Of a stretch of DNA of 43,115 bases, positions 1 through 43,115 are shown piece after piece. Made by a program: the position numbers and the translations under genes. The notes beneath the pieces are model-generated. The model was not told the DNA's origin. It saw nothing but the letters and a program-made list of their open reading frames with translations, and ran no database searches. Numbering within the stretch: position 1 is the first letter of the stretch; each line of letters begins with the position of its first letter. This DNA comes from Gemmatimonadales bacterium (GTDB lineage Bacteria > Gemmatimonadota > Gemmatimonadetes > Longimicrobiales > Gaopeijiaceae): the NCBI GenBank assembly GCA_007692665.1, contig REBP01000099.1, positions 1 through 43,115 of the forward strand. Reading direction: 5' to 3'.

Positions 1-160
1 CCGGGGTCACCTGGCTCGCCGGGTCACCCCGGTCACCGGCCCACCGCGGGCACCCGGGTCGCCGGCCCCTCTGCCCCCTCCCCGACGCCACCCCCCCGCA
101 CCCGACCGCGACCGCGATGGCCGCCAGGACGCCGGCGAAGCCGACGGCGACACCCTTCAT
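1..160 (-). CDS. Partial possible lipoprotein, cut by the window edge
   Basis: An ATG at 160 opens a reading frame that runs off the left edge. It begins MKGVAVGFAGVLAAIAV followed by AVGC at residues 18-21, which resembles a hydrophobic signal with a lipobox, so an exported lipoprotein is plausible. After the signal the translation is Gly/Arg-rich and does not resemble any family I know; it also lies in a run of short GGTCACC-like repeats, so a frame error or non-coding sequence cannot be excluded. The start lies 33 bases below the stop of the saccharopine-dehydrogenase-like gene, on the same strand, which fits a two-gene operon. There is only a weak GGATGA leader before the ATG. Confidence 0.35.
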   Translation of the reverse strand, partial: MKGVAVGFAGVLAAIAVAVGCGGVASGRGQRGRRPGCPRWAGDRGDPASQVTP

Positions 161-193
161 CCAGTCATCCGCCGGCGGATGGCCACGGGGGCC

Positions 194-1378
194 TCACGCC
201 ACGCCTTCGACCCGGGACTTCCGGATCTGGATCCCCCTCCGCGCCAGACCGTCGACGTAGGCCACGGGGTCCACCGTCTCGTCCGGGGTGCGCACGCCCT
301 TCTCGCGGATCTGCCCGCGCCCCTGCATGACCCCCGTGAGCGCCAGCGAGTACCCGGTGGTCCGCATCATCGCGGTGATCCCGGTGGACTCGTCGAAGTA
401 GTCCAGAAGATCGAAGCGGATCGCCCTGGTCTGCCCGCCGTTCGTCCCGCGGATCTCCACGCGGAGCGCCACCAGGTCCTTGCCTCCCGGCTTCCGCAGC
501 TTCGGCGAGACCCGATCGATGAAGAACCGGCGCGGCGTGATCTCCGCATCCCCCACCTTCACCGGCTCATCGGAGAGGAGCCCGAGATCACGGATCGCCT
601 TCATGATCTGGGCATGACCCGGGTAGCGAAGCGTCTTGTATTCCATGGTCCGAAGCTGTCCACGGTAGCGGTACGGCAGCGTCGAGATCCCGCCCGCCGT
701 GTAGAAGGCCTCCAGCGTGCCCAGTGGCTCGGGAAAGGAAACCTGCTCCATGCCGGTGAGCGCCTCGACGTCCGCCGGCTCGCCCTCGTGCAGCACGAGC
801 CCGGGGGTCGTGTAGTAGTCCAGCACGCCCTCCATGGAGTAGACGATCTGGTAGTTCAGGGGGGGCTCCGGGTTCTGCGGGAGCCCGCCCACCCACATCC
901 GCACCGACTCGGTGGAATCCATTTCGTCGATGCCGGCCTGCGCCAGGATGTTCACCATCCCCGGCGCCAGTCCGCAGTCGGGGATCACGCTCACGCCCGC
1001 CGCCTTCGCATCCGCATCCAGCCCGCGCTGCGCCTCGACGATTTCGGTGTTCCCGCCCAGGTCCGCGAAGTTCGCCCCCGCCTCGATGGCGAGCTTCGTC
1101 ATGGGAAGGTTGAAGTAATACGGCAGGGCGCATACCACGGAGGTCATGCCGGCCATGGCGCCTCGAACCGACTCGGGGTCGTTGGCGTCGACCTTCTCGA
1201 TCCGGAGCTTCCCGGTCCCGCTCCCCGAGCCCGAATCGGCCAGGTAGGGCCTGAGGAAGAGGGCGACCTGCTCGGTCTGCATGTCCCCGATGACTACCTC
1301 GGTCACGCCGTCGTCCTGGAGCAGATCGTAAGCCGCGGCAGAGCCCTGGGCTCCCCCTCCGAGCACGAGTACCTTCAT
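194..1378 (-). CDS. Saccharopine dehydrogenase family NAD(P)-binding protein
   Basis: The 394-residue protein starts MKVLVLGGGAQGSAAAYDLL, a Rossmann dinucleotide loop of GxGxxG type near residues 7-12. The region around residues 80-135 (CALPYYFNLPMTKLAIEAG, then DLGGN and PDCGLAPGM) is typical of the saccharopine dehydrogenase / lysine 6-dehydrogenase family, which oxidises or reduces secondary amines or amino-acid semialdehydes in the cytoplasm. Length fits the single-domain members of the family. The C-terminal half should provide the substrate domain, but I cannot tell the substrate from sequence. A good AGAGGTGA ribosome site lies about 5 bases before the ATG, and a sigma70-like promoter at 1451-1478 would give a 5' leader of about 65 bases. 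The gene is therefore probably transcribed independently of gyrA. Confidence 0.88.
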   Translation of the reverse strand: MKVLVLGGGAQGSAAAYDLLQDDGVTEVVIGDMQTEQVALFLRPYLADSGSGSGTGKLRIEKVDANDPESVRGAMAGMTSVVCALPYYFNLPMTKLAIEAGANFADLGGNTEIVEAQRGLDADAKAAGVSVIPDCGLAPGMVNILAQAGIDEMDSTESVRMWVGGLPQNPEPPLNYQIVYSMEGVLDYYTTPGLVLHEGEPADVEALTGMEQVSFPEPLGTLEAFYTAGGISTLPYRYRGQLRTMEYKTLRYPGHAQIMKAIRDLGLLSDEPVKVGDAEITPRRFFIDRVSPKLRKPGGKDLVALRVEIRGTNGGQTRAIRFDLLDYFDESTGITAMMRTTGYSLALTGVMQGRGQIREKGVRTPDETVDPVAYVDGLARRGIQIRKSRVEGVA

Positions 1379-1450
1379 CGATTCACCTCTTGGTTGGTCG
1401 TGGCAGGACGCCCCTCCGTGTCGGCATTCCGAAACCGGAGTCGCGGGCGC

Positions 1451-1478
1451 ATTGTATTGTGTTCACTTCTGGATGCAA
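1451..1478 (-). promoter_or_regulatory. Sigma70-like promoter for the saccharopine-dehydrogenase-like gene
   Basis: Read on the minus strand there is a TTGCAT -35 box (1473-1478), a 16-base spacer and a TACAAT -10 box (1451-1456). It sits in the only AT-rich patch of the gyrA/dehydrogenase gap, about 70 bases before the ATG at 1378. The match to the general sigma70 consensus is good; activity is inferred. Confidence 0.6.
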
Positions 1479-1481
1479 GGG

Positions 1482-1517
1482 CGGCAGTACTGCCGGGCGC
1501 CGGGTTGTCCGGTGCCC
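1482..1517 (-). terminator. Probable gyrA terminator (two adjacent dyads)
   Basis: Just downstream of the gyrA stop are an imperfect hairpin with 9-base arms (1495-1503 and 1509-1517, loop of 5, one mismatch on the minus strand) and an adjoining perfect 14-base palindrome with core GGCAGTACTGCC (1482-1495). No long U-run follows, so a Rho-independent terminator is likely but not certain. Confidence 0.45.
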
Positions 1518-1548
1518 CGGCCGAGCATGCCGCCTGCGTCCGTGGTCC

Positions 1549-4371
1549 TCAGCTGCCGAACAGGTCCGGCTGGTCTTCTTCCTCGGCGGGTGCACCGGCG
1601 GCGGGACGGGCCTTCCCCGAGCCGCGTTTGCGCGGCGTCGCGGCGGGGGCAACCTCCTCGCTTCCGACACCCGAGGCCCCGCCTACATCCTCAACGGCGA
1701 CTTCGGCTTCAGCATCGACCCCGAGTTCGTCTGCGGCCGCGACTTCCGCCGCGACTTCCGCCGCGACTTCGGCCACGGCATCGCCGCCTGTCCCGGGCTC
1801 GGCCCCGGCCACGGCATCGCCGCCGGCCCCCGGCTCGGCCCCGGCCCCCGGCTCGGCAGCCGCATCCGTTCCTTCCTCCGGCCCACCGTCCGGGCCGGTC
1901 TCCGGCTCCGGGTCATTCCCATCGTCGTCGCGGTCCACGGCGAGGCTCCGGGTCACCTCCACCACGCGGTCGCCCTTCGCCACCTTCACGAGGCGGCTCC
2001 CGCGGGTCCGGCGTCCCTGGATCGGGACGGCCGTGGCTTCCACCCGGTCCACGATGCCCCCGGCGGTCACGAGGCTCACCTCGTCGCCGTCAACCACCTC
2101 CAGCGCCGCCACAACCGGGCCGGCATCCGCCGAGACCGGCGAGGCCAGCGTCCCCAGCCCGCCCCGCTTCTGGAGCGGGAACTCGCCCACCGGGGTGCGC
2201 TTCCCCCAGCCCTGTTCGGTGACGGCCAGGATGCGGGCATCCCTCCGGATGGGTACGATGCCCACCAGCCGGTCGTCGCCCCGCAGGTCGATCCCCTTCA
2301 CCCCCTGGGCGGTGCGGCCCATGGTCGAGACCTCGCGCTCGTCGAACCGGATGGCCCGCCCCTCGCGGGTCAGGAGGAGGAGTTCGGCCCGGTTGTCGGA
2401 GAGGAGCACGTCCAGGATCCGGTCGCCGTCCTTCACCCCGGCGGCGATGATCCCCCCGGCCCGGGGGTTCGAGAACTCCTTCAGTTCCGTGCGCTTCACG
2501 AGCCCGCCCTCGGTGGCGAAGACGAGCACCTTCTCCTCGCCCGCCAGCTCCTCCACCGGGACCAGGGCCACGATGCGGTCGTCCCGCGAGGCCCCGGTGA
2601 GCGCGTAGACCGACTGCCCGCGCGACGCCCGTGCCCCCTCGGGCACGTCGAGCACCGACAGGAAGTGGACCTGCCCCCCCGCCGTGAAGGCCAGGATCCA
2701 CCCCCGGGTCCGGGCGGTGAAGACGCGTTCGAGCCAGTCGTCGTCGTACCCCTCCATGCCGGCGAGCCCCTTCCCCGCCGCCACCCGGCGGCGGTAGAGG
2801 TGCACCGGCACCCGCTTCACGAAGCCCTGGTGCGACACGGTGATGACCACGTCCTCGTCGGCCACCGCGTCCTCCACCGGGGCCTCGTGCTCCTGGGCGT
2901 CGCGAAGGATCTTCGTCCGCCGGGCGTCGCCCAGCGCCTCCTCCACCTCGGCCAGCTCCGCCAGGATGACCTCCAGCTGGGCGTCCTCGGTGGCCAGGAT
3001 CGCGCGGAGGCGGGTGATCTCGATGTCGAGTTCGGCCATGCGCGCGCGGAGTTCGGCGCTCTCCAGCGAGGTGAGCTTGCCCAGGCGCATGTTCAGGATG
3101 GCGTCGGCCTGCACGTCCGACAGGCCGAACCGCTTCTGGAGCCGTCCGGAGGCCTGCGGCCGATCCTTGGATTCCCGGATGATCCGGATCACTTCCTCGA
3201 TGTTGTCCAGCGCCACCAGGAGCCCCTCGAGCACGTGGCGCTCCGCCTCGGCCTTCTCGAGATCGTGCCGGGCCCGGCGCACCACGACCTCGATGCGGTG
3301 GTCCCGGTACTTCTCGAGCAGGGTCTTGAGGCCCATCTCCTTCGGCTCGCCGTGGTCCAGCGCGAGCATGATGGCGCCGAAGGTCTGCTGCAGGTAGGTC
3401 TTCCGGAAGAGGACGGCGAGGGTCCCGGCGGGGTCCGCGCCGCGCTTGAGCTCGATGACCAGGCGGAGCCCGTCGCGGTCGGACTCGTCGCGGACATCGG
3501 TGACGTCGTCGATCTTCGACTTCCGCGACAGGTCCACGATCTGCTCGATGATCTTCGCCTTCGAGACCGCGTAGGGGATCTCGGTGACGACGAGCTGCTC
3601 CTTGCCGGCCCGGAGCGCCTCCTTGACCACCCGCGACCGCACGACGATGCGGCCGCGGCCCTTCTCGTACATGTCGTGGATTCCCTTGTCGCCGACGATG
3701 AACCCGCCGGTGGGGAAGTCGGGACCGGGGAGGTGCTCCATGAGGTCCGCCACCGAGCAGTCCGGGTTCGCCACCAGGTGGCGGAAGGCGGCGGCCACCT
3801 CGCGCAGGTTGTGGGGGGGCATGTTCGTGCTCATCCCCACGGCGATCCCCGACGAGCCGTTCACCAGCAGGTTCGGGAGCTTCGAGGGGAGGACGGTGGG
3901 CTCGAGGAGCCGGCCGTCGAAGTTGGGCGACCAGTTCACCGTGTCGCGGTCCAGGTCGGCGAGCATCTCCACCGCCACCGGGGCCAGGCGGGCCTCGGTG
4001 TACCGGTAGGCCGCCGCGGAGTCACCGTCGATGGAGCCGAAGTTCCCCTGCCCGTCCACCAGCGGGTAGCGGAGCGAGAAGTCCTGCACCATGCGGACCA
4101 GGGCGTCGTAGACCGCCGAGTCCCCGTGGGGGTGGAACTTGCCCAGCACCTCTCCCACCACCGATGCGCTCTTCTTGTGGGCGCGGTCGGGGCGGAGGCC
4201 CAGTTCGTTCATGGCGTGCAGGATCCGCCGGTGGACCGGCTTCAGGCCGTCCCGGACGTCGGGGAGGGCCCGCTGCACGATGACGCTCATGGAGTAGTCG
4301 AGGAACGCCTCCCGCATCTCCTCCTCGATGAGCCGGGGGAGGACCCGTTCCCGCTTCTGAGCCACCGACAT
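1549..4371 (-). CDS. gyrA: DNA gyrase subunit A with an extended acidic tail
   Basis: The 940-residue protein introduces negative supercoils together with GyrB. The breakage-reunion domain is clear: [16 protein letters not shown] near 34-49, [11 protein letters not shown] at 80-90, and [11 protein letters not shown] with the catalytic Tyr at about 124. The quinolone-resistance positions (E. coli 83 and 87) are Ser85 and Asp89, the susceptible wild-type residues. A GyrA-box-like QKRGGLG lies near residue 731, supporting gyrase rather than topoisomerase IV. The last ~105 residues form a low-complexity acidic tail built from repeats and ending in DQPDLFGS, a sequence resembling the sliding-clamp binding motif. 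The start has a strong AGGAG leader six bases before ATG. No gyrB is in the window; upstream on the same strand lie the TPR gene and an unknown gene. Confidence 0.98.
1738..1842. repeat. In-frame tandem repeats coding the GyrA acidic tail
   Basis: Near 1738-1775 a 12-base unit (AEVA-coding, related to CGCGACTTCCGC) is repeated about three times. It is followed by two copies of a 36-base unit (1771-1806 and 1807-1842) that code EPGxGGDAVA-type peptide. All unit lengths are multiples of three, so changes in copy number keep the frame. Confidence 0.8.
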
Positions 4372-4496
4372 CCGATCTCCTGCTTCGACTGGGGGGAATG
4401 GCCTGACCGCGGACCCGACCCGTCAGGATCGAGCCCGTCCGAAGATGGGCCGCAGGGTGGATCGGGGGAAGGGAAGGCGGGGGAGAGCCCGGAGGC

Positions 4497-4808
4497 TCAG
4501 AGCGCGTCGAGCGCTTCCTCGAGCTCTTCGGCCAGGGTCGGGTGACCGTGGGCGTTGGCCTGACGGATGCCGGTGCGGTAGGCCTCCCGGGCCTCGTCGG
4601 TGCGGCCGAGGTCGGAGAGGGCGGCGCCGAGGCGGCCCCAGGCGTTCCCCTCGTCGTCGGCCGTGGCCAGGTAGCGTTCCAGCTCGGTGACGCCCAGGGC
4701 CAGGTGGCCGGCGTTCAGGTACTCGACGGCCAGCCCGAAGCGGAGGCGGGGGTCGTCGGGACGGCGTTCGAGCATGCCCAGAAGGGCATCGATGCGGGGG
4801 GAGGTCAC
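4497..4808 (-). CDS. Small tetratricopeptide-repeat (TPR) protein
   Basis: This 103-residue protein is built of TPR helices: residues ~15-50 (RPDDPRLRFGLAVEYLNAGH) and ~50-80 (EGNAWGRLGAALSDLGRTDEA) carry the Gly/Ala/Tyr spacing of TPR units, so it should be a soluble protein-protein interaction scaffold. No signal peptide is visible. It lies 13 bases after the stop of the unknown gene at 4822-5241 and 125 bases before gyrA on the same strand, so the three may be cotranscribed. Partner and process are unknown. Confidence 0.85.
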   Translation of the reverse strand: MTSPRIDALLGMLERRPDDPRLRFGLAVEYLNAGHLALGVTELERYLATADDEGNAWGRLGAALSDLGRTDEAREAYRTGIRQANAHGHPTLAEELEEALDAL

Positions 4809-4821
4809 GGAGGCGCGGGTC

Positions 4822-5241
4822 TCAGTCGGGGAAGATGAACGTGTGGCAGTCCACCGGATCGGCGGGGGCGCCGTTCACGACCTCGAAGAGGGCATGCATC
4901 TCCTGACCGACCAGCTCCAGCCGGTGCAGCACCGACAGGGCGTGGGCGTAGTCGAAATACGCCGCCACGGCATACTCGCCTGCGGGGTGCGTGGCCGTGA
5001 TCTGGGTCTCCATGACGACCCGGAGGTGCTCCACGACGGCGCCCACGCCGCGCTCGGCGGCGTCCTGTTCCGCAAGCGTGACGAACGAGAGATCGCCGGT
5101 GAGTTGCGGGAGCAGGGATTCCACGGCAGCGCGCTCGGCCGGCGGCGCCACCACGGCGCCTTCGCCCAGGGGTTCGTCCAGGTAGGTGCGTGCCCCCTCG
5201 CGGAGGGCCAGCACTTCCTCGAAATTGCAGGAGAAGATCAT
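4822..5241 (-). CDS. Conserved-looking protein of unknown function
   Basis: I do not recognise this protein. From the ATG at 5241 it has 139 residues starting MIFSCNFEEVLALREGARTYL and ending CHTFIFPD; it appears soluble and mostly alpha-helical, with no signal peptide. I chose this start because a GGGGAGG leader lies about seven bases upstream; an in-frame upstream start at 5334 would add a Gly/Arg-rich stretch that looks non-coding. It contains three scattered His residues and a Cys-His pair near the C-terminus, but no known catalytic motif. It is 13 bases upstream of the TPR gene in the same direction and probably shares its transcript. Confidence 0.75.
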   Translation of the reverse strand: MIFSCNFEEVLALREGARTYLDEPLGEGAVVAPPAERAAVESLLPQLTGDLSFVTLAEQDAAERGVGAVVEHLRVVMETQITATHPAGEYAVAAYFDYAHALSVLHRLELVGQEMHALFEVVNGAPADPVDCHTFIFPD

Positions 5242-5375
5242 GGGAAGCCTCCCCGTGGGGCGGATTTCGCGGAGCACGATCCCCGGGGAGACGTCCCCCC
5301 CGGACCCGGTTCGCGCTGCGCCGCGAGCGCCCATCTGTTCCTACCTTCGGGTGCGTTGAACGTTCCTGCAAGAGG

Positions 5376-5396
5376 CGGACCCGGAATCAGGGTCCG
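5376..5396 (-). terminator. Hairpin overlapping the end of the MOSC gene
   Basis: Seven-base arms CGGACCC and GGGTCCG enclose a seven-base loop that contains the MOSC stop codon (5387-5389). Position at the end of the four-gene operon suggests a terminator. There is no U-tract. Confidence 0.5.
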
Positions 5397-6340
5397 ACGT
5401 GGCCTTCCTCGCTCACCACCACGGGGTCACCCACCTGCACGAGCCCGGGGGTCCGTGCCGGCTCCGGGACCAGGTTCTGGCCGAACCAGACCTTTCCGCC
5501 CTCCGCGCGGTAGGTGGCCAGCGTCTTCAGGGGCTCGAGCCCCCGTTCCGCCGTGGCCGGGTCCACCGTGGTCACCGAGCAGCGTGCGCACCGCTTGACC
5601 CCGGCCATGGCCACCGCCCCGATGCGGACCCGCCGCCACCGGTCCTCGGCATGGGGCTCGCACGGGCCGCCCACGACGACGTTGGGGCGGAACCTGGCCA
5701 TCGATACCGGCTCGGGAAGCCGACGGTTCAGTTCCGCGAGGGAGGCCTCGCTGATGACCAGGACCGGGTACCCGTCGGCCAGGCTCACCCGGTGACCTGG
5801 CGCGAAGTCGGGATCGGTGGGGCGCACCGCGGTGTCGGGCTGGTACACGAGGCGCACCGGCTCGCCCAGGAAGTCCGACATCCAGGCGTCGGCCTCCGGC
5901 GACGGGGCGAGGGCCTCGAAGGGGTGGCCCCAGATCGTCGCGGGGAGGGTGGCGATCCCGGACTCGGGCGAGACGCCGGCGGTGGCCGCACCGGCCGCCG
6001 CGCCCGCCGTCGGGTCGGCGGGAACCTCCACCGGGGCCCGCCCCTCGCAGCTCAGACGGAGCCGCAGCGAAGACCGGTCGCGCAGGTCACCGCGCCCTCC
6101 GACCCCTCCCGCGTTCACGAACGCCGTTTCGACCAGCGCCATCGCCGGGTGTGAACGCTGCGACAGGAAGGTCCCCTCCGCATCCACCACCATCCAGCGC
6201 CGGTCCCCGTCGAGCCCCATGGGGCCCACGCTCCGACCCTGGACGGCGATCCCGCGGAGTCCCTTGACCGGGTAGACGGTGAGCTCGGTGACGCGGAGGT
6301 CGGAGGTCGACAGGACCGTGGTGGGGGGCGATCCGGTCAT
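5387..6340 (-). CDS. MOSC domain protein (YcbX-like)
   Basis: The 317-residue protein has the N-terminal MOSC beta-barrel signature (LTVYPVKGLRGI, then GLDGDRRWMVVD and LSQRSHPAMALV within residues ~19-75) and the C-terminal MOSC domain with the conserved cysteine region KRCARCSVTTVD at about 249-260. MOSC proteins carry a molybdenum-cofactor-binding fold; YcbX-like members detoxify N-hydroxylated compounds with partner reductases. No ferredoxin domain is fused here, so the electron donor must be separate. It starts one base after the stop of the DUF6941 gene and has a GAGG leader, so it is the last gene of a coupled four-gene operon. A hairpin at its stop probably ends the transcript. Confidence 0.9.
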   Translation of the reverse strand: MTGSPPTTVLSTSDLRVTELTVYPVKGLRGIAVQGRSVGPMGLDGDRRWMVVDAEGTFLSQRSHPAMALVETAFVNAGGVGGRGDLRDRSSLRLRLSCEGRAPVEVPADPTAGAAAGAATAGVSPESGIATLPATIWGHPFEALAPSPEADAWMSDFLGEPVRLVYQPDTAVRPTDPDFAPGHRVSLADGYPVLVISEASLAELNRRLPEPVSMARFRPNVVVGGPCEPHAEDRWRRVRIGAVAMAGVKRCARCSVTTVDPATAERGLEPLKTLATYRAEGGKVWFGQNLVPEPARTPGLVQVGDPVVVSEEGHVGP

Positions 6341-6341
6341 G

Positions 6342-6815
6342 TCAGGCCTCGGCGGGGCCGCCCGGCGCGAAGAAGATGGGGGGCATGCCCTCGGGACCCA
6401 CGTGGGGGACGCCGTCGCGCTGGGTCGGCGCCGGGCTCAGGATCAGCGGGACGGTGGCCATGGGCTCGCCGTCCACGGCAATCTCGAACCGGTAGGTGCC
6501 GGCCTCGGGAAAGACGATGCCGTCCAGGTTGAGGACCTGGGGGATGCGGCTGACCATGTCGCCGGAGGCGGGGCCGATCTGGATCTTGCCGTCGAGACGG
6601 ACCAGGTCCTCGCCGCCGGGGGTCACCAGGCGGATCTCGGCGACGCGCTCGCCTGCGTCGATGGCGCGGGTCTCGAGGCGGAGGACAAGGCAGAGGCGGC
6701 CGTGGCGGGCGGGAAACTCGCGGGCATGAATCCGGTCGAAGACGCCGAGGACGTTGAGCTTGCCGGAAGGGTCGACGGTGGCGGCATCGCAGAGGAGGGA
6801 GAGGTCGATCTTCAT
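6342..6815 (-). CDS. DUF6941-type protein of unknown function
   Basis: The 157-residue protein starts MKIDLSLLCDAATVDPSGKL and continues NVLGVFDRI, the pattern I associate with the DUF6941 family: small beta-rich soluble proteins with no assigned function. The second half (PEAGTYRFEIAVDGEP near residues 108-123) looks like an immunoglobulin-like beta sandwich. There is no ribosome site in front of the ATG; instead the ATG overlaps the stop of the protease gene as ATGA, which implies translational coupling. Longer in-frame starts exist upstream but would overlap the protease gene by more than 200 bases and can be ignored. Confidence 0.8.
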   Translation of the reverse strand: MKIDLSLLCDAATVDPSGKLNVLGVFDRIHAREFPARHGRLCLVLRLETRAIDAGERVAEIRLVTPGGEDLVRLDGKIQIGPASGDMVSRIPQVLNLDGIVFPEAGTYRFEIAVDGEPMATVPLILSPAPTQRDGVPHVGPEGMPPIFFAPGGPAEA

Positions 6816-7663
6816 GGACTGGACGGGTCGGAGGAACGGGAAAGGAGCCAGGGTCCGAGCACGAGGCCCAGGACCAGGTCCACCAGAGCGTGTGCTGCCA
6901 TGGCGGGGAAGATGCTGCCGGTCAGGATCAGGGAAGCTCCCAGAAGAAAACCGAGCAGGGCCGTGCGCACCACCCCGACGGGACCCTGGTACGCATGAAG
7001 CAGGCCGAATGCCAGCGCGGCGATCCCGAAGGCCCACCAGGGCGGGACGCCGGCGAGGACGAGGGCGGCCGGCACGTAGCCGCGGTAGGCCATTTCCTCG
7101 CCCCAGCCGGCGGCCAGGGAGAGCCCGCCGAAGAGGCGGCGCTCCTCGGGGGTGCGGGGGAGGAGGGCGTCGATGAGCCCGTCATCGAGGGTGCCTCCCT
7201 CGGGGCCGCCCTCGGAGCGCCGCCAGGCCCGGGCCTCGAGGGGACGGAAGGCGAGGCTCAGCACCAGGGCGCCCAGCGTCAGGGCGGCAGTCCACCCGAG
7301 GAATTCGCCCATGCCCATCCACGCGATCCCGGCCGCTTCCGCGCCAGGGCCCAGTGCCACGAGGCCCATGGCGAGGGCCCCCATGATCAGGATCGTGAAT
7401 CCCGAACTCAGGTACGCCGACGCCCGTTCGAACCGGACAAGGGGGAGGAGAGGTGTCTGGGCCACCGCCAGCGTCGGGAAGAGGACCAGGAAGACCGGGA
7501 GCGCCATGGCTTCGAGGAGCGGGAGCTCGGTGCCGAACGCCAGGGCAAGGGTCAGCCCGAGGGCGAGGGCGGCGCCCCAGCGGAGGCGGCGCCCGACGAT
7601 CGCGGCGACGGCCTCGGAGTCGGGCGTGTCGGGGCCGGGGGCCTCGGGATCCGGACCGGTCAT
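6812..7663 (-). CDS. CPBP family intramembrane glutamic endopeptidase
   Basis: This 283-residue integral membrane protein has about seven hydrophobic helices. It carries the CPBP (CAAX protease / bacteriocin-processing) motifs: EExxxR as WGEEMAYRGYV near residue 195, FGLLHAYQG with a conserved His near residue 228, and a last helix AMAAHALVDLVLG with another His near residue 261. These residues form the active site of this family. In bacteria the substrates are mostly unknown. The start ATG overlaps the decarboxylase stop (ATGA), with a GGGGA leader. The same kind of overlap joins it to the following DUF6941 gene. Confidence 0.9.
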   Translation of the reverse strand: MTGPDPEAPGPDTPDSEAVAAIVGRRLRWGAALALGLTLALAFGTELPLLEAMALPVFLVLFPTLAVAQTPLLPLVRFERASAYLSSGFTILIMGALAMGLVALGPGAEAAGIAWMGMGEFLGWTAALTLGALVLSLAFRPLEARAWRRSEGGPEGGTLDDGLIDALLPRTPEERRLFGGLSLAAGWGEEMAYRGYVPAALVLAGVPPWWAFGIAALAFGLLHAYQGPVGVVRTALLGFLLGASLILTGSIFPAMAAHALVDLVLGLVLGPWLLSRSSDPSSP

Positions 7664-9144
7664 TCCCCGGCCTCGCGGACCACGGCCTCCGCCCGCGCGA
7701 CGATCTCCTCGATGTCGGACCGGCGGAGACGCGGGTTCAGGATGCAGAGGCGGAGCGCGTGGCGCCCGTGGATCCGGGTCGACGAGAGGAGCGCGGTGCC
7801 CTCGCCGGCCAGTACCTCCTGGATGCGGCGATTGAGCGCCTCCGGATCCGCGTCGGTCCGGGCCTGCCAGACCACGATCCCCAGCGATGCCGGCGTCACG
7901 ACCTCGAGTTCCGCCGAGGCGCGGATCCGCTCCTCCGATGCGCGGGCAAGCTCGATCCCCGCCGTCACCGCGCTGCGGAAGGCACCCAGGCCGAAGCTCC
8001 GCACCGACATCCAGACCTTGAGGGCACGGAAGGACCTGGTGAGCTGGATCCCCCGCTCGCCGAAGTTGACCTCGCCCTCGCCCTGCACCGTGTCCTGGAG
8101 GTACTCGGGGGTCACGCGGAAGACACGGGTCAGGAGGGTCGGATCGCGCACCAGGAGACAGCCGCACTCGAAGGGCTGGAAAAGCCACTTGTGCGGATCC
8201 AGCGTCACCGAATCGGCGCGGCCGATGCCGTCGAGGGCTTTCCGGCCCCCTTCGTCCAGCACCGCGAATCCCCCGTAGGCCGCGTCCACGTGGTAGTGGA
8301 CGTCGAACTCGGCGCAGAGGTCGGCCAGGGCGCCGAGGGGGTCGATGGTGCCGGTGTTCGTGGCGCCCGCACTGGCGGCGACGAGGGCCGGAGTGAAGCC
8401 GGCCGCGAGGTCGGCCGTCAGGGCGCGGCGGACCGCGTCCGGATCCAGCCGGAGGTCGGGGCCGGTCTCCAGGATGCGGATGCCGTCGGCGTCGATCCCC
8501 GCCGCGCGGGCCGCCCGGAGGAGCGACGAGTGGGCCTGGTCCGAGAAGTACACGGCGGGCCGGAAGGGGGACTCCGCGTCGGCGACCCGGCGGAGGGCCG
8601 ACTCCCGGGCCGCCACCAGGGCCAGTGCGTTGGCGGCGGAGCCGCCGGAGGTGAAGAGCCCGGAGGTCCCGGCGGGCATGCCGACCCAGCTCCGGAACCA
8701 CTCCAGCACCTCCACCTCCACGTGTCCCGGCCCCGACGCTCCCTGCCAGGTCCCCTGGAAGATGTTGAAGCCTGCAGCCAGGAAGTCCGCGAGAACCGAG
8801 GGCCAGGTCGGGGCCGAGGGGATGTAGGCCAGGAACCGGGGGTGGTCCACCCTGGCCGCCACCGGGAGGATCCGGGTGAGGGCGGCGTCGAGTGCCGCCG
8901 CGGCGCCCTCGCCCTGTTCCGGGGCCGGCACCGCCGCGCCCAGTCGCTCGTCGAGCTCCGAGCGGCTCGCCCCGTTCCACGGCCTCCCCTCGTCCAGCGT
9001 GCTCCACCGCTCCACCAGTGCATCGACGGCCCGGTAGCCGAGTTCGCGCATGGCCTCGGGAGACAGGGACAGTGGTGTGGCGTCTTCGGGGTCCCCGGGC
9101 TCCGGGGGCACGTTGACGCCTGTCGGTGGAGTTTCTAGGATCAT
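7660..9144 (-). CDS. PLP-dependent group II amino-acid decarboxylase
   Basis: The 494-residue cytoplasmic enzyme resembles aromatic-L-amino-acid / tryptophan / glutamate decarboxylases. The N-terminus (RELGYRAVDALVERW) matches the family swap region; the PLP lysine is in LDPHKWLFQPFECG, at Lys319; DAAYGG upstream holds the cofactor-binding Asp. FTSGGSAANALAL is the phosphate-binding loop. The substrate cannot be deduced from sequence alone. I chose ATG at 9144, which has a GAAGGA leader; an upstream in-frame start at 9273 would give a basic, unrelated extension. It is the first gene of an operon with a CPBP protease, a DUF6941 protein and a MOSC protein, all overlapping or nearly so. Confidence 0.93.
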   Translation of the reverse strand: MILETPPTGVNVPPEPGDPEDATPLSLSPEAMRELGYRAVDALVERWSTLDEGRPWNGASRSELDERLGAAVPAPEQGEGAAAALDAALTRILPVAARVDHPRFLAYIPSAPTWPSVLADFLAAGFNIFQGTWQGASGPGHVEVEVLEWFRSWVGMPAGTSGLFTSGGSAANALALVAARESALRRVADAESPFRPAVYFSDQAHSSLLRAARAAGIDADGIRILETGPDLRLDPDAVRRALTADLAAGFTPALVAASAGATNTGTIDPLGALADLCAEFDVHYHVDAAYGGFAVLDEGGRKALDGIGRADSVTLDPHKWLFQPFECGCLLVRDPTLLTRVFRVTPEYLQDTVQGEGEVNFGERGIQLTRSFRALKVWMSVRSFGLGAFRSAVTAGIELARASEERIRASAELEVVTPASLGIVVWQARTDADPEALNRRIQEVLAGEGTALLSSTRIHGRHALRLCILNPRLRRSDIEEIVARAEAVVREAGE

Positions 9145-9238
9145 CCAGCGTTCCTTCGCCGATCTGGTGAGGAGATCACGTCGGCCTCTGGCCGGTTTCC
9201 CGGCCCCGTGCCGGCGGACGAGATTCAGGATCACAGCC

Positions 9239-9547
9239 ATGCCCAGGAAGGGACAGACCGAGCTCAGGGTCATCGACGCGATGGATCACCCCCACGGCGG
9301 GCGGGTCCTTCGCCTCCGCCATGTGGAGGGTGAGCCACCCACGGTGAAGGGGCTGAGTGGGGCCACCTTCCGCGCCACCGGCCCGAGGGGCGAATCGCGC
9401 ACCTTCAAGGTCCTGGGGTTCCCGGTCATGGGGGGGAAGGTTTCCGACTCCCGCATCCGGGAGACCGGGCGCATCGACGTTCACGTGGCGGAGGAGGAAG
9501 GCGAGGGCGCACCGGTGTCCCTTACCTGGATGGTCACCCCAGCCTGA
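9239..9547 (+). CDS. Small conserved-looking protein of unknown function
   Basis: The protein has 102 residues, starts MPRKGQTELRVIDAMDHPHG and is rich in short beta-strand patterns (TFRATGPRG, FKVLGFPVMGGKVSD, RIDVHVAEE). I do not recognise a family. It looks soluble, with no signal peptide or cysteines. A CAGGA leader precedes the chosen ATG; the same frame is open further upstream, but that part overlaps the divergent decarboxylase gene. Its last 14 bases overlap the end of the convergent lipoprotein gene. Confidence 0.7.
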   Translation: MPRKGQTELRVIDAMDHPHGGRVLRLRHVEGEPPTVKGLSGATFRATGPRGESRTFKVLGFPVMGGKVSDSRIRETGRIDVHVAEEEGEGAPVSLTWMVTPA

Positions 9548-10364
9548 CGTCGGGCACGGCAGCCATGGGATCAGCGGCGGGCCCGGCCCCCGGCTCGTCT
9601 GCCGGTTCGGCCCCCGGCTCGTCCGCAGCCCCGTCCATGAACCCCGGTCCGGGGCGCTCGAAGACCCTCATGAACCAGGCCCGGAAGGCCTCGGCCCGGT
9701 CGGGATTCGCCTCGAAATGGGCGGTGGCCTCCTCCTCGAACCGCTCACGCTGCGTCGTCAGGATGAACTCGTCCAGGAATCCCGCCTCGTTGCTGTAGAG
9801 AAGCTCGTCGAGCGGCCCATAGGGCGTCGTGTCGAAGACCGAGCGCCCCAGCAGCCATACGTCCGAGATGCGGCGGAGGATCAGCCGCTCCAGCTCGAGA
9901 CCCTCGGCTGCGGGACCGGCCCGGCCGTCTTCGGTCTCGGGAACCGCCTCGGGGAGCCACCGCGCGAGTTCCCCCGTCTCCGCCATGAGGCGGAAATGGG
10001 CGTAGAGCCGGAAGGGGGTTTCCGCGTCTCCCTGGCCGCGCTGGACCGTGAGCTGGGCCGTCCCGTCCAGGATCTCGAAGGTCTGCCACGGGTAAAGCGG
10101 CCGATCCTCCTGCAGGACACGAACCAGGTCCGGATTGCGCTCGATTTCGGCCAGCTGCGGACGCAGCCAGCGGTCCACCTCCACCATCGCCTCGGGATCG
10201 GCCTGGACCCGTTCGCCGGTCAGCGTGATGACGGACCGCGTCTGGGGGAGGGGCGGGGTGCCGGCACAGGCCGCCAGTGTGGCCATGGCAAGGAGGAACG
10301 ACATCGCGCCCACACCCCTCGTCCCCACGGACCTGCGTGCCTTCTGGATCCTCTTCGTCCTCAT
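9534..10364 (-). CDS. Secreted lipoprotein of unknown function
   Basis: The 276-residue protein starts with a basic segment (MRTKRIQKARRSVGTRG) followed by MSFLLAMATLAAC, with LAAC as a good lipobox and cysteine near residue 33. The mature part is helical, contains PLYPWQTFEILDGTAQLTV and ends in a repetitive Ala/Asp/Glu/Pro/Gly tail (two copies of ADEPGA). I know of no matching family. The chosen ATG has an AGGA leader eight bases upstream; an internal ATG 20 residues in would also leave a functional signal. The 3' end overlaps the convergent gene at 9239-9547 by 14 bases. Confidence 0.78.
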   Translation of the reverse strand: MRTKRIQKARRSVGTRGVGAMSFLLAMATLAACAGTPPLPQTRSVITLTGERVQADPEAMVEVDRWLRPQLAEIERNPDLVRVLQEDRPLYPWQTFEILDGTAQLTVQRGQGDAETPFRLYAHFRLMAETGELARWLPEAVPETEDGRAGPAAEGLELERLILRRISDVWLLGRSVFDTTPYGPLDELLYSNEAGFLDEFILTTQRERFEEEATAHFEANPDRAEAFRAWFMRVFERPGPGFMDGAADEPGAEPADEPGAGPAADPMAAVPDVRLG

Positions 10365-10527
10365 GCGCTTTCCTGGTCTGATCGTGCACCACCGCGACCC
10401 TGAACGATTCCGGGTTCGCCTCCTTTCACCCACGAGAAGGTTGATCCGTTCCGCCAACGGTGAAGTATTCCTAGCTGACCCCAAAATTCAATGCCGGACT
10501 TCACCGACGTCGGAGCCCTGTCCTTCC

Positions 10528-11163
10528 ATGAATCGTTTTCTCGACGATGATCACGTGCGCGCCTTCAGCGACCCGGGTCCGGGGGCCCCGATGACACCCA
10601 CGGAGCTGGGCGAGCACGCCGCGCACCTCGTGTGGGAAACCTACTCGGATTTCATGAACTCCGAAGCGCTGCGGTCCCTGGTCGCCTCCCTCGGGATTCG
10701 CACCGTCGACGGCGTCCCCGAGGAGCGACCGGCCAAGGAGCTCCTGATCTTTCACCTGTGGGCCCACACCCGGTCCATCCAGCTGGCACTGGGGGAGCGG
10801 GGCGAAGCTGCGGCTATCCTTCGGCTCGCCCTCGACGAACTCCACCGCGCGGTCTTCGAGGACCTGGAAGCCGCCGGGTACCCTTCGGTCCGGCTCCCCC
10901 TCTTCGAACAGCGCGTGGGCGCCCGTTACGCCGAGTACTATGCCGCGGCCGAAGAGGCCGACGAGAAGGTCGGCCAGGCCGTGCTGGGGCATCTGCTCCC
11001 CCAGGGTCCGGGCATCGAGGGTGACGCAGAGGAGGGGGCGGCTGCGTTTTCCGGCAACGGTCAGCGAGACACCGGCGTCGAGGCCACCATCCTGACGCAC
11101 CGTGCCATCGAGATCGCACGTCCCTTCCGGGACTACCTGGAGCAGGTGGTCCTCAAGTCGTAG
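10528..11163 (+). CDS. Helical protein of unknown function
   Basis: The 211-residue protein (MNRFLDDDHVRAF...) seems entirely alpha-helical and soluble. Notable stretches are LLIFHLWAHTRSIQLALGERG near residues 71-91 and RVGARYAEYYAAAEEADEK near 130-148, with conserved-looking aromatic, His and Arg residues. I recognise no family. The leader is weak (a GGAG about 12 bases upstream). The divergent lipoprotein gene starts 163 bases upstream. The last 11 bases overlap the convergent carboxymuconolactone-decarboxylase-like gene. Confidence 0.7.
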   Translation: MNRFLDDDHVRAFSDPGPGAPMTPTELGEHAAHLVWETYSDFMNSEALRSLVASLGIRTVDGVPEERPAKELLIFHLWAHTRSIQLALGERGEAAAILRLALDELHRAVFEDLEAAGYPSVRLPLFEQRVGARYAEYYAAAEEADEKVGQAVLGHLLPQGPGIEGDAEEGAAAFSGNGQRDTGVEATILTHRAIEIARPFRDYLEQVVLKS

Positions 11164-11539
11164 GCGGGTCGAGCTCGTCCATGAGCGCCACCGCCCGCCG
11201 CATGTGCGGGATCACGATGGACCCGCCCACGACCAGCCCGATGGACAGCGTCTCCAGGAGCGCCTCTTCGGAGACCCCCTCCTCGCGACACCGGATCACG
11301 TGGTAGCTGATGCAGTCGTCGCACCGCAGCACCAGGGAGGCAACGAGGCCCAGGAGCTCCTTGGTGCGCCGGTCCAGCGCCCCGTCCTGGTAGACCCGGT
11401 CGTCGAGGGCGAAGAACCGCCGGATCTCGAGGTTGTCGGCCTCCAGGATGCGCTTGTTCATGCGTTCGCGAAAGGACCGGAACTCGGCGAGGCGCGTCGC
11501 GGCGTCAGGGGAGCCGGAGGCGTGTTCGTCGTGGGCCAT
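11153..11539 (-). CDS. Carboxymuconolactone decarboxylase / AhpD-like protein
   Basis: A 128-residue helical protein with the AhpD-type redox motif CDDCISYH (CxxCxxxH) at residues 73-80, preceded by RTKELLGLVASLVLR, which is characteristic of the carboxymuconolactone decarboxylase-like family. Members with the CxxC pair usually act as alkylhydroperoxidase-type antioxidant proteins rather than true decarboxylases. It starts seven bases after the stop of the SufT-like gene on the same strand, so the two form an operon and may both concern redox or metal homeostasis. Confidence 0.9.
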   Translation of the reverse strand: MAHDEHASGSPDAATRLAEFRSFRERMNKRILEADNLEIRRFFALDDRVYQDGALDRRTKELLGLVASLVLRCDDCISYHVIRCREEGVSEEALLETLSIGLVVGGSIVIPHMRRAVALMDELDPPTT

Positions 11540-11546
11540 GCGCGCC

Positions 11547-11846
11547 TCAGAGCCCGAGCGAGGAACGGATCAGGGGGCTGATCCGCTCCGGCGTCCAGGG
11601 CGGGTCGAAGGTCAGCTGCACCTTGGCGGTCTCCACCCCTTCCACGCCGAGGACGGCGGCCTCGGCCATGTGCACGATCTGCTCCGCCACCGGACACATG
11701 GGGGAGGTCAGGGAGATCCGGGTGTGCACGTGGGTGTCCTGGACATCGACATCGTACACGAGTCCCAGAACCACCAGGTTCAGGTTGAGTTCGGGGTCCT
11801 TCACGGTCTTCAGGGCGTCCATCACGGCCTTTTCGGTCACGGCCAT
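11547..11846 (-). CDS. MIP18/DUF59 family iron-sulfur assembly protein (SufT-like)
   Basis: A 99-residue protein with the DUF59 fold: KDPELNLNLVVLGLVYDV near residues 16-33 and SLTSPMCPVAEQI near 45-57, where the Cys is the conserved residue. Members such as SufT/PaaD/MIP18 help mature iron-sulfur proteins. The C-terminal FDPPWTPERIS motif is also typical. No other suf genes are nearby. It is followed by the AhpD-like gene with a seven-base gap. The divergent phosphofructokinase gene begins about 165 bases upstream. Confidence 0.9.
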   Translation of the reverse strand: MAVTEKAVMDALKTVKDPELNLNLVVLGLVYDVDVQDTHVHTRISLTSPMCPVAEQIVHMAEAAVLGVEGVETAKVQLTFDPPWTPERISPLIRSSLGL

Positions 11847-12010
11847 CGGGGTCTCTCTCGGCTTGGGGTTGGGGACTTTCGATCGGGGCCGCCGCGGCGG
11901 CGGCTGGACCCATCGTAATCTAACCCCCTCTACCCGTCGCCGGTGGGTAGGTATACTACGTTGACTCCCCCCTCACGGAGTCGACGCTCCCCCTCCACAC
12001 CGGACGTACC

Positions 12011-13114
12011 ATGACCTCGACAGCCGACCGACCCTTTCGTCTCGCCGTGAATACAGGGGGTGGCGACGCTCCCGGACTCAACGCCGTCATCCGCGCCGTG
12101 GTCATGTCGGCCCTCAATCGCGGATGGGAAGTCTTCGGCATCAAGCGGGGATACGAGGGGCTCATGGACGGCGACGGCCTCGTGCCCATGGGGGTCGATA
12201 CCGTGCACGGACTCACGGCGCGAGGGGGCACGATCCTGGGCACCACGAATCGCGGCAATCCGCTCCGCTGGCCCCGTCACCTCCCCGACGGGACCGTGGA
12301 GATCGTGGACCGCTCCGGCGAACTGGTGGAGGCCTTCCGGAACCGGAACCTGGACGCGCTGGTGGCCATCGGCGGCGATGGCTCCCTCCACATCGCCGCG
12401 GCCCTGTCCAGGCGCGGCCTTCCGGTGGTCGGGGTGCCCAAGACCATCGACAACGACCTGGCGGCCACGGAGGTCACGTTCGGCTTCCACACTGCAGTCC
12501 AGACCGCCTCGGACGCCATCGACAAGCTTCATTCCACCGCCGCCTCCCACTCCCGGATCATGGTCGTGGAACTCATGGGGCGGGATGCGGGGTGGATCGC
12601 CCTCTACGGCGGCCTGGCGGGGGCGGCGGACGTCATCCTCCTTCCCGAGATTCCCTACTCCATGGACGCGGTGGTGGAGCACCTGAGGGAAAAGATGCGG
12701 CGAGGCCCGTCGTACGCCATCGTGGTCGTGGCCGAGGGAGCCTTTCCCCAGGATGGGGAGGTGACACTGGTGGAGGAGGGTAGCGAAGGGGCGGCTCCCC
12801 GCTACGGCGGTCTTGCCGAACGCGTCGCCGCCGAAATCGCGGAGCGCACCGACTTCGAGACTCGCTCGCTGGTGCTGGGGCACCTGCAGCGCGGTGGTCA
12901 GCCCACCGCCTACGACCGGGTCCTCAGTCTGCGGTTCGGAACCGCGGCCGTCGAACTGGTCGACCAGGGGAAGTTCGGGTGCATGGTGGCCCTCGATGCA
13001 TCCGGGCTGCGCGGGGTTCCTCTCGCCGATGCCGTGGCCCGCGTCCGCACCGTGCCCCTCGACAGCGACGAGATCCGGACGGCGCGCAAGCTGGGGATCT
13101 GCCTCGGCGACTGA
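12011..13114 (+). CDS. pfkA: 6-phosphofructokinase
   Basis: The 367-residue enzyme phosphorylates fructose 6-phosphate in glycolysis. Visible motifs are the N-terminal NTGGGDAPGLNAVIR (14-28), GGDGS at 121-125, PKTIDNDL at 143-150 with catalytic Asp147, MGRDAGWIA at 189-197 and LGHLQRGG near 295. The donor-discriminating positions are Gly124 (Gly104 in E. coli) and Lys144 (Gly124 in E. coli): Gly plus Lys is the combination known from group III ATP-dependent enzymes such as actinobacterial ones, whereas PPi-dependent enzymes have Asp plus Lys. I therefore infer ATP use. The leader before ATG is weak; a TATACT at 11952-11957 could be a -10 box but lacks a good -35. A perfect palindrome at 13141-13160 follows the gene. 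Confidence 0.95.
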   Translation: MTSTADRPFRLAVNTGGGDAPGLNAVIRAVVMSALNRGWEVFGIKRGYEGLMDGDGLVPMGVDTVHGLTARGGTILGTTNRGNPLRWPRHLPDGTVEIVDRSGELVEAFRNRNLDALVAIGGDGSLHIAAALSRRGLPVVGVPKTIDNDLAATEVTFGFHTAVQTASDAIDKLHSTAASHSRIMVVELMGRDAGWIALYGGLAGAADVILLPEIPYSMDAVVEHLREKMRRGPSYAIVVVAEGAFPQDGEVTLVEEGSEGAAPRYGGLAERVAAEIAERTDFETRSLVLGHLQRGGQPTAYDRVLSLRFGTAAVELVDQGKFGCMVALDASGLRGVPLADAVARVRTVPLDSDEIRTARKLGICLGD

Positions 13115-13140
13115 GTCGCGCCGGAGGGAACCCGCATCCG

Positions 13141-13160
13141 CGGGAGCCGGCCGGCTCCCG
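13141..13160 (+). terminator. Palindromic terminator after pfkA
   Basis: A perfect 20-base palindrome (GGGAGCC / GGCTCCC arms around GGCC) lies 26 bases after the pfkA stop and about 90 bases before the peptidase start. It should form a very stable hairpin, followed by the moderately U-rich AACCTTTC. Confidence 0.6.
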
Positions 13161-13251
13161 GTCCAACCTTTCGCGCCGGACACCTGTCCCTATCTTGACC
13201 GGATCGCTCGCGACCGGCGACCCCCGTCCCAGACCCACTCCAGGAGTCCAG

Positions 13252-15762
13252 ATGCGTCCAAGGCTTTCGTCCGTCCTCCAGCTCGCGGCCCTCGCCTCGG
13301 TACTGGCACTGCCGGCCCTTCCCCTCGCCGCGCAGGCCCAGGATGCCCCCGTGGCATCGTGGGTTCCCGAGGCGGCCCGGGGGCAGGCGTTCGAACTGTC
13401 CATCGCGAACTTCATGCAGGGGACGACCCACGTGGGACAGAGCCCCTCGGCGGTGAACTGGACCGACGATTCCCGGTTCGTCTACTTCCGTTGGCTTCCT
13501 GCCGGGAGCGACTGGGATGCGAACACCGAGCTGTACCGGGTGCCCGCAGGCGGTGGAACGCCGGAACTCATCGACGACCCCCTCGTCGCCGACTCCCTCG
13601 CCATCACGTTCGCGGGTGGGGACCTCTCTCCCGACCGACGCTACCGGGCGACCTCGTGGCGGGGCGACCTGTACCTCGTGGATCGCCAGACGATGAACGT
13701 CCGCCGACTCACCGACACCCGCGACAACAAGGGTTCCCCGCAGTTCTCGGCCGACGGCAGGAGTCTCTTCTTCACGTTGTCGAGCCAGGTTCACGCCATG
13801 GACCTGGAGTCGGGCGCGATCCGGCAGCTCACCGATATCCGCGGGGGCAATGCGCCGAGCACCCCCGATCCGGAGGGGCTCGCCGCCTTCCTGCACGAGC
13901 AGCAGGGCGAGCTGTTCGAGCACATCCGTCGTCAGCGGGCGCGGACCGAGGAGCAGCGGGAACTCGCCGAACTCCGCCGTGAAGGGGAGATCCAGACCGT
14001 CTTCACGGGGCGAGCCGGCAACCCGGGCGGACTGAACGTGAACCGCCAGGGCACCTGGGTCGCGCTTCAGGCCGCCCAGCCGGCGAGCAACACGCGGCGG
14101 GTGGGCGTCCCCCAGTGGATCACCGACGACGGCTACACGGCGCTGAACGAGATCCGCACGAAGGTCGGCGACGGGGTGGGGTCGTCCCGCGCCGGCATCC
14201 ACCGGGTCGGATCCGACACGATCACCTGGCTCGATGTCCCCGCCGCCGTGAAGAGATGGGCCGAGAGCCACGAACCCGTCGGGACCTGGGTACCCGAGCA
14301 GCGGGACGCCGTTGCCGGGGGCGAGGCCGTGACCGTGCAGTCCGTACAGTTCCGGGGGTGGAATGACGCCGGGACCTGGGGGCTGGTCTCCGCCGGCTCC
14401 CAGGACAACAAGCATCGCTGGCTCATGACGGTGGAAGCGGCCTCCGGGAACCTGAGCCTTCTCCAGCACGTGGCGGACTCGGCCTGGGTGGGGGGGCCCT
14501 GCGGCGGCTGTGCCGGCTGGATCCCCGGCGAAGATCGGGTCTATTTCGTCAGCGAGGGCGACCGCTTCGCCCACCTCTACACGGCGAACGCGAACGGTTC
14601 GGGCCTCCGGCAGCTGACCTCCGGCGACTGGGAAGTCCATGCGGTGGAGATCCCGGAGCAGAACGACCGGTTCATCCTCCGGACCAACGAGGGGAGCCCC
14701 TTCGAGCAGCACATGTACGCCATGAACTTCGACGGCTCGAGCCGGAACCGGCTCACATCGGGCACCGGCCGGTTCCTGGGAACGCCGAGCCCCGACGGCC
14801 GCCGGATGGCCATCGTTCATTCCACGCAGACTCGCCCCGACGAGCTGTACCTGGCCGACGCCCGTGCCGGGGCGGAGATGGCCCGCATCACGACCACCCC
14901 GTCGGGTGACTTCCTTGCCTTCCCCTGGATGGAAGCCGAGATCGTCCGGTTCCCGGCCCAGGACGGTGCCATGGTTCCGGCCCGCATCTACCGTCCCTCC
15001 GACATGGGCGTGGAAGCGAACGGCGCGGCCGTGCTCTTCGTGCATGGCGCCGGATACCTCCAGAACGTGCACGACTGGTGGTCCAGCTACTACCGCGAGT
15101 GGATGTTCCACCACTACCTGGTGGCCCAGGGCTTCACGGTGCTGGATATCGACTACCGGGGTTCCGCCGGATACGGGCGCGACTGGCGCACGGGCATCTA
15201 CCGCTGGATGGGCGGCAAGGACCTCTCCGACCACGTGGACGGCGTGGACTGGCTCGTCCGGAACGAAGGTGTCGACCGGGGCCGGATCGGGCTCTACGGG
15301 GGCTCCTACGGCGGATTCATCACGCTGATGGCGCTCTTCACGGAACCCGACGTCTTCCATGCCGGGGGCGCCCTGCGGTCGGTGACCGACTGGGCCCACT
15401 ACAACGAGGGCTACACGTCGAACATCCTGAACCGCCCGCAGGACGACCCGGAGGCCTACCGGCAGTCCTCGCCCATCTACTTCGCCGAGGGGCTCCGGGG
15501 CCATCTCCTCATGGGCCACCCCATGTACGACACGAACGTGCATTTCTCGGACATCGTTCGCCTGACCCAGCGCCTCATCGAGCTGGGCAAGGAGAACTGG
15601 GAGCTTGCCGTCTACCCCACCGAGAACCACGGCATGACGACACCCTCGTCGTGGGTGGACCAGTACCGCCGCATCTACGAACTCTTCTGGCGCACGCTTT
15701 CCGCCCCCGGATGCACCGAAGGTGCGGGAACGTGCGAGCTGCCGGTGCACGCCGGCCGCTGA
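13252..15762 (+). CDS. Secreted S9 family serine peptidase (prolyl oligopeptidase/DPP4-like)
   Basis: The 836-residue protein has a signal peptide (RLSSVLQLAALASVLALPAL, with LAAQAQ around the cleavage site). A seven- or eight-bladed beta-propeller region follows (repeated SPDRRYRAT, SADGRSLFF, SPDGRRMAI strands up to ~550), then a C-terminal alpha/beta hydrolase. The catalytic triad is visible: Ser685 in YGGSYGG, Asp760 in HPMYDTNVHF, which replaces the usual HGTADDNVHF but keeps the Asp, and His793 in TENHGM. DxDYRGSAGYG, the S9 family signature, lies near 633. It should cleave peptides in the periplasm or outside the cell, possibly after Pro. A strong AGGAG leader supports the start. Confidence 0.95.
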   Translation: MRPRLSSVLQLAALASVLALPALPLAAQAQDAPVASWVPEAARGQAFELSIANFMQGTTHVGQSPSAVNWTDDSRFVYFRWLPAGSDWDANTELYRVPAGGGTPELIDDPLVADSLAITFAGGDLSPDRRYRATSWRGDLYLVDRQTMNVRRLTDTRDNKGSPQFSADGRSLFFTLSSQVHAMDLESGAIRQLTDIRGGNAPSTPDPEGLAAFLHEQQGELFEHIRRQRARTEEQRELAELRREGEIQTVFTGRAGNPGGLNVNRQGTWVALQAAQPASNTRRVGVPQWITDDGYTALNEIRTKVGDGVGSSRAGIHRVGSDTITWLDVPAAVKRWAESHEPVGTWVPEQRDAVAGGEAVTVQSVQFRGWNDAGTWGLVSAGSQDNKHRWLMTVEAASGNLSLLQHVADSAWVGGPCGGCAGWIPGEDRVYFVSEGDRFAHLYTANANGSGLRQLTSGDWEVHAVEIPEQNDRFILRTNEGSPFEQHMYAMNFDGSSRNRLTSGTGRFLGTPSPDGRRMAIVHSTQTRPDELYLADARAGAEMARITTTPSGDFLAFPWMEAEIVRFPAQDGAMVPARIYRPSDMGVEANGAAVLFVHGAGYLQNVHDWWSSYYREWMFHHYLVAQGFTVLDIDYRGSAGYGRDWRTGIYRWMGGKDLSDHVDGVDWLVRNEGVDRGRIGLYGGSYGGFITLMALFTEPDVFHAGGALRSVTDWAHYNEGYTSNILNRPQDDPEAYRQSSPIYFAEGLRGHLLMGHPMYDTNVHFSDIVRLTQRLIELGKENWELAVYPTENHGMTTPSSWVDQYRRIYELFWRTLSAPGCTEGAGTCELPVHAGR

Positions 15763-15787
15763 CCCCGGGCCAGGACTCGACGGGTAC

Positions 15788-15828
15788 GATGACGCCCCCG
15801 GAGCCGCTCAGGCCCCGGGGGCGTCGTC
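15788..15828. terminator. Bidirectional terminator between convergent genes
   Basis: Two 14-base arms (15788-15801 and 15815-15828, core GACGCCCCCGG / CCGGGGGCGTC, one mismatch) enclose a 13-base loop. It lies between the S9 peptidase stop and the stop of the convergent small secreted-protein gene; the right arm abuts the latter's stop codon. Confidence 0.8.
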
Positions 15829-16179
15829 TCAGAGGGGATGGGTGCCCAGGGGTCCGCAGTCCGACTCCACGTAGGTGACGGGCACCCCTCCGAACTTCCA
15901 GATGTACCCGTCCTCGTCGAGAACCCGGCACATGCGGTATTCGCAGGTGCCGTGGATCTTCCAGCCGTCCATCTGGAACTGGAGCGCCAGCCGCTCGCAG
16001 TGGAACTCGAGAGAGGGCTCGTCTTCGGGTGCCTGCGCCACCCCCTCCCCGGCGGGCCGGACAAGGACGGCGGCAACCAGGCATGCGAGGGCGAACGGGG
16101 GGAGGAGACCGCAGGTGCGGCCGGGCCGTGCGGCACGGCGGTGGACACGGCCAGGGCTTCGGGGGGTCAGGCGGGACAT
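15829..16179 (-). CDS. Small secreted protein of unknown function with four cysteines
   Basis: From the ATG at 16179 the protein has 116 residues: a basic N-terminus, a hydrophobic segment (LLPPFALACLVAAVLV) and AGEGVAQA as a plausible signal cleavage region. The mature part of about 70 residues contains FHCERLAL, GTCEYRMCRVLDEDG and ESDCGPLG, i.e. four Cys likely to form two disulfides. No family is recognised. I prefer 16179 to the in-frame ATG at 16194 because GGAGAG lies seven bases before it. It is downstream of the NSS transporter gene but separated from it by a strong hairpin. Confidence 0.72.
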   Translation of the reverse strand: MSRLTPRSPGRVHRRAARPGRTCGLLPPFALACLVAAVLVRPAGEGVAQAPEDEPSLEFHCERLALQFQMDGWKIHGTCEYRMCRVLDEDGYIWKFGGVPVTYVESDCGPLGTHPL

Positions 16180-16255
16180 GGCGGGGCTCTCCATCGGGGT
16201 GGACGTGGACCAGACTCACGCCCGGAGGATCACCCGCCGGCGAGGGCGGCTCCAT

Positions 16256-16288
16256 GCCGGGCGGGGACGGCCTTCACCCCCGCCCGGC
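16256..16288 (-). terminator. Terminator after the NSS transporter gene
   Basis: Perfect 11-base arms (GCCGGGCGGGG at 16256-16266, CCCCGCCCGGC at 16278-16288) with an 11-base loop begin about 10 bases after the transporter stop. The position and stem strength support a terminator; there is no U-run. Confidence 0.65.
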
Positions 16289-16298
16289 GAACCCCGTC

Positions 16299-17663
16299 TC
16301 AGGCCGCGCCGAAGAACCCGGTGATCGCGTCCCGGGTGGCCCAGATCTGGAACCAGACCACCACCGCGATGACCGGGGGCAGCAGCCACTTGACGAGGAA
16401 GAGCACGGCGGGCACCGCCCCCGTGAAGCGCGGCCCCGCGCCCCGGAGCATCTCGGCTCCCGGATCCTTCATCCGCCACCCCACGAAGATCGCCATGCTC
16501 AGCGCACCCACGGCCAGAAGCAGTTCCCCGGCGATCTGGTCCACCAGGCCCAGCACGTCGGTATTGTGGGCGGAGGCGAGCCCGAAGATGGCGATGAGGA
16601 TTCCCATCATGATCGCCGCATTCTTTCGAGCGATTCCGAATTCGTCGATGATGGACGACGTGACGACCTCGAGGAGCGAGATCGCCGACGTGATGGCCCC
16701 CACCGCCAGCGCGACGAAGAAGAGCACCCCCACCACGCGACCGGGGCCGCCCATGGCCTCGAAGGCCCCGGGGAGGGCGATGAAGAGGGCCCCCACCGTG
16801 CTTTCGCCCACCGAGTCCTGGAGTCCCAGCGCGAAGATGACCGGGAAGACCACGAGACCGGCGGTGAAGGCCACGGCGAAGTCGGCAAAGGAGATCGTGA
16901 CCGCCTGCTCGTTCAGATCCTCGTCCCGGGCCAGGTACGAGGCGAAGGTGAGCATGGCGCCCATCCCCAGCGAGAGCGAGAAGAAGGCCTGGCTCGCCGC
17001 CTGCCGGATCACGTTGGGGTTCATGAGTTCGGAGAGGTCCGGCGTCAGGTAGTAGGCGTATCCCGCGCCCGCGCCCTCGAGGGTGGCGGCCCAGAAGGCG
17101 AGGCCGATCACGATGACGAAGAGCGTCGGCATGAGCACCATGGCCGCCCGCTCGATCCCCTTCTGCACGCCCACCATGACGATGCCGATGGTGAGCACCA
17201 TGAAGGCGAGGTGCCACCCCATGGCCGCCGGTCCGGCGGCGATCTCGCCGAAGTGCTGACCGGGGTCTCCGGGGAAGCCGGTCATGGCCGACTCCAGCGC
17301 GAAGCGCATCGTCCACCCGGCGATGACCGAGTAGTAGGAGAGGATCAGGAAGCCCACGAGCACGAAGAGGCCGCCAAGCAGGGCCCATCCCCGCCCCCCC
17401 AGTTCCCTGAGCGCCCCGATGGGCGACAGGTGGGTCTTCCGGCCCACCACCAGCTCCGAGAGCATGAGCGGGATCCCCAGGAGCAGGACCATGATCACGT
17501 AGAGAATGACGAAGGCCGCGCCTCCGCCCTCTGCCGCCACGTACGAGAAGCGCCACATGTTGCCAAGTCCCACGGCACTTCCCACGGCCGCGAGCACGAA
17601 GCCCCACTTGCTTCCGAAGAGTTCACGCGCGGGCGTACCGCCGGATCCGGAACCGGTTGCCAT
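16299..17663 (-). CDS. Sodium-dependent transporter, NSS/SNF family
   Basis: The 454-residue protein has about 11-12 membrane helices. Its N-terminus carries the family signature KWGFVLAAVGSAVGLGNMWRFSYVAAEGGGAAF (helix 1, within residues 19-52), with unwound helix-1 residues GSAVGLGN that bind Na+ and substrate in LeuT. Helix 6 region SLGMGAMLTFASY near 240 is also typical, as is the helix 8 stretch. These proteins co-transport amino acids or similar amines with Na+ across the inner membrane. The substrate is not predictable here. Transcription diverges from the CoA-transferase gene; the 269-base gap between them holds dyads and a sigma54 promoter that faces the other gene. Confidence 0.95.
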   Translation of the reverse strand: MATGSGSGGTPARELFGSKWGFVLAAVGSAVGLGNMWRFSYVAAEGGGAAFVILYVIMVLLLGIPLMLSELVVGRKTHLSPIGALRELGGRGWALLGGLFVLVGFLILSYYSVIAGWTMRFALESAMTGFPGDPGQHFGEIAAGPAAMGWHLAFMVLTIGIVMVGVQKGIERAAMVLMPTLFVIVIGLAFWAATLEGAGAGYAYYLTPDLSELMNPNVIRQAASQAFFSLSLGMGAMLTFASYLARDEDLNEQAVTISFADFAVAFTAGLVVFPVIFALGLQDSVGESTVGALFIALPGAFEAMGGPGRVVGVLFFVALAVGAITSAISLLEVVTSSIIDEFGIARKNAAIMMGILIAIFGLASAHNTDVLGLVDQIAGELLLAVGALSMAIFVGWRMKDPGAEMLRGAGPRFTGAVPAVLFLVKWLLPPVIAVVVWFQIWATRDAITGFFGAA

Positions 17664-17700
17664 CGGGTTGCAGCTCCCTCAGAGGGTGCAATCGAAAGCT

Positions 17701-17739
17701 CCGTCGACGGGTGCGGCCGCCTCGGAGCCAAGCCGAGGC
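17701..17739. promoter_or_regulatory. Two dyads, possible enhancer/operator sites
   Basis: A perfect 10-base palindrome CCGTCGACGG (17701-17710) is followed by a 7-base inverted repeat GCCTCGG / CCGAGGC with a 7-base spacer (17719-17739). They lie 55-95 bases upstream of the sigma54 -24 element, the usual range for activator binding sites, and also just upstream of the NSS transporter start. Function is inferred from position only. Confidence 0.4.
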
Positions 17740-17793
17740 AATAGACGGCTCCCCCACCGGCGCGTCAAGGCGCCCCCGGGGCCTGTTCGTGGA

Positions 17794-17809
17794 TGGCACG
17801 CCCGTTGCA
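17794..17809 (+). promoter_or_regulatory. Sigma54 (-24/-12) promoter
   Basis: TGGCACG, four bases, then TTGCA matches the established sigma54 consensus at every defined position, with the required ten bases between the -24 GG (17795-17796) and the -12 GC (17807-17808). Transcription would start near 17820, giving a leader of about 113 bases before the CoA-transferase-family gene, or about 48 before the small leader ORF. A sigma54 activator is needed; an NtrC-type regulator is encoded at 36179. Confidence 0.75.
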
Positions 17810-17867
17810 CTCTCCACGGACCGGTGACAGGACACGATCCTCGGGCACGTTCGGGAGCGGGACTTCG

Positions 17868-17936
17868 ATGACCACCGAGTTGCGCAGAATCGAGATTCGA
17901 TTCGGGCGGGCGGCGACGCCCGGTGCCGTCCGATGA
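17868..17936 (+). CDS. Possible 22-residue leader peptide ORF
   Basis: An ATG at 17868, preceded by a purine-rich GGGAGCGGGA leader, opens a 22-codon frame (MTTELRRIEIRFGRAATPG and three more residues). Its TGA (17934-17936) overlaps the ATG of the large gene at 17933 (ATGA). The large gene itself has no ribosome site, so re-initiation from this ORF is an attractive explanation. The peptide is basic and shows no attenuator-like codon runs. It could also be chance. Confidence 0.4.
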   Translation: MTTELRRIEIRFGRAATPGAVR

Positions 17937-20110
17937 CGAGAAGCGTCGCGGCCGTGGAGGCCTGCGTCGAGCAGACCCTGCGGAGGGTCGGCAAGCGGGT
18001 ACGCCTGGGCACCCCCCTGGGGATCGGCAAGGCCAACCACCTGGTGAACGAGTTCTACCGCAGGGCCGCCACCGATCCGTCCATCGAACTCTCCATCCAC
18101 ACGGCGCTCTCCCTCGGACGCCCCCACGCCTCCAGCGAACTGGAGCGCCGGTTCGTGGAGCCGCTCGCCGACCGGCTTTTCCGTGGGTACCCGGAACTCG
18201 CGTGGGTGAAGCCGCGCCGCGAGGGCAGGCTTCCGGACAACATCCGGGTCCGGGAATTCTACTTCCAGCCCGGGTCGCTCATGGGGAGCCCCAGGGCGCA
18301 GCGGAACCACGTGAGCAGCAACTACACGCACGTCGTGCGGGACCTGCTGGACCAGGACATCAACGTCATTGCCCAGCTCGTGGCGGCGGATCGGAGCAAC
18401 GGCAACGGCGAGGCGGGACTTCGCTACAGCCTGGGGTCGAACCCGGACCTCACGGTGGACATCGTGCCGCATCTCGAGCGGCGGCGGAAGGGCGGCGAGG
18501 AGATCGCCATTCTCGGACAGGTGAACTCCGAAATGCCCTTCATGTACGGGGATGCGGTGGTGGAGCCGTCCTTCTTCGACGGCGTGGTGGACGACCCCGC
18601 CATCGACTTTCCGCTGTTCGGGGCCCCCAACGTACCGGTTTCGACGGCCGACTACATGATCGCCCTTCACGTCGGCACGCTCATCCGTGACGGCGGCACG
18701 CTCCAGATCGGGATCGGCTCCATGGGCGATGCGATCACCCGGGTGCTCCAGCTCCGGCACCTGGAGAACGAGACCTTCCGCCAGGTCGTGGCCGACACCG
18801 GAATCGAGGAGCGGTACGGAGACCTCGTGTCCGCGATCGGGGGACTCGCGCCCTTCGAGGAGGGGCTGTACGCATCGTCCGAGATGCTGGTGGACGGCTT
18901 CCTCGAGCTCCGCCGGAGCGGGGTCCTGCGGCGCAGGGTGTACGACAGCGTTCCGCTGCAGCGGTGTCTGAACGAGGGGCTGATCGGAGAGGCGGTCTCG
19001 CTGGAGGCGCTGGACGCGCTGGTCGACGAGGGGGTCATCGAGGCGGAACTCACAGAGGCCGACGTCGCTTTCCTCGAGCGATACGGACTCCTCCGCAGCG
19101 GCACCCATCTCATCGACGGGAAACTCGTGTTCATCGGCGGACGCAGCACCCCCGCCGACCTCGGAAACGACGTGACCCGACAGTTCCTCCGGGACCATGG
19201 GCTGGGGGACCGGCTGCTGGGCGGTCACTTCGCCCACGCCTGCTTCTTCCTCGGCCCGCGGGACTTCTACCAGGCGCTGCGCTCCATGGACCCCGCCGAA
19301 CGTTCCGGCATCTCCATGACCGGGATCTCGTTCGTGAACGAGCTCTACGGCCGGGAGGAGCTGAAGCGGCTGCAGCGGCGCCACGCCCGCTTCGTGAACT
19401 CGGGGATCATCGCGACGCTGGGCGGGGCCATGGCATCGGACGGCCTCGAGGACGGGAGGGTCGTGAGCGGCGTCGGGGGCCAGTACAACTTCGTGGCCAT
19501 GGCCCACGAGCTCGACGATGGCCGCTCCATCCTCATGCTCACCGCCACCGACGAGCGCGACGGAAGCCTCACCTCGAACATCCGCTCCACCTACGGCCAC
19601 GTCACGATCCCCCGGCACCTGCGGGACATCGTGGTCACCGAGTACGGTATCGCGGACATCCGGGGGCGGAGCGACGAGGACGTGGTCACCGCCCTTCTCG
19701 AGATCGCCGACAGCCGCTTCCAGGACGAACTCCTCGCAGAGGCGAAGGAGGCCCGCCGGGTCCCGGCCTCGTACGAGATCCCGGAGCATGCGCGGCACAA
19801 CCGGCCCGACCGGCTGGAGGACCTCCTCGCGCCCTGCCGGGATCGGGGGCTCTTCCAGGACTTTCCGTTCGGAACGGATCTCACCGAGGAGGAACTGGTG
19901 CTCAAGGATGCGCTCACGGCGCTCAAGCGACTGGCCGGCGAACGGACCGTGCCCATTCCCGGGCTATCCGAGCTCCGGGGTGCACTCCGCGTTCCCGAGG
20001 AGGCGACCCCGTACCTGCGTCGGATGGAACTCGAGAATCCGTCGGGGCTGAACGAGCGCCTGCTCCAGCGCGCGGTAGTCGTGGGGCTGACTTCGGTGGG
20101 TGCGATCTGA
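17933..20110 (+). CDS. Acetyl-CoA hydrolase/transferase family protein (long form)
   Basis: The 725-residue protein belongs to the acetyl-CoA hydrolase / 4-hydroxybutyrate CoA-transferase family. Family-like stretches include LRYSLGSNPDLTVD near 162-175, TLQIGIGSMGDAI near 257-269, SGVGGQYNF near 514-522 and STYGHVTIPRHLRDIVVTEYG near 550-570, the last being the C-terminal AcCoA-hydrolase domain. It would move CoA between acyl groups or hydrolyse acyl-CoA. At 725 residues it is far longer than the ~430-500-residue enzymes and has an N-terminal extension of ~150 residues plus an insert before the C-terminal domain; such long forms exist but are poorly characterised. No ribosome site precedes the ATG. 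A sigma54 promoter and a small leader ORF lie upstream. Confidence 0.88.
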   Translation: MTRSVAAVEACVEQTLRRVGKRVRLGTPLGIGKANHLVNEFYRRAATDPSIELSIHTALSLGRPHASSELERRFVEPLADRLFRGYPELAWVKPRREGRLPDNIRVREFYFQPGSLMGSPRAQRNHVSSNYTHVVRDLLDQDINVIAQLVAADRSNGNGEAGLRYSLGSNPDLTVDIVPHLERRRKGGEEIAILGQVNSEMPFMYGDAVVEPSFFDGVVDDPAIDFPLFGAPNVPVSTADYMIALHVGTLIRDGGTLQIGIGSMGDAITRVLQLRHLENETFRQVVADTGIEERYGDLVSAIGGLAPFEEGLYASSEMLVDGFLELRRSGVLRRRVYDSVPLQRCLNEGLIGEAVSLEALDALVDEGVIEAELTEADVAFLERYGLLRSGTHLIDGKLVFIGGRSTPADLGNDVTRQFLRDHGLGDRLLGGHFAHACFFLGPRDFYQALRSMDPAERSGISMTGISFVNELYGREELKRLQRRHARFVNSGIIATLGGAMASDGLEDGRVVSGVGGQYNFVAMAHELDDGRSILMLTATDERDGSLTSNIRSTYGHVTIPRHLRDIVVTEYGIADIRGRSDEDVVTALLEIADSRFQDELLAEAKEARRVPASYEIPEHARHNRPDRLEDLLAPCRDRGLFQDFPFGTDLTEEELVLKDALTALKRLAGERTVPIPGLSELRGALRVPEEATPYLRRMELENPSGLNERLLQRAVVVGLTSVGAI

Positions 20111-20149
20111 ACCCGACCCAACTTCGAATCTTTCATGGGAGAACGAGTG

Positions 20150-20644
20150 ATGGCAGAGCAGTCGATCTGGAAGCGGGGCATCCTGGTGGGGATGATCGGC
20201 GCGGTGACGGTGGCGGTCTGGTTCCTGATCATCGACGTGATCACCGGTCGCCCCCTCTTCACGCCCGCCACGCTGGGCTCGGCAATCTTCCTCGGCGTCG
20301 AGGACCTGGACCAGGTGGAGGTGTCCGCCGTCGTGGTCCTCGGCTACACCGTGGTCCACCTGGTCGCCTTCATCCTCCTGGGACTCCTGGTGCTGGCCAT
20401 TACCCGGCGCGCCCGGAAGACGCCCCCCCTGGTCCTGGGCGCGCTGCTGGTGTTCGTCGTGCTCCAGGCCCTCTTCATCGGGCTCCTGGCCATCGCCGCC
20501 CAGTTCCTCCTCGGCGCCATCGCCTGGTGGAGCATCGCCGTGGGCAACCTGCTGGCCGGACTGGCCATGGGCTACTTCATCTGGCAGAAGGATCCGTCGC
20601 TCCGGGAGGCCGTCCGCAGGGAGCCGTTCAACAGGAAGCACTGA
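20150..20644 (+). CDS. Four-helix inner-membrane protein of unknown function
   Basis: The 164-residue protein has four clear membrane helices: GILVGMIGAVTVAVWFLIID near residues 9-28, VVLGYTVVHLVAFILLGLLV near 58-77, LGALLVFVVLQALFIGLLAI near 90-109 and SIAVGNLLAGLAMGYFIW near 126-143. The loops are short and the C-terminus is basic. I recognise no family. The ATG at 20150 has GGAG eight bases upstream; an in-frame ATG at 20135 lacks one. It follows the CoA-transferase-family gene by 39 bases and probably shares its sigma54 transcript. Its stop codon is part of a hairpin shared with tamB. Confidence 0.8.
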   Translation: MAEQSIWKRGILVGMIGAVTVAVWFLIIDVITGRPLFTPATLGSAIFLGVEDLDQVEVSAVVVLGYTVVHLVAFILLGLLVLAITRRARKTPPLVLGALLVFVVLQALFIGLLAIAAQFLLGAIAWWSIAVGNLLAGLAMGYFIWQKDPSLREAVRREPFNRKH

Positions 20645-20660
20645 GTCCGGGCAGACTCAG
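20641..20660. terminator. Compact bidirectional terminator sharing both stop codons
   Basis: Seven-base arms CTGAGTC and GACTCAG with a six-base loop. The left arm contains the stop of the plus-strand gene (20642-20644) and the right arm that of tamB on the minus strand (20657-20659). Confidence 0.65.
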
Positions 20661-23600
20661 AAACGCCATTCCCGGAGGAGGAAGAGCCCCAGCACGCTGG
20701 CCCGGTCCGGCTCCTGGATGGCCAGCGTCGGGATCCCCGGGAGGAACTGGGGGCGCCAGGTGGCGCGCCACACGTACCCGCCGGGCGTCAGGTATTCCAC
20801 GCGGGCTCCCGGATGAACGAAGGTGGGTCGGGCATTTCCGGAAACGAAGAGCCGGGAGGTCAGGTACCGCCCGGCCTCGACTTCGGTGCCGCGCAGCACG
20901 TCGGCAGCCCGTCCGGTAAACACCTCCGCCGGGGTGTCGGAGGGCTGGATGTGGAGCACGTCGAGGCCCAGCGCCCGCGCCGTCTCGGCCTCGAGTTCCT
21001 TGAGCAGCGCCTCCATTCCCACCGTGGCGAACTGCTGCGTGGCCCGTGCCGCCATGTTGCCCACGAGGGGTCCCCCGGAGGACCCCTGCCCCGCGAGGGA
21101 GGAGCCCGACTGCTGCAGGAGGGAACCGGCCCCCCGACCGAACACGACCAGGCTGATGAGGTCGGTCTGGGAGAGGGGCGGCTGGGCGGTGCTCTCGAGT
21201 TCGGTTTCGAGATCGAGGAGGGTGCCGTCCACGACGATCCGGATGTCGAAGGCCTCGCGCCCGGGCAGCTGCACCTCGTGCTCCGCCGTGAGCCTGACCA
21301 GCGGATCCACCGTGCCGCCCGTGAAGGTCACCGAGCCCCTGGCAATGTCGAACCGACGCCCCATGAATGCGTACTCCCCGCGATCCGTGCTGATGGTGCC
21401 CTCGAGCTCGAGGTCCGTCGCCGCCAGTCCGGCCATCCGCACCCGCAGGGGGCCCACGTCAGGCGGCGAGTAGAGTTCCACGTTCGCCTCCGTTGAACGG
21501 ATCCACATCCCCCGTTCCACGAAGACCGAGATGTCCACCCGCAGGGCCTCGGCAAAGGGGGACGGCGGCACGAGGGCATCGCGCGCCGCCACGAAGGCGT
21601 CGTCCACCCGCTCGAAGGTGGCCGGATCCATGAGGTTGAGGGGACCGGGTGCGGCGAGTTCGCGAGTCTCGGGAATCCGGATCCGGCCCTCGCGTACCCG
21701 AACTTCTCCCTCGATCTCCACGCCGTCGAAGGGGCCCGCGATGGTGAGGTCGGCGTCGGCCTGAAGGAGCACGTCCTCGGTGTTCATGATGCGGGTGTCG
21801 CGGGCCACGACGGCCAGGTCGAAGGCTGGTTCCGACGGGCGCGCCACGTCCACTTCCCCGGAAATGCGGATCGGGCCCCGGCTGTACGCCACGAGGGAGT
21901 CCACCGTCACGACGTCGTCGGACAGGCTGATGGATCCGGTGATGTCCCGGAAGCGGACCCCCGTGGGAACGATGGTCAGCGACGGCGCGTCGATCTCCAG
22001 CGACCCCCGGGGTTCGGGCGCGTCGAAGGTCCCGGCAACCGTGACCTCCCCAACGACCCGCCCCTCCAGGTCTTCGATCTCCTCCGACAGCGCGTCGAAC
22101 CCGTCGAGGCGAAGCTCGTGCAGGCGGGCCTCCACCCGGATCGGGCCGGGGAGCAGGCGCGACTCCGCGGCGTCCACCAGGGCGAGATCGACGGGGAGGA
22201 CGGCCTCCACGGTGGCCATGGAGCGGCCGTCCTCCTCCTCCATGGATGCGTCGGCGGTGAGCTCCGCGTCCGCGTAGGCGAAGCGCACCCGGGTATCGGG
22301 GAGGCGGCGGTCGTCAACGTGGAGGTCGACGACGGCCAGCTCTCCCTCGAAACGCGGGCGGGCCGCCGTCCCTCGGATCGGGAGTTCCAGGTCCATCCGT
22401 CCGCGGACGTCGTCCCGAGCCTGGGCCAGGGTCATGACGTGCCCGACCCCGAGTCTCTCGATGCGGATGTCCAGCTCCCCCTCGCCCTCCAGCGGGAGAT
22501 TCCCGTCGACGACGACGATGGCCCCCGGCTCCTCGTCCTCCCGCATGCCCTCGAGCCGGAACCCCTCCACCCCGAGGCCGCCATCGCTCCACCGGATGGT
22601 GGCCGGGGCGGCCAGGGAGTACACGGCCTCGTCCACGTCGAGAACCAGCGTCTGGACCTCGACCTCGAGGTCGCCCCCGGCCATCTCCATGCCGGCTTCG
22701 GCCAGGATCCGCGTCTGCGCATCCTGACGAACGCCAACGGTGGCCCTCCCCCGGTGAACGGGGGCGGAGTCGTCCGGGTCGAGTCCGTCGTACGCCAGCA
22801 CCACCGAGAGGGACTCGTAGCCGAAACCCGCGAGGAGGAGCCTCTCCGCGCTGGCGTCGAGGGAGGCGCGGGTCTCCCGGCCCCCGAGCCCCGTCACGCT
22901 GTAGGCGGCCGAGGCCCGGTCCACGTACTGCCCGGCGGCAACCAGCTCCTCGACGTCGAGGGTTCCCTCCACGCCCAGGTTCTCCGGGTTCCCTCGCACG
23001 ACCCCCTCCGCCTCGAGGCTCCCCGCCAGGGCGTCGGTGCGGACGCCGCTCAGCCCCAGCGTGTCGGCGATCTCGGGGTCCGGAACCCCCGGGAACTGCC
23101 CGGTGGCGAGGTACTCCACCCGGGCCAGCTCCAGCGCCTCCCGGGTTTCCGCGTCCCGCTCCTCGAGCGTGGCCTGCCGTACCGCGGGTCGCGGCTCCAC
23201 GGCACCCGGGTCCACCGGGACGAAGGGGGCCAGGACCTCGAGGGACTCGATGGCGACCCGGTAGGCGAGTTCTCCCTCCCGGCTTCCGTCCAGGGCGAAG
23301 GTGCCGACGAGCTCGATGTCGGAGCCGTCGCCCTCCCAGCGGAAGGCCCGGATGTCGGCCAGGGCGTCCTGCACGGCGATCTCCGCCCGGAGCGACCCGG
23401 GAAGGGTCTCGCCCTGCTCCACGAGGTCCACCGAAAGGGCGGCCTCCATCCGTGCCGGGTCGGTGCCGCGCCCCCTGGCGGCCACGGTACCCTCGATGCG
23501 GGTGGGCTCGGTGACCCGGGTGGAGAGGGCCGAGAAGTCCAGCTCCCGCACCCCCACCCGGAGATCGTAGCCCGGCTGGTCCGCGGAGAGGTCCAGCGTG

Positions 23601-25819
23601 GCCCGGGCCTCGACCACGGCCTCCTCGGGGAGTCCCAGCTCCGCTTCGACCCGGAGGTCCGAAAAGTCGCCCGTGACCCGGACGGCTGCGCTGGCCTGCC
23701 CCTGGAGCCCGGCCTCGGGGACGAATGCGCCGAGCGTGACCAGGGAGAGTTCGTGGGCGTCGAGGGCCGCCACCACCCTCCCCTCTCCAGCCGTCGCGAC
23801 CTCCCCCACCAGGTCGATGCGGGAGCGTTCCGCGCCCTCCTCGTGCACCAGGCCCAGGTCGAACGCGAGGCCCTGTCGGGGAGAGCCCTCGAGGCGGGCC
23901 GATCCCACCAGCGTCCCGGTCGCCGCATCCGCCGGTGCCACGCCCCGCAGGCTCCGGAGCTGAAAGGGTGCCAGGGCCACCTCCACCCCGCGGAAGGCCG
24001 GCTCGTCCCCCGCCACGACGCCCCCGGTGGCCACGATCCGGCTCACGCCGCCCTCGGGGTCGTCCACCCGGAGATCCGCATTCACCCCGAGGAGGACCTC
24101 CGGGGCCCCGTCGAGGCGGATGGACCCGGCCAGCGTACTCCCGGGAGGGAGCCCGGCCACCTGTTCTCGCGCCAGCGCGAGCTGCACCGGCTCGAGCCGC
24201 AGCTCCATGTCGGCAAAGGCGAACTCCGGGGCCATGCTCAGCCCCCCGGACGCCGTTATCCGGCTCGTTCCGGCAACCGGGTCCCGGTGCACGATCCGGC
24301 CGTCCAGGGTCATGACGGCGGCAAGCGAGCCGTTCATCGTCAGGTCGGCCTCGACGGTGCCCGCCACCGGGACGCCGGGGGCGAAGGCCGTCACCAGCTC
24401 TCCCCGGAGAGGCTCGAGGGTGACCCGGAGGTCCTGCACCCGGAGCTCCGCCGGATCCTCGGGAAGCTCGATCCACCCCCGGGCCACGGCCCGGCTCGTC
24501 CGCCCCGCCTCGTCGGTGAACTCGAGCCACGCATCCACGTCCACCGGCTGCGCCCCGGCTGCCCCGATCGCCTCCACCCCGGCGCCCCCACCGCGCCCCG
24601 CTCCCTCCGCACCCAGGTGCCCGCTCACCTCCCCGTGGATCGGGAATTCGAGCTCCGGAAAGGTGCGGGCAACGAGCCGCGTGGGGATCCGGTCCAGCGT
24701 GACGTCGGCGTGCTCGATGCCCAGCATGTCCCCCAGGACCACCTGCAGCTCTCCCCCCAGCCGCCCCTCGCCGACACGGAAGTCCATCCTGTCGGCCCGG
24801 ACCCGGAACCCGTCCTCCGTCAGGGCGAGGGCCACCCGGGCGTCTCCCTCCACCTCGACGGGAAGGGGCGCATGAAGCACCCGGAGGTCCGCCAGCGAGA
24901 GCGGATCGGCCTCGAGTTCGAAGCGCCCCTGGTCCAGGTCGTAGGCGACCCGCCCGTCGGCCCGGAAGCTCGAGTTCGGAAGCTCCACCCGGAGCTCCTC
25001 GAGCCCCACCGCCTCGTCCCCGATCCTCAGGGTCCCCGAGACGTCCTCCACCACCACCCCCGGGGCATGGAAGGGGAGGGCCACGAGCCCCAGGCTCGCG
25101 ACCTCCAGCGTCACGTCGGCGGAGTCGGGGTGGGCGGCGATGAGCCGGGGCACGTCGGCCTCGAGATCGCTGAACTCCATGACGCTCTGGTAGCCGGCAG
25201 GCACCTCCACGACCCGCTCCCGCGTCTCCCGGGTGAGAGCCCGGCGAATCTCCTCCGCCCGCGCCTCCGGGCCGAGCTCCTCGGCGGGTTCCCAGGGCAT
25301 GCGGAGCGTGATGCTGGACTCCGAGATCCGGAAGTCCCGCAGCTCGATCCAGGAACCCCACCCGGGCTCGGTCCGGGGCTCCGCCGGTTCCGCCTCCTCG
25401 TCCGTCGCGAAGATGCGAGTGAAGTTCCACTCCTCGCCGGGGGGCATGTCCAGCACGATCCGGGCGCCCTCGAGGCGGAGATTGGTGAGGAGGATTCTCT
25501 GCCTCAGGAGCCCCGGTACCGAGTAGCGGAACGATGCCCGCTCCGCATCCACGAAGGGCCGCCCTTCCGCATCCACGATGGCCACATCGCTCAGCACGAT
25601 CCCGCGCAGCGGGTTGCCCCCGATCCGACCGATCCGCACCTCGCCGTCCACGACCTCCTCGAACTGGTTCAGCACGAGTTCCCGCACCTGCCCCTGCCCC
25701 CAGGGGGTGCTGGTGAGCACGATCACCGTGACCAGCAGGAGCAGGAGCACGCCCCCGAGAAACCCGAGGGTCCACCGGGCCACCCTCGCCAGGCGGCGCT
25801 TCGCCTTCGCCCTCTCCAT
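20657..25819 (-). CDS. tamB: TamB-like translocation and assembly module protein
   Basis: The 1720-residue protein has an N-terminal signal-anchor helix (residues ~14-36, GFLGGVLLLLLVTVIVL) followed by a very long run of short beta-strands (repeated pattern of hydrophobic/Asp-Gly strands such as GEVRIGRIGGNPLRGIVLSD), and ends with the TamB/DUF490 domain (FDIRIVVDGTLLDLETELES, SQTDLISLVVFGRG, then a C-terminal REWRF). TamB spans the periplasm and works with TamA or BamA in outer-membrane protein insertion and phospholipid traffic. Its ATG overlaps the stop of the TamA-like gene by one base (TGATG), giving the classic tamA-tamB order. Length is somewhat above the E. coli protein (about 1260) but common in other phyla. 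Confidence 0.93.
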   Translation of the reverse strand: MERAKAKRRLARVARWTLGFLGGVLLLLLVTVIVLTSTPWGQGQVRELVLNQFEEVVDGEVRIGRIGGNPLRGIVLSDVAIVDAEGRPFVDAERASFRYSVPGLLRQRILLTNLRLEGARIVLDMPPGEEWNFTRIFATDEEAEPAEPRTEPGWGSWIELRDFRISESSITLRMPWEPAEELGPEARAEEIRRALTRETRERVVEVPAGYQSVMEFSDLEADVPRLIAAHPDSADVTLEVASLGLVALPFHAPGVVVEDVSGTLRIGDEAVGLEELRVELPNSSFRADGRVAYDLDQGRFELEADPLSLADLRVLHAPLPVEVEGDARVALALTEDGFRVRADRMDFRVGEGRLGGELQVVLGDMLGIEHADVTLDRIPTRLVARTFPELEFPIHGEVSGHLGAEGAGRGGGAGVEAIGAAGAQPVDVDAWLEFTDEAGRTSRAVARGWIELPEDPAELRVQDLRVTLEPLRGELVTAFAPGVPVAGTVEADLTMNGSLAAVMTLDGRIVHRDPVAGTSRITASGGLSMAPEFAFADMELRLEPVQLALAREQVAGLPPGSTLAGSIRLDGAPEVLLGVNADLRVDDPEGGVSRIVATGGVVAGDEPAFRGVEVALAPFQLRSLRGVAPADAATGTLVGSARLEGSPRQGLAFDLGLVHEEGAERSRIDLVGEVATAGEGRVVAALDAHELSLVTLGAFVPEAGLQGQASAAVRVTGDFSDLRVEAELGLPEEAVVEARATLDLSADQPGYDLRVGVRELDFSALSTRVTEPTRIEGTVAARGRGTDPARMEAALSVDLVEQGETLPGSLRAEIAVQDALADIRAFRWEGDGSDIELVGTFALDGSREGELAYRVAIESLEVLAPFVPVDPGAVEPRPAVRQATLEERDAETREALELARVEYLATGQFPGVPDPEIADTLGLSGVRTDALAGSLEAEGVVRGNPENLGVEGTLDVEELVAAGQYVDRASAAYSVTGLGGRETRASLDASAERLLLAGFGYESLSVVLAYDGLDPDDSAPVHRGRATVGVRQDAQTRILAEAGMEMAGGDLEVEVQTLVLDVDEAVYSLAAPATIRWSDGGLGVEGFRLEGMREDEEPGAIVVVDGNLPLEGEGELDIRIERLGVGHVMTLAQARDDVRGRMDLELPIRGTAARPRFEGELAVVDLHVDDRRLPDTRVRFAYADAELTADASMEEEDGRSMATVEAVLPVDLALVDAAESRLLPGPIRVEARLHELRLDGFDALSEEIEDLEGRVVGEVTVAGTFDAPEPRGSLEIDAPSLTIVPTGVRFRDITGSISLSDDVVTVDSLVAYSRGPIRISGEVDVARPSEPAFDLAVVARDTRIMNTEDVLLQADADLTIAGPFDGVEIEGEVRVREGRIRIPETRELAAPGPLNLMDPATFERVDDAFVAARDALVPPSPFAEALRVDISVFVERGMWIRSTEANVELYSPPDVGPLRVRMAGLAATDLELEGTISTDRGEYAFMGRRFDIARGSVTFTGGTVDPLVRLTAEHEVQLPGREAFDIRIVVDGTLLDLETELESTAQPPLSQTDLISLVVFGRGAGSLLQQSGSSLAGQGSSGGPLVGNMAARATQQFATVGMEALLKELEAETARALGLDVLHIQPSDTPAEVFTGRAADVLRGTEVEAGRYLTSRLFVSGNARPTFVHPGARVEYLTPGGYVWRATWRPQFLPGIPTLAIQEPDRASVLGLFLLREWRF

Positions 25820-28110
25820 CAGAAGGCCTCGCCGATGGAGAAGTGGAGGACGAGCCGACCCAGGATCCGTCCCACCCGCCCCGCGTCCTCCAGCGGGTCG
25901 TAGAAGCGGGGCTGGTCCAGGCGCAGCAGTTCCCTGCGTCCGGTTTCCTCGGATGCGACGGTCTCCGTGATGACGGGGAGGAATTCCGCTCTTCCCGGGC
26001 GCACGCCAATGTCGATCCGGATGGGCCCGGCAGGCGAGGGGAAACGCGCACCGATCCCCGGGGTCAGGGCACTGGACGCGTCGGAGAGCCAGTCCGATCC
26101 GCTCCCCACGATGGCCCCGTCGAGGAAGAGCGCCAGGGTGGCCATGCCCAGGGGGATCCGGTACTCCAGGTTCCCCTGCAGGACCGAGGTCCCCCCGAGG
26201 GGGCGGGGCGAGAACGCCTCCACCGGCGCCACGGCGGGATCACAGCTCCCGTCGGCGATCTCCCCCGGTCCGCATCTCTCCGCCTCCTCGTCCTCCTCCT
26301 CCCCGAGGAGGTCCTGGCGCGGCACCGTGAGGATCCGGGGACCGAGGTTGTTCTCGATGAACCCGCGGACCGACCGCGCTCCCCCGGAGAAGAAACGCTT
26401 CCGGGGGTGCAGGAGTGCGGCGTCCGAGCCCTCGATCCCGAGGGCGTCCCGGGTACTTCCGTCGGGGCGCACCCACCCGGCCCGCACCTGCGCCGCCACG
26501 ACGTGCCGGGGCGGGCCGAGGACGGGCCGGTACCAGCTGGCATCTCCCGAGACCCGGTTGTAGCGATAGTCGGAACGCGTGTTCGCCGAGGCGTGCTCGA
26601 AGTCCACGCGGAGGCGGTAGCCGTCGGTGGGGCCGAGGGCGTCATCGCTCCGATCCATGTGGAACCCGAGCGTCACCGGCGACAGCGAATGGGTGCCCCG
26701 GAGCGGCTCGATGGCGGCGGTTTCGCAGATCCCGTGGTTCACGCAGAAGAACACGTCCCCGGCCGACACCGACGTGACCTCGTAGCGGTAGCCGAGGCTC
26801 GCATGGGTCCGCCAGGCGAGGCCGCGGATCACCGAGGCATCGGCGCCCACGCCCTCGTCCACCGAAACCCCCGGAATGATGCGGCGGTGCGAGAAGACCC
26901 CGAACGACACGAGGTTGTCCGCCGCCCGGAAGGCGGGCTGCTGGATCTCGGCACTGAGCTGCCAGGTCGGTCGGCGGAAGGGGCTCTCGTCCACGTCGGC
27001 GAATTCGCCGGGGAGGATGTCGTGGAAGGGCCCGAAGTCGGTGAGCTGCCCGGCCATGAGGTTCCCGACGCTCGACCTGAGGTCCAGGCGCCGCCCCCCA
27101 CCGTACCAGTTGTAGTGGCTGAAGCGACCTTCGACCTGCCCGAACTCGAGCGTGCTGACCCCCACGCCCACGCGACCCAGCCGGGGGGGTGCCTCCCGGA
27201 CCTGCACCCTGACCACCTTGGCGCTGTCGGGCTGCTCCGCAACGGAGACCTGTGCCTCGTGGAAGAGGTTCGACTGGTAGAGGGCGGTGCGGCTTCTCCG
27301 GATCCGGGGGGCGGTGATCACGTCCCCCTCCTCCATGTGGAGGGCCATCACGATGGTTCGTTCCTCCACCCTGTCGCGACCCACGACCTCGAAGCGCTCC
27401 ACCGTGGCACGAGGTCCCACCTCGACATCGACGACGAGCACCGCGCGGTCGCCCTCGGAGGAGACCTCGATGCTGTCCGAGACGACGGCGTCGAGGTAGC
27501 CCACCTCCTCGAATTCCTCGCGGAGAGTCACCAGCGCCTCGTCGAGGGATCCAAGGTTCAGCGGGAGTCCCTCCTCCGGGAAGCCCATCACCGCAAGGGC
27601 CGCGTCGCTGAACACCGGCTCGGACTGGCGGATCGTCCGGCTCTCCAGCACGGTCGGGGGGCCTTCCTCGATCCGGAAGTGGACGTCGACGCCGTCGTCG
27701 GTGTCGCGAACCTCCGAAGTTACACGGGCCCTGCGGAATCCCTCCCGAAAATACACGACCAGGAGGCGGAGTTCGTCGCGGGGAAGCTCCTCGATGTCGA
27801 GCCGGTGTCGCTCGGTGAACAGGTCGGCGTCCGTGAACAGGCAGAACGGGTACATGAACAGGGCCCGGCACCGGGTGGGCTCGGTGACGATCCAGTCCTG
27901 GAGCGCCGAGGACGAAACGTGCTCGTTGCCTTCGAAGACCACGTCCTGCACCAGGGGTTGCGCGGCCGCGGGGGTGGGGGTGAAGGCGGATGCGATGGCG
28001 AGACCCGCGAGGAGCGCCAGCCCGACGGCGGGATGCTGCGAGAGCCGGTGGTGCCTTTCGGGGGTCTGCCGCATGTCCTCGGGGGTTTCCATGGCTTCCA
28101 TGGCTTCCAT
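25819..28110 (-). CDS. tamA: TamA/BamA-family outer-membrane assembly protein
   Basis: From the ATG at 28110 the protein has 763 residues: a signal peptide with hydrophobic core VGLALLAGLAIASAF (29-43) and AAAQ near 48-51, three POTRA-like domains (about 52-160, 161-240, 241-310), and an Omp85 barrel (about 310-763) ending in LVLHFSIGEAF with a terminal Phe. Three POTRA domains and the coupling to tamB fit TamA better than BamA. All six cysteines occur as close pairs: C81/C90 in POTRA1, C456/C462 and C613/C623 in likely loops. An AGGAGG site lies 13 bases before the first of three ATGs that sit in a 9-base tandem repeat, so the precise start is open. Confidence 0.9.
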   Translation of the reverse strand: MEAMEAMETPEDMRQTPERHHRLSQHPAVGLALLAGLAIASAFTPTPAAAQPLVQDVVFEGNEHVSSSALQDWIVTEPTRCRALFMYPFCLFTDADLFTERHRLDIEELPRDELRLLVVYFREGFRRARVTSEVRDTDDGVDVHFRIEEGPPTVLESRTIRQSEPVFSDAALAVMGFPEEGLPLNLGSLDEALVTLREEFEEVGYLDAVVSDSIEVSSEGDRAVLVVDVEVGPRATVERFEVVGRDRVEERTIVMALHMEEGDVITAPRIRRSRTALYQSNLFHEAQVSVAEQPDSAKVVRVQVREAPPRLGRVGVGVSTLEFGQVEGRFSHYNWYGGGRRLDLRSSVGNLMAGQLTDFGPFHDILPGEFADVDESPFRRPTWQLSAEIQQPAFRAADNLVSFGVFSHRRIIPGVSVDEGVGADASVIRGLAWRTHASLGYRYEVTSVSAGDVFFCVNHGICETAAIEPLRGTHSLSPVTLGFHMDRSDDALGPTDGYRLRVDFEHASANTRSDYRYNRVSGDASWYRPVLGPPRHVVAAQVRAGWVRPDGSTRDALGIEGSDAALLHPRKRFFSGGARSVRGFIENNLGPRILTVPRQDLLGEEEDEEAERCGPGEIADGSCDPAVAPVEAFSPRPLGGTSVLQGNLEYRIPLGMATLALFLDGAIVGSGSDWLSDASSALTPGIGARFPSPAGPIRIDIGVRPGRAEFLPVITETVASEETGRRELLRLDQPRFYDPLEDAGRVGRILGRLVLHFSIGEAF
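28084..28110 (-). repeat. Start-codon repeat of the TamA-like gene
   Basis: Read on the minus strand, ATGGAAGCC occurs twice and ATGGAAACC once in tandem, giving three in-frame ATGs at 28110, 28101 and 28092. Each later ATG is preceded by GGAA four to seven bases upstream. The strong AGGAGG site is at 28124-28129. Confidence 0.85.
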
Positions 28111-28296
28111 GAGCGTAAACCGTCCTCCTGCGCGTGGGCGCCTGCGCAGGCCGGATTTCCATGGCTCTATCCCGCGCGTGTGCCTGTCCGGGGGGAGTTC
28201 CCCAGTCGACGCCCTTCCCGTCGATGCAGAAACCGTACCGGGCGGGCGGGTGCGGGTTCCTGGTCCGGTGAGGGGCCGGGAGCCGGCGAGCCGCAG

Positions 28297-28362
28297 CCGG
28301 GCGACGAGGGGCCCGGGGCCGGGCGACGAGGGGACCGGGGCCGGGCGACGAGGGGACCGGGG
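28297..28362. repeat. Three 22-base tandem repeats
   Basis: Copies at 28297-28318, 28319-28340 and 28341-28362 share the core CCGGGCGACGAGGGG and differ at one position in the first copy. Degenerate fragments flank them on both sides. There are no spacers, so this is not a CRISPR array. Confidence 0.9.
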
Positions 28363-28373
28363 CCACGCCGGGC

Positions 28374-28503
28374 TGCCAATCGAGACCCCGTGTCGGCCCG
28401 TTGGCAGCGGAGGTGCGTCATGGTTCGCGGCTCTGCCAATCCCCCAAGCGGCGATTGGGAGATTGGCAGAATGGACGCGTCCCGACCCGGCCTCCCTGCC
28501 AAC
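28374..28503. promoter_or_regulatory. Cluster of TGCCAA half-sites with a long inverted repeat
   Basis: TGCCAA occurs at 28374, 28434 and 28497, and its complement TTGGCA at 28401 and 28462. A perfect inverted repeat joins TCTGCCAATC (28432-28441) to GATTGGCAGA (28461-28470), with a second GATTGG at 28453-28458 giving an alternative inner pairing. It could be an operator array, or a terminator downstream of ctaG. Confidence 0.5.
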
Positions 28504-28561
28504 GGCGGTTGCGGGCGTCACCGATGGCAGCTTCGCGTGGCTGCCTCTTCGCCCTCGCCGG

Positions 28562-30031
28562 TCATGCGCCCTGCACGGCGCCCCATCCGCTGACCTCCAT
28601 CCGGGCTCCGTCCCGCCCGGACCTGCGCATCCAGGCCACGAAGAGCAGGGCCATGGCGGCCGCGTAGACGAGTCCGCCCGGGATCCACATGATCGCTCCG
28701 GCGAGCTGCTGGTCCACCCCCGGGTCCAGCCCCCAGAGCGCCGCCCCCTCGGCGTGCGCCGGGTACCAGGGCGAGGGCGCGAAGAGGAGGAGGGCCCCCA
28801 GTGCCCCGGCCTGGAGCGCCGTCGCGAAGACGTACAGTACCGCGGCGCCGTAGCCCGGCCAGCGCCCGCCCCTCCCCGACCGGTCCAGCGCCCACCAGAA
28901 GAGCACGGCCGTGCCGAGGAAGCTCGCGTGCTCGAGCGAGTGCAGGAACGTGTTCGTCAACGCCGCTTCGTAGAAGGCGGGGATGTGCCAGATCCAGAGC
29001 GCCCCCACGTGCAGGACGAGCACCGTGACCGGGTGGGTGAGTCCCCTCCACGCGGACCGGACGCCCCCGACGGCACCCCGTGCGGCCCCCTCTGCGGCAC
29101 TCTCCGGGGCCTTGCCCGCACCTGCCCCGTTCCAGTGTGTCGCCAGCGTCCGGAGGTGCCGCCGGGGAAGCGCCCACAGCCAGCCGATGTGGGGCCGGCC
29201 GAGCACGAGCAGCGGCGCCGCCACCACCATGAGAAGCATGTGCTGAACCATGTGCACCGAGAAGAGGGTCTCGCCCAGCGGATCGATGGGAGACACGAGG
29301 GCGAGGACCAGGATCCAGATCCCGGCGAGGTACGCCCCCACCCGCCAGGGCGGAAGCCCCCGGCCCTTCCCGGCCCTGGCCCAGAGGCGACGAACGCCGA
29401 GCAGATAGGTGCCGGCCATGGCGGCCAGGCCGAGGAGGATCCACGGGTCCGGGTTCCAGGTGAACCACGCCTCGCCCGGCGGAACGAGACCGCGGGCATG
29501 GGCCAGCCCCGCGAGGAAGGGCGCCCCGGCGCCTCCCCATCCCGCCATGAGGAGGCCCGGCATCGCGGCGGATCCCGGTGCCCCGGGCCCGCGGAAGATG
29601 ATGGGCCGGTCGAGCGTGGGAACGTGCGCGCACGGGTCTCCGCCCAGGAGCGCGGGGAGCCCCTCCGCCACGATGAGGAAGAGGAAGAACCCGCTGGTGA
29701 ACACGCCCCCCATGGCGAGGAAGCGGGTGAGTTCCGACGACGTGTGCGGATGGCTCCCATCACTCCGGCCGCCGCCGCCGCCGCCACCATCCCCACCTCC
29801 CGCGCCGGCTCCCGCGCCACCGCCTCCCCTCCAGCGCAGGCACGACCAGGCCGAGGCCACGGCGGCGGTCGCCACCACTGCCATGCCCACGGTCAGGAGA
29901 TGGAGCAGGGTCATGTTTCCGGAGGGGCAGACGAGTTCGACGAGGGCGTAGCTTCCCCCCAGGTGCAGGATCCAGGCGACGATCCCGCCGAGCAGCCCGA
30001 AGGCCAGCCGAAACCTGCGCCCCCCTACCAC
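28562..30031 (-). CDS. ctaG: CtaG-type cytochrome oxidase assembly protein fused to an N-terminal membrane domain
   Basis: The 489-residue protein ends with a caa3-type CtaG domain (about 170-489): WNPDPWILLGLAAMAGTYLL, SVHMVQHMLLMVVAAPLLVL with paired His, and SLEHASFLGTAVLFWWAL, several membrane helices. CtaG helps deliver copper to the oxidase. The first ~135 residues form a separate three-helix domain (AFGLLGGIVAWILHLGGSYA, LLHLLTVGMAVVATAAVA, FLAMGGVFTSGFFLFLIVAE) with Cys35, Cys64 and Cys134, which resembles the small membrane proteins found as separate genes in other cox clusters. A Gly-rich stretch (about 69-88) lies inside it. I chose GTG at 30031, overlapping the end of the subunit I-III gene by seven bases (GTGGTAG); no ATG is suitably placed. 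Confidence 0.85.
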   Translation of the reverse strand: MVGGRRFRLAFGLLGGIVAWILHLGGSYALVELVCPSGNMTLLHLLTVGMAVVATAAVASAWSCLRWRGGGGAGAGAGGGDGGGGGGGRSDGSHPHTSSELTRFLAMGGVFTSGFFLFLIVAEGLPALLGGDPCAHVPTLDRPIIFRGPGAPGSAAMPGLLMAGWGGAGAPFLAGLAHARGLVPPGEAWFTWNPDPWILLGLAAMAGTYLLGVRRLWARAGKGRGLPPWRVGAYLAGIWILVLALVSPIDPLGETLFSVHMVQHMLLMVVAAPLLVLGRPHIGWLWALPRRHLRTLATHWNGAGAGKAPESAAEGAARGAVGGVRSAWRGLTHPVTVLVLHVGALWIWHIPAFYEAALTNTFLHSLEHASFLGTAVLFWWALDRSGRGGRWPGYGAAVLYVFATALQAGALGALLLFAPSPWYPAHAEGAALWGLDPGVDQQLAGAIMWIPGGLVYAAAMALLFVAWMRRSGRDGARMEVSGWGAVQGA

Positions 30032-32616
30032 CGGGCCCCCAGGTACTGGGTCGCCCAGAACAGGAGCGACCCCGCAACGACGAAGGCCCAGTAGATGAGG
30101 AGGGCCCCGGCCCCCGTCCGCCGCTCCCGGTGGACCCGCCCCCGAAGCGCCCGCACCCAGAAGGTGGATGCCGCCAGAACGAGGATCACCACGTGAAGCG
30201 CGGCGTAGCCCCCCATGGTCCAGTCCAGGGAGCCATAGGCGTGGGTGTCCCAGCGGTAGTCCTTTCCGGCGAACTCCAGTGCCTTGAGGACCAGGTACCC
30301 GGCCGCCAGGCCAAGGCCCGTCGCGACCCCGACCAGGAAGTGACGCACCCGGCCGTTCCGGAGCCCCCTGAACCCCAGCCACGCCGGAACCAGGCTCGCC
30401 ATGAGAAGGAGCTGCCCCACCGTGGGCATCAGGAGCGACGGGACCGGCGTCCCCGCCGGGGGCCACGTCTCGTGCCCGAGCCGGAGGTAGAAGTAGCTCA
30501 CGACGAAGAGGAGGAGCAGCGTCGTCTCGATGGCCACCAGCAGCAGCACGCCCCAGGTGATGGGCGAGCGGAACCCGGTGAGCCGCCAGGGGAGGGTGTC
30601 GGGAGGGCTGCCGGGGGGGCTGTCGGAAATGCCGTCGGTGCGGCCGTCCCGGGGTGAGGCGCCGTCCCGGGGTGACGTGCCGTCCCGGGGTGACGTGCCG
30701 ACCTTCCGGGCGCCTTCGCCCGCCGGAAGCTCCTGCATGTGCCACCCCACCAGGCAGGCGAAGGTGAGGGCGAGCCCCACCGGAACGAGCCAGGGCGTCC
30801 ACATTGCCCCGATGAACGCCACCGACAGCGCCATGGCACTCCAGAACGGCCAGGGCGACGGGGTGGGGAACACCGCCCGCCCCTGGGGCTCTGCCGTCAC
30901 CGCCCCCGTGACGATGGCATCCCGCCACCCCTCGGGCGCCTCGCCCAGCCGGTCCAGCCACACCGGGCGCGGGGCCCCGGACTCGTCCCCCTCGATGCGG
31001 CCGTCCCGGACCGGCTCCAGCCCGCGCACCACCGGAATGTCGAGGAAGTTGTAGTTCTCGGGGGGGGATGCGGTGGCCCACTCGAGGCTCCGCCCGCCCC
31101 AGGGGTCGGGTCCGGCCACGGGGCCGCCCCTCCAGCTCCTGAAGACGTTCCACACGAAGACCAGCGTCCCGATCCCCATGATGAACGCGCCCACCGTCGA
31201 CACCACGTTCAGCCACTCCCAGCCGAGGCCGGGGAGGTACGTGTAGACCCGTCGCGGCATCCCCTCGATCCCCGTCAGGTGCATGAGGAGGAAGGTGACG
31301 TTGAACCCGATGAGGAAGAGCCAGAAGTGCCACCGCCCCAGCCGCTCGTCCAGCATGCGCCCGGTGAACTTCGGGAACCAGTAGTAGATGGATGCGAAGA
31401 TCGGGAGCACGACGCCCCCCACCATCGTGTAGTGGAAGTGGGCCACGATGAACTGGGTGTCGTGAATCTGCCAGTTGAAGGGCACGGCAGAGATCATGAT
31501 GCCGGTTATGCCCCCCAGGATGAACATGATCACGAAACCCAGGGCAAAGAGCATGGCGGTGTTGAGGGCCGGCATGCTCCCCTTCCAGGTGGTCAGGATC
31601 CACGAGAAGATCCAGATCGCGCTGGGGATCGTGATGAGCATGCTCGCCGCGGCGAAGAAGTTCAGCCCCACCATGGCGAGCCCCACCGTGTACATGTGGT
31701 GGACCCAGACCCCGAAGCTCAGCACCCCCACCACCAGCATCGACACCACGAAGAGCAGGTAGCCGGCCAGCGGCCGCCGCACGAAGGCCGGGATCATCAT
31801 GGACACCGCCCCCACCCCGGGGAGGAGCATGATGTAGACATCCGGGTGCCCGAAGAACCAGAACAGGTGCTGCCAGAGAAACGGGTCCCCCCCCGCCGCC
31901 ACGTCGAAGAAGTGGGTCCCCACGATGCGGTCGAGCCCGAGCATCAGGCTCGTCAGGATCAGCGCCGGCATGGCGAAGATGATCATGAGCGAGGTGATCA
32001 GGATCGCCCACACGAACACCGGGATCCGGTTCAGCGTCATGCCCGGCGCCCGGTGCTTGAACACCGTCGCGACGATCTCCACCGCCGCCACCAGCGCCGA
32101 CACCTCGAGGAAGGTGATGAGCGTCACCCAGACGTCGATGTTCGCCCCGGGGCGAAAACCCCGCCCGGTGAGGGGCGGGTAGTTGTACCACCCGCTGTCG
32201 GGCCCGTACCCCGCCAGGTACGCCACGTAGAGCGCGACCCCGGCAATGAGGAAGACCCAGTACCCGAAGGCGTTCAGGCGGGGGAACGCCATCTCGCGCG
32301 CCCCGATCATGAGGGGCACAAGGTAGATGCCGAGCCCCTCCAGGAACGGGATCACGAAGAGGAACATCATCGTGGACCCGTGCATGGTGAACGCCTGGTT
32401 GTACGCCTCCGGCGAGAGGACCCCGAGGAAGGGGAGCGACACCTGGAGCCGCATGAGCACCGCAATAACGCCCGCCGCCAGGAAGAACCCGAAGGCGGTG
32501 AGCATGAAGCGCATCCCCACGACCCGGTGGTTCACGGCCGTGAAGAAGCCGAGGATGCCGGGGGGCGGGGCCCAGATCCGCGAGAGCCGCTCGTGCCTTT
32601 CGTCGGGGCTCATCAT
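30025..32616 (-). CDS. ctaD: Cytochrome c oxidase subunit I-III fusion (caa3-type)
   Basis: The 863-residue protein fuses subunit I (about 1-560) and subunit III (about 640-863), as in some caa3 oxidases. Subunit I keeps all metal ligands: His79 (heme a), His257 and Tyr261 in GHPDVY, His306-His307 (CuB), His393 (heme a3) and His395 (heme a). Proton-channel positions are unusual: GAREMAFPRLN has Glu108 for the D-channel Asp, HPDVY has Asp259 for the usual Glu, helix IV has Glu180 for an Asn, and the K-channel Lys region reads PALNTAML. The linker holds three TSPRDG-type repeats. Subunit III has YFYLRLGHETWPPAG and a C-terminal WATQYLGARW. The ATG at 32616 overlaps the subunit II stop; a second in-frame ATG at 32646 has the same leader sequence. 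Confidence 0.95.
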   Translation of the reverse strand: MMSPDERHERLSRIWAPPPGILGFFTAVNHRVVGMRFMLTAFGFFLAAGVIAVLMRLQVSLPFLGVLSPEAYNQAFTMHGSTMMFLFVIPFLEGLGIYLVPLMIGAREMAFPRLNAFGYWVFLIAGVALYVAYLAGYGPDSGWYNYPPLTGRGFRPGANIDVWVTLITFLEVSALVAAVEIVATVFKHRAPGMTLNRIPVFVWAILITSLMIIFAMPALILTSLMLGLDRIVGTHFFDVAAGGDPFLWQHLFWFFGHPDVYIMLLPGVGAVSMMIPAFVRRPLAGYLLFVVSMLVVGVLSFGVWVHHMYTVGLAMVGLNFFAAASMLITIPSAIWIFSWILTTWKGSMPALNTAMLFALGFVIMFILGGITGIMISAVPFNWQIHDTQFIVAHFHYTMVGGVVLPIFASIYYWFPKFTGRMLDERLGRWHFWLFLIGFNVTFLLMHLTGIEGMPRRVYTYLPGLGWEWLNVVSTVGAFIMGIGTLVFVWNVFRSWRGGPVAGPDPWGGRSLEWATASPPENYNFLDIPVVRGLEPVRDGRIEGDESGAPRPVWLDRLGEAPEGWRDAIVTGAVTAEPQGRAVFPTPSPWPFWSAMALSVAFIGAMWTPWLVPVGLALTFACLVGWHMQELPAGEGARKVGTSPRDGTSPRDGASPRDGRTDGISDSPPGSPPDTLPWRLTGFRSPITWGVLLLVAIETTLLLLFVVSYFYLRLGHETWPPAGTPVPSLLMPTVGQLLLMASLVPAWLGFRGLRNGRVRHFLVGVATGLGLAAGYLVLKALEFAGKDYRWDTHAYGSLDWTMGGYAALHVVILVLAASTFWVRALRGRVHRERRTGAGALLIYWAFVVAGSLLFWATQYLGARW
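30644..30697. repeat. Three 18-base repeats in the subunit I-III linker
   Basis: Copies at 30644-30661, 30662-30679 and 30680-30697 share CCGTCCCGGGGTGA and code a TSPRDG-like hexapeptide in the linker between the two oxidase domains. The last two copies are identical. Confidence 0.85.
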
Positions 32617-32657
32617 TCGAGCCCCTCGCGTTCGAGCCCTTCCCATTCAAGCCCCTC
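32613..32657 (-). repeat. Three 15-base repeats spanning the ctaC stop and ctaD start
   Basis: Minus-strand units 32657-32643, 32642-32628 and 32627-32613 have the core GARGGGCTYGAA. The first and third contain ATG directly after that core, so ctaD has two in-frame ATGs (32646 and 32616) behind nearly the same Shine-Dalgarno-like leader. Confidence 0.85.
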
Positions 32658-33770
32658 CAGGAATCGCACGAGCGCGCGGAGGTCGCTTTCGGGCAGGGGG
32701 GTGGGGGGCATGCGGACGCCGGGCTTGAACTGGTGCGGGTCCCGGATCCACTCGAGCAGGTTCGCCGTGCTGTTCTCCAGCGCGAGGGCCCCCAGGCTGC
32801 GGCGGCCGGCCACGTCGGTGAGGTCGGGCCCCGGGGACCCCGCCGCCCCCGGGTGGGTCAGCCCCTCGACGGCGTGGCAGGCGGCGCACCCCGTGGCCAT
32901 GAAGACCCCGATCCCGCGTCGGGCCTCGTCGTCGTCCGGCAGCAGCGGGGGCAGGCGGCGGGACTCGGCCCACGCGTCGAACTCGTCGGGGGGCACGGCC
33001 ACCACCTCCATGGACATGAGCGCGTGCTGGGTCCCGCAGAACTCGGTGCACTGGCCGCGGTAGACCCCCGGGTTGTCGGCCCACATGCGGATCACGTTGG
33101 TCCGCCCCGGGACCATGTCGATCTTCCCCGGCGTGAGGGCCGGCACCCAGAAGCTGTGGATCACGTCGGCGGCCGACACGAGGACCTCCACCGAGACCCC
33201 GGCGGGGATCCGGATCTCGTTGGCGGTGACGATCCCCTGGTCCGGGTACCGCACCTCCCACCAGAACTTGTGCCCCACCACCTCCACCGTGAGCCCGGGC
33301 TCGCCGGGCGCGTCGGTCACCGCGGTTCCCGTGCGGACAGAGAACACGAGGAACCCCACGAGGAAAAGAGCCGGCAGCGCGCCGCCCACCACCAGGAGAA
33401 ACTTCGTCTCCCACGCGTCGTCGGGGACCGGGACGTCGCCGGCTCCGCCGCGTGCCGATGCGCCGGGTGCCGATGCGCCGCGTGCCGATGCGCCGCGGCC
33501 CGCGACCAGGGCCCTTCGCGCGGCGACCAGGAGCACCACGATGACCACCGCCGCCAGGATCCCCGTCGAGAGCACCGAGACCCACCAGAGGGACTCGATC
33601 CGCTCCCCGGCCGGGTTGTCGGTGCCGAGAATGGACTGCGGGCCCCCGCATCCGCCAACAGCCACCGCGAGCAGTGGCAGAAGCGCCAGGACCAGGCGCC
33701 GCGGGACCAGGCGCCGCGGGTCCAAGCGCCGCGGGGCCAGGCGCAGGACGCTTCCCGCCGGGGCCTTCAT
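32613..33770 (-). CDS. ctaC: Cytochrome c oxidase subunit II with fused cytochrome c domain
   Basis: The 385-residue protein starts with a basic/hydrophobic signal and a probable lipobox AVGGC (Cys41), then two membrane helices (about 61-83 and 122-145). The CuA domain carries His205 (ADVIHSFWVP), Cys241, Glu243, Cys245, His249 and Met252 (QCTEFCGTQHALM). A c-type cytochrome domain follows, with CAACH at 295-299 and Met354 in VRMPP as likely axial ligand, which makes this a caa3-type subunit II. Between the helices is an Ala/Gly/Ser repeat (GASARGASAPGASARG). The C-terminus is three EGLEx repeats, whose DNA also supplies the start region of the next gene. The ATG overlaps the cytochrome b stop (ATGA). 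Confidence 0.95.
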   Translation of the reverse strand: MKAPAGSVLRLAPRRLDPRRLVPRRLVLALLPLLAVAVGGCGGPQSILGTDNPAGERIESLWWVSVLSTGILAAVVIVVLLVAARRALVAGRGASARGASAPGASARGGAGDVPVPDDAWETKFLLVVGGALPALFLVGFLVFSVRTGTAVTDAPGEPGLTVEVVGHKFWWEVRYPDQGIVTANEIRIPAGVSVEVLVSAADVIHSFWVPALTPGKIDMVPGRTNVIRMWADNPGVYRGQCTEFCGTQHALMSMEVVAVPPDEFDAWAESRRLPPLLPDDDEARRGIGVFMATGCAACHAVEGLTHPGAAGSPGPDLTDVAGRRSLGALALENSTANLLEWIRDPHQFKPGVRMPPTPLPESDLRALVRFLEGLEWEGLEREGLE

Positions 33771-35272
33771 GGCGGCCCCTCCCGCCCCGGCTCCGCCGCT
33801 TCCCGCTCGGCGGCGTCCGACGCTCCCGGGGCGTCCCGTTCCTCCGCGGGGCGTGCCCGCCGTTCGGCCGCCCAGTAGATGTAGGCCAGCACGTTGTCCA
33901 CCTCGGAGGCGCTGAGGATATGCGCGTAGGCGGGCATGTTTCCGATGCCCATCATGATGCGGACCGTCATCTCCTCTCTCGAGAGGCGGGCGACGCTCTG
34001 GTTCAGGTCGGGGCCGTAGTCGCCGCCCCGGTCGTAGGCCACGTGGCAGTACTGGCACCCCCGTTCGTAAAACACCGCCGCCCCGGCGTGGACCTCCGGG
34101 GGGGCTCCGGCCAGCATGGCGGCGGGGACCGGGTCGGTGTCGAAGTTCGGGATCCAGTGCGGACGCAGCCCGAAGGCCGTGAGCGTCGCCCAGATCACGA
34201 AGGCGCCTCCCACGGCCACCACCGCCCAGGGCCGCCGCGACGGCGCTCGTTCACCCGTTCCGAAGAGGAGAGGAAGCAGCATGAGCGCCGGAAAGACCAG
34301 GAGCGGGAACCACACCAGGACCACCGCATCCAGCGCCGCAGGCTTGTACCAGATCAGCGTGTAGAGCCAGAGGAAGTACCAGTCCGGCCGGGGCACCTGC
34401 TCCGTGAAGGTCGGGTCCGGCGGCGCGCCCGGACCCTTGGGCCCCAGGAAGAAGGCGAGGCCGAAGATGACGGCGTACACCAGGAGCGCGAAGGCGACCT
34501 CGCGCCAGGCGACGTCCGGAAAGAACCGGGTGTTCCCCTCCTCCTTGTGCCGCTCGTACCAGCTCCGGTAGGTGGCGGGGTCCACCGGGCGCCCGGCCTT
34601 CGGCGGCTCCGACACGCCGTTCGCGAGGGCCAGGTAGAGGTGCACCCCGATCATGGCCACGATGAGGAGGGGGAAGACGATGACGTGGAGGGCGAAGAAC
34701 CGGCTCAGCGTGGCCCCCCCGACCGTCTGCCCCGACAGCACGATCTCCATGAGCCATGGACCCACCAGGGGGAATCGCCCCAGGATCGAGGCGGCCACGT
34801 CCACCGTCGCCACCCCGTGGTGGTCCCAGCGGAGGAGCTGGCCGGTGAAGGCCATGGCCAGGACCAGGAAGAGGAGGACCACGCCGGTGATCCAGTTCAG
34901 CTCCCGGGGAAACTTGTAGGAACCCGTAATGACGATGCGCGCCATGTGCGCAAAGACGAGGACCACCATGGCCGACGCCCCGAAGTAGTGGAGGGCCCGG
35001 ACGAAGCCCCCCCACATCACCTCGTTGTTCAGGAACTGGAGGCTGTCCCACGCGTGCACCGGCGACGGAATGTACTTCATGGCGAGCCCCGTCCCCGTGA
35101 CCACCTGGGCAAGGAAGACGAAGACCAGTGCCTGCCCGAGAACCCAGAACCACCCCTTCTTCGTGCGCCCCAGCTCCGGGGGAACCTTGTATTCCTTCAG
35201 AAAACGGAAGATGGGCTCGAGCCCCGCCCGGTCGGCGATCCAGCTCCCGATCCGGCGCAGGCGGGCCTTCAA
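33767..35272 (-). CDS. Cytochrome b fused to a C-terminal cytochrome c domain
   Basis: The 501-residue protein is the quinol-oxidising core of a bc-type complex. Heme ligands are His95/His109 and His196/His211; the one-residue-longer second spacing is that of b6-type cytochromes. The Qo-site motif is PDWY at 296-299 rather than PEWY. About eight helices are present, followed by a periplasmic monoheme domain with CQYCH at 406-410 and Met in MPAYAHIL as probable ligand. This c domain likely takes the role of cytochrome c1. The start codon is TTG at 35272, overlapping the Rieske stop as TTGA, with GGGAG nine bases upstream. A charged Ala/Glu-rich tail ends the protein. Confidence 0.95.
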   Translation of the reverse strand: MKARLRRIGSWIADRAGLEPIFRFLKEYKVPPELGRTKKGWFWVLGQALVFVFLAQVVTGTGLAMKYIPSPVHAWDSLQFLNNEVMWGGFVRALHYFGASAMVVLVFAHMARIVITGSYKFPRELNWITGVVLLFLVLAMAFTGQLLRWDHHGVATVDVAASILGRFPLVGPWLMEIVLSGQTVGGATLSRFFALHVIVFPLLIVAMIGVHLYLALANGVSEPPKAGRPVDPATYRSWYERHKEEGNTRFFPDVAWREVAFALLVYAVIFGLAFFLGPKGPGAPPDPTFTEQVPRPDWYFLWLYTLIWYKPAALDAVVLVWFPLLVFPALMLLPLLFGTGERAPSRRPWAVVAVGGAFVIWATLTAFGLRPHWIPNFDTDPVPAAMLAGAPPEVHAGAAVFYERGCQYCHVAYDRGGDYGPDLNQSVARLSREEMTVRIMMGIGNMPAYAHILSASEVDNVLAYIYWAAERRARPAEERDAPGASDAAEREAAEPGREGPP

Positions 35273-35856
35273 GAGCCGAGCTCCCGATCCTTCCCCCGAT
35301 CCTGCCCCGGCGTCCGACCCGCCTCCGGCGCGTCATCGGGCCGGGGCATCCCCACCGCCTGGATCTCGACCCGGCCGTCGTGCACCCGGATCGGGAACCG
35401 GTCCAGCGGACGAGGCGGCGGACCCGCGGCCACCATGCCGTTGGCATGGAACGCTCCTCCATGGCACGGACACATGAAGAGCTGGGCGCCCTCCTCCCAC
35501 CGCACCGCGCATCCCACGTGGGTGCAGTACGTCGTGAAGGCTGCGAACTCGTTATCGGAGACCCGCCGGACCCATGCGGCGCTCCGCCCCGAGTACCCGG
35601 CCCAGGGAAGGGGCTCCGGGTCCCGGAAGATGACCTTGAGGGTCTCTCCGACGGGGAAGTCGTCGGGCTCGCCGACGTCCCGCCAGGCATCCAGGTCGGA
35701 GCGGTGGTGCGGCGCGAGGAAGAGGCCCATCCAGGGAACCAGCAGCGCGGTCCCTGCCAGCCCGCCCATTCCCAGCACGAGCATCGCCAGGAACTGACGA
35801 CGCGCGAGGGGAATCTCGGGGCAGTCGGCGGCGGAAGGCTTCGGGTCAGGCTCCAT
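35269..35856 (-). CDS. Rieske iron-sulfur protein
   Basis: The 195-residue protein carries a Tat-like signal (LARRQFLAMLVLGMGGLAG, residues 18-36) that serves as a membrane anchor, and the 2Fe-2S motifs CTHVGC and CPCHGG near residues 112-135. It passes electrons from quinol at the Qo site to the c-type heme. The ATG at 35856 is supported by GGAG eight bases upstream; the upstream in-frame extension is Arg/Pro-rich and not credible. It is the first gene of a five-gene respiratory operon in which each gene overlaps the next. A sigma54-like sequence lies about 90-105 bases upstream. Confidence 0.95.
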   Translation of the reverse strand: MEPDPKPSAADCPEIPLARRQFLAMLVLGMGGLAGTALLVPWMGLFLAPHHRSDLDAWRDVGEPDDFPVGETLKVIFRDPEPLPWAGYSGRSAAWVRRVSDNEFAAFTTYCTHVGCAVRWEEGAQLFMCPCHGGAFHANGMVAAGPPPRPLDRFPIRVHDGRVEIQAVGMPRPDDAPEAGRTPGQDRGKDRELGS

Positions 35857-35944
35857 CGAGAAAGCTCCGTTGGTCAGAGCGGGGCGGGGGACGAGGCAGT
35901 GGGCTGGAGCCCCGAGCCCAGCCGCTGCACCCCGGTCTTTCCGA

Positions 35945-35960
35945 TGCAGGAAGCGTTCCC
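35945..35960 (-). promoter_or_regulatory. Possible sigma54-like promoter for the respiratory operon
   Basis: On the minus strand, GGGAACG, four bases, CTGCA keeps the invariant GG and GC with ten bases between and matches most of the sigma54 consensus, though T at -26, C at -23 and one T of the -12 box differ. Transcription would start near 35934, about 78 bases before the Rieske ATG. Confidence 0.35.
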
Positions 35961-36057
35961 CTTCCGGAGGCGGCGGTTCCCGATCACGGCCGTGCAGCGC
36001 AACTCCGGCTGAAGTCGGGCAGTGAAAGCGTGCGCGCCGCATCCTTCCGAATCAGAA

Positions 36058-36080
36058 TTTCAGGGTTTCGGGATTTGAAA
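36058..36080. promoter_or_regulatory. AT-rich dyad in the divergent respiratory/regulator gap
   Basis: TTTCA (36058-36062) and TGAAA (36076-36080) form an inverted repeat with a 13-base spacer inside the only AT-rich patch of the 35857-36178 gap. It is about 100 bases upstream of the sigma54-like element and 100 bases before the regulator start, so it may bind a regulator. The rest of the gap shows nothing else convincing. Confidence 0.3.
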
Positions 36081-36178
36081 GGTCTGCAGGGTCCCGCGAG
36101 TTGCCCGGCGCCGCCGAGGGGACCATGTTCCATGGGATCTTCCGGATTCCCGTCCACGTCTCCCCCCTTTCGGACTCC

Positions 36179-37543
36179 ATGACTCCATCCGCCGATCTCG
36201 AGTCGCTCCACGTCCTCGTGCTGGATGACGAAGCCGTCACCCGCATGGCCATGGAGCAGTGCCTGGTCGACACCCCCCACACGGTCGAGTCGTTCGCAAC
36301 GGCAGACGAGGCCATGGAGGCCCTGGAGTCCGGCAGCTTCGACGTCGCCTTCTTCGATCTTCGCCTGGAGGGTGCCTCGGGCCTGGACCTGATCCCCGAG
36401 GCCATCAAGCGGGTGCCATGGCTCAAGATCATCCTGATGACCGCCCACGGCTCCATCGAGTCCGCCGTGGAGGCCATCCGTGTCGGCGCCGTCGACTACC
36501 TGCAGAAGCCGTTCCGCCCCGCGGAGGTCCGCATCCTGGTGGAGAAGCTGCTGGTCATCCGCCGCGGTGAGCGCAGGGTCGCCACGGTTCGGGAGGACGC
36601 CGAACGCGCCCAGCAGCCCTCCCTGCTGGAAAGCCGGGATCCTGCCATGCAGAAGGTCTTCGACCTCGCCCGGCGCACCGCGCCCAGCGCGGCCAACATC
36701 ATGCTGCTGGGGGAGAGCGGCACCGGAAAGGGCGTCCTCGCAAGGGCCATGCACCACTGGGGGAATACTCCCACCGGCCCCTTCGCGGTGATCAACTGCC
36801 CCTCCCTCTCGCCGGAGCTTCTCCGCAGCGAACTCTTCGGGCACGAACGGGGTTCCTTCACCGGGGCAGTCAAGGCTCACCGCGGCCGAATCGAGACGAC
36901 GCGTGGGGGGACGCTGTTCCTGGACGAAATCGGAGACATGCCGGCGTCGATCCAGCCCCAGCTTCTCCGTTTCATCGAGGAGCGCAACTACGAGCGGGTG
37001 GGGAGCACCGAGACCCGCAGTTCGGACGTGCGCATCATGACGGCCACGAACCGCGACATCCGGGAAGCCGTCAAGAGCGGGGACTTCCGCGACGACCTCT
37101 TCTATCGGCTGAGCGTCATCGAGATCCGGATTCCGCCCCTCCGGGAGCGACCCGCCGACATCGTCCCGCTGGCCTCCCGGTTTCTCCACAGGTTCGCAGC
37201 CGAGAACAATCGGCCGCTCGAGGGGTTCACGCCCGCCGCGGAGCGGCTTCTTGAATCCTACGACTGGCCGGGAAATGTGCGAGAGCTCCGGAACGCGGTG
37301 GAGCGGGCCGTGATACTCTGCGCCGGTCGCGAAATCGGCCCGGAACTGTTGCCGGGCATGGTGTCCGGAGGGGAGGTGCCTGCCCCGGCTCGCGACGATG
37401 GCAGGCTACTTGCTCTCGAGGATCTCGAGAAGTCGCACATCGAACGCGTGCTGGGTACGACCGACAGCATACAGGAAGCTGCATCGATCCTGGGAATCTC
37501 AACCGCGACGCTCTGGCGTCGCCGGAAGAAACATGGACTCTGA
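36179..37543 (+). CDS. NtrC-family sigma54-dependent response regulator
   Basis: The 454-residue protein has a receiver domain (about 10-125; acid pair Asp16/Asp17, phospho-acceptor Asp60, Thr88, Lys110), an AAA+ sigma54-activation domain (about 150-390; Walker A GESGTGKG at 178-185, GSFTGA at 225-230 in place of the usual GAFTGA, Walker B TLFLDE, arginine-finger region FRDDLFYRLSV), and a C-terminal Fis-type helix-turn-helix (EAASILGISTATLWRRRKK). It should activate sigma54 promoters when phosphorylated. I took the ATG at 36179 because it best fits the receiver; an ATG at 36125 has a GAGGGG leader and would add 18 residues. It diverges from the respiratory operon and overlaps the next receiver gene by 11 bases. 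Confidence 0.94.
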   Translation: MTPSADLESLHVLVLDDEAVTRMAMEQCLVDTPHTVESFATADEAMEALESGSFDVAFFDLRLEGASGLDLIPEAIKRVPWLKIILMTAHGSIESAVEAIRVGAVDYLQKPFRPAEVRILVEKLLVIRRGERRVATVREDAERAQQPSLLESRDPAMQKVFDLARRTAPSAANIMLLGESGTGKGVLARAMHHWGNTPTGPFAVINCPSLSPELLRSELFGHERGSFTGAVKAHRGRIETTRGGTLFLDEIGDMPASIQPQLLRFIEERNYERVGSTETRSSDVRIMTATNRDIREAVKSGDFRDDLFYRLSVIEIRIPPLRERPADIVPLASRFLHRFAAENNRPLEGFTPAAERLLESYDWPGNVRELRNAVERAVILCAGREIGPELLPGMVSGGEVPAPARDDGRLLALEDLEKSHIERVLGTTDSIQEAASILGISTATLWRRRKKHGL

Positions 37544-37895
37544 GACCGAACCTCACACCGCTCTCGTGGTGGACGACGATTCCGGCACCAGGACCATGCT
37601 GCGCCTCATCCTGGAACTTGAGGGCTGGCGAGTCCTCGAGGCCGGAGACGGTCGGGAAGCACTCGCGAAACTGAGTCGGAACGGCTCCGGACCCGATGTC
37701 GTCATCACCGACATCGAGATGCCCGGGATGAACGGGCTCGAATTCGCGGCCCGCCTCCGCGAGAGGGAATCCCGCCTCCCCCTGCTGGCCGTGACCCGCC
37801 ACCCGCTCAAGGGTGCGGACACGGATCTCTTCGATCAGGTGCTCCGGAAACCCGTCTCGGTGCGTGCCCTCAGGGAGTGGCTCACGCGTCACTGA
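37533..37895 (+). CDS. Single-domain response regulator (CheY-like)
   Basis: A 120-residue stand-alone receiver: Asp14/Asp15 acid pair (VVDDD), phospho-acceptor Asp60 in VITDIEMPGMNG, Thr88 and Lys106 in LRKP. With no output domain it probably acts as a phosphate shuttle or sink. Its ATG lies inside the end of the NtrC-type gene (11-base overlap), so they are cotranslated. Its last 14 bases overlap the 3' end of the convergent histidine kinase gene, which suggests these three genes form one signalling unit. Confidence 0.93.
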   Translation: MDSETEPHTALVVDDDSGTRTMLRLILELEGWRVLEAGDGREALAKLSRNGSGPDVVITDIEMPGMNGLEFAARLRERESRLPLLAVTRHPLKGADTDLFDQVLRKPVSVRALREWLTRH

Positions 37896-38988
37896 CCGGG
37901 GGTGAACCGGGGGCCGCCATCGGCAGCCTGATCTCGAAGGTCGACCCCGACCCGGGTTCGCTGACGAGTCGAGTCTCTCCGCCCAGCTGGATCACCGCCT
38001 CCCGCACGATCGTGAGCCCGAGCCCGCTCCCTCGCGGATGCTCGGGGCCATCTCCTCCCCGCTCGTGGTACCGGAAAACCCGGTCGTGGTCCGCCTCATG
38101 GATCCCGATCCCGTTGTCCTGCACCTCGATCCGAAGCTGCCCGTCCGCGCACGAGGCGCCCAGCCGCACCCATCGCTCGGATTTGGATGCATCGGCATAG
38201 CGCACGCCGTTCACGAGGAGATTGGACAGGACCAGTCGCATCCGCCCGCCCTCCACCTCCACGGGAGGCAGGGGCTCCCGGATCTCCAGCTGAACTCCCT
38301 TCCGCCGCGCCACGGGGCGGATCCCCAGCACCACCCGGGTGACCACCTGGGGGAGCGGCACCGGGTCTCCCTCGCTCCACTGCTGCGCATCCATGAAGGC
38401 GGCCACGTCGTCCACCGTGTTCAGTGCCGCGTCGATCCCCGCCGCCACCAGGGCGATGATCTCGACGTGGCGCTCCTTTCCAAGGCCGTCCGGGGGATTC
38501 TGCAGCAGGTCGACGCCCGTCCTGGCCGCGCCGAGCCGGTTCCCCAGTTCGTGGGCGAGGATCTCCCCGAAGGTTTCGAGGGCATCGGCGTTCTCGCGAC
38601 TGCGGCGCGCATCCAGCACGTGGTTCAGGCGAACCGTCTCCTCCACGAGGACACGCATCGCCCGGCGCAGGCGAAGACTCACCGGCGGCTCGCCGTTCGG
38701 ATACGGTGCGTCTCCAAGGAGCAGGTCCTCCACGTGGCCCAGCTCGTCCAGCGTGTCCCTGACATCGAAGCCATGGCTTCTGAAACAGCTCGCCAGGTCC
38801 CGGCACGCGAGGCGGAAGTCCTCTCCCACCTCCCTTTCGCCGGAACTCACCCACCCCTGGAGCGTCTCGAGGAGGAGAATGACACGGTCCTGGACGACCT
38901 CCGGCATCGGCAACAGCTGACCCTCCCGGCCACGTGCCTCCATCCACCCGCGCACGAGCGTCAGTTCCTTCGTTTTCTGTTTCTCCAC
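37882..38988 (-). CDS. Cytoplasmic sensor histidine kinase
   Basis: From the GTG at 38988 the protein has 368 residues. The first ~130 are helical, with no membrane segment and no PAS or GAF motif that I can recognise, so the input is unknown. The dimerisation helix has the H-box FGEILAHELGNRLG with His147. The ATP domain has the N-box LSNLLVNGVRYA, DNGIGI at 291-296 and GSGLGLTIV at 320-328. I prefer GTG 38988 because GGAGAG lies six bases before it; a TTG at 39066 would extend it by 26 residues. It converges on the two response regulator genes and overlaps the second by 14 bases. Confidence 0.9.
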   Translation of the reverse strand: MEKQKTKELTLVRGWMEARGREGQLLPMPEVVQDRVILLLETLQGWVSSGEREVGEDFRLACRDLASCFRSHGFDVRDTLDELGHVEDLLLGDAPYPNGEPPVSLRLRRAMRVLVEETVRLNHVLDARRSRENADALETFGEILAHELGNRLGAARTGVDLLQNPPDGLGKERHVEIIALVAAGIDAALNTVDDVAAFMDAQQWSEGDPVPLPQVVTRVVLGIRPVARRKGVQLEIREPLPPVEVEGGRMRLVLSNLLVNGVRYADASKSERWVRLGASCADGQLRIEVQDNGIGIHEADHDRVFRYHERGGDGPEHPRGSGLGLTIVREAVIQLGGETRLVSEPGSGSTFEIRLPMAAPGSPPVSDA

Positions 38989-39238
38989 GGTGCGCTCTCC
39001 CAGGTGGGGGAGGGCGTCGTCCTCGCTCGCTCCCGGTGTGCTGACGATGACACGACCCCCTGCCAATTCCCCGAACGCGGTCGCCCCACCCCTTTCCGGG
39101 CGATTTCGCGCGGCGCCTGCCTCCGGATCGCCAACCTAAACCGCGTACTTCCCCGACACAAGGATTCCGTGCGCCCCGCGGGGACTCTTCGCCCCACCCC
39201 TTGAACCCCCGCCTGCCCCTCGCCACACTCGAAGCACC

Positions 39239-41284
39239 ATGCCTTCCTCTGCCGCCCTCCTCGTCTTCGGCATTCTCGCCGTCACGGTCGTGCTCTTCGT
39301 GAGCGAGCGCCTCCGCCTGGATGTCGTGGCCCTGATGGCACTCCTGGCCCTCACCCTCGTCGGCATTCTCACCCCCGGGGAGGCGCTGGCCGGCTTCTCG
39401 GACCCCGTCGTCATCATGATCGCCGGCCTCTTCGTGGTGGGGGACGGCCTCTTTCAGACCGGGGTGGCCCGGGCCATGGGACGCCTTCCGGCGAAACTTG
39501 CCGGCGACTCCGAGGTCCGGCTCCTCGTCATCATCATGCTCCTGGTGGCGCTCCTTTCCGGGATCATGAGTTCCACGGGCACGGTGGCCGTCATGCTCCC
39601 GGTGGTGATGGGGCTCGCCTGGGCGCGCAACATCTCCCCCTCCAAGCTCCTCATCCCCCTCTCGGTGGCCTCGCTCCTGGGGGGCATGCTCACCCTCATC
39701 GGCACCGCCCCCAACATCGTGGTGAGCCAGCACCTGGAGTCGCTGGGGCGCGAGGGTTTCGGCATGTTCGCCTTCACCCCGGTGGGGCTGGCCATGGTGG
39801 TGGCGGGCGTGGCCTTCATGGCGCTGGTGGGACGCCGCCTTCTTCCGGACCGCCCCAGTCCCGCCCGCCCCGCCTCCTCCACCGACGCGCCCACCCTCTC
39901 CGAGATGGCTGGGGAATGGGAGCTTGCGCCCTCCCTCTTCCGGGTCCGCCTCGGGGCCGAATCTCCGCTGGCGGGAACCGCGCTGGAGGATGCGGAGCTC
40001 CCGGCCCGATTCGGGGTCACGGTGACAGAGATCCGGGAGGGCGGTGGCGTCGAGCGCCGGAAGAAGCTGCGAGGTCGTCCCGCCCTCCCGTCCCGGCGCG
40101 CGTTCCGTCGCATGTCGGACCCGGTGTCTACGGAGGCCGCCCCGGCGGATGCGGGCCCGGACGCTGCGGGTCCGGCTCCCGCGACGCCGGCCACCTCCGG
40201 CCCGGTCGCTGCGGGTCCGGCTGCCGCGACACCGGACGCCGCGGGCCCGGTCGCCTCCGGCCCGGCAGGCGCGTCCCGGCCGGCCCTGGCCTCCACCATC
40301 CTCCGGGCCGGCGACGAGCTCGTCCTCCAGGGGAGCCCCGACGGGGTGCACCGCCTCGTCGCCCGCATGGGCGTGCACCTCGTGGGCGAGGCGCTCGAGG
40401 GCGACCCCACCGGTCCCGAGACCGGCATGGCCGAGGTGCTCCTCGCCCCCCGCTCCCGCCTCGTCGGCAAGACCCTGAAGGACATCCGGTTCCGGGACCG
40501 CTACCTGCTCGGCGTGGTGGGGGTCAAGCGACTGGGCGAACTTGTGCCGGGTCCCCTCGCGGATCTCCCCCTCCGGTTCGGCGACACCCTGCTCGTGCAG
40601 GGCGACTGGGAGCGGATCCGGCTCCTGCAGCGGGAGACCCGGGACTTCATCGTGGCCATGGCCCCGCGGGAGATGTCCGACGCGCTGGCACCGCTGGGAC
40701 GGGCGCCCGTGGCGGTGGGGATCATGGTGGCCATGATGGCCCTCCTGACCCTGGGCCTCGTCCCCCCGGTCACCGCCGTGCTCCTGGCTGCCGTAGCCAT
40801 GGTGCTGAGCGGATGCGTCACCGTGGAGGACGCCTACCGCGCCGTGAACTGGGAGAGCGTGGTTCTCATCGCCGGGATCCTCCCCATGGCCACCGCCCTC
40901 GAGATCACCGGGGGGATGGCGTGGCTGGTGGACTCGCTGTCGGGGCTCATGGAGGGCGCCGGTCCCATCATCCTCCTGGTGGCGCTCTTCCTTCTCACCT
41001 CGGCGCTGAGCCAGGTGATCTCGAACACGGCCACGGCGGTGCTGCTGGCCCCCATCGCCTCGTCGCTGGCCCTGGGGATCGGGGCGCGGCCCGAGCCCTT
41101 CCTCATGACCCTGGCCGTGGCCGCCTCCACCGCCTTCGCCACCCCCGTGGCCTCACCGGTGAACACGCTGGTGCTGGGCCCGGGGGGCTACCGCTTCGGC
41201 GATTTCTTCAAGGTGGGCGTGGCCCTCCAGGCCATCATCCTCGTGATCACCGTGCTCCTGGTGCCGGTGCTCTTCCCGTTCTGA
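39239..41284 (+). CDS. SLC13/DASS-family transporter with RCK_C (TrkA-C) domains
   Basis: The 681-residue inner-membrane protein has an N-terminal transport half (about 1-200; SGIMSSTGTVAVMLP and GTAPNIVVSQHL), a cytoplasmic middle with two TrkA-C-like domains (about 235-280 and 395-475; LVGKTLKDIRFRDRYLLGVV is typical), and a C-terminal transport half (about 485-681; SQVISNTATAVLLAPIASSL with the SNT motif). DASS members move dicarboxylates, sulfate or other anions with Na+. The first TrkA-C domain is split by a Pro/Ala/Gly-rich insert of about 75 residues (300-375). No ribosome site precedes the ATG. It diverges from the kinase gene with a ~250-base gap that has no obvious promoter. Confidence 0.92.
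   Translation: MPSSAALLVFGILAVTVVLFVSERLRLDVVALMALLALTLVGILTPGEALAGFSDPVVIMIAGLFVVGDGLFQTGVARAMGRLPAKLAGDSEVRLLVIIMLLVALLSGIMSSTGTVAVMLPVVMGLAWARNISPSKLLIPLSVASLLGGMLTLIGTAPNIVVSQHLESLGREGFGMFAFTPVGLAMVVAGVAFMALVGRRLLPDRPSPARPASSTDAPTLSEMAGEWELAPSLFRVRLGAESPLAGTALEDAELPARFGVTVTEIREGGGVERRKKLRGRPALPSRRAFRRMSDPVSTEAAPADAGPDAAGPAPATPATSGPVAAGPAAATPDAAGPVASGPAGASRPALASTILRAGDELVLQGSPDGVHRLVARMGVHLVGEALEGDPTGPETGMAEVLLAPRSRLVGKTLKDIRFRDRYLLGVVGVKRLGELVPGPLADLPLRFGDTLLVQGDWERIRLLQRETRDFIVAMAPREMSDALAPLGRAPVAVGIMVAMMALLTLGLVPPVTAVLLAAVAMVLSGCVTVEDAYRAVNWESVVLIAGILPMATALEITGGMAWLVDSLSGLMEGAGPIILLVALFLLTSALSQVISNTATAVLLAPIASSLALGIGARPEPFLMTLAVAASTAFATPVASPVNTLVLGPGGYRFGDFFKVGVALQAIILVITVLLVPVLFPF
40143..40275. 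repeat. Ala/Gly/Pro-coding degenerate repeats in the transporter insert
   Basis: Several copies of a GCGGGTCCGG / GCGGGCCCGG-centred unit alternate with GCGACGCCGG-like units and code AAGPA and ATPA peptides. The repeat sits in the cytoplasmic loop and keeps frame. Confidence 0.7.
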
Positions 41285-41609
41285 GGGGGGGAGCACATGG
41301 ACCGGCTCCTCGGGCCCGCTCCCGGGAATCCGCATCGCACCGAATCCTGCTGAACGGGGAGCGTTTCTCCGCAATCGACCCTTCCTTCGACCACGCTGGC
41401 ACTCGTTGTCTCCCTATAGACGCTCGGAGCCCAAAGCATCGCGTTTCGAGAAGGACGCTTCCGGCTCCCGTCTCCCATAGGAAGCTTTTCGGTGCCATCG
41501 TCCGCCGGAGACCCCATGGTTGCGGAGTTTGTCACGCTGGGCCACCGGACGGCCCACCGGACGGGCCACCGGACGGCCCGTCGAATCGACCACCCGTGCG
41601 CCTCCCCCG
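41285..41609. other. Intergenic spacer with a 12-base tandem repeat
   Basis: About 325 bases between the convergent transporter and 12-TM genes contain no credible gene or RNA. A 12-base unit (GGCCACCGGACG and variants) is repeated three times at 41540-41575. A CCTATAGA stretch near 41424 is AT-rich, but I cannot pair it with a -35 box. I see no strong terminator. Confidence 0.6.
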
Positions 41610-43013
41610 TCAGACCCGCCCCGGACCCAGCGGACACCGGGCGAAGTGCCGGTGCAGCAGCACCCACGCGCTCCCGTGGACGACGGCGGCGAGAAGTACG
41701 AGGCTCCCCACGAGCGCCACGGGGTCCTCGTGGATCCACCGGTTCAGGGCACCCTGGGTCCCCCAGACCAGGGGCATGTAGAGCAGCCCGGGGAGGAACG
41801 TGGTGCTGATCCGCGCCTGTCGATCCCTGAATCCCCCCCACGCACCCACGGGGCCCCAGGCCAGGACGATGGCGATGAATGTTGCGATCTCGGCACCCGG
41901 AATCCCGCCCCGGGCACCCGGGACGACCTGAAGCCCGAGGTAGAGGAATCCCACCGCGAAGGCGGCACCGATCATCCCCTTCAGGACCATCGCCGGCAGG
42001 ACCACCCGTGCCCATCCCCGTCGGGACAGTGGATACCAGAGTCCTCCCCTTAGGAACAGGTCCCCCGAGGCGTAGAGGGTGGCAAAGACAATGACGAGCG
42101 GGATCGTGTGCCCCAGCCAGGCCGCGGCGAACGAGAAACCCAGGAAGAAGAGCGCCTGGTCCAGAAAGGGGACCGCGGAGCGCGCCCTCGCCTCCAGGAA
42201 CGCCGCCCCCATCCAGGCCCGGGGGCCTCCGTGGGAGAGCGGTCGCGGCGGGCGCGACGCACCTCGGTCATCGGCTTCTGCGTACGACCCGGGCCGCCCG
42301 GACGACCCGGGCCGCCCGAGCCTCATGGACCCCAACGCGCCGCTCCACACGCCCTGGCGCCCACGCCCGCATCGACGCCGGCTCACCTCCCTCGAGAATC
42401 CGGCGCGAAGGAGCACGATCGAGCCGAGGAGCCCGGCCACGATCACGGCGACCGGGTACCTGCCGCCCAGTTCGGAAGGTGCCGCCGGATGGAAGACCAG
42501 AACGAGCAGCACGACGGACACCTGGAGGACACCAAGGAGCGTCCCCACCAGGAAGTGAAGCCGGTCCGCATCCACCAGGTCCCGGAGGCCTCCCGGCAGG
42601 AGAAACAGGAGCAGGACGGCCGCGGCCATGGCCCCCGCCTCCACCCCGAGCCCGAGGTGCAGCGCCACGAGGCCGAACGCCAGTGCGAGCCCACCTCCCA
42701 TCAGCAGGGTCCCCCGGCGGAGCCCCGCGCTGAACCCGGGAAGATGCCACCCCATCAGGGACCCCTCCGCCTGGGACCGGGCGCCGTGGACCATCACACC
42801 GATCAGGGTGGAGGCCGCCAGGGCGGCGACCCACAGGCTGACCGCTCCCTCGCTCTCCCCGGCGACCCAGAGCGGAACGTACTCCCACGACAGGAAAACG
42901 AACGCCACCGTGAACACGCCCAGGAACAGGAGGTGCGTACCTTCGCCCAGCAGCCGGAAGAGCGCCATGGGAGACCCCCTCATGGGGAGCCCCCTCATGG
43001 GAGCCCCCCTCAT
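41610..43013 (-). CDS. Twelve-helix membrane protein of unknown function
   Basis: The 467-residue protein has about twelve membrane helices in two sets of six (about 26-205 and 279-462), separated by a 70-residue Gly/Arg/Ser-rich cytoplasmic linker. I recognise no family with confidence; the layout could suit a transporter permease. The N-terminus reads MRGAPMRGLPMRGSPMALF because the DNA carries three 15-base repeats, each with an ATG. The first ATG (43013) overlaps the stop of the upstream gene (ATGA) and has a strong GGGGGAG leader, so I use it; the ATG at 42968 would be enough for the full membrane domain. Confidence 0.75.
   Translation of the reverse strand: MRGAPMRGLPMRGSPMALFRLLGEGTHLLFLGVFTVAFVFLSWEYVPLWVAGESEGAVSLWVAALAASTLIGVMVHGARSQAEGSLMGWHLPGFSAGLRRGTLLMGGGLALAFGLVALHLGLGVEAGAMAAAVLLLFLLPGGLRDLVDADRLHFLVGTLLGVLQVSVVLLVLVFHPAAPSELGGRYPVAVIVAGLLGSIVLLRAGFSREVSRRRCGRGRQGVWSGALGSMRLGRPGSSGRPGSYAEADDRGASRPPRPLSHGGPRAWMGAAFLEARARSAVPFLDQALFFLGFSFAAAWLGHTIPLVIVFATLYASGDLFLRGGLWYPLSRRGWARVVLPAMVLKGMIGAAFAVGFLYLGLQVVPGARGGIPGAEIATFIAIVLAWGPVGAWGGFRDRQARISTTFLPGLLYMPLVWGTQGALNRWIHEDPVALVGSLVLLAAVVHGSAWVLLHRHFARCPLGPGRV
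42969..43013 (-). repeat. Three 15-base repeats, each with a start codon and purine tract
   Basis: Minus-strand units at 43013-42999, 42998-42984 and 42983-42969 have the form ATGAGGGGGNCTCCC with slight variation, followed by a fourth ATG at 42968. Each AGGGGG tract stands about eight bases before the next ATG, a Shine-Dalgarno-like spacing. Confidence 0.9.
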
Positions 43014-43115
43014 TCGCTCCCCCTCCCCCCGGTGAGGACCGGGAAGAGCCGATCCAGGTTCAGGGGGCGGCGCTCCACCGTGACCCCGTGCCGGGCGGCG
43101 AACGCCGCTTCCTCT
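43010..43115 (-). CDS. C-terminal fragment of a gene running off the right edge
   Basis: The last 34 codons of a minus-strand gene (EEAAFAARHGVTVERRPLNL, then DRLFPVLTGG and a short polar end) stop at TGA 43010-43012, overlapping the start of the 12-TM gene by four bases. The composition looks like real protein, but the fragment is too short to assign. Its coupling to a polytopic membrane protein would suit a transporter partner such as an ATPase, but that is a guess. Confidence 0.6.
   Translation of the reverse strand, partial: EEAAFAARHGVTVERRPLNLDRLFPVLTGGRGSE

Follow-up and report, generated by a model that had tools for sequence, protein, structure and literature searches.

The sigma54 promoter consensus is TGGCAC-N5-7-TTGCT, according to a 16-phylum regulon survey (PMC12316311). 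The text of this survey makes no mention of Gemmatimonadota. Among the genes predicted to be under sigma54 control are COG0427 (acetyl-CoA hydrolase) genes of Clostridia, and UspA genes are enriched among the targets, notably in Planctomycetia (PMC12316311). A sigma54 or RpoN regulon study for Gemmatimonadetes, Gemmatimonas, or Gemmatimonadota was not found in the open-access literature searched.

The window, i.e., the whole 43,115-nucleotide stretch of DNA analysed, contains a site that agrees with the published consensus (PMC12316311) at all defined positions. It has the same 11-bp distance from TGGC to TTGC, and both rpoN and sigma54 activators are present in the genome. One difference from known sigma54 promoters is the transcription start, which is here predicted from sequence. 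The gene downstream belongs to the same broad enzyme family as the COG0427 genes of Clostridia (PMC12316311) and is likewise predicted to be under sigma54 control, but its product is a 725-aa protein of a divergent subfamily whose Desulfosporosinus orthologs lack the site. Compared with 4-hydroxybutyrate CoA-transferase (PDB 3gk7, 3eh7), the protein is alike in the C-terminal domain, the GIG motif, and an aligned Glu in (S/T)EM..DG, but exceeds it by ~280 residues and has both an insert and a C-terminal extension.

The predicted -24/-12 element and its downstream genes

The locus is composed of the following features.

16299-17663, minus strand: sodium:neurotransmitter-symporter-type gene (SNF), divergent
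17701-17739, no strand: two dyads, in the start-site/leader region of SNF; not kept as dyads in the relative G001
17740-17768, minus strand: likely sigma70-type SNF promoter, -35 TTGACG (17768-17763), 17-nt spacer, -10 TCTATT (17745-17740)
17773-39190, no strand: 21.4-kb block; in the relatives G001, G021, and G017 it is missing from the space that separates SNF from the citrate-transporter-type gene; edges accurate to ~10 bp
17794-17809, plus strand: predicted sigma54 -24/-12 element TGGCACG-CCCG-TTGCA, identified by exact match, best matrix score, and spacing test
17820-17821, plus strand: predicted transcription start, 12-13 nt past the -12 C
17868-17936, plus strand: putative 22-codon leader ORF, MTTELRRIEIRFGRAATPGAVR, whose TGA overlaps the ATG of the next gene (ATGA)
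17933-20110, plus strand: CoA-transferase-family protein, 725 aa, PF13336 C-terminal domain, Glu317 in SEMLVDG
20135-20644, plus strand: four-transmembrane (4-TM) membrane protein beginning at 20135 or 20150, 24-39 bp after the CoA-transferase gene
36125-37543, plus strand: NtrC-type activator (response regulator, AAA+ with GSFTGA, Fis-type HTH), inside the block
37533-37895, plus strand: response regulator adjoining the activator
37882-38988, minus strand: histidine-kinase-type protein adjoining the activator

The element TGGCACGCCCGTTGCA matches TGGCACG-N4-TTGCA on the plus strand with no mismatch, exactly as the first-pass annotation had read it. Its GG is located at 17795-17796 and its GC at 17807-17808, with 10 bp between them. 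The second-best match in the window has two mismatches and is within coding DNA. The element occupies a 269-bp gap between two ATG start codons, at 17663 for the divergent symporter gene and, probably, at 17933 for the CoA-transferase gene. The distance to the CoA-transferase start codon is 123 bp; at the other sites found it ranges from 12 to 236 bp, with a lower median. Sigma54 promoters begin transcription 12-13 nt past the C of the -12 element, and this geometry would place the start at 17820-17821.

The predicted product of the first gene is an enzyme related to the acetyl-CoA hydrolase / 4-hydroxybutyrate CoA-transferase family. Its PF13336 domain (acetyl-CoA hydrolase/transferase C-terminal domain) scores 127 bits against a Pfam cut-off of 23.7. 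The catalytic-type Glu317 is invariant in nine orthologs and its segment aligns with that of 3eh7, although, taken by itself, this segment scores weakly. Scores against every named CoA-transferase in NCBIfam, including the equivalogs for 4-hydroxybutyrate, butyryl-, and succinyl-CoA transferase, stay far below threshold (best 53.7 bits vs. a cut-off of 674.8). The ATGA overlap with the putative leader ORF suggests translational coupling. The 4-TM gene is likely on the same transcript, judging from the short gap. Its product belongs to no named family (Pfam DUF6077 is below cut-off). Of 59 relatives, 37 have homologues, which are often tandemly duplicated within a single frame, and one of 11 upstream regions in relatives has a sigma54 site (L247).

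Sigma54-type sites across the genome

The genome assembly is 4.23 Mb in 258 contigs, is 95% complete, and is 90% coding. The first-pass annotation had proposed a search for rpoN and for further sites with a position weight matrix (PWM). The genome encodes one rpoN (PF04552, E 3.8e-63) and 16 full-length sigma54 activator domains, most of which contain GAFTGA or GSFTGA, the predicted sigma54 contact loop. All five exact copies of TGGCACGNNNNTTGC (TGGCACGN4TTGC) are outside called genes, and four of them are in the sense orientation upstream of a gene (binomial P ~3e-5). With one mismatch allowed, a genome-wide count gives 85 sites and so no excess over the 101 of a reversed-pattern control. This count is uninformative because coding DNA swamps the signal, and the scan was therefore limited to upstream regions.

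The upstream scan covered 1.64 Mb, in which genes called by a codon-usage model gave 875 upstream regions (168 kb). All scores rest on an approximate sigma54 matrix. At a score of at least 13, there are 51 sense sites; the reversed matrix gives 3 and dinucleotide shuffles give 1.5. At a score of at least 16, the counts are 14, 0, and 0.1, respectively. The window site, at 19.4, has the highest score of all upstream sites in the 1.64 Mb. A matrix-free spacing test gives the same picture. In upstream regions of all contigs other than the window, TGGC and TTGC are found 11 bp apart 27 times vs. ~2.4 at other spacings. Since some contigs had been chosen for carrying motif hits, the test was repeated on 0.73 Mb of contigs picked regardless of hits, where the 11-bp spacing is observed 10 times vs. 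~0.9. Coding DNA has no spike at this spacing.

The 80 orthologs of the CoA-transferase gene are 43-64% identical, come from many phyla, and have no comparable upstream site (best sense score 10.8). High scores upstream of these orthologs are commoner on the antisense strand than on the sense strand, and the three closest orthologs are in unrelated gene contexts. The closest of all (L063, genome G023, 64%) is broken by a frame change. The promoter is of an ordinary, already known kind and, among this gene and its 80 orthologs, is found only in this genome.

This absence of conservation, together with the flat one-mismatch count, would fit a chance resemblance to the consensus that is not used, with the gene driven by a sigma70- or ECF-type promoter. 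Such a coincidence is very improbable. In upstream DNA the expectation at this score is far below one (the shuffle mean at a score of at least 17 is 0.0), the element is clearly in use elsewhere in the genome, and a strict sigma70 scan of the region upstream of the CoA-transferase gene gives no match. The sequence at 17794-17809 is very probably a functional sigma54 promoter. The proposal that the CoA-transferase-family gene has such a promoter is supported by rpoN and by the genome-wide set of such sites.

The 21.4-kb block, the symporter, and the dyads

Homology to the relatives ends at ~17773 and returns at ~39190, so the sigma54 site is ~20 bp inside the left edge of the block. In G001, a member of the same genus, a gene for a small membrane protein lies between SNF and the citrate-transporter-type gene; in G021 and G017, these two are close neighbours. 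The difference may stem from insertion in the genome studied here, or from loss or relocation in the relatives. The CoA-transferase and 4-TM genes form the left end of the block, and the NtrC-type activator, response regulator, and kinase form the right end. An Omp85 protein and a cytochrome oxidase/bc cluster are also present. No tRNA is found in the window, no integrase turned up in the genes scanned, and the GC content of the block is that of its surroundings. Since the element is within a block that is specific to this lineage at this location, predicted sigma54 control of the CoA-transferase gene is local and not ancestral to the gene family.

The symporter gene has no sigma54 site of its own (best score 4.2). 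Its putative sigma70-type promoter was spotted by eye in the window, G001, and G021, and is not listed by the strict sigma70 scan. The -35 and -10 hexamers are kept in G001 with a 17-nt spacer and in G021 with an 18-nt spacer, and TTGACG-N17-TCTATT is therefore likely the SNF promoter. Its -35, at 17768, is back-to-back with the sigma54 element, 26 bp away. This arrangement, and the leader ORF between the site and the CoA-transferase gene, would allow an RpoN-bound site that mainly controls the leader ORF or a small RNA, or that interferes with the symporter promoter. The orientation and distance of the site, and the unobstructed route from it to a 725-codon gene, instead fit an ordinary promoter, and no terminator-like site was seen in 17600-18000. 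A main target other than the CoA-transferase gene is very improbable.

Two dyads were named by the first-pass annotation as lying at enhancer distance, and both are present as written: CCGTCGACGG at 17701-17710 and GCCTCGG-N7-CCGAGGC at 17719-17739. The enhancer role did not hold. Among 229 upstream regions of comparable length, 78 contain a 10-bp palindrome and 90 a 7+7 inverted repeat. Neither dyad is intact as a dyad in G001. Neither is part of the block; both belong to sequence homologous to the SNF 5' region, and because the SNF -10 adjoins the larger dyad, this dyad spans the predicted SNF start. The dyads were rejected as enhancers on their chance-level frequency, their absence as dyads in G001, and their position in the SNF start/leader region; they may have a cryptic role.

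The NtrC-type activator of the same annotation is real, though the link drawn from it to this promoter is unproven. It is one of 16 in the genome and is 18 kb from the promoter, and an upstream motif shared by the ~50 sigma54 sites was not recovered (the best dyad, in 7 of 50, is not significant for the number tried). The full earlier reading, in which this activator drives the promoter through the dyads as enhancers, has in its favour a suitable distance (55-120 bp upstream) and the presence of activator and promoter in one 21.4-kb block. It is nonetheless highly improbable, the least probable of the alternatives considered here, given that at least a third of upstream regions contain dyads of similar size, that these two are in SNF-homologous DNA beyond the block and are not dyads in G001, and that the 51 sigma54 sites have no dyad in common.

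A predicted mechanism and a wider sigma54 regulon

For a sigma54 promoter at 17794-17809, RpoN-RNA polymerase would form a closed complex on the -24/-12 element. ATP hydrolysis by one of the 16 activators would open this complex, and transcription would start near 17820 only then. The transcript would begin with a 113-nt leader, possibly containing the 22-codon leader ORF coupled through ATGA. It would span the CoA-transferase-family gene and would probably extend through the 4-TM gene.

Of 59 relatives, 58 have rpoN. Upstream of GlgE genes in the order, scores of at least 10 are observed on the sense strand in 9 of 19 relatives vs. 1 of 19 on the antisense strand. For Ku, the counts are 10 of 29 and 1 of 29. 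Five GlgE upstream regions from a single genus have diverged except for a conserved block, TGGCCC-N5-CTTGC. The GlgE and Ku sites recur across related families, and the order therefore appears to use sigma54 broadly. Predicted sigma54 control is therefore common across the order, whereas that of the CoA-transferase gene is specific to this lineage.

Long arrays of a 7-bp unit, (CGCACTN)n, are found upstream of the GlgE sigma54 site in several genomes belonging to one related family (L277, L280, L276, and L279) and are absent in G000.

Usp genes are over-represented among the candidate targets, with a site at 7 of ~19 units vs. 7.9% of upstream regions (P ~4e-4). Further candidates are Ku, GlgE, DnaK, MscS, and YflT. 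Usp enrichment and these targets suggest a survival-type flavour, a suggestion weakened by a control of 19 random genes, four of which are stress-type (catalase, OsmC, ClpB, and RecA). The label "stress regulon" stays tentative because this random control also contained such genes. An order-wide survival-type sigma54 regulon (Usp, GlgE, Ku, and others, maybe ~100 promoters per genome), into which newly placed genes are wired by near-consensus promoters, is a tentative model with a somewhat less than even chance of being correct.

Two other regions with sigma54-type sites were noted. In L185 (G000:C216:60001-80000), ~9 sites cluster in 20 kb, and several are arranged back-to-back between divergent genes, which encode lactone oxidases, dehydrogenases, and a YflT-type protein. 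L147:18980-19837 (G000:C15) encodes an alternative sigma factor of the sigma70 type (regions 2-3-4). A sigma54-type site precedes its called start by 18 bp, and the two may form a sigma cascade.

The analysis provides a high-confidence predicted sigma54 promoter and ~50 further candidates in a phylum for which the open-access literature yielded no regulon description. Predicted sigma54 control is lineage-local at the CoA-transferase gene and recurrent at GlgE and Ku, and this distribution guides the choice of first experimental targets.
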